From: Loktanella sp. | GTDB taxonomy: Bacteria > Pseudomonadota > Alphaproteobacteria > Rhodobacterales > Rhodobacteraceae | Direction of reading: 5' to 3' | Assembly: GCA_017390475.1 (NCBI GenBank) | Contig: JAFPBO010000051.1 | Span: forward strand, 62,001 to 126,000 | Length of the DNA stretch: 64,000 bases | Made by a program: the position numbers and the translations under genes | Part shown: positions 1 to 64,000 of the stretch, one piece after another | Layout: each line of letters starts with the position of its first letter | Numbering within the stretch: the first letter of the stretch is position 1 | The notes under the pieces: generated by a model | Seen by the model: only the letters and a program-made list of their open reading frames with translations | Told to the model about the DNA's origin: nothing | Database searches by the model: none

Positions 1-1
1 G

Positions 2-280
2 GCGCTGAACACCGGGGATGAGGACAATCAGATGTCCCTGCGCGCCCATATCGAAGGGCTGGGATTCACCGATATCTCCGAACAGAAGGACCGGATGTAT
101 TTCAAATCCTGCTATGTGCGCAGCCCCGGCGGTGCCTTGTTCGAACTGGCTTGGACCGTCCCCGAAGGCTGGGCCAAGGATGAACCCGCCGATGCCATCG
201 GCAAGACGCTGGTGTTTCCACCCTGGTTCGCCGACCGGCAGGCCGAAATGGAAGCCGGCCTTGAACCTGCCGAATTCTGA
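2..280 (+). CDS. VOC-family ring-cleaving dioxygenase, C-terminal part
   Basis: Only the last 92 codons are inside the window; the frame is open back to base 2, so the gene starts upstream. The residues around GGALFELAWT and the preceding RMYFKSCYVRSP stretch match the C-terminal half of vicinal-oxygen-chelate ring-cleaving dioxygenases of the MhqO/PcpA/LinE group. These use Fe(II) to open hydroquinone-type rings. The glutamate in FELAWT is the expected metal ligand of the last beta-alpha-beta-beta-beta module. It lies 8 bp before a putative hydrolase, the same pairing as mhqO-mhqD in other bacteria. Family assignment is good; the substrate is inferred from the surrounding aromatic cluster. 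Confidence 0.75.
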   Translation, partial: ALNTGDEDNQMSLRAHIEGLGFTDISEQKDRMYFKSCYVRSPGGALFELAWTVPEGWAKDEPADAIGKTLVFPPWFADRQAEMEAGLEPAEF

Positions 281-288
281 GATCGCAG

Positions 289-936
289 ATGATGGAACCT
301 TTTATCACAGGCGCATCCGCGGATGCGGCAAAGGTGATCTGCATCGTGGTCCATGGCCGCGGGCAGAGCCAGCAGGACATGCGCGATATGATCGTGCAGC
401 GGCTAGCGCTGAAAGGTATCCGTTACATATTGCCGAAATCGGATCAGGCGGGCTGGTATCTGGCCCGCGCTATCGATCCGCTGACAGATGATACACGGGC
501 AGAATTGCAGGACAGCCTGCGCCAGATCAGCGATCTGATCACCGCTGAACGGGCGGCATGCCCCGGTATCCCGCTGATGCTTTGTGGTTTTTCGCAGGGT
601 GCCTGCCTGTCGGCGGAATTATTGCTGGACCAGCCCGGTATCGCCGATGCCGCCTGCCTGTTCACCGCCTGCCGGATCGGCGCGCAAAGCGACAATCTGC
701 CGGTCAACCCGCTGGACGGTCTGAACATCTATGCCAGCTGCGGCGATGCCGATCCCTGGATTCCGGCGGTGGCGCATCACCGCATGCTGGGCGATCTGAC
801 CCGCGCAGGCGCGCGCCTGCGCTGCGATATGTTCCCCGGCAGGCCGCATGCGATCACCGACACGGAAATCGCGGCCCTGTCGGATATGTTGCAGGCCTTG
901 GCGGGCGGCACAAAGATCTGGGACAGCACGACATGA
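289..936 (+). CDS. alpha/beta hydrolase (phospholipase/carboxylesterase, MhqD-like)
   Basis: A 215-residue single-domain hydrolase. HGRGQS near residue 24 forms the oxyanion-hole turn, GFSQGA near residue 103 is the nucleophile elbow (catalytic Ser), an Asp lies in the GDADPWIP stretch, and the catalytic His is in GRPHAI near the end. This is the pattern of the carboxylesterase/phospholipase family that includes MhqD. It sits between a ring-cleaving dioxygenase and maleylacetate reductase and overlaps the latter by 4 bp (ATGA), so it is part of the catabolic operon. It could hydrolyse a ring-cleavage product or a side adduct; the substrate cannot be read from sequence. Confidence 0.8.
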   Translation: MMEPFITGASADAAKVICIVVHGRGQSQQDMRDMIVQRLALKGIRYILPKSDQAGWYLARAIDPLTDDTRAELQDSLRQISDLITAERAACPGIPLMLCGFSQGACLSAELLLDQPGIADAACLFTACRIGAQSDNLPVNPLDGLNIYASCGDADPWIPAVAHHRMLGDLTRAGARLRCDMFPGRPHAITDTEIAALSDMLQALAGGTKIWDSTT

Positions 937-2000
937 CATTACACCGCGCCTTCACCTTTCCCGGCATTCCCGCACGCGTCATCTTTGGCTCTGGCACGCT
1001 GGCGCAGGTCGCGGATGCGGTCACCTCGTTGAACCGCAGCAAGGCGCTGATCCTGTCCACCCCGCAACAGGCCGGTCAGGCGCAGGATGTGGCGGACAGG
1101 CTCGGCCCACTGGCGGCGGGGATGTTCACCGAGGCGGCGATGCATACCCCGGTGGATGTGACCGAACGGGCGCTGGCGGCCTATGAAAGCGCGGACGCGG
1201 ATTGCACAATCGCCATCGGCGGCGGGTCCACCACCGGGCTGGGCAAGGCGATAGCGATCCGCAACGGGGCCGATCAGGTCGTGATCCCCACCACCTATGC
1301 CGGGTCGGAAATGACCGATATTCTGGGCGAAACCGACAAAGGCGAAAAGACCACCCGCCGTGACCCCGCGATCCGGCCGGAACTGGTGATCTATGACGTC
1401 GATCTGACGCTTGGCCTGCCGGTGCCAATGACAGTGACATCCGCGCTCAACGCCATCGCCCATGCGGTCGAGGGGCTTTATGCCCCCGACGCCAATCCGA
1501 TCACCGATATGATGTCTGTCGCGGCCATCAGCGCCTTTCGCGACCATCTGCCGGAACTCGTGACCAACCCGGCAGAGCCGCAGGCGCGGGCCGAGGTGCT
1601 TTATGCCGCATGGCTTTGTTCGGCGACGCTTGGGGCGGTGACCATGTCGCTGCATCACAAATTATGCCACGTGCTGGGCGGGTCTTTCGGGCTGCCGCAT
1701 GCTGAAACCCATGCGATCATGCTGCCGCATACGGCGGGGTTCAACGCGGTGGCCGCGCTCGACCGGCTGGCCCCCGTGGCCGAGATCATGGGCGGCAGCG
1801 TCGGCGGCGGTCTGTGGGATTTCGCCAAGGGGCTGGGCGCGCCGATGCGCCTGTCTGATCTGGGGCTGGCCGAGGGCGACATTGCCCGCGCGGCAGAGAT
1901 CGCGACCCGCCAACCCTATGCCAATCCGCGCGATTTTGGTCAGGACGATATCGCAATGATCCTGACCGCCGCCTTGCGCGGCACACGGCCAATGACCTGA
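933..2000 (+). CDS. maleylacetate reductase
   Basis: A 355-residue protein of the iron-containing alcohol dehydrogenase superfamily, in the maleylacetate reductase branch. Diagnostic stretches are FGSGTLAQV near the N-terminus, the dinucleotide-binding AIGGGSTTGLGKA, the PTTYAGSEMTDI segment, and HHKLCHVLGG with HAETHAIMLPH in the catalytic domain. Members reduce maleylacetate to 3-oxoadipate with NAD(P)H, the step after intradiol cleavage of hydroxyquinol or chlorocatechol. The start at 933 is chosen because it overlaps the previous stop (ATGA) and gives the usual family length; the longer open frame upstream has no family similarity. It is coherent with the hydroxyquinol dioxygenase at 8457. 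Confidence 0.9.
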   Translation: MTLHRAFTFPGIPARVIFGSGTLAQVADAVTSLNRSKALILSTPQQAGQAQDVADRLGPLAAGMFTEAAMHTPVDVTERALAAYESADADCTIAIGGGSTTGLGKAIAIRNGADQVVIPTTYAGSEMTDILGETDKGEKTTRRDPAIRPELVIYDVDLTLGLPVPMTVTSALNAIAHAVEGLYAPDANPITDMMSVAAISAFRDHLPELVTNPAEPQARAEVLYAAWLCSATLGAVTMSLHHKLCHVLGGSFGLPHAETHAIMLPHTAGFNAVAALDRLAPVAEIMGGSVGGGLWDFAKGLGAPMRLSDLGLAEGDIARAAEIATRQPYANPRDFGQDDIAMILTAALRGTRPMT

Positions 2001-2028
2001 CACGTAACTTAAACTGGGAGGATTTAAG

Positions 2029-3297
2029 ATGTTTACGCGACGCAGATTACTCAAAACCGGGCTGGCCCTGTCCGCATCCGGCCTCGCCATGCCCGCCATC
2101 GCCCAAGGGCGCAATGTGCGCATCGGCTATGTCAGCCCGCAGACCGGGCCGCTTGCTGGCTTTGCCGAGGCGGATAATTTCACCATTGCCATGTTCAACC
2201 GGGTGATGGCCGAACAGGGCATCGCCGTCGAGGTGATCGTCAAGGACAGCCAGTCCAACCCCAACCGCGCCGCCACCGTCGCACAGGAACTGATCATCAG
2301 CGATGAGATTGATTTCATGCTGGTCGCATCCACCCCCGAAACCACCAACCCGGTCGCCACGGTCTGCGAGGCAGAGGAAATTCCCGTGATTTCGACAAAG
2401 GCCCCATGGCAGCCGTTCTTTATCGGCCAGCAGGGCAACCCGGGCAATCCCGACAGCTGGCAACCGTTCAACTATGCCTATCATTATTTCTGGGGGCTGG
2501 AGGATGTGATCGCGGTTTTCACCAATATGTGGAACCAGCTGGATACCAATATGCAGGTCGGCGGGCTGTTCCCGAATGACGCCGATGGCAATGCCTGGGG
2601 CGATCCGGCGGTCGGCGTGGCACCGGGTTTCGCCGAGGCGGGCTATACCACCACCGATCCGGGCCGTTACCAGAACCTGACTGATGATTTCAGCGCGCAG
2701 ATCAATGCGTTCCGGTCCGCCAATGCCGAAATCGTCACCGGCGTGGTGATCCCGCCCGATTTCACCACCTTCCGCAACCAATCCCTGCAGCAGGGGTTCC
2801 GCCCCAAGGCGATCACCGTCGCCAAGGCGATCCTGTTCCCGCAATCGGTGGAAACGCTGGGCGAGGCCGGGCATAACCTGTCGTCAGAGGTCTGGTGGTC
2901 CGCCAGCCATCCTTTCACATCCTCGCTGACTGGCGAAAGCTGCGCCGATCTGGCCGCTGCCTTTACCGCCGAAACAGGCCGCCCCTGGACCCAGCCCATT
3001 GGTTTCGTGCATTCGCTGTTCGAAATGGCCGCAGATGTGATCAAGCGCGCGAATGACCCGACAGACCCCGATGATGTGGTTGAAACCATCCGCGCGACGG
3101 AACTGAACACGATGGTGGGTCGCATCGCCTGGGACGGCGCAGGCGTGCCGCCCTTTGCCGCGCAGAACATCTGCAAGACGCCGCTGGTCGGTGGTCAATG
3201 GCGGCGGTTGGAGGACGGGTCGTTCGATCTGGTCGTGGTAGATAATACCACCGCGCCGGAAATCCCGACGGGTGGGACGATGGAAGCGCTTGCCTGA
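2029..3297 (+). CDS. ABC transporter substrate-binding protein, Leu/Ile/Val type (LivK-like)
   Basis: A 422-residue periplasmic binding protein of the type I (peripla_BP_6) class. The N-terminus has a twin-arginine motif (TRRRLLKTG), a hydrophobic segment and AIAQG as the probable cleavage site, so export is probably by Tat. A good Shine-Dalgarno (GGGAGGA) precedes the start. VRIGYVSPQTGPLAGFAE is the typical start of the mature domain. It is the first gene of a five-gene importer embedded in an aromatic catabolic operon, so its ligand is probably an aromatic compound rather than an amino acid. That ligand is an inference; no family-level specificity can be read. Confidence 0.88.
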   Translation: MFTRRRLLKTGLALSASGLAMPAIAQGRNVRIGYVSPQTGPLAGFAEADNFTIAMFNRVMAEQGIAVEVIVKDSQSNPNRAATVAQELIISDEIDFMLVASTPETTNPVATVCEAEEIPVISTKAPWQPFFIGQQGNPGNPDSWQPFNYAYHYFWGLEDVIAVFTNMWNQLDTNMQVGGLFPNDADGNAWGDPAVGVAPGFAEAGYTTTDPGRYQNLTDDFSAQINAFRSANAEIVTGVVIPPDFTTFRNQSLQQGFRPKAITVAKAILFPQSVETLGEAGHNLSSEVWWSASHPFTSSLTGESCADLAAAFTAETGRPWTQPIGFVHSLFEMAADVIKRANDPTDPDDVVETIRATELNTMVGRIAWDGAGVPPFAAQNICKTPLVGGQWRRLEDGSFDLVVVDNTTAPEIPTGGTMEALA

Positions 3298-3307
3298 ATG
3301 AGATGAG

Positions 3308-3328
3308 GCCCCGGATCAGGTCCGGGGC
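3308..3328 (+). terminator. hairpin after the binding-protein gene (attenuator-type)
   Basis: A perfect 8-bp stem (GCCCCGGA / TCCGGGGC) with a 5-nt loop lies 11 bp after the stop of the binding-protein gene and before the first ATPase gene. There is no U-tract, so it is more likely an mRNA-stabilising or partial-termination hairpin that keeps the binding protein in excess over the membrane complex than a strong terminator. Confidence 0.55.
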
Positions 3329-3348
3329 TGCGACCCGATTGGACTGCC

Positions 3349-4068
3349 ATGCCCATGTTATCCCTGCAGAATGTCTCTAAATCCTTCGGTGCGCTCAAGG
3401 TCACCGATGACGTCAGCTTTGACGTGCCACAAGGGCAGGCGCTGGGGATCATCGGGCCGAATGGCGCGGGTAAATCGACCTTGTTCAACTTGATCACCGG
3501 CAATATCGCCCCCGACCGTGGGGCGGTATTTTTCGACGGGCAGGACGTGACCCGCACCAGCCCGATGCAGCGCTGTCTGTCGGGCATCGGCCGGTCGTTC
3601 CAGATCCCGCAACCCTTTGCCAATCTGACGGTGTTCGAAAACCTCGTCGTGGCCGCCGCCCATGGCCAGAACCGCCGGGAAAAGGATGTGGCCGACATCT
3701 GCGCCAGCATTCTGGAACGCACCGAATTGATCGACCGCGCCAATGATCCGGCAGGGGGACTGAGCCTGTTGCAACGCAAACGGCTCGAACTGGCGCGCGC
3801 CATGGCGACACAGCCGAAACTGCTGTTGCTGGATGAAATCGCCGGTGGCCTGACCGAAGGCGAATGTCAGGCGCTGATCCGCACCATCCGCGCCATCCAT
3901 GCCGAAGGCGTCACCATCATCTGGATCGAACATGTCCTGCATGCGCTGAATTCCGTGGTCGAACGGCTGCTGGTCCTGGATTTTGGCCGGGTGATCGGCC
4001 TTGGCGAACCCGGCACCATCATGGCCAGCCGCGAAGTGCGCGAAATCTATCTGGGGATCGAGATATGA
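3349..4068 (+). CDS. ABC transporter ATP-binding protein (LivG-like)
   Basis: A 239-residue ABC ATPase of the LivG class. The Walker A motif GPNGAGKST is at residues 36-44. A family-type signature region (LSLLQRKRLELARA) is followed by Walker B (LLLLDEIAGGL) and an H-loop histidine in IWIEHVLHAL. The signature departs from LSGGQ, as is usual in LivG proteins. It supplies one of the two ATPases for the importer and overlaps the next ATPase gene by 4 bp. Confidence 0.9.
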   Translation: MPMLSLQNVSKSFGALKVTDDVSFDVPQGQALGIIGPNGAGKSTLFNLITGNIAPDRGAVFFDGQDVTRTSPMQRCLSGIGRSFQIPQPFANLTVFENLVVAAAHGQNRREKDVADICASILERTELIDRANDPAGGLSLLQRKRLELARAMATQPKLLLLDEIAGGLTEGECQALIRTIRAIHAEGVTIIWIEHVLHALNSVVERLLVLDFGRVIGLGEPGTIMASREVREIYLGIEI

Positions 4069-4772
4069 ACCTTTTGCAAACCAAAGGCCTCACCGCCCAT
4101 TATGGCGATTTTCAGGCGCTTTACGGCGTCGATCTGCATCTGAACGCGGGCGAGGCTGTGGCGATCATCGGAGCCAATGGTGCGGGCAAGACCACGCTGA
4201 TGCGGTCCATCGCCGGGGTGCTGCGCAACGCGCCAGAGATGATCACGCTGGACGGCGCGCCCATCGGGGCCGCCCGCGCCGATGAAATCCTGATGCAGGG
4301 CGTCGCCATGGTGCCCGAAGGGCGGCGGCTGTTCCCGTCGCTGAGCGTCGAGGAAAATCTGGCTATCGGTGCCCATGCCCGCAAGGTAAAGGGCTATTGG
4401 ACGCTGGACAAAATCTATACCCTGTTCCCGATCCTGCGGGAAAAGCGCCGCCAGCCCGCCACATCGTTGTCCGGTGGCCAACAACAGATGGTCGCCATCG
4501 GGCGGGCGCTGATGTCCAATCCGCGTGTCCTGCTCTGCGATGAAATCAGCCTTGGACTGGCCCCTGTGGTGATCCGCGATATCTATGCCGCCTTGCCGCA
4601 GATCCGCGCGTCCGGGGCGGCGATGATCATCGTCGAACAGGATATCGGGCAGGCGCTGAAGGTCGCGGACCGCGTCTATTGCATGATGGAAGGCCGCGTC
4701 ACCCTGTCAGGCCTGCCAGGCGATCTGAGCCGCGCGGCGATCCATGACGCCTATTTCGGGGTCAGCGCATGA
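4065..4772 (+). CDS. ABC transporter ATP-binding protein (LivF-like)
   Basis: A 235-residue ABC ATPase of the LivF class. Walker A is GANGAGKTT, the signature is LSGGQQQM, and Walker B is LLCDEISLGLAP, with the SLGLAP ending that marks LivF proteins. The start at 4065 overlaps the previous stop and gives normal length; the longer open frame upstream is a shadow of the LivG gene. It is followed by an ATGA overlap with the permease gene, so the ATPases and permeases are translationally coupled. Confidence 0.9.
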   Translation: MNLLQTKGLTAHYGDFQALYGVDLHLNAGEAVAIIGANGAGKTTLMRSIAGVLRNAPEMITLDGAPIGAARADEILMQGVAMVPEGRRLFPSLSVEENLAIGAHARKVKGYWTLDKIYTLFPILREKRRQPATSLSGGQQQMVAIGRALMSNPRVLLCDEISLGLAPVVIRDIYAALPQIRASGAAMIIVEQDIGQALKVADRVYCMMEGRVTLSGLPGDLSRAAIHDAYFGVSA

Positions 4773-5632
4773 TCTGGGTCGATACAATCGTGCAGGGCAT
4801 CCTGCTGGGCGGGCTTTATGCGCTGTTTGCGGCGGGCCTCAGCCTTGTTTTCGGGATCATGCGGCTGGTGAACCTTGCCCATGGTGATCTGATCGTGATG
4901 GGGGCCTATGTCATTCTGGTGGTGGTGTCCGTGCTTGGCATCAACCCGTTTCTGGCCGCTGCCATCGCCATGCCGGTCATGTTCGCCTTTGGCTGGCTGC
5001 TGCAACGGATCGTGCTGAACCGGGTTCTGGGCGAGGATATCCTGCCGCCCTTGCTGGTGACGTTCGGCCTGTCCATCGTGTTGCAGAACGCGCTGCTGCA
5101 AGGCTTCACCGCCGACAGCCAGCGCATCGGGGCAGGGGCGCTGGAAACGGCGTCATTCGCCGTGGGGCCTGTCACCCTGGGGGTCATGCCGGTGCTGACC
5201 TTCCTTTCGGCCATCGCGGTGATCGTCGGGCTGAACCAGCTGTTCTACCGCACCGCCCTGGGCCGCGCGTTCCGCGCCACATCGGATGATCCGGTCACGG
5301 CGAGCCTGATGGGGATCAAGCCCGCGTCGATCTTTGCCACTGCCACAGGGATTGCCATGGTCGTGGTGACGATTGCGGCACTTTATCTGGGGATGCGGGC
5401 GAATTTCGACCCTACGATTGGCCCGGCGCGGCTGATCTATGCGTTTGAGGCGGTGATCATCGGCGGTCTCGGCTCGCTCTGGGGCACGTTGGCGGGGGGG
5501 ATCATCATTGGCGTGGCGCAGACAGTCGGGGCGGCGATCAACCCCGAATGGCAGATATTGGCAGGCCATGTCGCATTCCTGATCGTGCTGCTGATCCGGC
5601 CGCGGGGCCTGTTCCCACGCGCTTATGATTAA
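4769..5632 (+). CDS. branched-chain amino acid-type ABC permease (LivH-like)
   Basis: A 287-residue integral membrane protein with about eight hydrophobic segments. It carries the LivH hallmarks: an N-terminal VQGILLGGLYALFAAGLSL region, LVNLAHGDL shortly after, and the GGLGSLWGTLAGG loop near the C-terminus. It forms half of the membrane channel with the LivM-like protein encoded next, whose frame it overlaps by a few bases. Confidence 0.9.
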   Translation: MIWVDTIVQGILLGGLYALFAAGLSLVFGIMRLVNLAHGDLIVMGAYVILVVVSVLGINPFLAAAIAMPVMFAFGWLLQRIVLNRVLGEDILPPLLVTFGLSIVLQNALLQGFTADSQRIGAGALETASFAVGPVTLGVMPVLTFLSAIAVIVGLNQLFYRTALGRAFRATSDDPVTASLMGIKPASIFATATGIAMVVVTIAALYLGMRANFDPTIGPARLIYAFEAVIIGGLGSLWGTLAGGIIIGVAQTVGAAINPEWQILAGHVAFLIVLLIRPRGLFPRAYD

Positions 5633-5642
5633 GGGGATGGGC

Positions 5643-6701
5643 ATGTATATCGTTGAAACCCGCACCAAGGCATCGCGGATCGCAGGCATCGCTGCGCTGA
5701 TCCTGCTGTTGGTCGCCATCGCCGCGCCGCTATTCGTCAGCCGCAGCGTGATACAGGACCTGTTCTTCATCCTGACGATGCTGACACTGGCGCAATTCTG
5801 GAACCTGCTGGCAGGCTATGGCGGGCTGGTCAGCGTCGGGCAACATGCCTTTGTCGGGATCGGGGCCTATACATTGTTCGGCGCGGGTATCCTGTGGGGC
5901 ATGGACCCGATCGCAGCCCTGCTGATCTGTGGCGTCATGGCGGCGATCATCGCCGTGCCCACCGCATTCTTTGCCTTCCGCCTTGCCGGGGCCTATTTCG
6001 CCATCGGCACCTGGGTGGTGGCAGAGGTGGTGCGCCTGTCCGTTGCGCAATGGAAAACCCTTGGCGGTGGCTCTGGCACATCGCTGCCGCCGCAGGCGCG
6101 GGATTTCTGGGGGGTGGAAACCGTCGCCACCCTGCTGGACATCCGCAACACCGCCGCGCGCGATATCGTCACCTATTGGCTGGCACTGGCGCTGGCGGTC
6201 GCGACCATTGGCGGTATCTACTGGCTGCTGCGCACCAAACGCGGGCTGGCGCTGGCCGCTGTGCGCGACAATATCGCGGCGGCGAAATCCGTCGGCGTCG
6301 ATGCATTGCGGATGAAATGGCTGGTCTTCATCACCGCCGCCTTTGGCACCGGGATCGCGGGCGGGCTGATCTATCTGCAAAAAGGCCGCGTCAGCCCCGA
6401 TGCCGCCTTCAGCGTGACCGACTGGACCGCCTTTGTGATCTTCATCGTTGTGATCGGCGGTATCGGCACGATTGAAGGGCCGATCATCGGCGTCATCGTG
6501 TTTTTCCTGCTGCAATCTTTGCTGGCCGATTACGGCAGCAGCTATCTGATCGTGCTGGGCGCGCTTGGCATCGTGGTGATGCTGTTCGCGCCGCGCGGCA
6601 TCTGGGGGCTGATCAGCGCCCGCAGCGGCATTCAACTTTTCCCCATCCGCCGCCGGTTGCGCCGCACGGCCCCCACACAAACAGGAGAGCCCAATGGCTG
6701 A
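5643..6701 (+). CDS. branched-chain amino acid-type ABC permease (LivM-like)
   Basis: A permease of about 352 residues with many transmembrane segments and the LivM signatures LAGYGGLVSVGQHAFVGIGAY and VIGGIGTIEGPIIG. The frame is open from an ATG at 5625 that overlaps the livH stop, but the AAGGGG at 5631-5636 is correctly spaced for the ATG at 5643, so I prefer 5643. The stop overlaps the hydroxylase start by 8 bp, tying transport to catabolism in one transcript. Confidence 0.87.
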   Translation: MYIVETRTKASRIAGIAALILLLVAIAAPLFVSRSVIQDLFFILTMLTLAQFWNLLAGYGGLVSVGQHAFVGIGAYTLFGAGILWGMDPIAALLICGVMAAIIAVPTAFFAFRLAGAYFAIGTWVVAEVVRLSVAQWKTLGGGSGTSLPPQARDFWGVETVATLLDIRNTAARDIVTYWLALALAVATIGGIYWLLRTKRGLALAAVRDNIAAAKSVGVDALRMKWLVFITAAFGTGIAGGLIYLQKGRVSPDAAFSVTDWTAFVIFIVVIGGIGTIEGPIIGVIVFFLLQSLLADYGSSYLIVLGALGIVVMLFAPRGIWGLISARSGIQLFPIRRRLRRTAPTQTGEPNG

Positions 6702-8460
6702 CATGGAAACCGACGTTCTGATCATCGGCACCGGCCCTGCCGGCTCTGCCTCTGCCGCGCTGCTGTCCACCTATGGGATCAGCAATATCGCGATCAACCG
6801 CTACGCTTGGCTCGCCAATACCCCACGCGCCCATATCACCAACCAGCGCACGATGGAGGTGCTGCGCGATCTGGGCCGCGAGGTCGAGCAAGAGGCCTAT
6901 CTGCACGCCACCGAACAGGAATTGATGGGCGAAAACGTGTTCTGCGAAAGCCTCGCGGGCGAGGAAATCGGCCGCATGCGCAGCTGGGGCACGCATCCGA
7001 TGTCCAAGGCGGAACATCTGCTGTCATCGCCCACCTTCATGAACGACCTGCCGCAGACTTTCATGGAACCGATCCTGTTCACCACCGCCGCCAAGCGCGG
7101 CACCAAGGCGCGGATGAGCACGGAATACATCAGCCATGTCCAGGATGCAGATGGCGTCACCGCCACGGTGCGCGACCGGATGACCGCGCAAACCCTGACG
7201 ATCCGCGCCAAATACATGATCGGCGCAGATGGCGGCAATTCGCTGGTCGCCGAAAACGAAAACCTGCCGATCGACGGGAAAATGGGCGTCGGCGGATCGA
7301 TGAACATCCTGTTCCGCGCCGATCTGTCCAAATATGTCGCACACCGGCCTTCGGTCCTTTATTGGGTCATGCAACCCGGTGCCAATGTCGGCGGCATCGG
7401 CATGGGGCTGGTGCGGATGATCCGGCCATGGAATGAATGGCTGATCGTCTGGGGCTATGACATCAACGGCCCCGCGCCAGAGGTCACGCCCGATTACGCG
7501 ACAGAGGTCGCGCGGCAATTGGTCGGCGATCCCGATCTGGAAATCGAACTGATCAGCGCGAACACATGGACCGTCAACAACGCCTATGCCACCCAGATGC
7601 AAAAGGGCCGCGTGTTCATCATGGGCGACGCTGCGCACCGGCATCCGCCATCCAACGGGCTGGGCTCGAACACCTCGATTCAGGATGCGTTCAACCTGTG
7701 CTGGAAATTATCCGCCGTGATCAAGGGGCAGGCGGGTGCAGCCCTGCTGGACAGCTACACTGTCGAACGTGCCCCGATTGCCAGACAGATCGTCACCCGC
7801 GCCAATCAATCCATCGGCGAATTCGGCCCGATCTTTGACGCGTTGGGGCTGACCGGGTCTGTCGATCCGGTGAAGATGCAGCAAAACATGGATGCCCGCA
7901 CCGCCAGCGGGCCAGCGGCAGAAAAACAGCGCGCGGCCCTGCGCGATGCGATTGCCTTCAAGAAATACGAATTCGACTGCCACGGGGTCGAGATGAACCA
8001 GCGCTATACATCCGCTGCCATCATCACCGACGGGCAGTTGGAACCGCCTTTCGCGATGGACGAAGAACTGCATTACCACCCCACCACATGGCCCGGCGCG
8101 CGGCTGCCGCATACCTGGGTATTCACCGCAGGGGGCGAGAAACTCTCGACCCTCGACCTGACCGGCCATGGCCATTTCACCCTGCTGACCGGGATCGGCG
8201 GCGAGGCGTGGGCTGATGCGGCGGCGGCCGTCGGCACAGACCTTGGGCTGACCATCAAGGTCCACGACATCGGCCCGCGCCGCGCCATACAGGACCATAC
8301 CGGCGATTGGGCCCGCGTCCGCGATATCCGCGACAGCGGCTGCATTCTGGTGCGCCCCGATCATCACGTCGCCTGGCGCGCGGATGAAATCGCCGCTGAT
8401 CCCACCGCAGAGCTGCGCCGCGTGCTGACAGCCATCCTGCAACCCAAAGGTGCCGCATGA
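6694..8460 (+). CDS. FAD-dependent phenol hydroxylase (TfdB-like)
   Basis: A 588-residue flavoprotein monooxygenase closely resembling 2,4-dichlorophenol 6-monooxygenase (TfdB) in length and motif order. It has the GTGPAGSASA FAD fingerprint at the N-terminus, NTPRAHITNQRTMEVLRDLG, the central GADGGNS (DG motif), and GDAAHRHPPSNGLG with SNTSIQDAFN for the second FAD contact, followed by a thioredoxin-like C-terminal domain. Enzymes of this family add one oxygen ortho to a phenolic hydroxyl using NAD(P)H. Next to hydroxyquinol dioxygenase, the likely job is to make hydroxyquinol from a dihydroxybenzene such as resorcinol or hydroquinone. The exact substrate is inferred. Confidence 0.85.
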   Translation: MADMETDVLIIGTGPAGSASAALLSTYGISNIAINRYAWLANTPRAHITNQRTMEVLRDLGREVEQEAYLHATEQELMGENVFCESLAGEEIGRMRSWGTHPMSKAEHLLSSPTFMNDLPQTFMEPILFTTAAKRGTKARMSTEYISHVQDADGVTATVRDRMTAQTLTIRAKYMIGADGGNSLVAENENLPIDGKMGVGGSMNILFRADLSKYVAHRPSVLYWVMQPGANVGGIGMGLVRMIRPWNEWLIVWGYDINGPAPEVTPDYATEVARQLVGDPDLEIELISANTWTVNNAYATQMQKGRVFIMGDAAHRHPPSNGLGSNTSIQDAFNLCWKLSAVIKGQAGAALLDSYTVERAPIARQIVTRANQSIGEFGPIFDALGLTGSVDPVKMQQNMDARTASGPAAEKQRAALRDAIAFKKYEFDCHGVEMNQRYTSAAIITDGQLEPPFAMDEELHYHPTTWPGARLPHTWVFTAGGEKLSTLDLTGHGHFTLLTGIGGEAWADAAAAVGTDLGLTIKVHDIGPRRAIQDHTGDWARVRDIRDSGCILVRPDHHVAWRADEIAADPTAELRRVLTAILQPKGAA

Positions 8461-9332
8461 CCGAACAAGGCTATTTCACAGAAGAGAATTCCGCCGATGT
8501 GGTGGTCAGCCGCAACGCGCAGGCCACGGACAAACGGCTTGCCGAGGTGATGGCGGTCATCACCCGCCACCTGCATGCCGCGGTCAAGGAAATCGAACCC
8601 ACGCAGGACGAATGGATGCAGGCGATCCTGTTCCTGACCCAAACCGGCCATAAATCCGACGACTGGCGGCAGGAATTCATCCTGCTGTCCGATGTGCTGG
8701 GTGTGTCAATGCTGGTCGATGCGATCAATAACCGCAAACCGTCCGGCGCGTCGGAAAGCACGGTGCTGGGCCCTTTCCACGTGCCCGATGCGCCCGAAAA
8801 ACCGATGGGCGCGAATATCTGCCTTGATGGCAAAGGTGACGCGATGCTGGTCAGGGGCCGCATCCTTGACACCGCCGGCAAGCCGATTGCCAATGCTAAA
8901 ATCGACGTCTGGCAGACCAATGATGACGGGTTCTACGACGTCCAGCAGAAAGGCATCCAGCCCGATTTCAACCTGCGCGGCGTGTTCCGCACCGGCGACG
9001 ATGGGCATTACACCTTCTGGGGCGCGAAACCTCGTTTCTACCCGATCCCCGATGACGGGCCTGTCGGGCAATTGCTGGCAGCCCTCGGGCGGCACCCGTT
9101 CCGGCCCGCGCATCTGCACTATATCATAGAGGCGACAGGTTATGAGACGCTGGTCACCCATATCTTTGACCCCGATGATGATTACATCCACAGTGATGCG
9201 GTTTTCGGCGTCAAGCAAAGCCTGATGGCCAAATTCACCCATGTCACCGATCCTGACAGGATCAGCGCCGCAGGGCAGGCCGGGCCATTCTACGAAGTCG
9301 TGCATGATTTCGTGCTGGCCCCCGCAGCATGA
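8457..9332 (+). CDS. hydroxyquinol 1,2-dioxygenase (intradiol)
   Basis: A 291-residue intradiol dioxygenase. An N-terminal helical dimerisation domain (about residues 15-100, with the DDWRQEFILLSDVLGVS stretch) precedes the catalytic beta-sandwich. The four Fe(III) ligands are visible: Tyr in GFYDVQ, Tyr in RFYPIP, and two His in RPAHLHYI. The VLGPFHVPDAP segment is typical of hydroxyquinol rather than catechol dioxygenases. The product would be maleylacetate, matching the reductase at 933. It overlaps both neighbours by 4 bp. Confidence 0.88.
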   Translation: MTEQGYFTEENSADVVVSRNAQATDKRLAEVMAVITRHLHAAVKEIEPTQDEWMQAILFLTQTGHKSDDWRQEFILLSDVLGVSMLVDAINNRKPSGASESTVLGPFHVPDAPEKPMGANICLDGKGDAMLVRGRILDTAGKPIANAKIDVWQTNDDGFYDVQQKGIQPDFNLRGVFRTGDDGHYTFWGAKPRFYPIPDDGPVGQLLAALGRHPFRPAHLHYIIEATGYETLVTHIFDPDDDYIHSDAVFGVKQSLMAKFTHVTDPDRISAAGQAGPFYEVVHDFVLAPAA

Positions 9333-10171
9333 CTAATCCCTGCATTATCTGCGTTGCGATCACCGGGTCCTTGCCGCGCAAGGCCAATAATCCCGCCGTG
9401 CCGGTCACCGTCACCGAACAGATCGAAAGCACGCAGCAGGCGTTCGAGGCGGGGGCATCCATCTGCCATGCCCATGTGCGCAATGATGACGAATCTCCTT
9501 CCAGTGACCCCGATAAATTCGCGGCCTTGCAGGAAGGGCTGCAAAAACACTGCCCCGGCATGATCATCCAGTTTTCCACCGGCGGCAGGTCAGGCGCGGG
9601 CAAAGCGCGCGGCGGCATGCTGTCGCTGCGGCCCGATATGGCGTCACTCTCGGTCGGGTCGAACAATTTCCCGACCCGTGTCTATGAAAACCCGCCCGAT
9701 CTGGTCGATTGGCTGGCCGCCGAAATGCTGACCCATGGCATCAAGCCCGAGGTCGAGGCATTCGATCTGTCCCACATCCTGAAAGCGGCGGATATGTATG
9801 CCAAGGGCCAGATCGCGGATATGCCCTATGTGCAATTCGTCATGGGGGTAAAAAACGCCATGCCCGCCGACCGGCATGTGTTTGATTTCTATGTACAGAC
9901 CGTGAACCGGCTGTTTCCCGGCGCGCCGTGGTGTGCGGCGGGCATCGGCGCGGATCAGATCACACTGAACCAATTGGCTGTGGCCGCAGGGGGGCATGCG
10001 CGCACCGGGCTGGAAGATAACGTGCGGCTGGACCGCGACAGGTTGGCGCCCTCAAATGCAGCATTGGTGCAACGGGTCGTGGATCTATGCGCGCAGCACG
10101 ACAGGCCGGTGGCAGATGCGGCCACGGCGCGCCGGATTCTGGGGCTGACGGAGCACCGCACGACGGCTTAA
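9329..10171 (+). CDS. beta-keto acid cleavage enzyme (BKACE, DUF849)
   Basis: A 280-residue TIM-barrel protein of the BKACE family. The zinc-binding HAHVR motif follows GASICH near residue 48. The family-typical [20 protein letters not shown] and [11 protein letters not shown] stretches come in order. Members condense a beta-keto acid with acetyl-CoA to give acetoacetate plus a new CoA ester. At the end of a hydroxyquinol operon the obvious substrate is 3-oxoadipate, which would yield succinyl-CoA and acetoacetate and replace the usual CoA-transferase/thiolase pair. The family is clear; the substrate is an inference from position. Confidence 0.85.
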
Positions 10172-10220
10172 GCGAATTTTAATTGCTCTGCGCGAAACTC
10201 CTCAGAACCAATCCTGTATC

Positions 10221-12602
10221 ATGAGGCTGCAGATGCATATCCCATCGCTTAATTCTGTCCCGCTGTCCCGCAAACTGCCTGTCATCATCGCCAGTATCGG
10301 GCTTGCCGCCTCGCTGGCGGTGGCGGTGCTGGGCTATGTCGATTTCCGCCACAGTTTCGTGCATCTGATGGAACGCAAACTTGAGGTGCTGACCGAAGAA
10401 CGCGGTCAATCGGTGGAACAATGGCACACGCAATTGCAGACCGATATCCGCAGCCTCAGTTCGCTGCCTTCCACAATCAACGCTACCCGGCAGTTCGGTG
10501 CGTCCTATGCCTTGATGTCCAATCAGGGTCAGCTGCAATCGGCCTTTGTCACCAATAACCCCAACCCCGAAGGGGAACGCCACCGCCTGGACAAAGCGGC
10601 AGAAGAATTTGCCTACAACACCCAACACGGCAATTTTCACCCTTTCTTTCGCGAACAGGCGGAGATCGACGGGTTTCAGGATGTCATTATCCTGAACGGG
10701 GCCGGCGATGTGATCTATAGCCTGGCCAAGGGTGCCGATTTCGGCACCAATATCCAAAGCGGGCCTTTCCGTGACAGTGGGCTGGGCCGGGCCTTCCGCA
10801 GCGCACGGGAAGGGGCGGCAGACCAGATTCACGGCGTTGATTTCAGCCCCTATGCCGCCAGCGGCGGTGATATCGCGGCCTTTATGGCGACACAGGTGCA
10901 GAATGACGACGGCGACATGCTGGGCGTGGTCGCGATCCGGGTGACGACCGCAGAAATCAACGAAGTGCTGAACAAACCGGTCGGCCTGGGTGAAACCGGC
11001 CAGGTCTATGTGCTGGGCCCCGACGGGCGCAGTCGCAGCCAGTCGCGCTTTGACGGCGGCTATCAGGCCTGGCACAGCATGGCCGCCACCCCCCAGGCAG
11101 AGGCTGATCTGCCCGGCGGCGAGGCCATGCTGGACAATGTCACCGGGATCGCCGGTGTGCCGGTGATGGCAGATGTCAGAACCGTGAATGTGTTCGGGAC
11201 CACCTGGCGAGTCATCGGCGAAACCGCTTTGTCAGAGGTGATGGGACCCGTGCTGGAAGCACGCAACAAGATGATCCTGATCAGCCTGATCGTGATGGGT
11301 CTTGCCGCCGGGCTTGGGCTTTGGACAGCGCGGTCGGTCGTGCGCCCGCTTGACCGGCTGCGCAACGGTATGCTGCGGGTCTCTGACCGCGATTATGATT
11401 TCGAGGTCGCCGATACCGGGCGCCGAGACGAGCTGGGGCAATTGTCGCAGGTGCTGGTCAATTACCGCGATAAACTGCGTGCCTCTGACGCAGCCGAGGA
11501 AGAGCGCAAACTGATCCAGGCTGAACAAAGCCGGGTGGTCGATGAACTCAGTCATGCAATGACCACGCTGGCCGATGGCGACCTGACAGCCACGATCGAC
11601 GCGCCTTTCGATGACAGCTATGAACAATTGCGCCATAACTACAACCGGACCGTCGGCAACCTGCATCAGACCGTGGGGTCGGTGGTCAACAGCGCGGTAG
11701 GTATCCGCGAACGCGCCCATGAAATGAGCAGTGCTTCGGATGATCTGTCGCGCCGGACCGAAAATCAGGCCGCCACGCTGGAACAGACCGCCGCCGCACT
11801 GGACGAACTGACCGCCAGCGTGCGGTCAGCCGCCAATGGCGCGCGCGAGGTGGAAACCATCGTCGCCAATGCCCGCGAGGATGCCAATGCCAGCGAACCG
11901 GTGGTCCACAAGGCCGTCGCCGCCATGACCGCCATCGAAAGATCATCGGGCGAGATTTCCCAGATCGTCGGCGTGATCGACGATATCGCATTCCAGACCA
12001 ATCTGCTGGCACTGAACGCCGGGGTTGAGGCTGCCCGCGCGGGCGAGGCCGGGCGCGGTTTTGCCGTGGTCGCATCAGAAGTACGCGCGCTGGCGCAACG
12101 CTCTTCCGAGGCGGCCAAACAGATCAAGACGCTGATTGCGGGCAGTTCCGAACAGGTCACCACCGGGGTCAGCCTGGTCGGTCAGGCCGGCGAGGCATTG
12201 ACCAAGATCGCAGGCCATATCAACCACATTTCCGGTCTGGTGACGGAAATCGCCGCCGGGGCCGAAGAACAATCCACCGGTCTGGCCGAGATCAATATCG
12301 GCGTCACCCAGCTTGACAAAGTCACGCAGCAGAATGCCGCCATGGTCGAAGAAGCCACCGCCAGCAGCCATGCGCTGAATGCCGAGGCGGGCAATCTGGG
12401 CGATCTGGTCGCCCGGTTCCGGCTGGTGGCCGATGCCGGTCAGCCCGGCGGCAGGCGGGCAGGCCAAGACAATGTGATGCAGCTCCACCCACAATCCGGT
12501 GCCGAGCCGGGCAGCACCCGCCATGACCCGCCGCTGCCGGTCAAGGCGGCCGTCGCGGGGCAACGCGCGCCCGCCAAAACCGCCGGTTGGGAAAACTTCT
12601 GA
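10221..12602 (+). CDS. methyl-accepting chemotaxis protein
   Basis: A 793-residue transmembrane chemoreceptor. TM1 is near residues 18-40, a large periplasmic sensing region follows, TM2 is around residues 350-372, then a HAMP domain ([10 protein letters not shown]) and the cytoplasmic signalling coiled coil. The conserved hairpin tip ([22 protein letters not shown]) is near residues 588-610. The protein ends in WENF, resembling the CheR/CheB-tethering pentapeptide NWETF. It lies about 50 bp downstream of the aromatic operon on the same strand, so it may sense a related compound; that link is inferred. The start is uncertain by a few codons (MRLQMHIPS or the internal Met). Confidence 0.92.
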
Positions 12603-12605
12603 ATG

Positions 12606-12638
12606 CTGCCCGGGGTCCGGTCCACCGGCCCCGGGCAG
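12606..12638 (+). terminator. strong GC hairpin after the chemoreceptor gene
   Basis: CTGCCCGGGGTCCGG and CCGGCCCCGGGCAG form a 14-15 bp stem with one mismatch and a 4-nt loop, starting 4 bp after the stop. No U-run follows, so termination strength is uncertain. Confidence 0.55.
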
Positions 12639-12774
12639 CCCCTGATGCGGCGGATTGTGATTTGTCGGTGATGGAAACGGGCCGGGTCTTGGCATCTTTT
12701 TCTGCCGGAATACAGCATTTTGGGCCAGATTTCCCTGGAAACAGGTCCGCCGGTCGGGTGCTGGCGCTAACAGT

Positions 12775-12802
12775 TTGACAGAATGTTCAAAGCGGTTATT
12801 TA
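12775..12802 (+). promoter_or_regulatory. candidate promoter of the first TAXI TRAP operon
   Basis: A consensus -35 box TTGACA at 12775-12780 is followed after 16 nt by a weak -10 (TATTTA). It is 72 bp upstream of the TAXI binding-protein start in an otherwise gene-free 270-bp gap. The -35 is convincing, the -10 is not. Confidence 0.4.
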
Positions 12803-12874
12803 GGCCCGACTGCACCTAGAATCCTGCTGATAACCGGCAGAGATATTGCGTCAAATTGAACTGGGAGGAATTCG

Positions 12875-13855
12875 ATGATCAAAACTATTCTTGGGACATC
12901 CGCCATTGCGCTGGCCGCAGCCGTGCCTGCGCTGGCACAAGATGTTGACCGGACCGGCTGGCCCACCAGCTTTACCGTAGGCACTGCGTCGCAGGGTGGC
13001 ACGTTCTTCGTCTATGGCTCCGGCTATGCCAACCTGATTGCCGAAGAACTGGGCGTCACCGGCGGTGCCGAAGTCACCGGCGGTCCGATGCAGAACATGG
13101 CGCTGGTCCATACCGGCGAGGCCGCACTTGGCATGACCACGATGGGTCCGGCACAGGTCAGCATCGCAGGCGAAAGCCCGCTGGCACCCGGTCTGGAAAT
13201 GACCAATGTCTGCGCGCATTTTCCGATGTATGAAACACCATTCCATGCTGTCGCGCTGAGCAGTTCCGGCATCACCTCGCTGAGCGATATTCCAGACGGC
13301 GCGCGCGTCGGTTTCGGCCCCTCCGGTGCCACGGCTGATGTGTATTTCCCCGAAATGCTGACCGCTTTGGGTATCAATTTCGAGCGTCGCAACGGTGGCT
13401 GGAACGATCTGGGCGGCCAGATGCAGGACGGTCTGATCGACGTGATCGGTTTTGCTGCCGGTGTGCCGATCCCGCAGGTATCCGAGCTGCAGGCATCGAC
13501 CAATGTCAACATCATCGAATTCACCGAAGAAGAACAAGCGCTGATGACAGAGCTGTTCCCTGTGGCGAATTTTGACATCCCCGTGGGGACCTATTCCGAC
13601 ATGACCGAGCCTGCACGCGTGGTGTCGATGTGGAACTTTGCGATCGCCAATTGCGACCTGCCCGAAAGCTTTGTCTATGAAGCGACCCGGGTAATCATGG
13701 AAGACAATGAGCGCATGATGCAGATCCATTCCTCTGCGGAAACCACCGTGTTTGAAAACTGGGACAAGAACACCGTGATCCCATGGCACCCCGGTGCAGC
13801 GCGTTGGTTTATTGAAAACGGCGCGGATATCCCTGCCGAGATGATCAAGCAATAA
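12875..13855 (+). CDS. TRAP transporter solute-binding protein, TAXI family (system 1)
   Basis: A 326-residue exported protein with a Sec signal peptide (cleavage probably after ALA in PALAQD). The TAXI-family start of the mature domain is FTVGTASQGGTFFVYGSGYANLI, and GGPMQNMALVHTGEAALGMT follows. A strong Shine-Dalgarno (CTGGGAGGA) precedes the ATG. It would deliver a ligand to the fused permease encoded 111 bp downstream. TAXI ligands are rarely known and cannot be predicted here. Confidence 0.9.
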   Translation: MIKTILGTSAIALAAAVPALAQDVDRTGWPTSFTVGTASQGGTFFVYGSGYANLIAEELGVTGGAEVTGGPMQNMALVHTGEAALGMTTMGPAQVSIAGESPLAPGLEMTNVCAHFPMYETPFHAVALSSSGITSLSDIPDGARVGFGPSGATADVYFPEMLTALGINFERRNGGWNDLGGQMQDGLIDVIGFAAGVPIPQVSELQASTNVNIIEFTEEEQALMTELFPVANFDIPVGTYSDMTEPARVVSMWNFAIANCDLPESFVYEATRVIMEDNERMMQIHSSAETTVFENWDKNTVIPWHPGAARWFIENGADIPAEMIKQ

Positions 13856-13864
13856 CACCGACCA

Positions 13865-13892
13865 GGGCCGATGCGTAAAGCACCGGCCCTTT
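13865..13892 (+). terminator. hairpin between TAXI binding protein and permease genes
   Basis: GGGCCGATGC and GCACCGGCCC form a 10-bp stem with one mismatch, a 5-nt loop and a short TTT tail, 9 bp after the binding-protein stop. It probably gives partial termination, leaving more binding protein than permease. Confidence 0.6.
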
Positions 13893-13966
13893 ACCACTGG
13901 ACCGGGTGACAAACACCCGGCCGTATTGCCGGGCCTGCCCGGTTTTGAATTAGGGAGTATCCGCCT

Positions 13967-16231
13967 ATGTCCAGGTCAGAACGATCACATGGCACGGCCC
14001 AAGACGATGATTTGGGCCCATTGGTCGCCGAAGGTGCCGATGAGGAAGTTATCGAGTTCAACCGCAGGCTTTATACTGGCTGGACTTTCTGGATCGTCGC
14101 GGGGGCGCTGGCCGTCTATGCGTTTTTCCACATCGCAGCGCTGAACGGGCTGTCGATCCGCAGCATGACCGGCGGGGCGCTGAATATCCCGTTTCTGCCG
14201 CGTCTGCCGATGGAATCCTGGACCTACCGGACGGTGCATATCGCCGGTGCGACCGGGCTGGGCTTTTTGATGTTTTCGGGAACATCCTTTTCAGATCGCG
14301 CCGAAACCGCGCGCGACCGGATGTTTCGCTATCTGTCTTATGCGCTGCTGGTGCCGGCGCTGTTTTCGCTGGGCGTCACCTTCTGGTTTCAGAGCATGAT
14401 TGCCTCTGGTACATCGTGGAACGGGATGGATCCGACCATCATGTTCAACGAACGCTGGCTGTTCGGCATCCCGCTGCTGGTGGCGACATTCGGCGCGATT
14501 GTGTTGTCCTGGTTCCATCAGGCCGCGCGCGACCGGATCAATCCGGCCGATCTGGTGCTGCTGGTGGCGGCGCTTTCGGTCGCCAGCTATCTGATCACCA
14601 TCTATAACACACCGATCCGCGCGACCACCGGCACATCCTTTGCGCCATTGGGGATCTCGCTGGCCGGGCTGGCCGGTACTGCGCTTATTCTGGAACTGAC
14701 GCGCCGGGTTACCGGGCTGGCGCTGCCGATCATCGCGGGGATCTTTCTGATCTATGTCTGGCTGGGCCATCTGGCGCCGGGCGTGCTGAATTCGCCGCGC
14801 ATCGCCTTGCAGCGGTTTTTCAGCCAAGTTTACACCGATGTCGGTATTCTGGGCCAGACCACGGCGGTGTCATCAACCTATATCATCCTGTTCATCATCT
14901 TTGCGGCCTTTCTGCAGGCGTCAAAAGTCGGTGAATATTTCATCAACTTTGCCTTTGCCCTGACCGGTCGCCAGCGTGGTGGCCCGGCCAAGGTGGCGAT
15001 TTTCGCATCGGGTCTGATGGGGATGATCAACGGCACTTCGGCGGGCAATGTGGTGGCCACCGGCAGCCTGACGATCCCGCTGATGCATAAGGTCGGTTAT
15101 GACAAAAAGACATCCGGCGCGATCGAGGCTGCGGCCTCGACCGGGGGGCAGATCATGCCGCCGATCATGGGGGCGGGTGCCTTTATCATGGCCGAGATCA
15201 CCGGCATTCCTTATCAGGAAATCGCGATTGCGGCGATCATCCCGTCGATCCTGTATTTCGCCTCTGTCTATTTCATGGTCGATCTGTCGGCGGCCCGGAT
15301 CGGCATGAAAGGCATGCGCGCCGATGAATTGCCACGGCTGGATGCGCTGTTGCGTCGGGTGTTCCTATTCCTGCCGATCATCATCCTGATCGTGGCGCTG
15401 TTTCTGGGCTATTCGGTGATCCGCGCCGGGACCTATGCGACAGCGGCGGCGGCGGTTGTCAGCTGGCTGACACCCTACCGGATGGGGCCGCGGGCGATTG
15501 CCTATGCGTTCCAGATGGCGGGGACAATGTCGATCCAGATTATCGCGGTCTGTGCCTGTGCCGGTATCATCGTCGGTGTCATTTCGTTGACCGGGGTTGG
15601 CGCACGGTTTTCCAACCTGCTGTTGGGTCTGGCGGGCGTCAGCCAGTTGCTGGCGATGTTCTTTGCCATGGTGATCGCGATCCTGCTGGGCATGGGGATG
15701 CCGACAACTGCGGCCTATGCGGTGGCCGCGTCGGTCGTGGCACCGGGCCTGATCCGGCTGGGGATTGATCCGCTGACGGCGCATTTCTTTGTGTTCTACT
15801 TTGCCGTTGTGTCGGCGATCACGCCGCCTGTTGCCCTGGCCAGTTACGCCGCGGCCGGGATTTCCGGCGCGGATCCGATGGCAACATCTGTGGCATCGTT
15901 CAAGATCGGTCTGGCCGCGTTTATCGTGCCGTTCATGTTCTTTTATAACGGTGCCTTGCTGATGAATGCGCCTTGGGTGGATATCGTGCAGTCGCTGACG
16001 ACGGCCTTGATCGGGGTGTTCTTTCTGGCGGCATCGGTGCAGGGCTGGCTTTGGGGCAAGGCGGCGGGGACGTTGATCCGCGCCGGTCTGCTGGTGGCCG
16101 CTTTGTGCATGATCTCTGGCGGCTGGATGACCGATCTGATCGGTCTGGCGCTGGGTCTGGCGCTGGTGTTCGTCAACCGGACGATCGCGCCGGGGTCGAA
16201 AACGCCGCTGGTGCAGGGCCGGGCAGACTAA
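13967..16231 (+). CDS. TRAP transporter fused permease (system 1)
   Basis: A 754-residue polytopic membrane protein combining the small (DctQ-like) and large (DctM-like) TRAP permease subunits, the usual form in TAXI systems. The C-terminal two thirds carry the fused-permease signatures RQRGGPAKVAIFASGLMG, GAIEAAASTGGQIMPPIMGAGAF and LGMGMPTTAAYAVAA. About 18 hydrophobic segments are visible. A hydrophilic N-terminal tail of about 50 residues precedes TM1. It should use the ion gradient to import the ligand caught by the binding protein encoded just upstream. Confidence 0.92.
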   Translation: MSRSERSHGTAQDDDLGPLVAEGADEEVIEFNRRLYTGWTFWIVAGALAVYAFFHIAALNGLSIRSMTGGALNIPFLPRLPMESWTYRTVHIAGATGLGFLMFSGTSFSDRAETARDRMFRYLSYALLVPALFSLGVTFWFQSMIASGTSWNGMDPTIMFNERWLFGIPLLVATFGAIVLSWFHQAARDRINPADLVLLVAALSVASYLITIYNTPIRATTGTSFAPLGISLAGLAGTALILELTRRVTGLALPIIAGIFLIYVWLGHLAPGVLNSPRIALQRFFSQVYTDVGILGQTTAVSSTYIILFIIFAAFLQASKVGEYFINFAFALTGRQRGGPAKVAIFASGLMGMINGTSAGNVVATGSLTIPLMHKVGYDKKTSGAIEAAASTGGQIMPPIMGAGAFIMAEITGIPYQEIAIAAIIPSILYFASVYFMVDLSAARIGMKGMRADELPRLDALLRRVFLFLPIIILIVALFLGYSVIRAGTYATAAAAVVSWLTPYRMGPRAIAYAFQMAGTMSIQIIAVCACAGIIVGVISLTGVGARFSNLLLGLAGVSQLLAMFFAMVIAILLGMGMPTTAAYAVAASVVAPGLIRLGIDPLTAHFFVFYFAVVSAITPPVALASYAAAGISGADPMATSVASFKIGLAAFIVPFMFFYNGALLMNAPWVDIVQSLTTALIGVFFLAASVQGWLWGKAAGTLIRAGLLVAALCMISGGWMTDLIGLALGLALVFVNRTIAPGSKTPLVQGRAD

Positions 16232-16274
16232 GAAAGGCCGATCTGACCAGGAAAGACCGGTCAGACAGATCAAA

Positions 16275-16300
16275 GGGGGCGCAGCGATGCGCCCCCTTTT
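16275..16300 (+). terminator. rho-independent terminator
   Basis: GGGGGCGCA and TGCGCCCCC form a perfect 9-bp stem with a GCGA loop, followed by TTTT, 43 bp after the permease stop. Preceded by AAA on the other strand, it could serve the convergent operon too. Confidence 0.85.
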
Positions 16301-16401
16301 GCATATCCGGTTGTGGGAAGATGTGATTTGGGGCGGCGTCAGACCGGTCTTGCAGCCGTCATCCAGATGGCGGGGACGCCATGCGGCGCCCCCTGCCTGT
16401 G

Positions 16402-18414
16402 TCAGGATTGCTGTTGCTTGCCGGATGGGCGGATGGTAGCTGGCCCGGCGACCTCTTCACGGCGCGCTTGCAGCCAGTTCTGGCCCAGCAGCACGACCAG
16501 CAGCAGGGCGCCGGCAATCTCGACCCTCAGGTCGGGCCAGAACAGCGCCACGACGCCGGGCAACAACAGCAACCGGACCCAGACCTGCATCGGGCGGAAC
16601 AGGAAGCCTTCGAGCACTGCGGCAAAGGCGACAAGGCCAAGAATGGCGATTGCCCCGCTCCACAATACCAGCGGCACGGGACCGCCGAGGATGATTTCCT
16701 CGTTGAACACCATGAACAGCGGGATCAGATACAGGCCCTTGGCGAATTTCCACGCCTGCACGCTGGTTTCCATCGGTTTCGACCCGGCAATCGCGGCCCC
16801 GGCAAAACCGGCCAGCGCGACCGGCGGGGTGACGTTGCTGTCCTGTGAATACCAGAATACCACCAGATGCGCGATCAGCAGCGGCACACCGAATTCGGCA
16901 GTCAGCGCCGGGCCAACCAGAATGATCAGCACGATATAGGCGGCCGTCACCGGCAGGCCCATGCCCAGGATCAGACTGGCCAGCAGCACCAGAAGCAGCG
17001 CCAGCACCAGATTGCCGCCGGAAAACGCGATCATCATGGCCGAGAATTTCAGCCCCAGACCGGTCAGCCCGACGATGCCGACGATGATGCCCGCCACTGC
17101 GCAGGCCATCGAGACAGCCACCGCATTGCGCGCACCCAGTTCCAGCGCCTGCATGGTCATTGTCAGCCCCCGACGGCATAGCGCGATAAAGCCGGGCAGG
17201 GTTGGCCCGGTCATGGCAAAGCTCCACAAGGCGCGGGCAGAGGCGGCGGCCATCACCGACAGGATGGCGTAAAACCCGACCCGCATCGGCGAATAGCCCG
17301 CGACCAGCAGCGCCACCAGCGCCACCAGCGGCAGCAGGAAATGCCAGCCATCGGCAAGCACCTGGCGCACCTTTGGCAATTCGCTGGCGGGCAGGCCGGT
17401 CAGCCCCTGTTTCACCGCCGCGATATGGACCAGCAGATAGACCACGCCGAAATACAAAAACGCGGGAAAGATCGAGACCAGCACGATATCGACATAGGGC
17501 ACGCGGGTGAACTCCGACATCAGAAAGGCCCCGGCACCCATCAGCGGTGGCATGATCTGCCCGCCGGTGGAGGCTGCGGCCTCGATCCCGCCGGCCTGCG
17601 CCGGGCGATAGCCCAGCCGTTTCATCAGCGGGATGGTAAAGGCGCCGGTGGTCACCACATTGGCGATGGCCGAGCCCGAGATCGAGCCCATGCCCGCCGA
17701 GGCGATGACCGCCGCTTTGGCCGGGCCGCCGCGTTTGCGCCCAGTGGCGGCATAGGCCAGATCGATGAAAAACTTGCCTGCGCCGGTGACTTCGAGAAAG
17801 GCCCCGAACAGCACGAAAACGAAAACGAATGTCGCAGCGACCCCCAGCGGCAGGCCAAAGATCCCTTCGGCACCCAGGGTCATCTGGCTGGCGACGCGGT
17901 CCAGCGAATAGCCCCGGTGGTTCAGGATGCCGGGCATCCAATCGGCCAGAAAAGGCAATTCACCGCGGCTGCCCGCGAAAGCATAGGCCAGAAAGAACAG
18001 ACCAATGATCGTCATGCCCAGCCCGACGGCGCGCCGCGCGCCTTCGAGCACCACGACGATGGTCAGAATCCCCATCCAGATGTCGATCTGGCGCGGAAAT
18101 ACCTGATTGGCGATAATGTCGATATTCATCGGCACCCAGGCCCCGACCGCCGCACCGCAAAGGATCAGTATCCCGTCGATCAGCCAGCCCAGCGGGCCGC
18201 GTGGCCGGTCATTGCCGAAGGCCGGATAGATCAGGAAACACAGCACCAGAATAAAGCCGAGGTGGATCGGCCGCTGAAAGAACAGACCCAGCGGCTGGAT
18301 GCCCGCCGCGTAAAGCTGAAACAGCGACAGGGCAATGCCCACCACAGTGATCGCGCGCAGCACGAACCATGGCTGATGCGCGGGCAGGTGGAGAGTGTCG
18401 GTCTGGGGGGTCAT
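16402..18414 (-). CDS. TRAP transporter fused permease (system 2)
   Basis: A 670-residue fused TRAP permease, shorter at the N-terminus than system 1 and clearly divergent from it. The signatures RKRGGPAKAAVIASAGMGSISG, GGIEAAASTGGQIMPPLMGAGAF and LGMGLPVTAAYIVL are present, as is DSNVTPPVALAGFAGAAIAG near the C-terminus. Its start overlaps the DUF1850 stop (ATGA), so it is the last gene of a three-gene operon running towards system 1. It imports an unknown ligand with the TAXI protein at 18884-19870. Confidence 0.92.
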   Translation of the reverse strand: MTPQTDTLHLPAHQPWFVLRAITVVGIALSLFQLYAAGIQPLGLFFQRPIHLGFILVLCFLIYPAFGNDRPRGPLGWLIDGILILCGAAVGAWVPMNIDIIANQVFPRQIDIWMGILTIVVVLEGARRAVGLGMTIIGLFFLAYAFAGSRGELPFLADWMPGILNHRGYSLDRVASQMTLGAEGIFGLPLGVAATFVFVFVLFGAFLEVTGAGKFFIDLAYAATGRKRGGPAKAAVIASAGMGSISGSAIANVVTTGAFTIPLMKRLGYRPAQAGGIEAAASTGGQIMPPLMGAGAFLMSEFTRVPYVDIVLVSIFPAFLYFGVVYLLVHIAAVKQGLTGLPASELPKVRQVLADGWHFLLPLVALVALLVAGYSPMRVGFYAILSVMAAASARALWSFAMTGPTLPGFIALCRRGLTMTMQALELGARNAVAVSMACAVAGIIVGIVGLTGLGLKFSAMMIAFSGGNLVLALLLVLLASLILGMGLPVTAAYIVLIILVGPALTAEFGVPLLIAHLVVFWYSQDSNVTPPVALAGFAGAAIAGSKPMETSVQAWKFAKGLYLIPLFMVFNEEIILGGPVPLVLWSGAIAILGLVAFAAVLEGFLFRPMQVWVRLLLLPGVVALFWPDLRVEIAGALLLVVLLGQNWLQARREEVAGPATIRPSGKQQQS

Positions 18415-18887
18415 GGGTTTGTATTCCTTGTCAAACTGATCGTCACCCGTTCGCGCATGGCGCGTGCAGAAAGAGAAACTACCTCGTCACCGACGGCAAG
18501 CCGGTGATCGACAGGTCCCGCACCGGGGCGCAGGACATAGGCATTGCCGGGAACCGGCTCGTCAATATCAAGGATGAAATAGCCGCCCTGACCATCGGAC
18601 ACTTGCCGTCCGCGACCGGGGATATGGTCAAGACCTGCTGCAAAATCAGGCAGATGCGCAGAAATCAGTACCATGTTGCCGCCCCGGTTTTCATAGCAAT
18701 CCGACACGGCAAAGCCACGGACGGAATGATTCCACAGCACACACCAGCCGGTGCCTTCGGGAATATCAAAGCGCGCGATTTCATCACCGTTTTCCCGGGT
18801 GGCGACCAATGTATCGGCCATCGTGCTGCATGGTATCGCGGATAAGAAAAGGAGGGCGCAAAGCCCTCCTTTCCAATTGTTTGTCAT
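18411..18887 (-). CDS. DUF1850 protein, TRAP-associated
   Basis: A 158-residue exported protein with a signal peptide (LFLSAIPCSTMADT region). The DUF1850 hallmark GTGWCVLWNHSVRGFAVSDCY and a later GGNMVLISAHLPDFAAGLDHIPGRG are present. DUF1850 proteins are found almost only between TAXI binding proteins and fused TRAP permeases, as here, with 4-bp overlaps on both sides. A role as an accessory subunit is likely but unproven. Confidence 0.85.
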   Translation of the reverse strand: MTNNWKGGLCALLFLSAIPCSTMADTLVATRENGDEIARFDIPEGTGWCVLWNHSVRGFAVSDCYENRGGNMVLISAHLPDFAAGLDHIPGRGRQVSDGQGGYFILDIDEPVPGNAYVLRPGAGPVDHRLAVGDEVVSLSARAMRERVTISLTRNTNP

Positions 18888-19870
18888 GGACGCAGGGCGT
18901 CGGGGATTTCTGCGCCGGTTTCTTCGTAATAGCGGATCGCACCGGGGTGCAGCGGCACGGGTGTCGCTGTCATGGTGAATTCCACTGTGGTTTCATTGGC
19001 TGCCGGATGCACCGCCTGCAATTCGGCGATATTTTCAAACATCGCCTTGGTCAGTTCATAAGCCAGATCATCGGACATGTCCGACGAGACGGTCAGCACA
19101 TTGGGGATTGCCAGCACGGCGATGTCATCGCTGACACCGGTATAGCTGCCGCCGGGCAGGGTGGTCTGGGCAAAGGTGCTGTCGAACTCCATCGCCGCTG
19201 CCATTTCTTCTTCGGTCAGGCTGATGACGACGATATTCTGTGTCGTTGCCAGGTTCAGGATCGAAGAGGTTGGCGCGCCGACTGACCAGAACCCGACGTC
19301 GATATCGCCATTGCCCAGCGCATCGGCGGTTTCGTTAAAGTTCAGCCGCTGTTCGTTGATATCATCATAGGTGATGCCATTGGCTTGCAGGATGGCGGCG
19401 GTATTGACCTCTGTCCCGGAACCGGGCGCACCGATCGACACGCGTTTGCCGCGCAGATCCTGCAAAGAGGTGATGCCGCTGCTTTCCAACGCCACGATCT
19501 GGACCATATTGGCATAGACCGAGGCCAGACCACGCACCATCGGCAATTGCTGACCTTCAAAAGGGCCGGTGCCGGTATAGGCCTGCAGCACGGTATCGGC
19601 CAGCGCGATTGCCAGATCGGCATCGCCGGTGGCGATCAGCCCCATGTTTTCGACCGATGCGCCGGTCACTTCGGCAGTGGCGGAATAACCGTCGATATGG
19701 TTATTGATGATCTCTGCCAGACCGCCACCAATCGGATAATAGACCCCGCCGGTGCCGCCGGTGGCGATGGCCAGTTGTTCCTGGGCGAGCGCGGGCGCGC
19801 CAAGGCCGATGGCAAGCAATGCGGCTGATCCGATCAGGCGCTGAGGCGCGCGAAAGATGTGGTTGAGCAT
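18884..19870 (-). CDS. TRAP transporter solute-binding protein, TAXI family (system 2)
   Basis: A 328-residue TAXI protein with a Sec signal peptide (cleavage near ALAQE) and the mature start LAIATGGTGGVYYPIGGGLAEIINN. SIGAPGSGTEVNTAAILQANG in mid-protein is also typical of the family. The Met at 19870 is chosen because GGGAGGAT sits just upstream; the open frame extends 24 codons further but without a signal peptide. It is followed by DUF1850 and the fused permease. Confidence 0.92.
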   Translation of the reverse strand: MLNHIFRAPQRLIGSAALLAIGLGAPALAQEQLAIATGGTGGVYYPIGGGLAEIINNHIDGYSATAEVTGASVENMGLIATGDADLAIALADTVLQAYTGTGPFEGQQLPMVRGLASVYANMVQIVALESSGITSLQDLRGKRVSIGAPGSGTEVNTAAILQANGITYDDINEQRLNFNETADALGNGDIDVGFWSVGAPTSSILNLATTQNIVVISLTEEEMAAAMEFDSTFAQTTLPGGSYTGVSDDIAVLAIPNVLTVSSDMSDDLAYELTKAMFENIAELQAVHPAANETTVEFTMTATPVPLHPGAIRYYEETGAEIPDALRP

Positions 19871-20326
19871 GGGTATCCTCCCGTTAGTCGTTGTTGCCGC
19901 GTGTCTTTGTGACGCGGCTTTTGCAGCGTGAAGTAGGTGCAAACTAAAGGACGGGATTTCCTGCTGTAAAGCCGTAATACGGTAACATCGCGGGTCTGAT
20001 CACAAAATTGCCCTGACACGGGGCCCGCGCCGCGTGGTCATGATGGCAGCCGCCCGGTTCTATCCGCCCGGCAGGACGGCACCAAAACGGTGTCTGGAAC
20101 AGATCAGCAGGCGAGGTCAGTCGGGACCTGAATCTGCTGAATATCGAAAACGCCGCCGGACTTGTCGCAGCACAGGTGATTGACAGCCGCACTTTTTGCC
20201 GTGGCTATGGTGCGGCCCAGATCAGCACGCATCAGATTGCCCTGTCGCAAAGCGGGACGTTTCGCGCTTCACCCGCCGGGCGCGGGATGCCATAAACCGG
20301 CGGAACGAATAAGTGAAGGTATCCCC
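19871..20326. other. intergenic region between divergent genes, no gene seen
   Basis: This 456-bp gap separates the system 2 TRAP operon from a small lipoprotein gene. Short open frames exist on both strands but none has a ribosome-binding site, signal peptide or recognisable motif. It must hold the promoter of the TRAP operon; I cannot pick a convincing -35/-10 pair. Confidence 0.5.
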
Positions 20327-20602
20327 ATGCGCCGGACAATCATCCTCTGTTTCACCGCCCTGATTTTGGCGAGCTGTGCCGCAAGTGGCCGGACAATTGT
20401 CACCGGTGCCGGTGACGATCTGCTGAAACTGCGGGCCGGGCCGGGGCTGAATTTCAACGTGATCATGGGATTGCCCGACGGGACCGTGCTGACCCGGCGC
20501 AATTGCGTGACCGAAATGGGGCAACGCTGGTGCCAGGTCTCGCTGGCCTCTGCGCCCGGGGTGACGGGCTATGTGTCGGCGGATTATCTGACGGCGCGGT
20601 GA
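20327..20602 (+). CDS. small SH3-like domain lipoprotein
   Basis: A 91-residue protein. Its lipoprotein signal peptide ends in the lipobox LASC, so it should be membrane-anchored. The mature part is one bacterial SH3-like domain: LKLRAGPGLNFNVIMGLPDGTVL, then two cysteines bracketing the middle, ending in GYVSADYL. Such domains bind cell-wall peptides or proteins. The Met at 20327 is preceded by GAAGG at good spacing; the longer frame upstream lacks a signal sequence. Confidence 0.75.
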   Translation: MRRTIILCFTALILASCAASGRTIVTGAGDDLLKLRAGPGLNFNVIMGLPDGTVLTRRNCVTEMGQRWCQVSLASAPGVTGYVSADYLTAR

Positions 20603-20614
20603 TGCGGTGTCAGC

Positions 20615-21031
20615 CTAGCAAACCCATCGCGTCCCGCCCATGTATCCGCCACAGGAAACCTGACCAGAACTTGCCGGGCGCGCCGCTGTCGTCGGTTGTG
20701 TTTGCTGCCCGCTTCTGATCGCGGCGATACCGGCGCCGACCTGTAGCAGGGTGTTGAGCGTCGTCATCGTCTCTGCCATCGATGGGCCTTGCGCCGGGGC
20801 GGCGGCGGGTGGCGGGGCTATCGGGGCTGCGACCGGTTGCGTCGGCCTTGCCGCAGCAACCGCCATGGGCCGCCCGGAGGACCAGGCCTGCGCTGCTGCG
20901 CTGGCGCGATCGGCAAAGCCGCTGGCGACAGAATTGCTGGACGGGCTGTCGCAGCGGGCCTGCCCCACTGCGGGCGAGGCCATCAGTGATGCAATGGCAA
21001 GAACTGTCAGCGGTCTAGTTATATTGAACAT
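20615..21031 (-). CDS. exported protein of unknown function, Ala/Pro-rich
   Basis: A 138-residue protein with a clear signal peptide (hydrophobic TVLAIASLMASPAVGQA) followed by a low-complexity Ala/Pro stretch. The C-terminus is compact and cysteine-containing, with SCGGYMGGTRWVC at its end. I do not recognise a family. The start at 21031 gives the signal peptide and overlaps the upstream gene by 17 bp; the open frame further upstream reads through that gene. It is the last of three same-strand genes. Confidence 0.6.
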   Translation of the reverse strand: MFNITRPLTVLAIASLMASPAVGQARCDSPSSNSVASGFADRASAAAQAWSSGRPMAVAAARPTQPVAAPIAPPPAAAPAQGPSMAETMTTLNTLLQVGAGIAAIRSGQQTQPTTAARPASSGQVSCGGYMGGTRWVC

Positions 21032-21395
21032 TGAAAGCCCCCATCTGGCTGTCGAGTTGATCACCAAGGCTGTTGCCAAGACGGCGCATCGCCGGGGCAA
21101 AGCCTCGCAAGCCGATGATGCCGACAAAGGCCAGCATCGGCGCGGCGGCAGTTCCGGTAGCGGCGGCGGAAACCACCGCCCCGGCGATTCCTGCTGCAAC
21201 GGGCAGCGCGACGGCGACAGAGATCATCGCCGCCACCGTCAGCCCGGCATAGCCGACGCCCCGCAGCACCTGCGCACCGAGATCGCGCCGCAGGTCATTG
21301 GCAAAATTCTGGAACTGGCAATCATCTGCCAGTGCGGCCTGTGGCGAAATCAGCGCCGTTGTGGCCAGCAATGCGAAAAATGATCTGCGGTTCAT
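21015..21395 (-). CDS. exported or membrane protein of unknown function
   Basis: A 126-residue protein with a signal peptide (RRSFFALLATTALISPQAALAD), a short polar region, and then one long Gly/Ala-rich hydrophobic stretch of about 45 residues that should form one or two membrane helices. No family is recognised. It overlaps both neighbours slightly, suggesting translational coupling in a three-gene unit. Confidence 0.6.
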   Translation of the reverse strand: MNRRSFFALLATTALISPQAALADDCQFQNFANDLRRDLGAQVLRGVGYAGLTVAAMISVAVALPVAAGIAGAVVSAAATGTAAAPMLAFVGIIGLRGFAPAMRRLGNSLGDQLDSQMGAFNVQYN

Positions 21396-22012
21396 GTGCG
21401 TCGTACCTCGTTCACATAGGGGGTCGCGTTGACGTTGATCGATTCATAGAGCACCCGGACCGCCATCAGCGCGGCCCTGGCGTGATCATCATTGGCGGCT
21501 GCATCGCGCGGATATCCGGCAGCGGGCAGAAATGACCGGATCTCGCGCGCGGACAGAGACCGGTTTTCCGACAGGGTCAGGGCGATCACCGCGACCATGG
21601 CACCGGGATAGGCCTGAGGTCCGACCGACATGACGGCGATGCCTGCGTCCAGCTCTGCCTCGGTGCGGACGACATGCGAAAACATGGCACTTTGCTGGCC
21701 CGTCTTGATGCTGCGCCACAGCGGTTGATAGCTGTTGCGGAACCAGTCCCGGCTGGCCCCGCAATGTAAGGAGAACCCGATCTCTGTGAAACGCGGTGCT
21801 TGATCGCTGCCGGCATAGAATTGCGGCACCGGCAAAGTTGGCGCACCTGGGCGCGGCGGGTCGACCGGAGTGAATTTCAGGCCAGAGGTGGCGGCTGAGC
21901 CGCCTGTCTCATCGCAGGCGGCGAGCAAGGCCAAAGGGGCGATCACCGGCAGGGCGCGCCGCAGGATATCGGTCCGGTCCTTGCGTTGTTCAGGCAGGTT
22001 TTCATGCAGCAT
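21392..22012 (-). CDS. probable lipoprotein of unknown function
   Basis: A 206-residue protein whose N-terminus contains a basic stretch, a hydrophobic run and LLAAC, a good lipobox. The body contains several conserved-looking aromatic segments (YAGSDQAPRFTEIGFSLHCG, GPQAYPGAMVAVIALTL). No family is recognised. It is the first gene of a tight unit with two smaller exported proteins, so the three may act together at the cell envelope. Confidence 0.6.
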   Translation of the reverse strand: MLHENLPEQRKDRTDILRRALPVIAPLALLAACDETGGSAATSGLKFTPVDPPRPGAPTLPVPQFYAGSDQAPRFTEIGFSLHCGASRDWFRNSYQPLWRSIKTGQQSAMFSHVVRTEAELDAGIAVMSVGPQAYPGAMVAVIALTLSENRSLSAREIRSFLPAAGYPRDAAANDDHARAALMAVRVLYESINVNATPYVNEVRRT

Positions 22013-22139
22013 CAGGCGTTCCCATCAAATTGACACCGTCCGGGAAGGCGCTGACGCTGTGCGCCAGTGGTCATGCGGGCGGTTTGAATGACAGCTTATT
22101 GCCGCCGTGGGTGTCCGCATCCCCCGAAAGGGGGAGGAA

Positions 22140-22431
22140 ATGGTTTTTCTCAGGTCGCCTGCAGGGGCCGGATGCGGGATAGATCTGGCGTTTTGCGGCT
22201 TTGTTCAGATGACGCGCATGTTGCAGGTTCATCCCGAATTCCGGCTGATTGCCGCAGAACGGTGACAGCCGCAGCGCTGTATCGGCCGTGACGGCAGTGT
22301 CGCCTTTCGCCACCCGTTCGATCCGCATGCGCGGCACGGCCAGCCGCTTGGCCAAAGCGCAGATGTTCTTCTTCAGCGGTGGCAGAATCCGGCGCTTCGC
22401 CGGGATGCGACGGATTGATTGAGGTGATCAT
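22140..22431 (-). pseudogene. frameshifted HigA-family antitoxin remnant
   Basis: In one frame the minus strand reads ITSINPSHPGE, the standard N-terminus of HigA-type antitoxins. A shift near 22388-22400 moves the similarity to another frame, which continues LAKRLAVPRMRIERV, the helix-turn-helix, and then TAVTADTALRLSPFCG and PEFGMNLQ. These are the classic HigA landmarks in correct order, so this is one gene broken by a frameshift. The conserved FW of the PEFW motif is also changed to FG. No higB toxin gene is visible beside it. Confidence 0.75.
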
Positions 22432-22491
22432 CAGGCGAAGGACGTGAGGGATCGCACGGTTGCTGTTATGACCAGAAAGTTCAAAGGCAAA

Positions 22492-22516
22492 GCAAACCCC
22501 TTGCGGGGTGTTTGCC
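22492..22516 (-). terminator. hairpin left of the attachment site, probable original tRNA-Asn terminator
   Basis: GCAAACCCC, a short loop and GGGGTGTTTGC form a stem with a small bulge. It lies about 30 bp beyond the tRNA 3'-end fragment, where the terminator of the minus-strand tRNA-Asn gene would have been before the element integrated. Confidence 0.5.
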
Positions 22517-22541
22517 TAAAACCGTCTGATGATATTGGGGT

Positions 22542-22590
22542 TTTTGGCTCCGACGGTAGGGATCGAACCTACGACCAATTGATTAACAGT
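22542..22590. repeat. attachment-site direct repeat, left copy (attL)
   Basis: These 49 bp are identical to 34874-34922 and contain the last 46 nt of the tRNA-Asn gene, from the anticodon loop to CCA. The 5' part of the tRNA is missing here (sequence diverges at 22591), so this copy is the displaced 3' end. Confidence 0.95.
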
Positions 22591-22708
22591 TCTATGGGCT
22601 AGACGGCTGGTGGACGGTTAAGCTAGGCTAAGCTAAGCAAAAACAATGTCTTGAGACGCATATCCACCCCCATAGACGGCTCCGCAAAGATACCTTGGCC
22701 CCAACGTA

Positions 22709-22728
22709 GCCTTACGCGAGCCTTACGC
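22709..22728. repeat. candidate integrase arm-binding repeats, left pair
   Basis: Two direct copies of GCCTTACGC (22709-22717 and 22720-22728) lie 11 bp apart, just upstream of the integrase gene. The same octamer recurs three times inside the right end of the element. Matching direct repeats at both ends are what arm-type integrase sites look like. Confidence 0.55.
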
Positions 22729-22744
22729 CAGACCGGAGGCACAT

Positions 22745-24052
22745 ATGACCACCTACCCAACCAAGGCCCGGCTAACAGACGCGATGGCCGCCAAGTTTCC
22801 CTTTCTGCCCAAAGGGCAGAAGCTGATCGCTGATGAGGTCGAACCGGGCCTTTACCTGAAGGTCGGCAAAACCGCGAAAAGCTGGGTTGTGCAGCGCGAA
22901 CTGCGCGTGCTTGATGACAGTATGCGCAAGGCGCGCAAGACGGTGCGCCGGGCCTTCGCGTCGTTTCCCGAAACCAGCGTGAAGACCGCGCGCGAACGGG
23001 CCAAGACAGAGATTGCCGCGATCCTGACCGGCGATCTGGCCGCCGACAAATCGCGGGGAGTGACCCTGGGCGAGGCGTGGGGCCTCTACCGATCTGCGAT
23101 TGAGCGCCGGGGCCGCAGCCCTGCGACAATTGAGAGCTATCGGAACGCCCTCGAAGCCGACCACCTTCTTGGCATCTGGCGCGACACGCCTCTGGAAGAC
23201 TTGGCGACCGAGGCGGGGGCGCGAAAGGTCGCGGCCCGGCACGACGCGATTTCCGCAAAGCAGACGCACCCGCAGCACGGCGGCACCTATGCTGCAAACG
23301 GCACGATGCGGACCCTTCGCGTGATCTATAACTGGGCGCTCGAACGCGGGCACGTCCGGCCAAACGCGGAGGGATGGCACCCGACCCGGCAGGTGACGTA
23401 TAATCCCGAGGAACAGAACGGCGACAAGAAGGCGATGGACCTGTCCGACCTTGCGGCGTGGTGGCAGGCATACCGTGCGATGGAAAATCGGGTGCGCGCT
23501 GAATTCCAGCTGTTCCTGTTGCTGTCTGGCAGCCGCTCGGGGGCCATTGCGACGGCACGTTGGGAACACCTCGACGTGGCCGGGCGGCGGCTACACATCC
23601 CGACGCCCAAAGGCGGCAAGGCTCGTGCCTATGACATTCCCCTGACGCGTCCGATGCTGGCCTGCCTTGCGCGCGCCCGCCGTGCTGCGAAAGTCTACCA
23701 GCCCGCCCTTGCGCGTGAATGGATATTTCCGGGCGATCCGTCGAAGGCCAAGCGCGGCACCGGCGACTTTGCCGGGCATATGTCACTCTATGCGACCACA
23801 GAGTCCAAGTTGCCGTGTTCGGGCCACGGTCTGCGCCACACCTATCGGAACGCCTGCGAATGGGCCGTGGTTAGTGACAACCTGTCGAAAAAGCTGATGA
23901 ACCATTCGCAGAAGGGCGACACCCACTCGGGCACCTATGGCAGCCGAACGGGCGTTTGGAACCAGCTTCTGCTGGCCCAAGAGCGGATAAGCACGGTGAT
24001 GATGGAAAACCTCCGGCAACACGAACCAACGTCTAGACTAGAGGTCGCTTAA
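22745..24052 (+). CDS. tyrosine-type site-specific integrase
   Basis: A 435-residue phage/island integrase of the P4-like class. The N-terminal domain (about residues 8-100) is the arm-binding fold (IADEVEPGLYLKVGKTAKSW), a SAM-like core-binding domain follows, and the catalytic domain begins near residue 235. Catalytic residues are visible: Arg264 in SGSRSG, His361-x-x-Arg364 in GHGLRHTYR, His387 or His394, and Tyr398 in SGTYGS. The GGAGG 5-9 bp upstream supports the ATG at 22745. It should catalyse integration at and excision from tRNA-Asn. Confidence 0.95.
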   Translation: MTTYPTKARLTDAMAAKFPFLPKGQKLIADEVEPGLYLKVGKTAKSWVVQRELRVLDDSMRKARKTVRRAFASFPETSVKTARERAKTEIAAILTGDLAADKSRGVTLGEAWGLYRSAIERRGRSPATIESYRNALEADHLLGIWRDTPLEDLATEAGARKVAARHDAISAKQTHPQHGGTYAANGTMRTLRVIYNWALERGHVRPNAEGWHPTRQVTYNPEEQNGDKKAMDLSDLAAWWQAYRAMENRVRAEFQLFLLLSGSRSGAIATARWEHLDVAGRRLHIPTPKGGKARAYDIPLTRPMLACLARARRAAKVYQPALAREWIFPGDPSKAKRGTGDFAGHMSLYATTESKLPCSGHGLRHTYRNACEWAVVSDNLSKKLMNHSQKGDTHSGTYGSRTGVWNQLLLAQERISTVMMENLRQHEPTSRLEVA

Positions 24053-24288
24053 ACGGCTATACATGGGATACTAAAACGCCGACGCGCATGCTGAAAAGGC
24101 GCTGCGTGTGCGTCGAGGACCTAGGGTAACTTTGCCCCGAATGCGTGCTTCTTTGGTTGGGCCACCGTTAATGGCTGAAGGCGCGGAACGGATAAGCATA
24201 CGCCAAGCCCTTTCTCCAACAGGCGATAACCCCTCTGGCGGGGCTGTCGCTCTTTGTCGTGCGGCTCCGCTCGTTTGGAGAACCGCAC

Positions 24289-24573
24289 ATGGAGAACGTC
24301 GCAGAAACTGCGAAGTTAATCGCCCGGGAAATATCCGCAGAATTAGCCAGTGGCTATGCCTCTGGCCGATATGCGCCGCCCCCTGAATACCTGAACACGG
24401 CCCACGCCGCCGCCTTCCTCGGGCTGACGCCTGCTGGGATGGAGACGATGCGCAAGGAAGGGCGTGGCCCTGCGTTTATCCGCGCCTCTGGCAAGCTGGT
24501 GCGCTACCGCGTGGCAGACCTGCACGGCTGGATGGCACAGCACCGCGTCGAACCGGGCGAGGTGCCGGAATGA
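24289..24573 (+). CDS. AlpA/excisionase-like helix-turn-helix protein
   Basis: A 94-residue protein with an N-terminal helix and a MerR/AlpA-type winged HTH (LNTAHAAAFLGLTPAGMETMRKEGRGPAFIR, then KLVRYRVADLHGWM). Proteins of this type act as excisionases or as activators of integrase and replication genes in P4-like elements. The Met at 24289 is preceded by TTTGGAGAA at good spacing. The stop overlaps the primase-helicase start by 4 bp, so the two are co-expressed. Whether it is an excisionase or a regulator cannot be told. Confidence 0.8.
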   Translation: MENVAETAKLIAREISAELASGYASGRYAPPPEYLNTAHAAAFLGLTPAGMETMRKEGRGPAFIRASGKLVRYRVADLHGWMAQHRVEPGEVPE

Positions 24574-27074
24574 GCGGCCCGGAGAACGAAAGCACCCCCG
24601 GCGCTGGGCAGCGGGCCGGGGGCGCAGAGGACAGGAACCATCATCACCCTGACAACGCGATTATACCGCCGGGTGATGAGCGTCGCGACGAAAAAGGCTT
24701 GGCGCCGGACGGGGATGCGATCCGCGAGGCGCTCGAAACCTTGCACCCAGACGGCGATTGGCACGTCTGCGCAAAGATGGTGGACGGCAAGTTCCGGGGC
24801 GGATCGCACCGCGACCTGACCACCGCCACCGAAAGCGCATTGAAGATGAACGCGCGCAGCAACACCTACGTTTCGGTTGCGGCGCTGCGGCCCGGCTGGA
24901 ATGGCCCGAAGGCCCGAAAGGAAGACGTGGCCAGCGTCGGATGGCTCTGGGTCGACATTGACCCGCGCGCGGGCGAAGACCTCGAAGCCGAGCGCGGGCG
25001 CATCTTCCGGCTCGTGACCGTTGACCTGCCAAAGTTTCGCGACGGCTCGACCGTTCCGCCGCCGACGCTGGTGATCGACAGCGGGCGCGGCTTCTGGGCG
25101 CTGTGGCGGCTTTCCGCGCCGGTGGTGATGACCGATGCTGGTGATCCGGGCTGGGGCGATGCTGTGGCCGATTTCGAGGCGCGCGTGTATGCTCTTGAGG
25201 TCGCGTTTGAGGCCGATGCCTGCCACAACGTCGAGCGCGTGATGCGGCTGCCGGGGACGGTGAACCGCAAACCCGGCGGGGGATTGTCGAAGATGGTGCC
25301 TGCTTTGGGCGCGATCTATGCGATTGAAAATTTCCCGCCGCTGGAGAAGGCCACAAATGCGAAGGCGGGAAAGACATCGGCTCCCGCCGGTTTCGGCACC
25401 AACCTCCCGAGGCTGGAAAGCCTAGATGACCTCCCGCCCAGCGTAAGTGCCCGAACCAAGATGCTGATCGTGAACGGCGATGACCCTGACGACCCGACCC
25501 GATACCCGAGCCGGTCGGAGGTGCTGTTTGCCGTTCTCTGCGAGATGGTGCGGGCCAAAGTCGATGACGCCACGATGGCGGCGGTGATCCTGGACCCTGA
25601 CCATGGGATTTCCGCGCACGTCCTCGAACAGCCCAAGCACCGCCAGTATGCGGCGGAGCAGATCGCCAAGGCGCGGGATGCGGTGGCCGAGGATACCGAC
25701 CCGCTCTTAATCGAGATGAACGCCCGCCGTGCCCTGCTGACGCATGAGGCGGGCGCGGCGCGCATCTCTGAATTTGCCTACGAACTTCTGAACCCCGAGG
25801 CTACCGACCCGGCAAAGCAGCGATGGCGCTGGGTGGTCTATATGCAGAACGCATCCGACTTTCGCCTGACGCATAGCAACCAGTCCGTGGTCTTTGGCAA
25901 GGACAAAGACGGCAACAATATCATTAAGCCATTGGGCGACGCATGGCTAAAGTGGCGCGGTCGCAGGACGCATCGGGCGCTGACCTTCGACCCCGGCGCG
26001 GGTGAAGTGGTCGGGGACAAGCTGAATCTCTGGCGCGGCTTCGCCGTCGAACCGAAGCCCGGAGATTGGAGCCTGATGCGCCAGCACATCCTCGAAGTTC
26101 TGGCAGACGGCGACCAGGAGGTGGCCGACTATATCGAGCGGTGGCTTGCTCTGGCAGTGCAGCGACCGGCGCAGCCCGCCGGTGTCGCACTGGTCTTTCG
26201 CGGTGGCCGGGGAGCGGGCAAGGGCATCTTCGCCCATTACGCCCGCGCGATGTTCGGACAGCACGGCTTCTACCTGCCTGGGGCATCGGCGCTGGGAGCC
26301 AAGTTTAACGCCCATTTCCGCGACACTGTTCTGCTTTATGCGGACGAGGTGAAGTGGAACGGAAACAAGAACGCTGAATCCCTCTTGCAGGCGATCATCA
26401 CCGAGCCTGAGTTGATGATCGAAGGCAAGTATAAGGAGGCGACCCTTGCAAAGAACCGACTGCACCTGATTATGACCTCGAATGACGATTGGGTGGTGCC
26501 CGCCGGTATCGACGAACGGCGGTTCGCCGTCTTCCGCCCTTCGAGCCATAGGCAGGGGCCTGAGCATAAGCCATACTTCGACGCGCTGGGCGCGCAGATG
26601 GATGTGAGCGGGCTGGCGGCGATGCTGTATGATCTGCGCGAGATGGATCTTGCGGGGTTTAATCCGCGCCAGATGCCTGAGAGCCGGGAACTGTCGCAGC
26701 AGAAACTGGAGGGGCTGACCGGACCCAACCGGATCGTGATGGAAATGCTGATGGAAGGCATCGCACCCGGCGGCTTCTATCCATCGGTGAAGGTTGGAAA
26801 TGAACGCCACCAGCGCGCCGATCCCGCCGTGCGCGTGCCTGCCCTGATCTCGTGGGCCATCGACCGGCGGATGCTGCGCGAGGCCCCGTCTTCGCAGAAG
26901 ATGGGCGCGGCCTTGAAGCTCCTCGGCATCGAGAGGGACAAGTTTTCGGACGTATGGGCGTGGGGCCTGCCGCCGCTCGCGCACGCGCGGCGTGTCTGGG
27001 CTGAGAATCTCGGTCTGCCCGGAATTGAATGGCCCAAGGATGATAGCTGGATCGCGCCGCCGGGCCTCGAATAG
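24570..27074 (+). CDS. P4-type primase-helicase (DUF5906-like)
   Basis: An 834-residue replication protein. The N-terminal part resembles an archaeo-eukaryotic-type primase, with VDIDP at residues 128-132 as the metal-binding acidic pair and a following SGRGFWALWRL stretch. The C-terminal part is a superfamily 3-like helicase of the DUF5906 type: Walker A GGRGAGKG at 545-552, Walker B-like LYADEVKWNGNKN, and the sensor stretch LHLIMTSNDDWVVP followed by ERRF. Such proteins start and drive autonomous replication of P4-like satellites and some plasmids. Iteron-like repeats lie immediately downstream. Confidence 0.88.
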   Translation: MSGPENESTPGAGQRAGGAEDRNHHHPDNAIIPPGDERRDEKGLAPDGDAIREALETLHPDGDWHVCAKMVDGKFRGGSHRDLTTATESALKMNARSNTYVSVAALRPGWNGPKARKEDVASVGWLWVDIDPRAGEDLEAERGRIFRLVTVDLPKFRDGSTVPPPTLVIDSGRGFWALWRLSAPVVMTDAGDPGWGDAVADFEARVYALEVAFEADACHNVERVMRLPGTVNRKPGGGLSKMVPALGAIYAIENFPPLEKATNAKAGKTSAPAGFGTNLPRLESLDDLPPSVSARTKMLIVNGDDPDDPTRYPSRSEVLFAVLCEMVRAKVDDATMAAVILDPDHGISAHVLEQPKHRQYAAEQIAKARDAVAEDTDPLLIEMNARRALLTHEAGAARISEFAYELLNPEATDPAKQRWRWVVYMQNASDFRLTHSNQSVVFGKDKDGNNIIKPLGDAWLKWRGRRTHRALTFDPGAGEVVGDKLNLWRGFAVEPKPGDWSLMRQHILEVLADGDQEVADYIERWLALAVQRPAQPAGVALVFRGGRGAGKGIFAHYARAMFGQHGFYLPGASALGAKFNAHFRDTVLLYADEVKWNGNKNAESLLQAIITEPELMIEGKYKEATLAKNRLHLIMTSNDDWVVPAGIDERRFAVFRPSSHRQGPEHKPYFDALGAQMDVSGLAAMLYDLREMDLAGFNPRQMPESRELSQQKLEGLTGPNRIVMEMLMEGIAPGGFYPSVKVGNERHQRADPAVRVPALISWAIDRRMLREAPSSQKMGAALKLLGIERDKFSDVWAWGLPPLAHARRVWAENLGLPGIEWPKDDSWIAPPGLE

Positions 27075-27078
27075 CGTC

Positions 27079-27367
27079 CCGACCGAGTATTTGCCATCCG
27101 ACCGAGGCCGATGCGAACTCGGTCGGGTGTTAACCCTATGACAGAACGTCGAAATAGCTGTCTCCCGACCGAGTAGACCGAACAGACTGGCGCCGAAAAC
27201 TTAGCCGGGAGCCGTGCCCAGAAGGGTGCGGCCCCCCGCGCTTTCTGCCTGTTTCCCGGTGTTCGGTCTTATCGGTCTACTCGGTCTGAAAGGTAAGATT
27301 AGGTAATAAAATTATTAAGATAGTTCCCGACTGAGTTGCCGACCGAGTTGAGGTTTTCCGACCGAGT
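27079..27367. repeat. iteron-like CCGACCGAGT repeats, candidate replication origin
   Basis: Eight copies of CCGACCGAGT or close variants lie just after the primase-helicase gene. Direct copies are at 27079, 27098 (9 of 10 bases), 27165, 27327 (one mismatch), 27339 and 27358; inverted copies are at 27117-27126 and 27279-27286 (partial). Copies 27165 and 27279 are extended into an inverted repeat (GAGTAGACCGA / TCGGTCTACTC). Between them at 27293-27325 is a conspicuously AT-rich stretch that could unwind. The arrangement matches an origin recognised by the element's own initiator. Confidence 0.65.
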
Positions 27368-27370
27368 TGC

Positions 27371-27643
27371 CGCTTTGCTGCGCAGCCCCTTTGGACCGGG
27401 GGGCGATTTGCCGAAACCACCGAAACCCGCGTTGTGCGCCGCCCCTAAAAGGCCACGCCCGATCCCATTGCTTGCGTCGTCTGATCCGCGATCCGCCGCG
27501 CCGATCCCCTTGGCCTGATCTTGCTGGGCAATGGCCACCCCGCAAGGGTCGCGCGATCTGCCCCCCTGAAAGCCAATTTTTGCGGGCGTTTATCGCCGGC
27601 CCGAAGGCCACCCCCGGAGCGACCGGCAGGGGGTGGCCCTTGC
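27371..27643. other. gene-free stretch downstream of the repeats
   Basis: Open frames exist here on both strands but all are overlapping shadows without ribosome-binding sites or recognisable motifs. It may be a continuation of the origin region or a 3' untranslated region of the minus-strand gene that ends at 27644. Confidence 0.4.
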
Positions 27644-28045
27644 TTATCGCAGTTCCGAGATTGATCGCTGGGTGCCATCTGATCCGAGGAACTTCCAGTT
27701 GCCATTCCAGACGTTTTCGTTGCCGTCCACGATTGACTGGTTGAGCTGGTTGAGCGTCGGAAAGCGTTCTCCGGTGTCCAGCCTGACCCACTGGCTGCCT
27801 TCGACCACGCCCTTGTATTGTTTGCGCTTGTAGTTGCGGAACACTTCGAAACCCTCCGCGAAATGGACGCCGCTTCGCCCATCGGTGAGGCCCTTGCCCT
27901 TTTGCGCCGGTTCGCTTGGCTTGGCGTCGGTTTCCCCGCATTTGAGCACACGGCTGAGGATGGCATCCTCTGTGTCTTCCCCTGCCTGCCTCTGGGCCCA
28001 GATGGCCGCAAAAACTGCCGTCGAGACTGAGATTGTTCTATTCAT
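27644..28045 (-). CDS. small protein, RAMA/DUF2924-like C-terminus, unknown role
   Basis: A 133-residue protein. The first 35 residues (ISVSTAVFAAIWAQRQAGED) resemble short ribbon-helix or SeqA-N-like dimerisation modules. The C-terminal 60 residues (YKRKQYKGVVEG, then RFPTLNQLNQSIVDG and VWNGNWKF) have the pattern of RAMA-type domains, in which a tryptophan-containing WNG..W segment ends the fold. A strong GGAGGAAG precedes the start. It is divergent from the serine recombinase gene and shares a palindromic region with it. The domain call is tentative. Confidence 0.6.
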   Translation of the reverse strand: MNRTISVSTAVFAAIWAQRQAGEDTEDAILSRVLKCGETDAKPSEPAQKGKGLTDGRSGVHFAEGFEVFRNYKRKQYKGVVEGSQWVRLDTGERFPTLNQLNQSIVDGNENVWNGNWKFLGSDGTQRSISELR

Positions 28046-28078
28046 CGCTTCCTCCGATTCTGCTTACCCCCTATAAGT

Positions 28079-28098
28079 AGCAAATAGTGCTATTTGCT
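28079..28098. promoter_or_regulatory. 20-bp palindrome in the divergent promoter region
   Basis: AGCAAATAG-TG-CTATTTGCT is a perfect inverted repeat (9-bp arms) between the start of the small protein (28045, minus) and the recombinase (28115, plus). Its position overlaps where both promoters must lie, so it is a likely operator or recombinase binding site. Confidence 0.6.
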
Positions 28099-28114
28099 GC
28101 AAGAGGAGAATTCG

Positions 28115-28711
28115 ATGAGAAAGGCTGCGATCTATGCCCGGGTTTCTACCGGCGAACAGACGCCCGAAAATCAACTTATCCGCCTGCGGGAGGTGGCAGA
28201 GCGCGCGGGTTGGGCGGTTAGTTGCGAATATGTCGAGACGGCATCCGGGGCCAAGCGCGAGCGCCCGGCGCTGGACGCGATGATGAAGGATGCCGCGCGC
28301 CGCCGGTTCGACGTGGTGATGGCGTGGGATGTGTCGCGCCTCGGGCGATCCCTGCGCGATCTGGTGGACCTGTTCGAGACGCTGCGCAGCGTCGGCTGCG
28401 ACCTCTTTCTGGAACAGCAGGCGCTTGACACATCGACACCGGCGGGCCGCGCCCTGTTGCAGATGTCGGGCGTGTTTGCCGAGTTCGAGCGCGCCATGAT
28501 CGTTGAGCGCACGAAGGCCGGGATGGCCCGCGCCCGGGCCAATGGAAAGCAGATAGGTCGTGCCCCGGCGTCTGATGCGCTGATCGACGCGATCCGCGCC
28601 CTGCGCGCGGACGGGATGGGGATGGACCGGATCGCGCGGCACCTGAAATGCGGCAAGGGCCTGTGCCAGCGGGTTTGCCAAGAGTTTGACAAGGAGAAGG
28701 AAGATGGATGA
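28115..28711 (+). CDS. serine recombinase (resolvase/invertase family)
   Basis: A 198-residue small serine recombinase. IYARVSTGEQ gives catalytic Ser11, and the family core continues with DVVMAWDVSRLGRSLRDL, GRALLQMSGVFAEFERAMIVERT and a C-terminal HTH (ADGMGMDRIARHLKCGKG). The ATG at 28115 is preceded by AAGAGGAGAA. In small elements such enzymes resolve dimers or flip a segment; no paired inverted or res sites other than the palindrome upstream are obvious. It overlaps the next gene by 8 bp. Confidence 0.9.
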   Translation: MRKAAIYARVSTGEQTPENQLIRLREVAERAGWAVSCEYVETASGAKRERPALDAMMKDAARRRFDVVMAWDVSRLGRSLRDLVDLFETLRSVGCDLFLEQQALDTSTPAGRALLQMSGVFAEFERAMIVERTKAGMARARANGKQIGRAPASDALIDAIRALRADGMGMDRIARHLKCGKGLCQRVCQEFDKEKEDG

Positions 28712-29237
28712 AGACAGGTTTGACGCGGTGGCGCGCCGCGTGTCGGACGGCACCCCCGGCGGTCCGGCCTACCGCGTCGGTAAGCGCGGATTGAAGATAG
28801 TGGAGGAACTGGCCGCGCGCGGCGTTGCCGAGGCGACGATGGCCAAGGCTCTGCGGATGGGCAAGGACGCCTTCCGCGCTGCGAAGCGACGCGACCCTGC
28901 GGTGCAGGAGGCCATCGACCGGGGCCGCGCGACCGAACACGACAAGCTCGTGGGCGTTCTGCATGACCTTGCGATGGCGGGCCAGTATGTCCCGGCGATG
29001 TTCCTCTTGAAGGCCCGCCACGGATACCGCGAGGGCGAACAGGTTGGGGTGAACGTGAACATTGACACCGGCGGCGTGATCGTGGTGCCTGATAAGATGA
29101 GCATGGAGGAGTTCCTTGAGGCCCAGCGGCAGGCGGGCCTGTATGACAGCCCGATCCGGCCCGACACCGTGGAGCGCATCCCTGGCCAGAGAACTATTGA
29201 GGCGGTACTGGACCCTGAGACGCGGCGGGGGGATTGA
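28704..29237 (+). CDS. terminase small subunit-like protein
   Basis: A 177-residue protein. It begins with a helix-turn-helix (ELAARGVAEATMAKALRMGKDAFRAAKRRD), followed by a helical segment (EHDKLVGVLHDLAMAGQYVPAMFLLKARHGYRE) characteristic of phage TerS-like/phBC6A51 proteins, and a beta-rich, Val/Ile-rich tail. AAGGAGAAGGA precedes the ATG. No large terminase gene is present in the element. Satellites use a private TerS to redirect a helper phage's packaging motor, which would fit, but this is inference. Confidence 0.7.
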   Translation: MDEDRFDAVARRVSDGTPGGPAYRVGKRGLKIVEELAARGVAEATMAKALRMGKDAFRAAKRRDPAVQEAIDRGRATEHDKLVGVLHDLAMAGQYVPAMFLLKARHGYREGEQVGVNVNIDTGGVIVVPDKMSMEEFLEAQRQAGLYDSPIRPDTVERIPGQRTIEAVLDPETRRGD

Positions 29238-29455
29238 AGTGTTCCCAATAACTAATCGGCACTCCAATCTCATTTACCACCATAAGAAAATAATGCAGCC
29301 AATCTTTATTTTTTCAAGGCACAGGAGAAATCGAAAATATTCGGCCACTAAGCGTTATGGGGCATGTCAGTTGTTGAGTTGTGGGTATTTTTTTATTTGA
29401 CGATTAACACAATCTGTTGACCTAAAAATGTGAGATGTAAGCTTAGCAACACCAG
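29238..29455. other. AT-rich intergenic region
   Basis: After the TerS-like gene, base composition changes abruptly to strongly AT-rich and stays so through the next gene to about 30770. I see no gene here. The change marks a recent insertion of foreign cargo. Confidence 0.6.
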
Positions 29456-30679
29456 TTAAATATCGTCTGCATTCAAGATTATCTTTTTCCATACTTCATC
29501 ATTGAACTGCCCACGTTTAACAATGGCAGAAAGAAGATCACAGCAGATTTTATCATATTGAGAAATTTCGGCCTTCTGACGCATTAAGTCATCTTTTTCT
29601 TTTGATTTCCAAAACCTTCCACTATGCACGGACGACGATCTTCTATTATATAAATTTTTTACCGCATCAAAAGTTGCAACTCTAGTTGATGGACCCCCAT
29701 CAATAAGCCATGCTGCCCTTGTAGCAAGCTTATAGCTTATCTCGGCGTTGTCATTGCTATTTGCCATTAGGAGGATCTCCGCGCAGATACCCAAATCAAT
29801 TGCCTGATCCTCTGGGTTTCGTCTAAGTCTTGCGCTTTGCAAACGACTCAGAGCCAACAAGACACGCTTATCAGCCGTTGACAAAAAATCAAAGAAAGTT
29901 GCTATCTTCTCAGCATCGAGAACCGTAGCCTTCCTGCCCCAAACTGGAATAGTGTGCCCGCTAGACCAGCCTGCACATCCCGAGCTCAACCAGCCTGGGT
30001 CGGCCACCACACTATAGGCTTGTTGGAATTGAATAGGTCCATCGGATGCGACTAGAATTGAGAAAAGTGCAGCCCTCCAGTAATCATAAGTTGTCGCATC
30101 TGACATTAGTCTGCTTCTGGGGTCATTTGTATCGTCGATATCGATAGATTCACTTAATATCTCAAAAGAAAGTTGTCGGGTGCGCACTAAGGCCGCGCTA
30201 GGTTGGCTTTCATGAGAGTGAAATATACTAGATTTAGAGAGTACTTCTGGAGGAAAATCAAATTTAGTTACTTCAGAGATTGGTAAAATTTTCAAGCTCT
30301 CGGACACATCTATTATTTTATCTGTTTCAATCCCACTCAAAAGTCGAACTTCCATAAAATTAAGCTTCATGTCCTGCACTAGAGAAATAAAGCTAGTAAC
30401 CACAACATCGGCTGGAAATAGTCTTGCGCGGAACATAAGTCGGCGAGCAATAGTTGAAATTTTTATTAATTCCATTCTTCCAGGTATATAAAAATATTGA
30501 CCGTCAAGATTGGCAAATACCGGAATTGACTCCAGTACTTTAATCAAAGGTTCACATGACTTGTCTGAAAATTTGTTACTGTTAGAATCACAGATAAGCT
30601 TATCATCTGGCAAATCCTGTAAAGATCGCTGCGAGGATTCTATCAAAGCTAATTTAAATATTTCAAGTTCTTTTATCAT
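29456..30679 (-). CDS. ApeA-like HEPN protein, probable anti-phage effector
   Basis: A 407-residue protein encoded by DNA far richer in AT than all surrounding genes. The C-terminal third (residues about 290-390) looks like an ApeA-type HEPN domain: AIDLGICAEILLM, a helix with LATRAAWLIDG, then NLYNRRSSSVHSG. The last contains the HEPN ribonuclease motif R-x4-H (Arg347, His352). The N-terminal two thirds resemble no domain I can name and would be the sensor. ApeA-type proteins abort infection by RNA cleavage. No signal peptide or membrane segment is seen. Family call is moderately sure; function is inferred. Confidence 0.65.
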   Translation of the reverse strand: MIKELEIFKLALIESSQRSLQDLPDDKLICDSNSNKFSDKSCEPLIKVLESIPVFANLDGQYFYIPGRMELIKISTIARRLMFRARLFPADVVVTSFISLVQDMKLNFMEVRLLSGIETDKIIDVSESLKILPISEVTKFDFPPEVLSKSSIFHSHESQPSAALVRTRQLSFEILSESIDIDDTNDPRSRLMSDATTYDYWRAALFSILVASDGPIQFQQAYSVVADPGWLSSGCAGWSSGHTIPVWGRKATVLDAEKIATFFDFLSTADKRVLLALSRLQSARLRRNPEDQAIDLGICAEILLMANSNDNAEISYKLATRAAWLIDGGPSTRVATFDAVKNLYNRRSSSVHSGRFWKSKEKDDLMRQKAEISQYDKICCDLLSAIVKRGQFNDEVWKKIILNADDI

Positions 30680-31062
30680 ATTTCACCTTGAAGTTGCTAT
30701 GCCGTGGGTTGCAGCTCTACTCTGAATTAAACATGTCGAGCAGTTTTTCAAATTAGTAACTATGCTCAACCGGGAAGCATATCAGGAACAAGATTACATC
30801 AAGGTCTGCGGACTTGTCGATAGTTCAATTCTGGATCAGAGTAGAACGAGGCAGGTAATGTTTCTTGCGGTAAGCAATGTTGTCAAGCAACTGCACCATT
30901 ACATTGAAGTCCCTTCTGTTGGCGTCAGAGCATTAAATGAACAACAACGAATAGCGCTCGGCCTCCGCCACAACCCAAAGTATGGTTGCGCATCCGGGGC
31001 GATGGCGATCCTTACAGCGCAGTGGCAGCGCGTCGGCCCCCAAACTTTGATAGGACCGACCG
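30680..31062. other. transition region, no convincing gene
   Basis: This gap runs from AT-rich to GC-rich sequence. A frame is open from 30762 to 31085, but it changes composition midway, overlaps the next gene and has no convincing ribosome-binding site. The first 80 bp should contain the promoter of the HEPN gene on the minus strand. Confidence 0.45.
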
Positions 31063-31815
31063 ATGACCGCAACGCTTTCCCCTGACGACAATCCCCCGAC
31101 CTTGCCCGCCGCCGGAACGCTCTATGGCCTGCCTGAACTGGCCGAAGCAGTTGCCACTGCGATCCGGCTTGAAGAGAAGCACCGCACCTTGATCGACCGG
31201 CTTGAGGCCGCGATCCTGAAGCAGGCGCAGGACGCCGCCGACAGTGCCCGCCGCGCGGGGTTCGGCAAGCTCGATGCGCAGAACGCCGGAAGTAAGATGG
31301 GCGTGAAGGCCCGCAATGACGTTCGGGCCATTTCCGACGATGATCGCTGGGCGATCCTGCGCCAGCTCGACGCGCTCGCTTCCGGCTTGTCGGCTTCTGA
31401 GGCTCTTTGGGCCTCGCCTGTTGTCGCACTGGCCCGCATTGGCCTTGGCACCGACAAGCGCACGAACCACATAACGCAGCTTTCGGGTGCTGGCCCTGCG
31501 GAGTTGCGGACGGCGGCAGCGCTTGCAGCCGCCACGCTGGACCGGGTTCTGGGGGCGAGTGTCGCGTCGCTTCTGGACCGGACGCCGGTGAAGCAGCGGA
31601 TCGTGTCGCCGCAGGAACTGGCTGAACGCCTGATCGGAGAAGATGTGCGGCAGGCCCGGGCCGCCATCGCGGCGGTGAAGCAGGCGCACCAGCGGGCCCT
31701 GAATGCTGACCGCGAGTTTGCGTCGGGTCGCCGGAATGCAACGGCCCGGATCGCGTCGGCACTTGCGGACCGTGACGCTGCGAAGAACGCGGGCGAACCG
31801 GTGAAGGCGAAATAA
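31063..31815 (+). CDS. element-borne protein of unknown function, helical
   Basis: A 250-residue, Ala-rich, highly charged protein that looks mostly helical. The central part (DDRWAILRQLDALASGLSASEALWASPVVALARIGLG) and a C-terminal coiled-coil-like stretch (VRQARAAIAAVKQAHQRALNADREF) are the most distinctive segments. I do not recognise a family. The stop overlaps the next start (AATAATGG region), so the two form a unit. Confidence 0.6.
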   Translation: MTATLSPDDNPPTLPAAGTLYGLPELAEAVATAIRLEEKHRTLIDRLEAAILKQAQDAADSARRAGFGKLDAQNAGSKMGVKARNDVRAISDDDRWAILRQLDALASGLSASEALWASPVVALARIGLGTDKRTNHITQLSGAGPAELRTAAALAAATLDRVLGASVASLLDRTPVKQRIVSPQELAERLIGEDVRQARAAIAAVKQAHQRALNADREFASGRRNATARIASALADRDAAKNAGEPVKAK

Positions 31816-32195
31816 TGGATATTGTGTGGTCGCAGCGGATCGCTGAGGCATACCCGACCTTGTTCCCGCGCCGCCTTCGGCACGCCCACGTGGCCCTGGT
31901 CTCCTGGGCCGAGGAGGCCAACCCTGACGGCTGGCCCACACCCTCGGATGTGGAACGCTTCGCCCGGCTCTACGGTGTGCCGCGCGGCCCCCTCGGGGCC
32001 TTGGTCGGGATGTTGTCTCGCCAGCCAGTGAATGACCGGCGGGTAGTGGTCTGGGTCGATGCGGTCCGCAATCCCGATGCGGCGTATCCGCACCTGATCC
32101 GCCAGCACGACCACAAGGTGGTCCGGGCCTTCGGGTGGTTCTGCGCCACGACCGATCTGGGCTGGCTGAAACTGCGCGCGCCGGTCCTGCACTGA
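31815..32195 (+). CDS. element-borne protein of unknown function
   Basis: A 126-residue protein, starting on the last base of the preceding stop codon. It has the look of a small winged-helix fold (ALVSWAEEANPDGWPTPSDVERFARLYGVPRGPLGALV) with a Trp-rich C-terminus. No family is recognised. It is followed by a strong bidirectional terminator, closing this two-gene unit. Confidence 0.55.
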   Translation: MDIVWSQRIAEAYPTLFPRRLRHAHVALVSWAEEANPDGWPTPSDVERFARLYGVPRGPLGALVGMLSRQPVNDRRVVVWVDAVRNPDAAYPHLIRQHDHKVVRAFGWFCATTDLGWLKLRAPVLH

Positions 32196-32255
32196 CCCTC
32201 TGAGGGAACGGCGGCGGGGTGGCGCGTATGCGCCGCGCCCGATCCCACGAAAACA

Positions 32256-32288
32256 GGCCCGCGCCGATGATGACCGGCGCGGGCCTTT
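32256..32288. terminator. bidirectional terminator between convergent genes
   Basis: GGCCCGCGCCG and CGGCGCGGGCC form a perfect 11-bp stem around an 8-nt loop, flanked by AAAA on the left and TTT on the right. It lies between the stop at 32195 (plus) and the stop at 32300 (minus). Confidence 0.8.
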
Positions 32289-32299
32289 CGGGGTGCTAC

Positions 32300-32659
32300 C
32301 TAGAACGGCGCGTTTTCCCCGACCGTGCCGAAATCTGGGCCGCGCAGGTCCTTCGGGTCTACGATGTAGTAGCTTCCGAAATCGCCCTCGCGCACCGGCC
32401 CCAAGGGCACCTGATCGAGGGGCAGGACAATGTCGAGGTCGCCCTTCGGGTTAGTGAGCCTGATGAAGTGTTCTCCCTGAGTCGTCGCAAGCCAATCGAC
32501 GGCGCTTGCGCTGATCGCAACGCCACCGCGCGCGAGCTTGCTTTGGCACCAGAGGCACACCGCGCCGGTCGCGTCCTCGTATGCGAAGTGGCGACTGCCG
32601 CCCGGGCGGCGGTTGAACATCCGCGCAGTGGCGGCATCGAACGTGTTTGAATCAGACAT
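32300..32659 (-). CDS. element-borne protein of unknown function
   Basis: A 119-residue protein. It starts MSDSNTFDAATARMFNRRPGGSRHF and includes a CLWC pair that may bind metal, a KGDLDIVLPLDQVPLG beta-rich section and an acidic, Gly-rich C-terminus. The Met at 32659 is chosen because GAGGACACA precedes it. No family is recognised. Confidence 0.55.
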   Translation of the reverse strand: MSDSNTFDAATARMFNRRPGGSRHFAYEDATGAVCLWCQSKLARGGVAISASAVDWLATTQGEHFIRLTNPKGDLDIVLPLDQVPLGPVREGDFGSYYIVDPKDLRGPDFGTVGENAPF

Positions 32660-32923
32660 TGTGTCCTCCTGCAATGGAGGGCGCTGGCGGGCGGTTGCGT
32701 GGATTGCGACAGCCGACACACCGACGCCAGCACCCGAAGGGGTGATGATGTTCTGGTGGTCGGCGCCATGTTCGGTCCCGGTCTGCCCGTTAGGCAGCCT
32801 GCCTTAAGGTTTGATGGAGGGGTGTCCTCCCGCCGGTCGATGCTCCCGGGACTTTCCGGCACAGGTGGAGCCCAAAGGCCCGCTTTTCGCTCGACAAAAG
32901 ACTGATAGCAGAATCTATTCCTT

Positions 32924-32953
32924 CTGACAACACATTGATTTAGAGGGGATAAG
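32924..32953 (+). promoter_or_regulatory. candidate promoter of the non-coding RNA / reverse transcriptase
   Basis: CTGACA (32924-32929) and GATAAG (32948-32953) are separated by 18 nt and point towards the reverse transcriptase. A transcript from here would begin near 32960 with about 310 nt of non-coding leader. Both boxes are imperfect. Confidence 0.4.
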
Positions 32954-32959
32954 TGCGCC

Positions 32960-33268
32960 CAGAAGCGGCTGAGACCTTCGTGCGAACGAAAAATGAACAT
33001 CGTGCCCCTTGTGTCGAAGGCAAGGTGACCCCATATGTGTGGTATGGTGCCGAATTGGCGGCGTCCAGTTTCGTGTTTATACTGTCAAGGCCAAGTTCGA
33101 GGTCTGTGCAGATTGCGAGTTCCAGCATACGGGCTCCTTTCGCCAGCCACGCGGGCGGCTTTGCGGCAGTTCGGCAATACCACATTGCCAGTTGCCTCGC
33201 AGTATACGCGACCACGTCGAAGGACAACGCACACCGCAGAACGGCGGGGGCGGAGGTGTTAAGGGCTA
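32960..33268 (+). ncRNA. candidate DRT2-type template RNA upstream of the reverse transcriptase
   Basis: DRT2 systems consist of a reverse transcriptase preceded by a structured RNA of roughly this size. Here about 310 nt of non-coding sequence precede the gene. Between TGA at 33026 and TAA at 33260 there are 231 nt with no TAA, TAG or TGA in any + frame, although no family of proteins is recognisable in any of the three frames. Inverted repeats such as GGCGGC-TTT-GCGGC suggest folding. Boundaries are estimated and the call rests on the identity of the neighbouring enzyme. Confidence 0.55.
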
Positions 33269-34786
33269 GTGCGTTGGCCTGATGCTCCGTCCCCACTCGC
33301 GGAGGGCTATTTGGAAAGCGACTACGAGTTCGCCCTAGGCGACCAGAAACACTACCCGCATTTTGACGCACCCATCTCACGCCGGAATATCCGGCAGATG
33401 CTCCGCGATTTTGAAGCCGGACCAGATAGAGCATTCTACCCCTTTTTCCGATATGAGCAGTCTTGGCAACCATACCGGCTTGACGGACAGGACAAGCCCG
33501 AGCGCAAGACCCGCGAGATACGCTATGGCGCGCGGCGTGACGCTTATGTATTTGCGTTCTATCGGCGAAAGCTGGCTCGGCTTTATGAGACGCGCCTCGC
33601 AGAACTTGGCATCGCGGACTGCCCGATTGCCTACCGGCAGGTGAGGAAGGGCAACGGCGGCGGCAAGTGTAACATCGACTTCGCCAAGGACGCCTTCGAT
33701 GAGATTGATCGCCTCGGGGACTGCGTGGCCGTCGCACTGGACATCCGAAAATACTTTGAGCGGCTGGACCACCGGCGCATAAAGCGTGTCTGGTGCGACC
33801 TGCTGGGCGTCGATGAGCTGCCCGCTGACCATTTTGCAGTTTACCGCAACATCACCCGTTACCGAACTGTGGACCAGCGGGAGGTCTTCCGCCGCCTCGG
33901 CTTCTTTGGACCAAAGTTCGTGAATGGGCAGTGGATCGAAGGTTTCCTGCGCCCATACCGCGACGTGCCGAAGAAGCTGTGCTCGAGGCAGGAGTTTGAG
34001 GAGAAGATTTGCGGCAAAGGCCCGGGCGCGGGACCGTCGCTTGTTGTAGTGAACGAGAACGAATACGGCATCCCACAAGGCGCACCGATCTCTGACCTGA
34101 TCGCCAACTTCTATTTGATGGAGTTCGACACCGTGATGGCAGCCTATGCCCGTGAGCGCGGCGGCACTTATATGCGATATTCCGACGACATCCTGCTGAT
34201 CCTTCCCGGCGGTCGCAGTGAGGCAGATGCGGCCATTGATTTCGCCGTTGATGAGGTGTGCCGCCACGGGCCAGAGCTTCGGATAAAAGAGCAAAAGACC
34301 TGCGTTGCGCTGTTCCGGCGGGCAGGCGACCGGCTCGACTTCGAGCACATCCCACAACACCCTGAGGAGCCCAACAAGAACGGCTTTGAATACCTCGGCT
34401 TCCGCTATGATGGGCGGCGCGTCTATGTCCGCGATAGCACCATCTCTGGTTTTTACCGCAAGGTAGCGACGGCCGCAAACAGCGAGGCCGCGAAGCTGGT
34501 TGCGGCCAACCCAACGCGTGGCGCGGCTGAGCTGATCGGCGTGTTTGACTTTTCGCTCTTCTCGCAGCGCTTTGCGCGAGTGAAGAGGACGAAGCTGACC
34601 GACGACTACCGCAGTTGGACCTTCTATACCTACCTGAAGCGCGCATCGGGCACGTTCGAAACGAAGGGTGACCGAATCCTGCGGCAGGCCAGCGGATTCC
34701 CTGACTTCGTGCGCAGCCGCGTGGAGGAGGCGATAACGACGCGCGTGGCCAAGCGGCGCACTCCTAAGCCCGAAAATACCGCTTAG
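33269..34786 (+). CDS. antiviral reverse transcriptase, DRT2-like
   Basis: A reverse transcriptase of up to 505 residues. Catalytic motif A is AVALDIRKYFE (Asp158), the motif 4 region is GIPQGAPISD (residues 267-276), and the active-site YSDD is at 304-307 in MRYSDDILLILPGG. The N-terminal HYPHFDAPIS, GGKCNIDFAKDAFDEI and GFEYLGFRYDGR stretches are those I associate with DRT2 (UG2) defence enzymes. There is no maturase, HNH or retron NAXXH signature. The frame begins with GTG at 33269; TTG at 33311, preceded by GGAGG at 33301, may be the true start. It is the last gene of the element, next to the right attachment site. Confidence 0.8.
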   Translation: MRWPDAPSPLAEGYLESDYEFALGDQKHYPHFDAPISRRNIRQMLRDFEAGPDRAFYPFFRYEQSWQPYRLDGQDKPERKTREIRYGARRDAYVFAFYRRKLARLYETRLAELGIADCPIAYRQVRKGNGGGKCNIDFAKDAFDEIDRLGDCVAVALDIRKYFERLDHRRIKRVWCDLLGVDELPADHFAVYRNITRYRTVDQREVFRRLGFFGPKFVNGQWIEGFLRPYRDVPKKLCSRQEFEEKICGKGPGAGPSLVVVNENEYGIPQGAPISDLIANFYLMEFDTVMAAYARERGGTYMRYSDDILLILPGGRSEADAAIDFAVDEVCRHGPELRIKEQKTCVALFRRAGDRLDFEHIPQHPEEPNKNGFEYLGFRYDGRRVYVRDSTISGFYRKVATAANSEAAKLVAANPTRGAAELIGVFDFSLFSQRFARVKRTKLTDDYRSWTFYTYLKRASGTFETKGDRILRQASGFPDFVRSRVEEAITTRVAKRRTPKPENTA

Positions 34787-34787
34787 A

Positions 34788-34820
34788 GCCTTACGTGCGC
34801 CTTACTTTTCCGCCTTACGC
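34788..34820. repeat. candidate integrase arm-binding repeats, right group
   Basis: Three direct copies of GCCTTAC(G) lie at 34788, 34799 and 34812, just inside the right end of the element. The last copy with its flank (GCCTTACGCGAG) is identical to the first copy at the left end, and the 11-bp spacing of the first two copies is the same as at the left. Confidence 0.55.
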
Positions 34821-34836
34821 GAGAATATTTGGGAAT

Positions 34837-34872
34837 AAAAAAGCCCTCTAAGGCGTTGACCTTAAGGGGCTT
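34837..34872 (-). terminator. element-borne terminator for tRNA-Asn
   Basis: AAGCCCCTTAAGG and CCTTAGAGGGCTT (minus-strand orientation) form a 13-bp stem with one mismatch, followed by TTTTATT. It lies 5 bp beyond the tRNA 3' end, so the element supplies a new terminator for the tRNA gene it entered. It can also end the reverse transcriptase transcript from the other side. Confidence 0.8.
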
Positions 34873-34873
34873 A

Positions 34874-34922
34874 TTTTGGCTCCGACGGTAGGGATCGAAC
34901 CTACGACCAATTGATTAACAGT
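34874..34922. repeat. attachment-site direct repeat, right copy (attR)
   Basis: Identical to 22542-22590 over 49 bp. This copy is joined to the original 5' part of the tRNA and keeps the tRNA-Asn gene intact. The mismatches at 34873 and 34923 define the ends. Confidence 0.95.
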
Positions 34923-34951
34923 CAACTGCTCTACCGCTGAGCTACGTCGGA
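34877..34951 (-). tRNA. tRNA-Asn (GUU)
   Basis: A complete cloverleaf of 75 nt including encoded CCA. The acceptor stem is TCCGACG / CGTCGGA, the anticodon arm TTGACTGTTAATCAA has the anticodon GTT, and the T-arm contains GGTTCGATCC. It serves as the integration target of the element to its left. Confidence 0.97.
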
Positions 34952-34961
34952 ACATGGCGTG

Positions 34962-34991
34962 CGTATAGCAATGTGATTCCGTGGCGTCCAG
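34962..34991 (-). promoter_or_regulatory. candidate tRNA-Asn promoter
   Basis: On the minus strand CTGGAC (-35) and TATACG (-10) are separated by 18 nt, with the -10 about 10 bp before the mature 5' end. The fit is moderate. Confidence 0.4.
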
Positions 34992-35009
34992 AGCCTTTTG
35001 GCCGGTTTT

Positions 35010-35939
35010 TCAATTTCTTGTCATCGCCGGACCAGAGGCGTCTCGCAGGCTGAAAACAGCGGTTTCCCCGGGGGCCGGGGCGGCGCTGACTTCGCCGCGT
35101 TGGGCCAAGTCTATCAGATGCGCCAGCACATTGCGCTGTGCTGCTGGCACCAGATGTGGCGCGACATCGGTGTAGATGCGCGCAGTCAGGGTCTGGGGCG
35201 TGGCCGGGCCAGTGGTCAGCGCGGCGCGAATCTGTGCCTCGCGCGCTTGCCGGTGGTGGATCAGCCAATGCAATCTGGCCTGCGGGTCGGTCACCGGGGC
35301 ACCGTGGCCGGGGTAGAATACCGTGGCGGGCAGGGTGGTCAGTTTCCGGCAGGAGGCCATGAAATCGGTCAGATCGCCGTCCGGCGGCGAGACCAGCGAA
35401 CTGGCCCAGCCCATCACGTGATCACCGCAGAACAGCGCATCCCGCCAGCCAAAGCACAGGTGATTGCCGATATGGCCGGGGCTGTGGATCGCGGTGATCG
35501 CGCCCCAATCGCCCTGTAACTGGTCGCCGTCTGCCAGTGTCAGGTCGGGCCGGAAGTGGTGGTCGATCCCTTCGCCGCCGTCGGTCAGCCCGCGCGCGGC
35601 CAGACCGGCCATCACCGCGCTGCGCCCGGCAATGGCATCGCCAAAGGCTGCGACCGGGGCGCGGGTCCGGGCGGCCAGCGCCGGGGCAAGGGCGGAATGG
35701 TCCAGATGGCTGTGGGTGACGAGGATGTAATCCACCGGGCGTCCGGAAATCAGCAGCAGCAATGCATCCAGATGGGCCGGGTCGTCGGGGCCAGGGTCGA
35801 TCACGACCAGCCGGTCCCGCCCCAGAATATAGCTGTTGGTGCCCAGAAAGGTCATCGGCGACGGATTTGGCGCCAGCAGCAGCGTCAGATCATCGCGCAG
35901 CTTCCATGGCTGACCGGGGCGGGGGGCAAAGGCGTTCAT
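35010..35939 (-). CDS. MBL-fold metallo-hydrolase
   Basis: A protein of about 309 residues of the metallo-beta-lactamase fold, resembling LACTB2-type hydrolases. The zinc motif THSHLDHS, a second His in SPGHIGNH, the bridging Asp in FCGDHVMGW and the His in YPGHG are all present, and a C-terminal winged-helix-like domain follows. The ATG at 35939 is preferred over an in-frame GTG two codons earlier. It is the first chromosomal gene right of the element. The substrate is unknown. Confidence 0.85.
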   Translation of the reverse strand: MNAFAPRPGQPWKLRDDLTLLLAPNPSPMTFLGTNSYILGRDRLVVIDPGPDDPAHLDALLLLISGRPVDYILVTHSHLDHSALAPALAARTRAPVAAFGDAIAGRSAVMAGLAARGLTDGGEGIDHHFRPDLTLADGDQLQGDWGAITAIHSPGHIGNHLCFGWRDALFCGDHVMGWASSLVSPPDGDLTDFMASCRKLTTLPATVFYPGHGAPVTDPQARLHWLIHHRQAREAQIRAALTTGPATPQTLTARIYTDVAPHLVPAAQRNVLAHLIDLAQRGEVSAAPAPGETAVFSLRDASGPAMTRN

Positions 35940-35980
35940 CGGCACTTTCCGCCGGACCGGATGCGGGGTAGCGTTGCGGC

Positions 35981-37300
35981 ATGACGTTCAAATGGATCAA
36001 AAACATGATGCCGCGCGGGATTTATGCCCGGGCTGCGCTGATCCTTGTGTTTCCGGTTGTGTTTTTGCAATTGGTGGTTTCCGTCGTCTTTATCCAGCGC
36101 CATTTTGACGGCGTGACGCGGCTGATGACAAGTGCTGTCACCATCGACCTGCAATTCATCATCGATACTGCCAATGATGCCGCCGATCTGGATGATGCGC
36201 GCGCGGCGATTGCACCTTTGGGGGCGGCGCTGCAGATCCGCACTGATCTGCCAGCCCAGCTGGTGCCTGACAGTGATATCAATCCTTTCGTCGATCTGAC
36301 CGGGGCGACAGTGATCGCCACCCTGCGCGAGGAGATCCCCGCCATGCAGGTGGTGTCGCTGGAAGACCGGGGGCGGGTCACGCTCTGGGTTGAGACACGG
36401 CATGGCGCGTTGCAGATGGATCTGAGCCGCAGGCGCATGTCGGCGTCGAACCCGCATCAATTGCTGGTCATCATGGTGGTGATGGGCGGGTTGATGACGA
36501 TTGTCGCCTATCTGTTCCTGCGCAACCAGCTGCGCCCGATCAAGCGGATGGCGCAGGCTGCCGCAGATTACGGCAAGGGCCGGATCACGCCGTTCTGGCC
36601 CACAGGCGCGGTCGAAGTGCGGGCGGCGGGTGCGGCTTTCCTTGACATGCGCAACCGGTTGGAACGCCAGACGCAAAGCCGCACGATGATGTTGTCGGGG
36701 GTCAGCCATGATCTGCGCACGCCGCTGACCCGGCTGCGGCTAGGCCTGTCGATGCTGGACCATCCCGATGCCGCCGAACTGACCCGCGATGTCGATGATA
36801 TGCAGAAATTGCTGGATACATTTCTGGATTTCGCCCGCAGCGATGCGGCGGATAATATAGAACAGGTGGTGCCCGGCGATATTGTGCGGGCGGTGTTGCA
36901 TGATGCCACACGGATGGGGCAGCCGGTCAGCATGGCTGCGATTGACGGGCCGGCGCTGCCGATCAATCTGCGTCCGCTGGCGATCCGGCGGGCGCTGGAC
37001 AATCTGCTGGGCAATGCGCTGCGCTATGGCAGTCAGGCCCGGATCGGGGTGCAGGTGACCGAACGCGCGGTCCGGTTCTGGGTCGAGGATGACGGGCCGG
37101 GCATTCCGCCGGATCAATATGACGAGGCGATCAGCCCTTTCGTCCGGCTGGACCCCGCGCGCAATCAGGATCAGGGCAGCGGTGTCGGGCTAGGGCTGGC
37201 CATCGTCGCCGATATCGCGCGCAGCCATGGCGGGGTGCTGCGGCTGGGGGTCAGTCAGGCACTTGGCGGGTTGAAAGCAGAGCTGGTCATCAGCCGCTAG
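35981..37300 (+). CDS. EnvZ-like sensor histidine kinase
   Basis: A 439-residue membrane kinase. TM1 is at about residues 14-36, a periplasmic domain of about 125 residues follows, TM2 is near 160-180, then HAMP, HisKA with His243 in SGVSHDLRTPLTRLRL, and HATPase_c with the N box (RALDNLLGNALRYG), G1 (EDDGPGIP) and G2 (GSGVGLGLAIV). This is the EnvZ/OmpR-type architecture. No response regulator gene adjoins it here; an OmpR partner would have to lie elsewhere. Confidence 0.9.
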   Translation: MTFKWIKNMMPRGIYARAALILVFPVVFLQLVVSVVFIQRHFDGVTRLMTSAVTIDLQFIIDTANDAADLDDARAAIAPLGAALQIRTDLPAQLVPDSDINPFVDLTGATVIATLREEIPAMQVVSLEDRGRVTLWVETRHGALQMDLSRRRMSASNPHQLLVIMVVMGGLMTIVAYLFLRNQLRPIKRMAQAAADYGKGRITPFWPTGAVEVRAAGAAFLDMRNRLERQTQSRTMMLSGVSHDLRTPLTRLRLGLSMLDHPDAAELTRDVDDMQKLLDTFLDFARSDAADNIEQVVPGDIVRAVLHDATRMGQPVSMAAIDGPALPINLRPLAIRRALDNLLGNALRYGSQARIGVQVTERAVRFWVEDDGPGIPPDQYDEAISPFVRLDPARNQDQGSGVGLGLAIVADIARSHGGVLRLGVSQALGGLKAELVISR

Positions 37301-37396
37301 AATGAATTGCCCAATAATTAGGCAATTGACCGGAAATTCAGATATCGGGCATGGATATAGCATTGCGCTCTGTGCAGAAGCCGGTACTCTCAAGTT

Positions 37397-38821
37397 ATGA
37401 ATGATGAAATCAACCATTTCGATGAAATGATCAGCGCCACAGGCGCACGCCCCCCATATGCCGATTATGATGCCTGGTTTGCGTCGCAGGACAACAACCG
37501 GCTGGCCAAGAAATCTGCTGAAGCCTCTGCATTTTTCCGGCGCACGGGGATTACCTTTAACGTCTATGGCCAATCCGATGCCGAAGAACGGCTGATCCCG
37601 TTCGATCTGGTACCGCGGATCGTGTCGAGCGGGGAATGGTCCCGTCTGTCACGCGGGATCGAACAACGGGTCCGGGCGATCAATGCGTTTCTGCATGATA
37701 TCTACAACCGGCAGGAGATTCTGAAGGCTGGGATCGTACCAGTCGAACTGATCGCGAACAACGACGCCTTTTTGCCGCAGATGATGGATTTCAATCCGCC
37801 GGGTGGCGTCTACACCCATATCGTCGGTACCGATATCGTCCGCACCGGCGAAGATGATTTCTATGTGCTGGAAGACAATGCGCGCACCCCGTCCGGTGTC
37901 AGCTATATGCTGGAAAACCGCGAGACGATGCTGCAGATGTTCCCGGAATTGTTCAGCAAGATCAAGGTCAAGCCGGTCAGCGATTACCCCAAGAGCCTGC
38001 GCCGGTCGCTGGAAGCATCAGCGCCTGCAAGCTGCGAAGGGCGTCCGCGTGTTGCGGTGCTGACCCCTGGCATTCACAATTCGGCCTATTTCGAACATAG
38101 CTTTCTGGCCGATCAGATGGGTGTGGAACTGGTCGAAGGCCATGACCTACGCGTGGTTGATGGCCATATCGCGATGCGGACGACCCGTGGCTATCGCCAG
38201 ATTGATGTGCTGTATCGCCGGGTCGATGATGATTTTCTGGACCCGATGACCTTTAACCCGTCATCCATGCTGGGTGTGCCGGGGATCATGGATGTCTATC
38301 GCGCGGGCAATATTACCATTGCCAATGCGCCGGGCACCGGGGTCGCTGACGACAAGGCGATTTACAGCTATATGCCCGATATCGTCGAATTTTATACCGG
38401 TGAACGGGCCTTGCTGAAGAATGTCGAAACGCATCGTTGTTCCGAACCGGATGCGTTGAAATATGTGCTGGATAATCTGGCCGATCTGGTGGTGAAAGAG
38501 GTGCATGGTTCGGGTGGTTACGGCATGCTGGTCGGGCCTGCGGCCAGCAAGAAAGAACTGGCGGCCTTTGCGGCCAAGCTGAAATCCAACCCCAGTAATT
38601 ACATCGCACAGCCGACGCTGTCGCTGTCCACCGTGCCGATCTTTACCCGCAAAGGTCTGGCACCACGGCATGTCGATCTGCGGCCCTTTGCGCTGGTTTC
38701 GCCGGCTGGCGTGAATATCACGCCCGGCGGGCTGACCCGCGTTGCGCTGAAAAAAGGCTCTCTCGTCGTGAATTCGAGCCAGGGCGGCGGCACCAAAGAT
38801 ACCTGGATATTGGAAGACTGA
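37397..38821 (+). CDS. circularly permuted ATP-grasp type 2 protein (Anbu operon)
   Basis: A 474-residue protein of the circularly permuted ATP-grasp family. FDEMISATGARPPYADYDAW opens it and GVYTHIVGTDIVRTGEDDFYVLEDNARTPSGVSYMLENR is in the middle. Further on come VVKEVHGSGGYGMLVGP and, near the end, GLAPRHVDLRPFAL with SSQGGGTKDTWIL. The family is expected to ligate amino acids or peptides with ATP. It heads a four-gene operon with alpha-E, transglutaminase and Anbu genes, a known conserved association, and ends one base before the next start. Confidence 0.9.
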   Translation: MNDEINHFDEMISATGARPPYADYDAWFASQDNNRLAKKSAEASAFFRRTGITFNVYGQSDAEERLIPFDLVPRIVSSGEWSRLSRGIEQRVRAINAFLHDIYNRQEILKAGIVPVELIANNDAFLPQMMDFNPPGGVYTHIVGTDIVRTGEDDFYVLEDNARTPSGVSYMLENRETMLQMFPELFSKIKVKPVSDYPKSLRRSLEASAPASCEGRPRVAVLTPGIHNSAYFEHSFLADQMGVELVEGHDLRVVDGHIAMRTTRGYRQIDVLYRRVDDDFLDPMTFNPSSMLGVPGIMDVYRAGNITIANAPGTGVADDKAIYSYMPDIVEFYTGERALLKNVETHRCSEPDALKYVLDNLADLVVKEVHGSGGYGMLVGPAASKKELAAFAAKLKSNPSNYIAQPTLSLSTVPIFTRKGLAPRHVDLRPFALVSPAGVNITPGGLTRVALKKGSLVVNSSQGGGTKDTWILED

Positions 38822-38822
38822 G

Positions 38823-39764
38823 ATGCTTGGAAAAACTGCGGGCGGTCTTTACTGGATGTTCCGGTTTCTGGAACGGGCCGAAAATACAGCGCGTCTGATC
38901 GAGGCGGGGTTTCGTATCGCGTTGACCCGGTCAAATGACGCGGAATCAGAATGGAAATCCGTCATCATCACCTCTGCCGCGCAACGCGCGTTTGAGGCGC
39001 GGCATGACAAATATACCAGCGCCAATGTGGTCAATTTTCTGCTGCGCGATGCCAGCAACCCCAGTTCGGTTCTGTCGGTGACCAAATCGGCGCGCGACAA
39101 TGCGCGGCTGGTGCGCACGGCCCTGACCACAGAGGTCTGGGCGGCGGTCAATGAAACCTGGATGGTGCTGACCGATGTGCTGAAACGTCCGATCCCGGAA
39201 ACCGAATTGCCCAATGTGCTGGCCACGATCCGGCAACAATCCGCATTGGTGCGCGGCGCTCTGGTCGGTACGATGCTGCGCAATGACATCTTTGATTTCT
39301 GCCGTCTGGGCACTTTTGTCGAACGGATCGACAGCACAGCGCGGATCATCGACGTGAAATATTACGCGCTGCTGCCATCGCCGAGCTTTGTGGGCAGCCG
39401 GATGGATAATGTGCAATGGGAAACCATTCTGCGGTCGGTTTCGGCGCATCGGTCGTTCCGTTGGGCGGTCGAGGATGATTTCACCGCACCGGCGATTGCC
39501 GATTTCCTGATCCTTGACGGCCGTATGCCCCGATCGCTGAGCCATTGTGCAGGACAATTGGTCGAGAATCTGGAACATCTGGCCAAGGATTACGGCGAGG
39601 CGCAACCATCCCTTGATCTGGCCCGCAAGATGCATGGCAGGTTGAAAGACCGCGACATCGGGTCCATCTTTGACGAAGGGCTGCATGAATTTGTGGGGTC
39701 AATTCTGGACGATACTGCGGCGATCGGTATGCAGATCGAGATCGACTACAGGTTTAACAACTGA
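38823..39764 (+). CDS. alpha-E domain protein (Anbu operon)
   Basis: A 313-residue all-helical alpha-E family protein. It begins with the hallmark MLGKTAGGLYWMFRFLERAENTARLIEAG and contains FCRLGTFVERIDSTARIIDVKYY in the middle. Alpha-E proteins nearly always accompany the permuted ATP-grasp enzyme, as here, and may form its helical partner. The biochemical role is not established. The stop overlaps the transglutaminase start (TGATG). Confidence 0.88.
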   Translation: MLGKTAGGLYWMFRFLERAENTARLIEAGFRIALTRSNDAESEWKSVIITSAAQRAFEARHDKYTSANVVNFLLRDASNPSSVLSVTKSARDNARLVRTALTTEVWAAVNETWMVLTDVLKRPIPETELPNVLATIRQQSALVRGALVGTMLRNDIFDFCRLGTFVERIDSTARIIDVKYYALLPSPSFVGSRMDNVQWETILRSVSAHRSFRWAVEDDFTAPAIADFLILDGRMPRSLSHCAGQLVENLEHLAKDYGEAQPSLDLARKMHGRLKDRDIGSIFDEGLHEFVGSILDDTAAIGMQIEIDYRFNN

Positions 39765-40561
39765 TGCAACTCACAATCCGCCACAAGACCAGCTATGCCT
39801 ATGATATGCCGGTCGATTTCGCCTTGCAAAAGCTGCGGCTGCGGCCGCTGAGTAATGTGATGCAGACTGTCGATGACTGGCAGATCGATATCACCGGCGG
39901 CACGATCGAGGCCAGCTATCAGGATCATTACGGCAATCACACCGATCTGGTCAGCGTTATTCCGGGGACCGAGGCGGTGGATATCACGGCCTCTGGTCAG
40001 GTCACCACCCATGACAAGGCGGGCATCTTGGGGCCGGTCTATGGCCGCGCGCCATTGTGGCATTTCAAACAGACCACACCGCTGACCGCGCCGGGGGCAG
40101 GGGTGCGCGATCTGGCCCGCGCCCTGGGCAAATTCAAGGACCCGATTGCCTCGCTGCATGATCTGTCCAATGCGATCCGTGATGCGCTGCCCTATCAGAC
40201 CGGCGTGACCAATGCCGATACCACGGCTGAACAGGCGATCAAGATCGGGGCCGGGGTGTGTCAGGATCACGCGCAGATCTTTATTTCCGCCTTGCGCACC
40301 AAGGGCGTGCCCGCGCGCTATATCAGCGGCTATCTGATGATCAATGATATCGTTGATCAGGATGCCGCCCATGCCTGGGCCGAGGCGCATATTGACGGTT
40401 TCGGTTGGGTCGGGTTCGACATCTCGAACGGGGTATCGCCGGATGAGAAATATGTGCGTGTTGCCTCTGGCCGCGATGCCAGCTGTGCTGCCCCTGTCAA
40501 AGGTCTGCGGATGGGTCCGTCGAACGAGACATTGATTGTATCTTTGCAGGTTCAGCAGTAG
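39764..40561 (+). CDS. transglutaminase-like cysteine peptidase (Anbu operon)
   Basis: A 265-residue protein with an N-terminal beta domain (TIRHKTSYAYDMPVDFALQKLRLRP) and a transglutaminase-like core. The catalytic triad is visible as Cys166 in GAGVCQDHAQ, His203 in AAHAWAEAHI and Asp219 in GFDISN. It probably hydrolyses or transfers amide bonds made by the ATP-grasp partner. It lies between the alpha-E gene and Anbu in the same transcript. Confidence 0.9.
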   Translation: MQLTIRHKTSYAYDMPVDFALQKLRLRPLSNVMQTVDDWQIDITGGTIEASYQDHYGNHTDLVSVIPGTEAVDITASGQVTTHDKAGILGPVYGRAPLWHFKQTTPLTAPGAGVRDLARALGKFKDPIASLHDLSNAIRDALPYQTGVTNADTTAEQAIKIGAGVCQDHAQIFISALRTKGVPARYISGYLMINDIVDQDAAHAWAEAHIDGFGWVGFDISNGVSPDEKYVRVASGRDASCAAPVKGLRMGPSNETLIVSLQVQQ

Positions 40562-40593
40562 TGATTCTGTATTGAATTGAACTGGGCAAAGCC

Positions 40594-41325
40594 ATGACAT
40601 ATTGTATTGGAATGCAGCTCAACCGTGGGCTTGTGTTCATGTCGGATACCCGCACCAATGCGGGCGTTGACAATTTTTCGACAGCCAAGAAAATGTTTCA
40701 TTGGCACGTGCCCAATGAACGGATGATCACGCTGATGACGGCGGGCAATCTGGCCACGACGCAGGCGATGGTCAGCCTGTTGCGCGAACGGTCGGTCACG
40801 ACCGAGGATCGCGATCCCAGTATCCTGCATGAAAAGACGATGTTTCAGGTCGCCCGTCTGATCGGTGCGACGCTGAAAGAGGTGATTGCCGACAGCGCGC
40901 AGAGCGGGCAGCAATCAGCGGAACAATTTTCCGCTTCGGTCATTGTCGGTGGTCAGATCAAGGGCGGTCTGCCAACGATTTTCCTGATCTATCCAGAAGG
41001 CAATTTTATCGAGATCACCGATGACACGCCGTTTTTCCAGATCGGTGAGACGAAATATGGCAAGCCGATCCTGGTGCGCGCCTATGATCCTGACATGAGC
41101 TATGAAGAGGCGGTGAAATTGCTGTTGGTGTCTTTCGATTCCACGGTGAAATCGAACCTGTCGGTCGGGCTGCCGTTTGATCTGCAGATTTATGAAAAAG
41201 ATACATTCACTGCTGGTCGCAATATCCGGATTGAAGAGGATGATTCGGTCTATCGCGCAATTTCAGATGGCTGGGGCGATGCGTTGAAAGAGGCGTTTCA
41301 GCATCTGCCGTCCTACAGCGTGTAG
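40594..41325 (+). CDS. Anbu-type proteasome-like peptidase
   Basis: A 243-residue NTN hydrolase of the ancestral beta-subunit (Anbu) family, the proteasome-like peptidase found with alpha-E/ATP-grasp/transglutaminase genes. After removal of Met1 the N-terminal Thr2 of MTYCIGMQLNRGLVF would be the nucleophile. SDTRTNAG and the FSTAKKMF segment supply the conserved Asp and Lys environment, and the TLMTAGNLATTQAM segment follows. It should assemble into a ring or helical oligomer in the cytoplasm. A hairpin follows the stop. Confidence 0.9.
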   Translation: MTYCIGMQLNRGLVFMSDTRTNAGVDNFSTAKKMFHWHVPNERMITLMTAGNLATTQAMVSLLRERSVTTEDRDPSILHEKTMFQVARLIGATLKEVIADSAQSGQQSAEQFSASVIVGGQIKGGLPTIFLIYPEGNFIEITDDTPFFQIGETKYGKPILVRAYDPDMSYEEAVKLLLVSFDSTVKSNLSVGLPFDLQIYEKDTFTAGRNIRIEEDDSVYRAISDGWGDALKEAFQHLPSYSV

Positions 41326-41351
41326 GTAAGGTGGATTGACATCCACCTTAC
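41326..41351. terminator. long perfect hairpin between convergent genes
   Basis: GTAAGGTGGAT and ATCCACCTTAC form a perfect 11-bp stem around a TGAC loop directly after the Anbu stop. It has no U-run but lies between convergent genes, so it probably limits read-through from both sides. Confidence 0.6.
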
Positions 41352-41406
41352 TGGTCCGGCTGCGCCGGATGCGCGCCGCGCGGGGATACATTTACTCTGA
41401 AGATGG

Positions 41407-43452
41407 TCAGATGTCCTTTACCAGACGAAGTGCATCGTAAATTGCGGCATGGGTATTGCGGGCGCTGACCGCATCGCCGATCCGGAACAATTGGAATGTG
41501 CCGGTCTGGTTGGTTTTGACGCTTTGCTTCTGGCCTGCAATCAGCGCGTCCTGATCAACCTCGCCCCGGTTGGACGACAGCGGCTTGAGGTCGAAATAGA
41601 GATCATCCAGCGGCAAGGTCCCGTAATTGACCACGATCTGGTCATAGGTCTTTTCTGATGTGAAACCGCTGTAATCCGTCCCGATTGTCGCCCGCAGCCG
41701 GTTACCGTCGCGCGTGATATCCAACAGGCGGCGGGTAACTGTGAAGGTGACATCCTTGTCCTGCAGGGCGCGCATATAGGGCACAAGGTTCATGCCCATG
41801 ATATCCGGCGCGAAGGTACGGTCGGGTGTCATCACCTCGACCGATGCGCCTGCATTCGCCGCCACCTCTGCCGCCATCAGGCCGGGGTGGTCGCCGCTTT
41901 CGTCATAGATCAGCACATCCTGTCCCGGTTTCACATCGCCGGAAATGATGTCCCAGGCGCTGACTGCCAGCGTCTGGTCCTGTTTCGTTTCAAAGAGTTG
42001 CAGATTGGGCAGGCCGCCCGTCGCCACGATGACCACATCGGGGGTCAGGGCGGTGATATCATCCGCCTCGGCCCAGGTGTTGAAATGAAAGGTCACGTCG
42101 CGCGCGGCGCATTGCGCCATCCGCCAGTCGATGATGCCGATCATTTCACGGCGGCGCGGGTTCTGTGCCGTCAGCCTGATCTGACCGCCGGGGTTTGGTT
42201 GTGCTTCGAACACGGTCACATCATGGCCACGGGTGGCGGCGACGCGTGCGGCCTCCAACCCTGCCGGTCCTGCGCCGATGATGACGATCTGGCGCGCTGC
42301 GGGGGCAGGCGGGATGTCATGCGGCATGGTCAATTCGCGCCCGGTGGCGGGGTTGTGGATGCACAAAGCCTCACCCGCCTGATAGATCCGGTCGAGGCAA
42401 TAGGTGGCCCCGACGCAGGGGCGGATGTCATCCTCGCGCCCTTCGATAATCTTGCGCACGATATGCGGGTCGGCCATATGGGCGCGGGTCATGCCGACCA
42501 TATCAAGCAGCCCCGCCTGAATAGCATGCCGTGCCGTCGCCACATCGGGGATGCGCGCGGCGTGGAATGTCGGCAGGCCGGTGGCCTGTTTCACCGCACC
42601 GGCGAAATCGAGATGCGGGGCGCTTTTCATGCCCTGCACCGGGATCACATCGGTCATCGCCGGATCGGTATGGATGCGCCCCCGGATCACGTTGAGGAAA
42701 TCGACCATGCCGGTTGCGGCCAGCCGTTTGGAGATGGCGATGCCTTCTTCAGGCGTGATGCCGCCTGCTGTCGCCTCATCCGCCGTGTAGCGCAGGCCGA
42801 TGATGAAATCCTTGCCCACCCGTTTGCGGCAGGCGGCCAGCACGTCCAGCAGCAATTGCATCCGGCTGTCGAGGCTTTGCCCGCCGTAAGGCCCGTCCAG
42901 ATCATTGGTCAGCGGTGACCAGAACTGATCCAGCAGATGGCCGTAGACCTGCAATTCGATCCCGTCCATGCCGCCCGCCTGCATCCTTTCGGTCGCATCG
43001 GCAAAGTCGCTGATGATGCGGGCGATATCCCAATCCTCGGCCAGTTTCGGGAAGGCGCGATGCGCCGGTTCCCGGTGCCGGGAGGAGGAGACGGAAGGCA
43101 GCCAGTCGCCCTTGGACCAGCCAGTGCGTCGGCCCAGATGCGTCAGTTGGATCATCACTGCGCAGCCGTGATCATGGCAGGCATCGGTCAATTGCCTGAT
43201 CCACGGCACGACCTCATCCTTATAGGCGAGGATATTGTTGAACACCGGCGGGCTGTCACGCGACACGGCCGCTGACCCGGCGGTCATCGTCAGCGCGACA
43301 CCGGCCTTGGCGCGTTCGGCATGGTAGGCGGCGTAGCGTTCTTTCGGCATCCCGTCTTCGGGATAGGCGGGTTCATGGCTGGTGGTCATGATCCGGTTGC
43401 GCAGGGTCAGATGTTTAAGCTGGTAGGGTTGCAACAGGGGGTCATGGGACAT
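41407..43452 (-). CDS. OYE-family FMN/Fe-S/FAD oxidoreductase (N-methyl demethylase-like)
   Basis: A 681-residue three-part flavoenzyme. An N-terminal TIM barrel of the old-yellow-enzyme type binds FMN (QLTHLGRRTGW, GIELQVYGHLLDQFWSPLTNDLDGPYGG). A cysteine cluster RPCVGATYCLDRIY with ALCIHNPATG would bind a 4Fe-4S centre. A C-terminal NAD(P)/FAD domain has IIGAGPAGLEAARV. The C-x5-C spacing resembles stachydrine/N-methylproline and dimethylglycine demethylases rather than 2,4-dienoyl-CoA reductase. The substrate is uncertain; neighbours give no hint. Confidence 0.8.
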   Translation of the reverse strand: MSHDPLLQPYQLKHLTLRNRIMTTSHEPAYPEDGMPKERYAAYHAERAKAGVALTMTAGSAAVSRDSPPVFNNILAYKDEVVPWIRQLTDACHDHGCAVMIQLTHLGRRTGWSKGDWLPSVSSSRHREPAHRAFPKLAEDWDIARIISDFADATERMQAGGMDGIELQVYGHLLDQFWSPLTNDLDGPYGGQSLDSRMQLLLDVLAACRKRVGKDFIIGLRYTADEATAGGITPEEGIAISKRLAATGMVDFLNVIRGRIHTDPAMTDVIPVQGMKSAPHLDFAGAVKQATGLPTFHAARIPDVATARHAIQAGLLDMVGMTRAHMADPHIVRKIIEGREDDIRPCVGATYCLDRIYQAGEALCIHNPATGRELTMPHDIPPAPAARQIVIIGAGPAGLEAARVAATRGHDVTVFEAQPNPGGQIRLTAQNPRRREMIGIIDWRMAQCAARDVTFHFNTWAEADDITALTPDVVIVATGGLPNLQLFETKQDQTLAVSAWDIISGDVKPGQDVLIYDESGDHPGLMAAEVAANAGASVEVMTPDRTFAPDIMGMNLVPYMRALQDKDVTFTVTRRLLDITRDGNRLRATIGTDYSGFTSEKTYDQIVVNYGTLPLDDLYFDLKPLSSNRGEVDQDALIAGQKQSVKTNQTGTFQLFRIGDAVSARNTHAAIYDALRLVKDI

Positions 43453-43554
43453 TGGCTGGCTCCGGGCTGGGCTATGCGGCCATATTGCGCGGGTCAGCCT
43501 GCGGATTGCGGTCCGGTTGCGGCATTCTGTCCGCCTTTGACGTCGCTGCTGCGA

Positions 43555-44478
43555 TCACAGATTGGCCAGAACATGCTGATAGACCTGCGCCGCCGCCGGG
43601 GGGGCGGCGTGGTGATGGTGGCGGATGATGAAGTAAGGCTCCACCATGATTTCAGGGGCAACATCCAGTGTGACCAGACCCATGCTCAGCTGATCGCGGG
43701 TCAGCAGATCGACGACCTCCTGCGCCTGCGGGGTGATCGCATCGCCGGTCGCCAGAGCGGCCAATGCGACCAGCAGCGAAGAACTGTTGATCACCCGGCC
43801 CGGCAGGTCCAGCCCGGCGCGGCCAAAGGCGTTTTCCACCGCCTGCCGGATCGGCGCGCCGCGTTCCTGCATCACCCATTCATGCGCTTGCAGATCCGCC
43901 ATGCCGCAGCCCTGCCGCCCGGCCAGTGGATGCGATTGCCGTACCAGCAAAGCGACACGTTCACTGCGCGCCGGGGTCAGTTCCAGATCGGTGGCATCAT
44001 AGCCGACCGGCAGGCGCGCGATGATGAAATCGAAATGCCGTTCTTCCAGGCCACGCACCAGATCGACGGAAGGCGCGACATGGATCGTCGCCTCGATATC
44101 GGGGGCCTGCGCCCAGATCCGGCGCAGCGCGGGCATGATATAGCCGACCGCCGGGCCGGTGACCGCGCCGATCCGCACCTTGCCTGCCTGTCCCGATTGC
44201 AGGCGCAGGATTTCACTGTCCATATCCTCGAAAGCGGCCAGAATCCGGGCAGAGCGGCGCAGCACCGCAACCCCCAGTTCGGTCGGCATCATGCCGCGCG
44301 GCAGGCGTTCAAACAGGGGTGTGCCGATCTCTGCCTCGATCTCGGCCAGGATGCGCGAGGCGGCGGGCTGTGACATCGCCATCAGTTCGGCGGCCAGTTG
44401 CAGCTTGCCGGTTTCGGCGATCCGCAGCAACAGCCGCAGCGAGGCAGGTTTGAACCGGGACAGCGACATGAGTGACAT
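43555..44478 (-). CDS. LysR-type regulator, GbpR-like
   Basis: A protein of about 307 residues. The N-terminal winged HTH (RLLLRIAETGKLQLAAELMAMSQPAASRILAEIEAEIGTPLFERLPRGMMPTELG) is typical of LysR regulators, and the rest is a periplasmic-binding-like effector domain. It is divergent from chvE, exactly as gbpR is in other alphaproteobacteria, where it activates the sugar genes. The Met at 44478 or 44469 fits the usual family length; the open frame extends further but without similarity. Confidence 0.82.
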   Translation of the reverse strand: MSLMSLSRFKPASLRLLLRIAETGKLQLAAELMAMSQPAASRILAEIEAEIGTPLFERLPRGMMPTELGVAVLRRSARILAAFEDMDSEILRLQSGQAGKVRIGAVTGPAVGYIMPALRRIWAQAPDIEATIHVAPSVDLVRGLEERHFDFIIARLPVGYDATDLELTPARSERVALLVRQSHPLAGRQGCGMADLQAHEWVMQERGAPIRQAVENAFGRAGLDLPGRVINSSSLLVALAALATGDAITPQAQEVVDLLTRDQLSMGLVTLDVAPEIMVEPYFIIRHHHHAAPPAAAQVYQHVLANL

Positions 44479-44613
44479 ACCATTTTTGTGATGCTTTTGG
44501 TAAATCTTACGATTTGATACATATGTCAACTCTTTCTATTGCTCCACTCGGCTGCCGCCTTTGATACGTAAACTGAACCGGGCGTTGCAGCAGGTCTCTG
44601 GGAGGAGCACGAC
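44479..44613. promoter_or_regulatory. regulatory region between gbpR-like gene and chvE
   Basis: This divergent intergenic region is AT-rich around 44501-44530 and holds the palindrome ACATATGT (44519-44526) within TTTGATACATATGTCAA. On the minus strand TTGACA forms a -35-like box. A LysR operator is expected here, but the exact site is not proven. Confidence 0.45.
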
Positions 44614-45663
44614 ATGACATTGAAACTGATAACCGCCTCCGTGATCGGGGCGAGTCTGGCCACCGGCGCCATGGCCGAAGGTCTGATCGGCATCGCGATG
44701 CCAACACAATCATCCGCGCGCTGGATTTCGGACGGGCAGGCGATGGTCGCCCAGTTTGAAGAAGCAGGCTATGACACGATCCTGCAATATGCAGAAGACG
44801 ACATTCCCAACCAGCTGGCCCAGATCGAAAACATGGTCACCAATGGCGTCAATGTGCTGGTCATCGCCGCGATTGACGGCACGACCCTGTCCAACGCGCT
44901 GGAAAACGCCCATTTCGCCGGGGTTGAGGTGATCGCCTATGACCGCCTGATCCGCGACAGCCCGCATGTCAGCTATTATGCGACCTTTGACAATTTCCAG
45001 GTCGGTGTGCAGCAGGCCTCATCGCTGATTGCCGGGCTGGAAGAGCGTTTTGGCGAAGGCCCTTACAATGTCGAATTGTTCGGTGGCTCGCCAGACGACA
45101 ACAATGCCTATTTCTTTTATGATGGCGCAATGTCGGTCCTGCAACCTGCGATCGATGCGGGTGATGTCGTCATCAAATCCGGCCAGATGGGCATGGATAC
45201 GGTCGGCACATTGCGTTGGGACGGTGCGGTGGCACAGGCCCGGATGGATAACCTGCTGTCGGCGCATTACACCGAAGATCAGGTGCATGGCGTGCTGTCG
45301 CCCTATGATGGTCTGTCCATCGGTATCCTGTCGTCGCTGAAAGGCGTGGGTTACGGGTCTGGCGATTTGCCGATGCCGATTGTCTCTGGTCAGGATGCAG
45401 AAATCCCGTCGATCAAATCCATTCTGGCGGGCGAGCAATATTCGACCGTGTTCAAGGACACCCGCGAACTGGCCCGCGTGACTGTTGGCATGGTGGATGC
45501 GCTGTTGTCCGGGTCCGAGCCGGAAATCAACGATACTGAAACCTATGACAATGGTCAGCTTGTGGTGCCCAGCTTTCTGCTGGAACCGGTGTCGGTCGAT
45601 GCGTCCAACTGGGAAGAAATCCTTGTCGGGTCGGGCTATTACACCGCAGATCAACTGCAGTAA
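44614..45663 (+). CDS. chvE: multiple-monosaccharide-binding protein ChvE
   Basis: A 349-residue periplasmic sugar-binding protein. The signal peptide ends near AMAEG and the mature start is [52 protein letters not shown] and [24 protein letters not shown] follow. These are the ChvE landmarks. ChvE binds aldoses such as L-arabinose, D-galactose, D-glucose and D-xylose. GGGAGGAGCACGAC precedes the start. It is the first gene of the chvE-gguA-gguB set and is followed by a hairpin. Confidence 0.92.
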
Positions 45664-45694
45664 CCCCGCCCTAATCTGACATCTGAAACGGAAG

Positions 45695-45717
45695 GTCTGC
45701 GCGCAATGCGCGCAGAC
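45695..45717 (+). terminator. hairpin between chvE and gguA (attenuator-type)
   Basis: GTCTGCGCGC and GCGCGCAGAC form a perfect 10-bp stem with an AAT loop, 31 bp after the chvE stop. There is no U-run. It probably stabilises the chvE message or lowers expression of the ATPase and permease. Confidence 0.6.
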
Positions 45718-45745
45718 TGCCCCCCGCTTGCAAAAGGCAGAAATT

Positions 45746-47281
45746 ATGCAGCCCCTGCTTGAAATGCGCGCGATATCAAAGACTTTTCCGGGTGTGAAAG
45801 CTCTGGATAACGTGTCGATGTCGGTCGCCGAAGGTGAAATTCACGCCGTTGTCGGTGAAAACGGTGCCGGAAAATCCACCTTGATGAAAGTGTTGTCCGG
45901 GGTCTATCCCGCAGGCACCTATGATGGTGAAATCCATTATGACGGTGAACTGGCCGAGTTTAAGTCAATTCAGGACAGCGAAGCGCGCGGGATCATCATC
46001 ATCCATCAGGAACTGGCTTTGGTGCCGCTGCTGTCGATTGCGGAAAACCTGTTTCTGGGCAATGAGATTGCCGTCAAAGGCTGTATCAACTGGCATGAAA
46101 CCACCCGCCGTACCCGTGATCTGCTCGCCCGTGTCGGGCTGAGCGATGCGCCCACGGCCCGGGTTGAAAAGCTGGGCGTCGGTAAACAGCAACTCGTCGA
46201 AATCGCCAAGGCGCTGGCAAAGGATGTGCGCCTGCTGATCCTTGATGAACCCACCGCCGCGCTGTCGGAATCTGACAGTGCCGCGTTGCTGGAACTGATG
46301 CTGGAACTCAAGGCCAGCGGCGTGACGCAGATCATCATCAGCCACAAGCTGAATGAAATCCGCAAGGTCGCCGATACGATCACCGTGATCCGTGATGGTG
46401 CGACTGTGTCCACCATGCACGCGAAGAAAGACGAAATTACAGAGGCCCGCATCGTGCGCGACATGGTGGGCCGCGACATGGCGGCGCGCTATCCTGATCG
46501 CCCGCGCCGCGCCGGGCCGATGTTGATGGAGGTCGATAACTGGACCGTCCGCCACCCCGATTTCCCCGACCGTTTCACGATCCGCGACGTGTCTTTCAAC
46601 GTCCGCGAAGGCGAGGTTGTCGGCATTGCCGGGCTGATGGGGGCAGGGCGTACCGAACTGGCGATGAGCATTTTCGGCCGGTCCTATGGCCGCGATATTC
46701 AAGGCGATGTGCGGATGCGCGGCGAACCCGTGCGCCTGCGCAATGTCAGCGAGGCGATTGCCGCAGGGCTCGCCTATGTGACCGAAGACCGCAAATCGCT
46801 TGGGCTGATCCTTGACGATTCAATTCAGCGCAATATCACGCTGGCCAATCTGAACGCCGTTGCGCGCAATGGCTTGCTGAACGAAGCGCGCGAGACGCAA
46901 GTTGCGGAAGGTTTCCGCAAAAGCATGAATATCCGCGCTCCCAGCGTATTCGCAAAGGTGATGAACCTGTCGGGCGGCAATCAGCAAAAGGTCGTCCTGT
47001 CGAAATGGCTGTTTTCCGGACCAGAAGTACTGATCCTTGATGAACCCACCCGCGGTATTGATGTCGGGGCCAAGTTTGAAATCTACGGCCTGATCAATGA
47101 TCTGTCCGCGCAGGGCAAAGGTGTCGTGATGATCTCGTCCGAGATGCCGGAACTTCTGGGCATGTGCGACCGGATCTACGTGATGAATGAAGGACGATTC
47201 ATGGGCGAACTGACAGCCGAAGAGGCAAGTCAGGAAAGCATCATGTCGATGATCGTTACCCATAATGAAAGCACCCAGTGA
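45746..47281 (+). CDS. gguA: sugar ABC transporter ATP-binding protein GguA
   Basis: A 511-residue ATPase with two ABC modules, as in sugar CUT2 systems. The first has GENGAGKST and [15 protein letters not shown] with [11 protein letters not shown]. The second has a degenerate [10 protein letters not shown] Walker A but an intact [10 protein letters not shown] signature and [11 protein letters not shown] Walker B. The start at 45746 ([16 protein letters not shown]) is preferred over an in-frame Met-like codon six residues earlier. It pairs with the permease encoded next. Confidence 0.92.
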
Positions 47282-47282
47282 C

Positions 47283-48512
47283 ATGAGTGATACAACACAG
47301 ACCGCCACCACCGGCACCAATATGAAAACCTATCTGGTCAATCACCTGCGCGAATATGGCCTGTTGCTGGCGCTGATCGCGGTGATGGTGTTTTTCCAGA
47401 TCACCACCAATGGCACTTTGCTGCGCCCGGTGAATATCACCAACCTGTTGTTGCAGAACAGCTATATCATCATCATGGCGCTGGGGATGCTGATCGTCAT
47501 CGTCGCGGGTCATATTGATCTGTCGGTAGGGTCGGTGATGGGCTTTGTCGGCGCGCTGGCGGCGGTGCTGATCGTGTCGATGGGCATGCCGCTGTTGCCG
47601 GCTGTCGTGATCTGCCTGATCACCGGCGGTGTGATCGGCGCGGTGCAGGGCTATTGGATCGCCTATTGGCAGATCCCGTCCTTTATCGTGACCTTGGCGG
47701 GTATGCTGGTGTTTCGCGGTCTGTCTTTGTGGTTGCTGCAAGGGCAATCCATCGGTCCTTTCCCGCGCGAATTTCAGGTGATCGCCACCGGTTTTGTCGC
47801 TGATCCGTTCCCCGAAAGCTGGGGTATGGGGCTGGCCGCGCTGTTTGGCGCACGTGCCATCAATGTATTGGCGATTGTCACCGGCATTGTCGCGGCGGGT
47901 GCGATTGTCACGCTGGGCCTGCGCAAACGCGCCAGCAACCGCCAATATGGCACAGAAGAAGAGCCTTTGACCTTTTTCGTGGTCCGCAACACCGTTGTCG
48001 CGGTTGCGCTGATTTTCATCACGTACAAGCTGGCCAGTTTCCGGGGTCTGCCCAATGTGTTGCTGACCATGGGCGTGTTGACGATCATCTATGCTTTCCT
48101 GACTGAAAACACGGTCATCGGGCGGCAGATTTATGCTGTGGGCGGCAATGAAAAGGCGGCGAAACTGTCGGGGATCAAGACCGAAAGGCTGACCTTTCTG
48201 GCCTTTACCAATATGGGCGTGCTGGCCGCCGCTGCCGGTCTGGTTTTTGCCGCTCGGCTGAATACAGCGACGCCCAAGGCGGGTTTCGCGCTGGAACTCG
48301 ACGTGATCGCGGCGGCCTTTATCGGCGGTGCGTCGATGTCGGGCGGCGTGGGCAAGATCGTCGGTGCCGTGGTCGGTGCCTTTCTGATGGGTGTGCTGAA
48401 CAATGGCATGTCGCTGATGGGGATCGGCATTGATTACCAGCAGATGATCAAGGGTCTGGTGTTGCTCGCCGCTGTGATTTTCGACGTCTACAACAAAAGC
48501 AAACGCGTTTAG
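47283..48512 (+). CDS. gguB: sugar ABC transporter permease GguB
   Basis: A 409-residue CUT2-type permease with about ten to twelve hydrophobic segments. VIVAGHIDLSVGSVMGFVGALAAV is the family signature, YWIAYWQIPSFIVTLAGMLVFRG follows and KAGFALELDVIAAAFIGGASMSGGVG lies near the end. The ATG at 47283 is one base after the gguA stop; an in-frame ATG at 47265 overlapping gguA is an alternative. With ChvE and GguA it imports monosaccharides. Confidence 0.9.
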   Translation: MSDTTQTATTGTNMKTYLVNHLREYGLLLALIAVMVFFQITTNGTLLRPVNITNLLLQNSYIIIMALGMLIVIVAGHIDLSVGSVMGFVGALAAVLIVSMGMPLLPAVVICLITGGVIGAVQGYWIAYWQIPSFIVTLAGMLVFRGLSLWLLQGQSIGPFPREFQVIATGFVADPFPESWGMGLAALFGARAINVLAIVTGIVAAGAIVTLGLRKRASNRQYGTEEEPLTFFVVRNTVVAVALIFITYKLASFRGLPNVLLTMGVLTIIYAFLTENTVIGRQIYAVGGNEKAAKLSGIKTERLTFLAFTNMGVLAAAAGLVFAARLNTATPKAGFALELDVIAAAFIGGASMSGGVGKIVGAVVGAFLMGVLNNGMSLMGIGIDYQQMIKGLVLLAAVIFDVYNKSKRV

Positions 48513-48533
48513 CGCATAGGCAGGATCAAAGAT

Positions 48534-50276
48534 ATGGCATTTACCCCCGCAATCTGGCCCCGCAAGCTGCGCACACAGGAATGGTTCGGCGGCACTGGCC
48601 GCGACCAGATTTACCACCGCGGCTGGATGAAGAACCAGGGTATCCCGCATGATATGTTCGATGGCCGCCCGGTGATCGCGATCATGAACACCTGGTCGGA
48701 GCTGACGCCCTGCAATGCGCATCTGGCTGATCTGGCGCAAAAGGTCCGCGCCGGGATTTACGAGGCGGGTGGCCTACCGGTGGAAGTGCCCGCATTTTCG
48801 GCGTCGGAATCCGGTTTCCGCCCGACGGCGATGATGTTCCGCAATCTGGCCGCGATGGCGATCGAGGAACAGATGCGCGGTCTGCCGATGGATGGCTGCG
48901 TGCTGCTGGCGGGCTGTGACAAGACCACGCCGAGCCTGCTGATGGCTGCGGCTTCGACGGACCTGCCCTCCATCGTGGTCAGCGGTGGCCCGATGCTGAA
49001 CGGCTATTTCCGGGGTGAACGTGTCGGCTCTGGCACGCATCTGTGGAAGTTTTCCGAGGCGGTCAAGGCCGGTGAGATGACGCCAGAAGCGTTTCTGGAG
49101 GCTGAGGCGTCGATGTCCCGCTCGCCCGGGTCGTGCAATACGATGGGTACAGCCAGCACGATGGCCAGCATGGCAGAGGCGCTTGGCATGGCTTTGTCCG
49201 GCAATGCCGCGATCCCTGCTGTGGACAGCCGCCGCCGGGTGATGGCGCAATTGTCGGGCCGCCGCATCGTGCAGATGGTCAAGGATGATCTGAAACCCTC
49301 CGATGTGATGACCAAAGACGCCTTTGAAAACGCGATCCGCGCGAATGCTGCCATTGGTGGATCGACCAATGCGGTGATCCATCTGCTGGCCATCGCGGGC
49401 CGCGTCGGTGTTGATCTGACGCTGGACGACTGGGACCGTTGCGGGCGCGATGTGCCCACCATCGTCAATCTGATGCCATCGGGCAAATATCTGATGGAGG
49501 AATTCTTTTACGCCGGTGGTCTGCCGGTCGTGCTGCGCCGCCTGATGGAGGCGGGAATGCTGCATGATGATGCGCTGACCGTGTCCGGCGGGCCGATTGG
49601 CGATGAATTGCGCCATGTCGAAAACCACAACCCCGATGTGATCCTGCCGGTGGAAAAGGCACTGACCGCGCAAGGCGGGATCGTCGTGCTGCGCGGCAAT
49701 CTGGCCCCTGCGGGGGCGGTGCTGAAACCATCCGCCGCCTCGCCGCATCTGTTGCAACACAAAGGCCGCGCTGTCGTGTTCGAGGATATCGATGATTACA
49801 AAGCCCGGATCAATGACGACGATCTTGATGTCGATGAAACCTGCGTGCTGGTGCTGAAAAACTGCGGGCCAAAGGGTTATCCCGGCATGGCCGAGGTCGG
49901 CAATATGGGCCTGCCGCCGAAGATCCTGAAAAAGGGCATCACCGATATGGTGCGGATTTCGGATGCGCGGATGTCGGGCACCGCCTATGGCACCGTCGTG
50001 CTGCATACCGCGCCAGAGGCTGCTGCCGGTGGTCCGCTGGCGGTGGTGCAAAACGGCGATATGATCACGCTGGATGTCGCAGGACGACGTTTACATCTGG
50101 ATATCACCGATGCCGAACTCGCCGAACGGCTGGCGCAATGGCAACCGCCAGCGGGGCAAGAGGATACCGGATATGCCTGGCTGCACCGCCAGCATGTCGA
50201 AGGGGCCGATACCGGCGCTGATCTGGGGTTCCTCAAAGGCTGCCGTGGCGCGCCGGTTGGTCGGGACTCGCACTGA
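48534..50276 (+). CDS. IlvD/Edd-family sugar-acid dehydratase, probably L-arabonate dehydratase
   Basis: A 580-residue IlvD/Edd dehydratase. The three iron-sulfur cysteines expected in this family are visible as Cys60 (SELTPC), Cys128 (GCDKTTPS) and Cys201 (GSCNTMGTAS). The opening RTQEWFGGTGRDQIYHRGWMKNQG is characteristic of sugar-acid dehydratases such as L-arabonate dehydratase rather than the valine enzyme. It would convert L-arabonate to 2-keto-3-deoxy-L-arabonate. The next gene overlaps by one base. D-galactonate or D-xylonate cannot be excluded. Confidence 0.85.
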   Translation: MAFTPAIWPRKLRTQEWFGGTGRDQIYHRGWMKNQGIPHDMFDGRPVIAIMNTWSELTPCNAHLADLAQKVRAGIYEAGGLPVEVPAFSASESGFRPTAMMFRNLAAMAIEEQMRGLPMDGCVLLAGCDKTTPSLLMAAASTDLPSIVVSGGPMLNGYFRGERVGSGTHLWKFSEAVKAGEMTPEAFLEAEASMSRSPGSCNTMGTASTMASMAEALGMALSGNAAIPAVDSRRRVMAQLSGRRIVQMVKDDLKPSDVMTKDAFENAIRANAAIGGSTNAVIHLLAIAGRVGVDLTLDDWDRCGRDVPTIVNLMPSGKYLMEEFFYAGGLPVVLRRLMEAGMLHDDALTVSGGPIGDELRHVENHNPDVILPVEKALTAQGGIVVLRGNLAPAGAVLKPSAASPHLLQHKGRAVVFEDIDDYKARINDDDLDVDETCVLVLKNCGPKGYPGMAEVGNMGLPPKILKKGITDMVRISDARMSGTAYGTVVLHTAPEAAAGGPLAVVQNGDMITLDVAGRRLHLDITDAELAERLAQWQPPAGQEDTGYAWLHRQHVEGADTGADLGFLKGCRGAPVGRDSH

Positions 50277-51190
50277 TGAAAATTGCATTGGTCGGAATTG
50301 GAAAGATCGCGCTGGACCAGCATGTGCCAGCTTTGCAGGCCTCGCCGGATTGGGAACTGGTCGCCACGGTTTCACGCAACGGCACGGTGGATGGCGTTGA
50401 AGCCTTCACCGATCTGTCGGCGATGCTGGCAGCGCGCAGTGATATCCGTGTCGTCTCGCTCTGCATGCCGCCGATGGCGCGGACCGATTATGCGCTGACT
50501 GCGCTGCGGGCGGGCCGCTATGTGATGCTGGAAAAACCCCCCGCCGCCACCCTGTCGGCCTGCGATATGCTGGCCGAGGCGGCGCGGCGCGCGCGTGTCG
50601 GGATCTTTGCTACCTGGCATAGCCGCGAGGCGCGCATGGTCGCCACCGCCAAGGACTGGCTGGCGGGTAAAAAGATAAAGTCGGGCCAGATTACCTGGCG
50701 CGAAGATGTGCGCAAATGGCATCCCGGTCAGGATTGGGTGTTTGAAACTGGCGGCATGGGTGTGTTTGACCCCGGTATCAACGCCCTGTCAATCCTGACC
50801 GAAATTCTGCCCGATCCGGTGCAGGTGCTGCAGGCAAGGCTGGAAGTTCCCGCCAACCGGCAGACCCCGATAGCCGCACAGATTGCGTTTTCGGATAATA
50901 TCAGCGCCGATTTCGACTGGCGTCAGGAAGGCCCGCAAACCTGGACGATAGAGATCGTCACCGATGCAGGCACCCTGTCGCTGCAAAATGGCGGCGCGGA
51001 TATGACGATTGACGGCGCGTCTTGTGCCGCACCGGAAGCCGCACTGAGCGGGGAATATCCCCGGCTGTACAGTCGCATGGCCGAACTGGTCCATGCCGGG
51101 CAGTCCGAATTGGATACCCGCCCGATGGCGCTGGTCGCGGATTGTTTCGTGATCGGTGACCGGATCTCTGTTGACCCCTTTCATTTCTGA
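50276..51190 (+). CDS. Gfo/Idh-family sugar 1-dehydrogenase (L-arabinose/D-galactose type)
   Basis: A 304-residue NAD(P)-dependent dehydrogenase. The N-terminal Rossmann motif is VGIGKIALDQHVPAL, and EKPPAATLSACDM contains the conserved Lys of the EKP motif. The GMGVFDPGINALSIL stretch with its central Asp/His region matches L-arabinose/D-galactose 1-dehydrogenases of alphaproteobacteria. It oxidises the aldose to a lactone, the first step of the pathway completed by its neighbours. It shares one base with the dehydratase gene. Confidence 0.85.
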   Translation: MKIALVGIGKIALDQHVPALQASPDWELVATVSRNGTVDGVEAFTDLSAMLAARSDIRVVSLCMPPMARTDYALTALRAGRYVMLEKPPAATLSACDMLAEAARRARVGIFATWHSREARMVATAKDWLAGKKIKSGQITWREDVRKWHPGQDWVFETGGMGVFDPGINALSILTEILPDPVQVLQARLEVPANRQTPIAAQIAFSDNISADFDWRQEGPQTWTIEIVTDAGTLSLQNGGADMTIDGASCAAPEAALSGEYPRLYSRMAELVHAGQSELDTRPMALVADCFVIGDRISVDPFHF

Positions 51191-51196
51191 GGAATT

Positions 51197-52117
51197 ATGA
51201 TGCATAGCCCCCTGACCGGTATCCTGCCGGTAGCCCCAACCCCGTTTCACGCCGATGGCACCGTCGATCATGACGGGATGCGCCGGGTGCTGGATTGCCT
51301 GATCGACCAAGGCGTCGATGCGATCTGCATTCTGGCGAATTATTCCGAACAATTCGTGCTGTCCGATGACGAACGCGCCGATCTGATGCGGCTGTCGCTG
51401 GAACATGTGGCAGGAAGGGTGCCGGTAATCGTGACGATCAGCCATTTTGCGACGCATATCACCGTCAAACGCGCCCGTGATGCACAGGCGCTGGGGGCGG
51501 CGATGGTGATGGTGATGCCGCCCTATCATGGCGTCGGGATCGTGCCGCCAGAGCCGGTGATTTTCGAACATTTCCAAGCCATTTCAGAGGCGATCAATAT
51601 CCCGATCATGGTGCAGGATGCGCCTTTGTCGGGCTGTCAGCTGACGGTACCATTCCTGACCCGGATGGCGCGGGAACTGGAACAGGTCAGCTATTTCAAG
51701 CTGGAAATGCCCTTTGCCGCCGACAAACTTGCCGCGCTGATCGCGGCAGGCGGCGATGATATCATCGGGCCCTTCGACGGTGAAGAGGCGGTGACATTGC
51801 TGGCCGATCTGGATGCCGGTTGCACCGGGACGATGACATCGGCCTTGCTGCCCGAACAGATCCGGCCCATCGTGACGCAATATCGCGCCGGTGATACGGA
51901 TGCGGCGTTGGATCAATGGAAACGCTGCTTGCCGCTGATCAACTATGAAAACCGGCAATGTGGGTTGCGCGCGGCCAAGACCGTGATGCAGGCTGGTGGC
52001 GTGATCAAATCCGATTACGTCCGACACCCGCTGAAACCGCTCAGCGACCGGACCCGGACCCGCCTGCTGGATCTGGCCGGTGAACTCGATCTGATCGCCC
52101 TGCGCTGGGGCAAATAA
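51197..52117 (+). CDS. DHDPS/NAL-family 2-keto-3-deoxy sugar-acid dehydratase or aldolase
   Basis: A 306-residue TIM-barrel protein of the dihydrodipicolinate synthase/N-acetylneuraminate lyase family. Lys168 in YFKLEMP is the Schiff-base lysine and Tyr110 in MPPYHGVG is the catalytic tyrosine. The neighbouring semialdehyde dehydrogenase suggests it works as L-2-keto-3-deoxyarabonate dehydratase, giving 2-oxoglutarate semialdehyde. An aldolase role on a keto-deoxy acid is the alternative. Confidence 0.82.
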   Translation: MMHSPLTGILPVAPTPFHADGTVDHDGMRRVLDCLIDQGVDAICILANYSEQFVLSDDERADLMRLSLEHVAGRVPVIVTISHFATHITVKRARDAQALGAAMVMVMPPYHGVGIVPPEPVIFEHFQAISEAINIPIMVQDAPLSGCQLTVPFLTRMARELEQVSYFKLEMPFAADKLAALIAAGGDDIIGPFDGEEAVTLLADLDAGCTGTMTSALLPEQIRPIVTQYRAGDTDAALDQWKRCLPLINYENRQCGLRAAKTVMQAGGVIKSDYVRHPLKPLSDRTRTRLLDLAGELDLIALRWGK

Positions 52118-52128
52118 AGGACTACAAC

Positions 52129-53637
52129 ATGACACATATTCCACATGGCGCGCATCTGATCGCCGGTGCCCGCGTTCAGAATGACGCCCGTTTTACATCG
52201 ACGCCGGCCAATGGCCCGGCGCATGAATTCAGTGAAGGCACCCCCGCGCATGTCGCCCAGGCCGCCGAGGCGGCGGAGGCCGCGTTTGAAAGCTATGCCG
52301 CCACCAGCCGTGATCAGCGCGCCGATCTGCTGGAGCGGATCGCCGAGGAGATCGACGCCCGCGGCGATGCGATCACCGAAATCGGCGCGCAGGAAACTGG
52401 CCTGCCAGAGGCTCGGCTGACCGGCGAGCGCGGCCGCACCACCGGGCAATTGCGCCTGTTTGCGGATCATATCCGCAAGGGCGATTATCTGGATCAACGC
52501 CACGACCCGGCCTTGCCCGACCGCCAGCCGATGCCCCGGCCGGAACTGCGGATGATGCAGCGCCCGATCGGCCCGGTGGCGGTGTTCGGCGCGTCGAATT
52601 TCCCGCTCGCCTTTTCGGTGGCGGGGGGTGACACGGCGGCGGCGCTGGCGGCGGGCTGTCCGGTTGTGGCCAAGGGGCATCCGGGCCATCCGGGCACCGG
52701 CGAATTGGTCGGCGATGCGATCACGGCTGCTGTTGCGGCCTGCGGGCTGGATGCGGGGGTATTTTCGCTGATCCAAGGCGGCGCGCATGAGATGGGTGGC
52801 GCGCTGGTCACGCATCCGCTGATCAAGGCGGTGGGCTTTACCGGGTCGCTGCGCGGCGGGCGCGCCTTGTTTGACCTTTGCGCCGCACGGCCAGAGCCGA
52901 TCCCGTTCTTTGGCGAATTGGGTAGTGTCAATCCGATGTTCATCCTACCGCAGGCCTTGGCCGCACGGGGCGAAGCGATTGCCAAAGGCTGGGCTGGTAG
53001 CCTGACCATGGGGGCAGGGCAGTTCTGCACCAATCCCGGTCTGGCGATCCTGATCGACGGGCCGGATGCCGATGCTTTCGCAGCGACGGCAACTGCTGCG
53101 TTGCAAGAGGTCAGCGCGCAGGTCATGTTGTCGGATGGTATTGCCAGCGCCTATCGCAAGGGCAGTGACGTCGTGGCAGGCAGTGCGGGTGTGACCGCTT
53201 TGCTGGCCGCTGAAAGCGCGGGGCGCAATGCCAATCCCGGTCTTTATGACGTCAGCGCTGACACCTGGCTGGACAATCATGCCCTGGCGGAAGAGGTGTT
53301 TGGCCCGCTTGGCCTGATCATCCGCGCCCGCGATGCCGCCCAGATGGAGACTATCGCGCGGTCCCTGCAGGGGCAGTTGACTTGCACCCTGCATCTGGAT
53401 GACGACGATATCGCGCAGGCGAAAGGGTTGATGCCGGTGCTGGAACGCAAGGCGGGACGATTGCTGGCCAATGGCTTCCCCACGGGGGTCGAAGTGGCCG
53501 ACAGCATGGTGCATGGCGGGCCTTACCCGGCCTCGACCAATTTCGGCGCGACGTCGGTCGGGACATTGTCGATCCGGCGGTTCCTGCGCCCGGTCTGTTA
53601 CCAGAACCTGCCAGAGGCATTGCTGCCGCGGGCATAA
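52129..53637 (+). CDS. 2-oxoglutarate semialdehyde dehydrogenase (aldehyde dehydrogenase family)
   Basis: A 502-residue aldehyde dehydrogenase of the short-loop group that includes alpha-ketoglutaric semialdehyde dehydrogenases. The general base Glu263 is in FFGELGSVNPMF and the nucleophile Cys300 is in GAGQFCTNPG. PIGPVAVFGASNFPLAFSVAGGDTAAALAAGCPVV is the coenzyme region. It would finish the non-phosphorylative oxidation of the pentose to 2-oxoglutarate. It is the last gene of the sugar cluster. Confidence 0.86.
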   Translation: MTHIPHGAHLIAGARVQNDARFTSTPANGPAHEFSEGTPAHVAQAAEAAEAAFESYAATSRDQRADLLERIAEEIDARGDAITEIGAQETGLPEARLTGERGRTTGQLRLFADHIRKGDYLDQRHDPALPDRQPMPRPELRMMQRPIGPVAVFGASNFPLAFSVAGGDTAAALAAGCPVVAKGHPGHPGTGELVGDAITAAVAACGLDAGVFSLIQGGAHEMGGALVTHPLIKAVGFTGSLRGGRALFDLCAARPEPIPFFGELGSVNPMFILPQALAARGEAIAKGWAGSLTMGAGQFCTNPGLAILIDGPDADAFAATATAALQEVSAQVMLSDGIASAYRKGSDVVAGSAGVTALLAAESAGRNANPGLYDVSADTWLDNHALAEEVFGPLGLIIRARDAAQMETIARSLQGQLTCTLHLDDDDIAQAKGLMPVLERKAGRLLANGFPTGVEVADSMVHGGPYPASTNFGATSVGTLSIRRFLRPVCYQNLPEALLPRA

Positions 53638-53743
53638 AGGTCTTTTGCAGGTAAAACGCCCGGTCTCCCCCTTTGGGGGGATGCGGGGCGGGTGCCGATG
53701 AACAACCATGGGATGACCCTGTGGTTGTTTATCGGAGTTTGCA

Positions 53744-54082
53744 ATGCGCCTGTCTGTAACCCTTACCACTGCCGTGGCCTTGCTGATGACCGCCCCGGCG
53801 GTCATGGGGCAATCAATCCTGCATTCTGATACCTCTTATGTTGATCCGCGGGCTCAACACACCTCTGCCGGTTGGGTGGCCGGTGCGGTTTACGAACTGA
53901 CCTTGCAGAATGTCAGCAATACCGAACAGCGATGTGTTGTCAGCTGGTCATTTTATGACGGGCGCGCCGGGCAATGGCGGACCAGTTCGACCCGTCTGTT
54001 CATCTTTCCGGGCCGGTCCGAAACCAGCACCCTGCGCGGCGCGCGCGCAGGAACTGCGGAATGGAGCTATCATTGCAGTTAA
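53744..54082 (+). CDS. small exported protein of unknown function
   Basis: A 112-residue protein with a clear signal peptide (TAVALLMTAPAVMGQS). The mature domain of about 90 residues has one conserved-looking beta-rich segment (GAVYELTLQNVSNTEQRCVVSWSFYDGR) and two cysteines that could pair. No family is recognised. A Shine-Dalgarno (CGGAG) precedes the ATG. Its stop overlaps the convergent symporter gene by 4 bp. Confidence 0.6.
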   Translation: MRLSVTLTTAVALLMTAPAVMGQSILHSDTSYVDPRAQHTSAGWVAGAVYELTLQNVSNTEQRCVVSWSFYDGRAGQWRTSSTRLFIFPGRSETSTLRGARAGTAEWSYHCS

Positions 54083-55395
54083 GCGGCTGACGCTGACCTG
54101 TCCGGCCCGGCGTCGATCAGTACCCAGCGCCTGACCAGCAGCAGCATCACCAGACAGATGATCATCGGCACTGGCCCTGTTGCGGCGGTCACGACGCCGG
54201 CGTCAGAACCGCCAGCAGCCAGCAACCCCGCATTCAGCAGCACCGCCGTACCGATCGCCAGCTTGTTGGTCATGGTAAAGGCCGCGGTACACAACCCTTC
54301 TTGGCCTGCGCCATGCAATCGGCAATGGTGTTCGACCATATCGGGGATCAGCGACCATGTGAACAGGCTCTGCGCTGCGACACCCGCGCCTGCAATGATG
54401 CAAGACAGCAGCAACAGCGGCGTGATCCCGACCTGTGCCGGGATCAGCGGCACCAGCAGCAGGAAACTGCAATAGACCAATGCCCCGGTGATCAGCCCGC
54501 GCCTTTTGCCGATCCTTTTGGACAGCAAGGACCACAACGGAAAGGTCCCGATGACCGTGGCAAAGACCAGCCCCAGCAGCAAGGCATGGCCAGCGGGCGG
54601 CACGCCGATCCGCAGTTCCAGGAAGAAGGGCAGCATCGACTGGACAGACACCACGCTGACCACCGACAGAAAGAAAATTACTGCCATTGCGGCCAGATCG
54701 GACCGCCAGAAGCTGCGCAGGAACACCCAAAGCTGCGGGCGTGCCGGACCCGTGGCCGATGACGGTTCGACAAACAGCAGCAGAAATGGCAGATAGGCCA
54801 GCCCCGCCACAAATGCGAGAAGGCCGAGGCTGGCGACCCAGGCGCTGGCACTGACATCTGACAGCATCGTCCCCACGCCAAAGGCCCCGATCAAAGCGGG
54901 CAGACCGGCCATTGCGACCCCGATGGCGATAAAGGCAAAGATCAGGTCATAGCTGACCTGTGTGGTGCGGCCGTGGTAATCCGGCTCGAACCCCGGCAGC
55001 ATCGCCAGCCGGGGCAGAGTCAGCATCGTATAGCCCAGAGTGAACAGCGTGAATGCCGCAGTTGCGATCAGGAATTGCAACAGATCGCCTGTGACCTGCA
55101 CCGGCAGAACCCACATCAGGACAAAGGCCCCCAGCGTCGGGATGATCGACCAGCCGATCATCGCCTTTCGGCGGCGTGCGCGGGCCCGCAGATCTGACCA
55201 ATGGCCGACGACAGGATCAAACAGCGCATCCGCCACCCGGCCGATGAAAAACGCAAGCCCCGCCAGCAGCGGTGGCAACCCGGCAATCTGCACCAGATAA
55301 AAAAGATACCAGGCGTTGATTGCCGAAAACAACAGGTTGATCGCGATTTCCGGCGTGGCAAAAACCAGCCTGTCTGTCACTCTGCGCGGGGTCAT
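54079..55395 (-). CDS. GPH-type sugar:cation symporter (MelB-like MFS)
   Basis: A 438-residue MFS transporter with twelve predicted membrane segments. AFFIGRVADALFDPVVGHWSDLRARARRRK is the GPH (glycoside-pentoside-hexuronide) signature and MIGWSIIPTLGAFVLMWV follows. It probably imports a glycoside with Na+ or H+. Its start overlaps the stop of the hydrolase fusion gene by 4 bp, forming a two-gene unit. The substrate is unknown, although the sugar cluster lies on the other side. Confidence 0.85.
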   Translation of the reverse strand: MTPRRVTDRLVFATPEIAINLLFSAINAWYLFYLVQIAGLPPLLAGLAFFIGRVADALFDPVVGHWSDLRARARRRKAMIGWSIIPTLGAFVLMWVLPVQVTGDLLQFLIATAAFTLFTLGYTMLTLPRLAMLPGFEPDYHGRTTQVSYDLIFAFIAIGVAMAGLPALIGAFGVGTMLSDVSASAWVASLGLLAFVAGLAYLPFLLLFVEPSSATGPARPQLWVFLRSFWRSDLAAMAVIFFLSVVSVVSVQSMLPFFLELRIGVPPAGHALLLGLVFATVIGTFPLWSLLSKRIGKRRGLITGALVYCSFLLLVPLIPAQVGITPLLLLSCIIAGAGVAAQSLFTWSLIPDMVEHHCRLHGAGQEGLCTAAFTMTNKLAIGTAVLLNAGLLAAGGSDAGVVTAATGPVPMIICLVMLLLVRRWVLIDAGPDRSASAA

Positions 55396-56915
55396 CTGCG
55401 CCAGTTGCCGGTGTTGGAGCAGGCCACCATCTGCGCCAGCACCGGCCCCAGATGCGGCCCGTAGATCAGTTGTCCGGCCTCTGGCAGGACATGCAGGCGC
55501 GCGCCAAGGCTGTCTGCCAGATCACGGATCAGCGGTAGCGGGTGGATATGGTCATCCGCGCCGTGGATGAAATGCAGCGCCGCGCCGCAATCGGCGGCGC
55601 TGTCCCAGCCCAGATCGCGCTGAAAGCCAAAATCATGCCGCATCGACCGCAGCGAGCTGACCAGCGCGGCGCGCATCCGTTCACCGCGCCAAGCCGGGCC
55701 GAGTTCATGTTCCACCATCGCCAGATCCGCCTGGCTGCCAGCGAATTGCATTCGCAGGAAATCCGGGAAATTGCGTGACCGCAGCACCTTGCGTGCGAAA
55801 AACGACATCACTGATTGTTGCAGCGCCGCATTGACGCCGCCCAGGGCGATCAGACCACGCGCCAATCGGCGGGGCCCATCCTGCGGGCGGCCCCGCAGTT
55901 CACAGGCGGCGGCAAAGAAAATACGCGCCACAGCGCCCGGGGCGTGATGCGCATAGGCCAGCGCCAGTTTCGAACTGGCGGCAAAGGCCAGCAATGTCAT
56001 CGCGCCACGGCCATAGGTCTGCTGCACCAGATCGAGCGCGGCATTAGATTGCGCGATCTGCGCCGCTTCTGCGATCACCGGATCATGTGGCGCCAATTGC
56101 CCAGGCCGCAACGGCCAGATCAGGCGCAGCTGCAGGTGATGCAGCAGGTCGACATCGGCCGCGCGCAGGTCGGGCAGGATCAGCGGGTGCAGTGCAATCA
56201 CCGGCTGGCCATCCTGCGGGCCCAGATCATAGACCCGGCAAGATTGACCATCCGGCCCGGCCAGGATGACCGCACGGGTACAGGCGGGCAGGAACCGGCG
56301 GGCATAGTCAAAAAACATCTCATGCCGCGCGGCATCGGTGTCGCCCAGCATGGCAGCTACGGCAGCGACCAGCTGCGCGCCGATGATCCGCGTGACGTCA
56401 TGGGTGGTGGCGACCTCGAAATGCGCACGCAGATCGCGGGCATGGCTTTTCTGCGTCTGGATTGATCTGTCATCGCAACCTGCGCTGTCGATCAACGTCA
56501 TCCCCGTGAGCAACAGCATCAGCAACCGTTGCTGAGCGCGGGTGATCCGCTTGCCCGGAAAACAGACAGCCAGAAAATGCGCCAGCGCAGCGGGGGTCAG
56601 GGTGACAAGATAGGCCTCGGCCTTGCCGGGCAGGCTGTGCAGCAAGTAAAGATTGGCATCCTCGACAAAGAACCTTTCGGCACCGCCATCGGCCAGCGCG
56701 GACAATACCCGGTCGAGCACATCGGCGCAGGGTAGCGGGACGTCTGACGCTTTGCGCGTCGCCAGCGTGATCCGCGCCACATTGACCGGATAGCTGCAAA
56801 GGTTGAAATCAGCGCCCGTCCCCGACAGGATATCGCTGCGCAACACTGACCGAAGCTCCAGCCCGGACAGAAAATGCAGCGCGTCCGAAACCGCGGCCCG
56901 TGTCAGTTTGTCCAT
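55392..56915 (-). CDS. LuxR-type HTH fused to alpha/beta-hydrolase-like domain
   Basis: A protein of about 507 residues. Residues about 125-195 look like a LuxR-type winged helix (FPGKRITRAQQRLLMLLLTGMTLIDSAGCDDRSIQTQKSHARDLRAHFEV). The C-terminal half resembles an alpha/beta hydrolase: LHPLILPDLRAADVDLLHHL, a GRGAMTLLAFAASSKLALAYAHHAP region, and FIHGADDHIHPLPL near the acid and His positions. The usual G-x-S-x-G elbow is not obvious (FAASSK instead). The Met at 56915, preceded by GGTGG, is favoured over the Met 11 residues earlier. It is cotranscribed with the symporter and may be its regulator. Confidence 0.75.
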   Translation of the reverse strand: MDKLTRAAVSDALHFLSGLELRSVLRSDILSGTGADFNLCSYPVNVARITLATRKASDVPLPCADVLDRVLSALADGGAERFFVEDANLYLLHSLPGKAEAYLVTLTPAALAHFLAVCFPGKRITRAQQRLLMLLLTGMTLIDSAGCDDRSIQTQKSHARDLRAHFEVATTHDVTRIIGAQLVAAVAAMLGDTDAARHEMFFDYARRFLPACTRAVILAGPDGQSCRVYDLGPQDGQPVIALHPLILPDLRAADVDLLHHLQLRLIWPLRPGQLAPHDPVIAEAAQIAQSNAALDLVQQTYGRGAMTLLAFAASSKLALAYAHHAPGAVARIFFAAACELRGRPQDGPRRLARGLIALGGVNAALQQSVMSFFARKVLRSRNFPDFLRMQFAGSQADLAMVEHELGPAWRGERMRAALVSSLRSMRHDFGFQRDLGWDSAADCGAALHFIHGADDHIHPLPLIRDLADSLGARLHVLPEAGQLIYGPHLGPVLAQMVACSNTGNWRR

Positions 56916-57072
56916 GAACCACCACATCGTAACTGGGGTTATGGCCAAGTCTGACCTGACAGGGCGGGGTCAGGCAAGATAAATCACACAACCAGCCGTT
57001 GATTTCACCCTCGTTTCGGCAAGGCAGCGCGTTCAGGCCGGCGGTCTTTGTCAGAAGGGCAGGTTGATCACC

Positions 57073-57273
57073 TTACCTTGCGCCGCCGGGAGGCTCTGCA
57101 TCGCGTTGATGATCGGGGCCAGCCACCGGGACGTCTGCGCGGCTGACATGGGCGGTTGATGGCGCGATATTGTTTTCATCGACACAGGCCGAGATCAGCA
57201 AGACGCTCAGCGCGGCGATCAGCCATCGCGGCCTGGCCCGGCGGTTGAGGTGATTGGTGCAAACTGGCAACAT
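57073..57273 (-). CDS. tiny putative lipoprotein
   Basis: A 66-residue protein with a basic region (NRRARPRWLI), a hydrophobic run and LISAC as a lipobox. No family is recognised. The lipoprotein signal is good but the mature part is short and the ribosome-binding site is weak, so it may be spurious. Confidence 0.4.
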   Translation of the reverse strand: MLPVCTNHLNRRARPRWLIAALSVLLISACVDENNIAPSTAHVSRADVPVAGPDHQRDAEPPGGAR

Positions 57274-57435
57274 GGCGGTTCCCGATCAGACCGAAAGCTG
57301 GCACCGGCTGACCTGCACCAACCGCACCGCATTCTGACCGGTAGGATATCTTGCCACCCCATGCCTCACCCGAAAGAGGGACGAAACGTGTGGGAGGGGA
57401 TGATTGATAGAAAGGTCCTTGCCGCCGTCCGGCGG

Positions 57436-57555
57436 TCAGCGCAGCCAGGCGAGGTAAATGAACATGATGACCAGAACCACAACGATCTGCAGCACCATGG
57501 CAATGATCAGAAATCGCGACCGCTTGAAATCCTTGTCGACGTCGATCTTTTTCAT
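57436..57555 (-). CDS. 39-residue single-pass membrane protein
   Basis: Too short for ordinary gene finders, this frame reads MKKIDVDKDFKRSRFLIIAM and continues through about 20 hydrophobic residues (VLQIVVVLVIMFIYLAW) to a single Arg at the end. The basic N-terminal segment before one membrane helix is a normal inside-positive topology. AAGGGAAGG lies 5-13 bp before the ATG, an excellent ribosome-binding site. Function is unknown; it resembles many small stress or regulatory membrane proteins. Confidence 0.7.
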   Translation of the reverse strand: MKKIDVDKDFKRSRFLIIAMVLQIVVVLVIMFIYLAWLR

Positions 57556-57618
57556 GAAAACCTTCCCTTGGTAGATAATCAGACGGGCCACAGCAGCAGC
57601 CGCGCCTGTTATCTACTG

Positions 57619-57636
57619 TTATGCATATATGCATAA
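57619..57636. promoter_or_regulatory. 18-bp perfect palindrome
   Basis: TTATGCATATATGCATAA is a perfect palindrome between the divergent 39-residue gene (start 57555) and the gene at 57676. Its position and symmetry suggest an operator for a dimeric regulator. Confidence 0.5.
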
Positions 57637-57675
57637 GGCAGGGTCGTTCAACCAAGGGGGGAGGAAATCAGTGGG

Positions 57676-58302
57676 GTGATCATGGGGGTTAATGGCGGCC
57701 AGGAAGCTGAACCGTGCCAAACACGCAATCCAAGAAGCGATTTCCCATTGGAGCGTCTGTCGGGTGATGCGTCGAAAACAACCGACGCCAAGAACGAATT
57801 TGCGAAGCTGCTGTTCCAGAACGTGACGAAGGAAGTCGCGCAATCTATCGACAGTATCCGGCGCTATAGCGTCCGCGCCGCCGCACAAGCCCGCGCCTTT
57901 GCCATTCTGCCACCGGACCCAGCGAATGGTCCGGTCTACAGCGAGATCCGCAGCTATCGCCGTGAACAGGCCGCGAAGGCGGATAATGAGCTCCCGGCGA
58001 CGTTGTCGCAGATGGTTTGCGCCGATATTGGCGTTGCGCAGGCTATCAGCGCCGGGCCGGGCTTCTTGTCAGGCGTTGGCGACGACAGGAAGCTTCGGTT
58101 TGCAACCGACGCCCTTGAAGTGTTCGCGCCCGACAACATGGCCCACATGCAACACGCGGTCGCCGTCGGCAGGGAAGGTGACAAGATGCTCGCGGGGCTT
58201 GGCAAGCTGGAACAGGCCATGTTCACGTCTGCCCTTGCCGACCGCGCGTCCTACAGCCGTGTTGACGTGAACGCGCCCTTGACCCCCGCCGCAGCCGAAT
58301 AG
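57676..58302 (+). CDS. protein of unknown function, cytoplasmic
   Basis: A protein of 206-208 residues, start at GTG 57676 or ATG 57682, with GAGGAA upstream. No signal peptide or membrane segment is seen. The middle part (FAKLLFQNVTKEVAQSIDSIRRYSVRAAAQARAFAILPP) is probably helical; VDVNAPLTPAAAE ends the protein. No family is recognised. It is closed by a rho-independent terminator and begins a patch of accessory genes that becomes AT-rich further right. Confidence 0.6.
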   Translation: MIMGVNGGQEAEPCQTRNPRSDFPLERLSGDASKTTDAKNEFAKLLFQNVTKEVAQSIDSIRRYSVRAAAQARAFAILPPDPANGPVYSEIRSYRREQAAKADNELPATLSQMVCADIGVAQAISAGPGFLSGVGDDRKLRFATDALEVFAPDNMAHMQHAVAVGREGDKMLAGLGKLEQAMFTSALADRASYSRVDVNAPLTPAAAE

Positions 58303-58328
58303 CTTTCCGCCGAAGATCGGAACCAACT

Positions 58329-58354
58329 GCCCCGGCTTCGGTCGGGGCTTTTTT
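58329..58354 (+). terminator. rho-independent terminator
   Basis: GCCCCG and CGGGGC form a stem (extendable by a G-T pair) followed by TTTTTT, 26 bp after the stop at 58302. Confidence 0.85.
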
Positions 58355-58435
58355 CGTTGTGCTCTATTACAAGTCCTTGATTGTTTCTTGTTTTGTTCCC
58401 ACAGTATCTTGAATATCTCACAAAAAGGGATCGGC

Positions 58436-58771
58436 ATGCAAGGGTTCTACGCAGTATACTATACGGGACTTTCCGGTTTTGGTCACGCCGTATTAGTAAT
58501 CAATGATGGCATCGTAACAGGCGCGGACGCTACGGGTGGCCTATATGACGGAAAGTACACCGTAGGAGACGGTGGCGAATTTGAAATTGAAGTAACCTTG
58601 ACAGTTCCGGCAGGTGGAACTCTCGTGACGGGTCAAACGTTTACGGATGAATTTTATCAAACAATTACGGCAAAACTTCGCGCTGGATTTGCCGATGGTC
58701 AGCCTGTCACAGTTCAGACTCCAATGGGACCAGTGAACGCAATTTTTAAGAAAGTGCGGGGTATGGCATGA
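58436..58771 (+). CDS. GrlR-like regulatory protein
   Basis: A 111-residue protein with the calycin-like beta-rich pattern of the GrlR family: MQGFYAVYYTGLSGFGHAVLVINDGIVTGADA followed by GLYDGKYTVGDGGEFEIEVTL. GrlR is a negative regulator of type III secretion in enterobacteria, but the domain is widespread in proteins of unknown role. The Met at 58436 is chosen because AAAAAGGGA precedes it and the domain begins there. The stop overlaps the next start by 4 bp. Confidence 0.68.
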   Translation: MQGFYAVYYTGLSGFGHAVLVINDGIVTGADATGGLYDGKYTVGDGGEFEIEVTLTVPAGGTLVTGQTFTDEFYQTITAKLRAGFADGQPVTVQTPMGPVNAIFKKVRGMA

Positions 58772-59340
58772 TTGATGGAGTGACCATCTTGGGCGTCGCT
58801 ACGGCTGGTGCGGCACTGATTGGCCCAGCCGTCGCAGTTTGGATAACAAGAATGTCTGATGACAGGAAAGAAATCCGTGCGCGTCGAATGGATATTTTCC
58901 GAACACTGATGCGAACAAGAAAGATGCCGATTCATTTCGATCACGTTGGCGCACTAAACTTGATTGAAATTGAATTTGCTAACGACGCTTACGTTATCGC
59001 AGCATGGAAAAATTATCTGAAAAACCTTGGCGAACGGCTGGCCCCTGACGCAACCGTTGACGACGAAGTCGCATTTAGCAAGGCTAGAGAGAACTTGCTC
59101 ACCAAGTTGATTTACGAAATCTCAAAGGTCTTGAAGTTCAAAGTTGAACAACTTGATATTCTTGAAGGTAACTACATTCCGCAAGGCTGGAATGACGACG
59201 ATTGGGAACAGAAGCTTGTTCGCAAGGCACTCATTGATGTTCTAGGCGGGCGTCGTCCGCTTCTGATCCAACCTCATGCACCGAGCCAAAACAGTGGGCC
59301 GTATCCGCCTGCACCTGAAGTCCCTAAAACAAACGGCTAA
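58768..59340 (+). CDS. DUF6680-like protein with N-terminal membrane helix
   Basis: A 190-residue protein. An N-terminal hydrophobic segment (ILGVATAGAALIGPAVAVWI) should anchor it to the membrane; a cytoplasmic helical domain follows, containing RRMDIFRTLMRTRKMPIHFDHVGALNLIEIEF, the stretch typical of DUF6680 proteins. Lower GC than the chromosome and coupling to the GrlR-like gene mark both as recently acquired. Function is unknown. Confidence 0.65.
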   Translation: MIDGVTILGVATAGAALIGPAVAVWITRMSDDRKEIRARRMDIFRTLMRTRKMPIHFDHVGALNLIEIEFANDAYVIAAWKNYLKNLGERLAPDATVDDEVAFSKARENLLTKLIYEISKVLKFKVEQLDILEGNYIPQGWNDDDWEQKLVRKALIDVLGGRRPLLIQPHAPSQNSGPYPPAPEVPKTNG

Positions 59341-59467
59341 AGCCAAATTTCCGCAATGCGAATACATAAGACGATGTGGGCATCCTGAAACCATCGCGTG
59401 AAAACTGTCACTAGGTCGTCATTAGAAACGCCTGATCGGGAAATTATTCAATGATTTCAATGGTTCT

Positions 59468-59557
59468 TGGCGGAGAGACAGGGATTCGAACCCTGGGAAC
59501 CCTTGCAGGCTCAACGGTTTTCGAGACCGCCCCGTTCGACCACTCCGGCACCTCTCC
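59468..59557 (-). tRNA. tRNA-Ser (CGA)
   Basis: A 90-nt class II tRNA including encoded CCA. The acceptor stem is GGAGAGG with its complement, the anticodon loop CTCGAAA carries anticodon CGA, a long variable arm follows, and the T-arm contains GGTTCGAATCC. Confidence 0.96.
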
Positions 59558-59725
59558 ACGGTGGGGGCGGAATAATGTGGTCATGGGCCGGGCGCAAGAG
59601 GCAAAAAGCGGCCGATCAAGAAAACCCGGGCCAGCGGGAAATCCCGGTCACCGAGAATTGCATGGGCAAGTGACACAAAATATAGTTTGTCGGCAGCAGA
59701 CGACCTGACCTCGAAAGGAATAGTG

Positions 59726-60553
59726 ATGTTGCGCCGTGTTTTTCTGTCCCTGATCGCCTCTGTCAGCCTGGCCACTGCCGCCGTGGCGCAGACCGAAAGT
59801 GATGCCGATCTGCTGTTCGATGCCATGGGGCTGCCGCAGATCATCGGGGTGATGCGCGAAGAAGGGTTGAGCTATGGCGAAACCATCGCGCGCGATATGT
59901 TCCCTGGCGGCATGACGCCGCGTTGGGCCGCTGCCGTTGCGCAGGTCTATGATGCCGATGTGATGACTGCCGAGATGCGCACAGCCTTTGTCACGGCGTT
60001 GGCGGATCAGGATCTGACGCCGATGCTGGCGTTTTATCAATCCGATCTGGGCCAGCAGATCGTCGCGCAGGAAATCTCTGCCCGCGAGGCAATGCTGGAC
60101 CCCGCGCTAGAAGCCGCTGCCAAGCAGATGGCCGCGGAGGCCGCGCGTGCCAATACGCCCCGGTTTCAGCTGATTGATGATTTCATTGCCGCCAATGACC
60201 TGATCGAGGCCAATGTGGTGGGCGGGCTGAATTCGAACTATGCGTTCCTCAGCGGTCTGATGTCGGGTCCTGCCCGGATCCCGGGGATGGGGCCAGAGAC
60301 TTTGCTGGATGATGTCTGGGCGCAAGAGCCCGAAATCCGGGCCAGCACGACCGAATGGCTTTATGCCTTTCTGATGCTGTCTTACGAGCCGCTGTCAGAT
60401 ACGCAATTATCCGAATTGATCGGCTTTACCCAGACGGCAGAGGGGCGCGTCATGACCTCTGCCCTGTTCACTGCCTTTGATCAGGCGTTTGAACGGGTCT
60501 CTTATGATCTGGGATCGGCGGCTTCCGGCTTTCTGATCGCGCAAGAGCTATAG
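59726..60553 (+). CDS. DUF2059 domain exported protein
   Basis: A 275-residue exported protein. The signal peptide is RRVFLSLIASVSLATAAVAQ. DUF2059-like helices follow (LFDAMGLPQIIGVMREEGLSYGE) and include LTPMLAFYQSDLGQQIVAQEISAREAML. The Met at 59726 is chosen because AAAGGA precedes it and it gives the signal peptide. DUF2059 proteins are periplasmic and of unknown role. Confidence 0.78.
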   Translation: MLRRVFLSLIASVSLATAAVAQTESDADLLFDAMGLPQIIGVMREEGLSYGETIARDMFPGGMTPRWAAAVAQVYDADVMTAEMRTAFVTALADQDLTPMLAFYQSDLGQQIVAQEISAREAMLDPALEAAAKQMAAEAARANTPRFQLIDDFIAANDLIEANVVGGLNSNYAFLSGLMSGPARIPGMGPETLLDDVWAQEPEIRASTTEWLYAFLMLSYEPLSDTQLSELIGFTQTAEGRVMTSALFTAFDQAFERVSYDLGSAASGFLIAQEL

Positions 60554-60588
60554 GCCCCCCTTGGCATCAGGGCGAAAGCGGTTATGCT

Positions 60589-61029
60589 ATGGAACGCAGT
60601 GAAAAAAGAAGGAACAGGTCTTTGCAACTGAAATTCCCCGCCGCTCTTGCCTTATGTTTTCTGGCCGCCTGTGGTGCGCAGACCACCGCCATTGCCGTTG
60701 ATCCCGCATTGCCGACGGGGGACCCCCGGCAGGAACGTCTGGTGTTCAATGAATGTGCGATCTATTTCGCCGCCGTCGCCAAATTGCGCGCCGATGGACG
60801 GTCGCCCAATGGTGATCCGACCCGTGGGTGTCCCGCAGATGCGGTCAGCCGTGCGGCTGATATCAACCCGATGGTCAGCGTGCCTTCGGTGTCGCCAGGT
60901 TTTCCGCAGGAGCTTTACGGCCGCATGATCGCGCGCGGTGTGCCGACCGATCTGGCCGATGATATTTCCAAATCCAAGGCGTTCTGGGATCTGGTCGCGC
61001 AACGCGACAGCGCGGTTGGCAGCATCTAG
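60589..61029 (+). CDS. probable lipoprotein of unknown function
   Basis: A 146-residue protein. After a basic N-terminus a hydrophobic run ends in FLAACG, a lipobox. The mature part contains NECAIYFAAVAKLRADGRSPNGDP and a second cysteine. No family is recognised. It ends 4 bp into the convergent small lipoprotein gene. Confidence 0.6.
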   Translation: MERSEKRRNRSLQLKFPAALALCFLAACGAQTTAIAVDPALPTGDPRQERLVFNECAIYFAAVAKLRADGRSPNGDPTRGCPADAVSRAADINPMVSVPSVSPGFPQELYGRMIARGVPTDLADDISKSKAFWDLVAQRDSAVGSI

Positions 61030-61364
61030 CCGCCGTAAACCATCAGCGCGGTGACCAAGGCACCGGGGTTCACGTCAAACAGACCCCGGTCCGATTGCAG
61101 TTGGATCACCCGGGTCTGGCGGTCCTGTTGCGGCACCCCTGCGGCATCAAAGGCCGCCGTCAGCACTGGCCCGCCGCCCGCATCAATATCGCGGCGGATC
61201 GCGTCATATTCGCTTTTGACGATGATTTCGACCTGACCACGCTTTTGCGCATAGCCGGGGTCGGTCATCGCGGTCAGCGGGGTAAAGACCGGCATGCCGG
61301 GATTGTTCGGGTCCATCGTGCAGGCAGCGGCAAGGATCAGCGGGATCAACAGGGCAGGGCGCAT
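61026..61364 (-). CDS. small lipoprotein of unknown function
   Basis: A 112-residue protein with a short signal peptide ending in LAAAC. The body includes YAQKRGQVEIIVKSEYDAIRRDIDAGGGPVLTAAFDAAGV. GAAGGTGAAAA precedes the ATG on the minus strand. No family is recognised; the pattern of a short lipoprotein opposite another suggests envelope roles for both. Confidence 0.6.
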   Translation of the reverse strand: MRPALLIPLILAAACTMDPNNPGMPVFTPLTAMTDPGYAQKRGQVEIIVKSEYDAIRRDIDAGGGPVLTAAFDAAGVPQQDRQTRVIQLQSDRGLFDVNPGALVTALMVYGG

Positions 61365-61386
61365 GGGTTTTTCACCTTCTTTTGGC

Positions 61387-61415
61387 TTGACTTACAGGGG
61401 CATTGGACTGATAAG
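61387..61415 (+). promoter_or_regulatory. candidate rplU-rpmA promoter
   Basis: TTGACT (61387-61392) and GATAAG (61410-61415) are separated by 17 nt, with a start point expected near 61422 and a leader of about 115 nt before rplU. Both boxes match the consensus at four or more positions. Confidence 0.6.
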
Positions 61416-61539
61416 CCGCCATCTCGGCAAGGGTTTTGTCGGGGCTTTGCGAAATGACGCCTACGGGCGCGCAGTCCACAGGCACCAAACGCCGGATCAT
61501 ACCGGGGCCTCAGCGACGCGGAAAATGAAGGAATAACAT

Positions 61540-62190
61540 ATGTTTGCGGTTCTCAAAACCGGTGGCAAGCAGTACAAAGTCGCCTCTGGCGATGTATTGC
61601 GCGTCGAAAAGCTGGCAGCAAAAGCTGGCGATAAAGTGCAGTTCAACGAGATTCTGATGGTCGGTTCGACTGTTGGCGCGCCTCTGGTATCCGGTGCCGG
61701 CGTTCAGGCCGAAGTCATCGACCAGATCAAAGGCGAAAAGACGGTTAATTTCGTCAAGCGTCGTCGTAAGCACGGCAGCCAGCGCAAGAAAGGCCACCGT
61801 CAGCAACTGACCCTGGTCCGGATCGCGGATATTCTGGAAACCGGTGCAGATGACAGCGGCGTTATGGCGGCTGTGTCAGGTGCTGGCATCAAGATGGTCA
61901 TCACCCCCCGCGTGAACCCCAAAGGCATTGCCAAGCCAAAAGCCGGTGCCGCGCCAAAGAAATCTGCCGCGACCAAGGCAGCCGCAACCGACGGTGACGA
62001 TCTGAAGAAGATCACCGGTGTCGGCCCGGCGCTGGAAAAGAAGCTGCATGAAGCAGGCATCACATCCTACGCGCAGATCGCTGCATGGAGTGAAGAAGAT
62101 ATCGCCGGTTACGAAGAGACATTGTCTCTGGGTGGCCGCGTTGAACGTGATGACTGGGTCGCACAAGCGACCGAGCTGTCCAAAGCTTAA
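61540..62190 (+). CDS. rplU: 50S ribosomal protein L21 with helix-hairpin-helix extension
   Basis: A 216-residue L21. Residues 1-103 are the normal protein ([34 protein letters not shown]). The rest is an Ala/Lys linker and a helix-hairpin-helix-like domain ([30 protein letters not shown]). Long L21 proteins of this kind are known from roseobacters. It is a structural protein of the large subunit; the extra domain may bind RNA. rpmA follows 11 bp later. Confidence 0.95.
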
Positions 62191-62201
62191 GGAGAGACCA
62201 G

Positions 62202-62471
62202 ATGGCACATAAAAAAGCAGGCGGTTCATCCCGTAACGGACGCGACTCTGCGGGTCGTCGTCTTGGTGTGAAGAAATTCGGCGGCGAAGCCGTCATTCCC
62301 GGCAACATCATCATGCGCCAGCGTGGCACAAAGATGTGGCCAGGCATGGGCGTTGGCATGGGCAAGGATCACACCATCTTTGCAACTGCTGAAGGCGCTG
62401 TGAAATTTCACAAGGGCCTGAAAGGCCGCACCTTTATTTCGGTTCTCCCCGTGGCGGAGGCCGCAGAGTAA
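62202..62471 (+). CDS. rpmA: 50S ribosomal protein L27
   Basis: An 89-residue L27. [28 protein letters not shown] is the classic N-terminus and [12 protein letters not shown] the usual continuation. It binds near the peptidyl-transferase centre. It lies 11 bp after rplU with AAGGAGAG before the start and is followed by a terminator. Confidence 0.97.
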
Positions 62472-62498
62472 GCCGAAAATCTCAATCAGAAAATTTGA

Positions 62499-62525
62499 GG
62501 GGATCGGTGCAAGCCGGTCCCCTTT
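62499..62525 (+). terminator. rho-independent terminator after rpmA
   Basis: GGGGATCGG and CCGGTCCCC form a 9-bp stem (one G-T or mismatch) with a 6-nt loop, followed by TTTCTC, 27 bp after the stop. Confidence 0.75.
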
Positions 62526-62596
62526 CTCGTTCATAAATTCGCAACTATCTGGGTTTATGACAGCGCCAAACCGGCTTGTTTTCGAGGAGGGAAAAC

Positions 62597-63139
62597 ATGA
62601 TCCACGAAGGAATAGTTGTGCAAGAGGTGATCCCGTCGGATCGTTTCATCCTGCGCCCGTGCCGCAAATCCGATGCTGGCCTGATCGCCATGTATGCCAG
62701 CGACGACCGCGTCGCGCGCGGCACTCGTTCTGTCCCGCATCCCTTGCCCCCCGGTACGGTAGAGGCGATGATTGACCGCGCCCTGCGCCCCGACCGGACA
62801 GAGGATATCTGGGTCATCGACGGGTCTGCCCGCGGCCATGCCGAGGCATTGGGCCTGATCTCGCTGGAACGGATGGATCGCAAACAATCCGAAATTTTCT
62901 ATTGGATCGCGCCCGCCTTCTGGAACACCGGTTTCGCGTCAGAGGCGGTGCGCGCCCTTATCGCCGCCAACCCGCATCAATCCGAACGGATCTTTGCCGA
63001 GGTGTTTCAGGACAATCCCGGCTCCGCCCGTGTGCTGACCAATTGCGGTTTCGATTATCTGGGCGATGCAGAGGCGTTTTCCGTTTCCCGCGGTGCGACA
63101 GTACCGACATGGACCTATACGCTGAAAACCGGGCAGTGA
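62597..63139 (+). CDS. GNAT N-acetyltransferase (RimJ/RimL-like), first of three
   Basis: A 180-residue acetyltransferase. RFILRPCRKSDAGLIAMYASDDRV is the RimJ-type N-terminus, and the acetyl-CoA region is YWIAPAFWNTGFASEAVRALI with the later NPGSARVLTNCGF. The Met at 62597 is preceded by GAGGAGGG at good spacing. Substrate is unknown; members acetylate ribosomal proteins or small molecules. The stop overlaps the next start (GTGA). Confidence 0.85.
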   Translation: MIHEGIVVQEVIPSDRFILRPCRKSDAGLIAMYASDDRVARGTRSVPHPLPPGTVEAMIDRALRPDRTEDIWVIDGSARGHAEALGLISLERMDRKQSEIFYWIAPAFWNTGFASEAVRALIAANPHQSERIFAEVFQDNPGSARVLTNCGFDYLGDAEAFSVSRGATVPTWTYTLKTGQ

Positions 63140-63648
63140 CTGTCCCGACCTTGCAGACGGCGCGGCTAACGCTGCGCCCTCTGGCGTGGTCGGACCGCGC
63201 CGCGATCACCGCTGCGCTGAATAATTGGGAGATCACCCGCTGGCTGTCGCAGGTGCCGTTTCCCTATACGCTCGCGGATGCGGACCAATTCATCGATATT
63301 GCGCAGCGTGGTCCTGACGACGCTCATTGGGCAATCGACCAAGGCACAGGGCTGATTGGCGTGATCTCAGTCAAGCCTGATCTGGGCTATTGGCTGGACC
63401 AGGCGCATCACGGACGGGGCTTGATGACCGAAGCTGCGCGCGCGGTGGTCACCTGGTATTTCACCGATCACGCAGGCCCGGTCATATCTGGGCATTTTGC
63501 AGGCAATGCCGCGTCGCGGGCGATCCTGACCGGGCTGGGGTTCACCGATACCCATACCAAAACAGTCACGCCGGTCGGCGCTGACACGCCCGTCACGCTG
63601 CAACGGATGGTCCTGTCCCGTGCGGAATGGGATCAGGCCAATGGCTGA
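63136..63648 (+). CDS. GNAT N-acetyltransferase, second of three
   Basis: A 170-residue acetyltransferase. TARLTLRPLAWSDRAAITAALNN opens the domain and GYWLDQAHHGRGLMTEAARAVV is the acetyl-CoA binding loop, with NAASRAILTGLGF later. The GTG at 63136 overlaps the previous stop; an in-frame ATG at 63109 is an alternative. It is translationally coupled to the genes on both sides. Confidence 0.82.
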   Translation: MTVPTLQTARLTLRPLAWSDRAAITAALNNWEITRWLSQVPFPYTLADADQFIDIAQRGPDDAHWAIDQGTGLIGVISVKPDLGYWLDQAHHGRGLMTEAARAVVTWYFTDHAGPVISGHFAGNAASRAILTGLGFTDTHTKTVTPVGADTPVTLQRMVLSRAEWDQANG

Positions 63649-64000
63649 TTTGACCTACCGCCCCCCGCAAGCCAGCGATTTCGAGGCAATGCACGCTATC
63701 GTCAGCGATTGGTCGGTTGTGCGGCAATTGGGCAGTTTCCCTTGGCCCGCCGCGCCTGATTTTACGCGCCAGCGCTGTCGTGCCTATGGCGGGCAAGGTT
63801 TCGTCTGGGCCATTTGTCGTGATGACCAGATGATCGGGACTGTTGCGGTGACGCGGGGCGAACTGGGCTATAAACTGGCGCCGGGCGAACAGGGCAAGGG
63901 CATCATGACCCGCGCTTGCAGTGACGCGATCAATCATGGCTTTGCGCAATGGGATTGGCCTTGCCTGACAGCCTCGGTCTGGTGGGATAATGCCGCCTCT
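63641..64000 (+). CDS. GNAT N-acetyltransferase, third of three, cut by the window end
   Basis: The frame starts at ATG 63641, overlapping the previous stop by 8 bp, and stays open to the end of the window (120 codons). YRPPQASDFEAMHAIVSDWSVV is an acetyltransferase-type N-terminus and GYKLAPGEQGKGIMTRACSDAI is the acetyl-CoA loop. Its end is outside the window. Confidence 0.8.
   Translation, partial: MADLTYRPPQASDFEAMHAIVSDWSVVRQLGSFPWPAAPDFTRQRCRAYGGQGFVWAICRDDQMIGTVAVTRGELGYKLAPGEQGKGIMTRACSDAINHGFAQWDWPCLTASVWWDNAAS

Follow-up and report, generated by a model that had tools for sequence, protein, structure and literature searches.

The leader preceding the reverse transcriptase (RT) gene at 33311 in the window (the whole 64,000-nt stretch of Loktanella sp. 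DNA analysed here) is very probably the non-coding RNA (ncRNA) of a divergent DRT2 anti-phage system and, as comparison with related leaders indicates, would be the template for neo, an endless reading frame on the minus strand. In the DRT2 system of Klebsiella pneumoniae (KpnDRT2), neo lies on the strand opposite the ncRNA, the repeats derive from a 120-nt template, and the -35 and -10 elements meet 17 bp apart only across repeat joints; ACA motifs flank this template and the theoretical units of 42 homologues are all divisible by three, as described in passages of two papers (PMC12039810, PMC11100668). Because neo is antisense in KpnDRT2, the minus strand is the proper test strand. The window alone, however, proves little, since its minus frame is open for 798 nt.

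Relatives were gathered by an RT-alignment scan of genome contigs, which gave 258, and the best 80 of these, representing 79 distinct loci, were used; one of them (L067) has 93% RT identity. The 81-locus set comprises 80 relatives with sufficient upstream DNA plus the window (L101 and L111 were excluded for upstream DNA that was too short), and the 19-leader set comprises the window plus 18 relatives, with L107 excluded; L143 is not among the analysed loci. As near-copies and repeated species are present among the 81 loci, clustering was applied to them.

The RT gene and its structured leader

The gene downstream of the leader (33311-34786, plus strand; 491 aa, TTG start) is, by its sequence matches, that of a divergent DRT2 RT of the broad UG2/Drt2 family. 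PADLOC model PDLC03757 (Drt2) matches at 412.1 bits (E 9.3e-124, with the longer frame from 33269 as query) and a second model, PDLC02173 (also Drt2), at 280.5, while the best non-Drt2 RT model reaches 63.3 bits. The closest sequence relative of solved structure is 9c0i_A (Drt2; E 1.4e-55, query residues 12-435), and, judging by its length, we take 9c0i, a 425-aa Drt2, to be KpnDRT2. These family matches bear out the original prediction that the leader belongs to a DRT2-type RT. The NCBIfam Drt2 equivalog NF041746 gives 328.4 bits, under its cut-off of 390, and automatic annotation would probably not name the RTs of the window's branch Drt2. The annotation of a Paracoccus relative reads merely “reverse transcriptase.” Structure prediction for the RT gave a confident model (mean pLDDT 86.5, pTM 0.82).

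In a quick tree of 83 RTs, in which midpoint rooting was used for drawing only and long branches were flagged, the window falls in a branch of 72 rows (support 100) that is mainly alphaproteobacterial, with a few gammaproteobacterial and acidobacterial loci. The Photobacterium and Aliivibrio RTs fall outside this branch, in a group of 11 rows. Seven RTs that reach a stop or contig end in fewer than 300 aa (L064, L074, L077, L080, L099, L136, and L137) were left out of the tree, and L029, which has a stop within the RT frame, was excluded from A1.

A start at GTG 33269 was considered for the RT and rejected, as this codon lies inside a pseudoknot of the leader and most relatives begin at or near the codon at 33311. 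The start codon of most relatives (ATG) aligns at or near TTG 33311 of the window, and a ribosome-binding site, GGAGGG (33301-33306, plus strand), ends 4 nt before that TTG; the RT is therefore read as 491 aa and GTG 33269 as part of the ncRNA. A transcript ending near 33268, as had been suggested, finds no support; the implied RT start at 33269 lies within the scaffold pseudoknot.

The leader block from a conserved CTTG (33008) to the RT start aligns between the window and the 18 relatives. Local alignments of a 420-nt leader with 19 relatives all start at 32976 or beyond, which places the promoter formerly proposed at 32924-32953 outside the aligning part. A different candidate, by consensus only, is CTTGTG (33008-33013) and CATATG (33032-33037) separated by 18 nt (33008-33037, plus strand). 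The CTTG lies 74-76 nt upstream of the motif TGTCAA in 19/19 leaders; the -10 of this ncRNA promoter is less regular, three of the 19 having no hexamer (at most three mismatches to TATAAT, spacings 16-19). From this promoter and the RT start, the predicted ncRNA would run from about 33045 to 33310 (plus strand, about 266 nt).

The leader is a conserved structured RNA on the evidence of its aligned sequences. At the 5′ side is a handle hairpin, CAGT...ACTG (33066-33084, plus strand), both arms of which are conserved in the alignment, and at the 3′ side a covarying scaffold (33203-33310, plus strand) with pseudoknot arms AACGCAC (33226-33232) and GTGCGTT (33269-33275). Of 31 proposed scaffold pairs, 98.2% of cells are paired and nine pairs show changes on both sides, against 39-46% paired (maximum 46.3%) in slid-partner controls, although the structure was partly derived from the same sequences, which biases the pairing score in its favor. 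The pseudoknot helix is 99.2% paired, with double changes in two of its seven pairs. An alignment of leaders had been proposed as a way to find covarying stems, and it thus yielded a structured RNA by covariation, pseudoknot included. The minimum-free-energy z-score of the single ncRNA is weak (-1.25), and an Rfam search of the leader gave no match at gathering scores. A scaffold covariance model (R1) has 31 matches with E below 0.01 in 96 sources, 18 of them the model's own building sequences, and a single match at E ≤ 0.001 in the window's genome.

A predicted minus-strand repeat unit

Between handle and scaffold lies the predicted template, one neo repeat unit of 141 nt or 47 codons (33075-33215, minus strand), in place of the whole 231 nt for which this role was originally proposed. 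One minus frame, the neo frame, has no stops in 19/19 leaders, whereas in every one of these leaders both remaining minus frames are interrupted by one or more stops within the unit. Unit length in this set is 141 nt, except in four relatives with 138 nt. When 33215 is joined to 33075, a -35 element TTGACA (33083-33088, minus strand; TGTCAA on the plus strand, identical in 19/19 leaders) and a -10 element TATACT (33201-33206, minus strand; AGTATA on the plus strand) become spaced by 17 bp across the junction and the one frame stays open. We infer the crossover position within the 17-bp spacer, which the sequence itself does not fix. Three close relatives have a poor -10 (TACACT in L064, TATGCT in L065, TACTGT in L071). 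The unit also carries a candidate translation start: the conserved plus-strand block GGGCTCCT corresponds to a Shine-Dalgarno sequence AAAGGAG (33134-33140, minus strand) followed after 5 nt by a predicted ATG start codon in the neo frame (33126-33128, minus strand), so that the whole site reads from 33140 to 33126.

The template is flanked by putative jump elements. The 5′ element, GTTTATAC (33075-33082, plus strand; consensus [G/C]TTNAA[A/G]C), opens the unit, and the 3′ element, GTCGAA (33216-33221, plus strand), is a GTCGA-like sequence just past it. The pair in the window is thus GTTTAT and GTCGAA, and most relatives have a GTT/GTCGA-like pair, the commonest being GTTTAA/GTCGAA and GTTGAA/GTCGAN. 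In 23 of 43 units the first bases and the bases right after the unit are identical in at least 4/6 positions (shuffled control 4.75%). Position 1 of the jump is G/G in 33/43 and C/C in 6/43, the C/C cases all coming from one clade. The published ACA pair (ACA-1/ACA-2) is absent at the template flanks in the window.

The wider set of 81 loci was surveyed blind to reading frame, by taking for each locus the first best candidate that combined a perfect TGTCAA with no more than one mismatch in the -10. Fifty-four loci qualify and 27 have no strict promoter pair; the unit length is divisible by three in 44/54 and not in the other 10, and 43 of those 44 units are endless, with lengths of 96 to 168 nt. 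At 75% identity there are 37 clusters, 27 with a length divisible by three, and 26 of these 27 are endless, compared with 10.7 expected from shuffles that preserve dinucleotides and ends. Pairs with at most one mismatch at 17 bp give unit lengths distributed modulo 3 as 49/22/4 upstream of the RT versus 1/5/6 in control stretches. A looser matching with spacings of 16-18 bp was rejected: it found pairs in 57/80 loci but also in 85/610 control stretches, and the stricter promoter tests were adopted for that reason. The codon phase is identical in all 43 endless units (one has a second open frame too), and a Shine-Dalgarno core stands 4-10 nt before a start codon in 37/43 units in the neo frame versus two and four of 43 in the other frames.

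When every pair with no more than one mismatch is counted, 47/81 loci have an endless unit. The close relatives L064, L065, L071, and L073, which fall outside the strict set, also have an endless unit in the same frame. Of the 34 loci left over, 17 gain a candidate once the -10 is relaxed, with GTCGA after the predicted unit end in 10/17, although these candidates are not independent, openness itself being a criterion for them. In total, 64/81 loci have a candidate unit. Seventeen of the 81 (L118, L125, L103, and 14 others) have no endless unit even with the relaxed -10, and these may use another promoter or make no Neo.

By homology to KpnDRT2, these elements suggest the following course of events. 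The ncRNA would be transcribed from about 33045 toward the RT gene, and the RT would hold its 5′ handle and pseudoknotted 3′ scaffold while copying cDNA from 33215 down to 33075. At the template end the nascent cDNA would re-anneal from the 5′ GTTNAA to the 3′ GTCGAA and restart, giving, with the predicted boundaries, a product of head-to-tail 141-nt repeats. Once double-stranded, the junctions would set TTGACA and TATACT 17 bp apart, forming a promoter that, by sequence, the single unit does not have. Transcription from it would run antisense to the ncRNA, and the resulting RNA would be read through a stop-free 47 codons per repeat from its own Shine-Dalgarno sequence and ATG, which are conserved. 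The repetitive, net hydrophobic, and possibly helical Neo would arrest the growth of the infected cell, as in KpnDRT2.

In the predicted Neo, mean hydropathy is positive in all 43 units (0.23 to 1.35), and a one-unit model has two helices, though with a mean pLDDT of 66.8 and a pTM of 0.28. A synonymous excess in the neo frame was not found among seven disjoint pairs of 141-nt units (44 vs. 39.8 expected, z 0.78); synonymous change scores higher in a different minus frame (z 2.13). The RNA structure may confound this codon-constraint test. One conjecture, to which we give only a slender chance, is that all that is kept of Neo is its hydrophobic, helical, and stop-free repeat character, along with the start site and the joint promoter, and that it acts as an effector through composition or by trapping ribosomes on an endless mRNA, not through a specific fold or target. 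Its amino-acid sequence would then drift almost freely, a suggestion based on the missing synonymous excess together with the positive hydropathy of all 43 units.

Competing readings of the leader

The strongest competitor, although an improbable one, is that the leader serves as a DRT ncRNA and template but that its cDNA functions as DNA, the mode reported for DRT9 or DRT10, with no protein made. Such a role would agree with the lack of detectable purifying selection on the amino-acid sequence, and covarying RNA structure alone would account for the conservation of the scaffold. It leaves unexplained, however, why unit length is divisible by three in 44/54 loci, why the open phase is shared by 43/43 units, and why an in-frame Shine-Dalgarno sequence and start occur in 37/43.

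Alternatively, the TGTCAA region could be the base of an RNA stem below the template and not a promoter, which we consider very unlikely. The minimum-energy fold does pair this region, but the whole of TGTCAA is unchanged throughout the 19 leaders, whereas the side opposite it is variable, and a stem leaves the 17-bp spacing, the length divisible by three, and the open phase unexplained. The two functions of the region may also coexist.

The plus strand was the basis of the original prediction, according to which the leader itself is in sense an endless frame, open at any unit length or junction. Its measurement was exact: 231 nt (33029-33259) between TGA 33026-33028 and TAA 33260-33262 have no TAA, TAG, or TGA in any of the three plus frames. 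The permutation test proposed alongside it shows this length to be unusual for the local composition, as none of 2000 dinucleotide-preserving shuffles of 32951-33270 attained 231 nt and the mean longest run was 83.8. Stop-free runs of at least 231 nt are nevertheless no rarity across the GC-rich 64-kb window, which has three on the plus strand and 16 on the minus strand. Despite the openness of all three plus frames in the window, the sense version is scarcely credible. The region homologous to 33029-33259 contains 1-10 plus-strand stops in each of the 18 related leaders and none only in the window, which refutes openness as a conserved property; across the sequences compared, it is private to the window's locus. 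No plus frame of the unit is stop-free across all 19 leaders, and the neo described in the literature runs on the strand opposite the ncRNA, which also makes plus-frame stops uninformative on neo and removes plus-frame openness as evidence. What survives is the idea of a template for an endless frame, since the middle of the leader looks like one; the strand, the criterion, and the evidence first offered do not. Stops in homologous loci together with a lack of conserved structure were named in advance as the outcome that would count against the idea, and only the first was found: the stops are present, but the structure is conserved. In the window the plus sense of the unit (33075-33215) is also stop-free in all three frames, and a concatemer of it would be endless on both strands, probably by chance.

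Lastly, that the leader is an ordinary 5′ leader or a chance-overlapping antisense gene, with minus-frame openness as a GC effect, is just as hard to credit, for although long open minus frames are frequent in the window, relatives with a unit GC of 0.44-0.50 (L070, L072, L073, L091, L068, and L028) keep the neo frame open while their other minus frames have 1-8 stops per unit, and 26/27 clusters are endless where shuffling leads one to expect 10.7.

Related systems and the place of the locus

The predicted neo locus has its closest described parallel in KpnDRT2 (UG2). Both combine an RT with an upstream ncRNA whose template is flanked by a handle on the 5′ side and a pseudoknotted scaffold on the 3′ side, and both have an endless antisense frame whose unit length is a multiple of three, TTGACA and TATAAT-like elements that only the junction brings to a spacing of 17 bp (in the window, a promoter predicted from sequence), an in-frame start with a ribosome-binding site, and a net hydrophobic unit. 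They differ in that the RT of the window has 491 aa versus 425 and belongs to a separate branch, the jump elements are GTT/GTCGA-like versus ACA-1/ACA-2, the unit is 141 nt versus 120, the -10 is TATACT, and the ATG follows the -10 by 72 nt versus the about 13 nt reported for KpnDRT2. In more divergent DRT2 clades, among which the window's branch may fall, the ncRNA is said to be findable, Neo annotation to be harder, and alternative mechanisms to be possible (PMC11100668). DRT9 and DRT10, which are class 2 UG RTs, also pair an RT with a templating ncRNA and make repetitive cDNA; their product, however, is homopolymer or short tandem-repeat DNA, as opposed to the assembled gene predicted here (PMC12483538, PMC12632851).

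Loci annotated as drt2 provide a further comparison. The drt2 locus of a Photobacterium damselae plasmid (NZ_CP065043) resembles the window in having exact TTGACA/TATAAT elements at 17 bp around a 111-nt unit, with an in-frame GGAG and an ATG 24 nt after the -10, and by our reading of the translation its codon phase is the same. Unlike the window, it has the jump elements ACAGAT/ATAGAT, and its RT is far closer to 9c0i (E 1.4e-142 vs. 1.4e-55). This AT-rich locus also yields nine further, weaker candidates, each mismatched at one or two positions. The annotated drt2 loci of Psychrobacter and Ketogulonicigenium gave no candidate unit, and that of Rhizobium (L142) gave mismatched candidates only. 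Five loci from the window's own family (L031-L035), together with that of Ketogulonicigenium (L141), represent another DRT2 group with a different, well conserved leader, CCGGATGACCAGTGTTAAGG ... CATACCACGCCAGG. A candidate unit is absent in L033, L034, L035, and L141, and L031 and L032 have only candidates with two mismatches; this group may use other elements or make another product.

Upstream of the DRT2 locus, the window has an integrase-like ORF (22745-24052), a primase-like ORF (24570-27074), and a resolvase (28094-28711), then a weak match to a terminase small subunit (28686-29237) and unknown ORFs, while a tRNA-Asn (34877-34951, minus strand) lies just 3′ of the RT. An integrated element (22745-34951) may carry the locus as cargo. 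A search for direct repeats in 26000-36000 found two short families, neither of which touches the tRNA-Asn.

The window's DRT2 branch spreads widely but thinly. RT matches with E below 1e-60, here counted as strong, occur in 4/385 genomes of the class and 3/390 of the order, the window's own being counted in both, and the scaffold model R1 matches 2 of 198 sampled family genomes, one of which is the window's own. A search of open-access literature found no paper covering both DRT2 and Alphaproteobacteria and, in titles, abstract openings, and passages, no report of Neo for this branch, although a prior description elsewhere is possible.

Overall, the locus belongs, by sequence comparison, to a divergent DRT2 branch, mainly alphaproteobacterial, for which a Neo is predicted, and looks as if it works like KpnDRT2, even though it does not have the ACA feature and scores under the NCBI cut-off. 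The candidate Neo is found by a rule, namely an antisense TTGACA and TATA element 17 bp apart across the joint, a length divisible by three, a fixed phase, an in-frame Shine-Dalgarno sequence and ATG, and a GTT/GTCGA jump pair, and the rule finds it in a branch distinct from the Klebsiella-like part of the DRT2 family. If this is true, the locus in the window is directly testable, and the assembly of hidden genes would extend to many families of Alphaproteobacteria and use an altered jump code.
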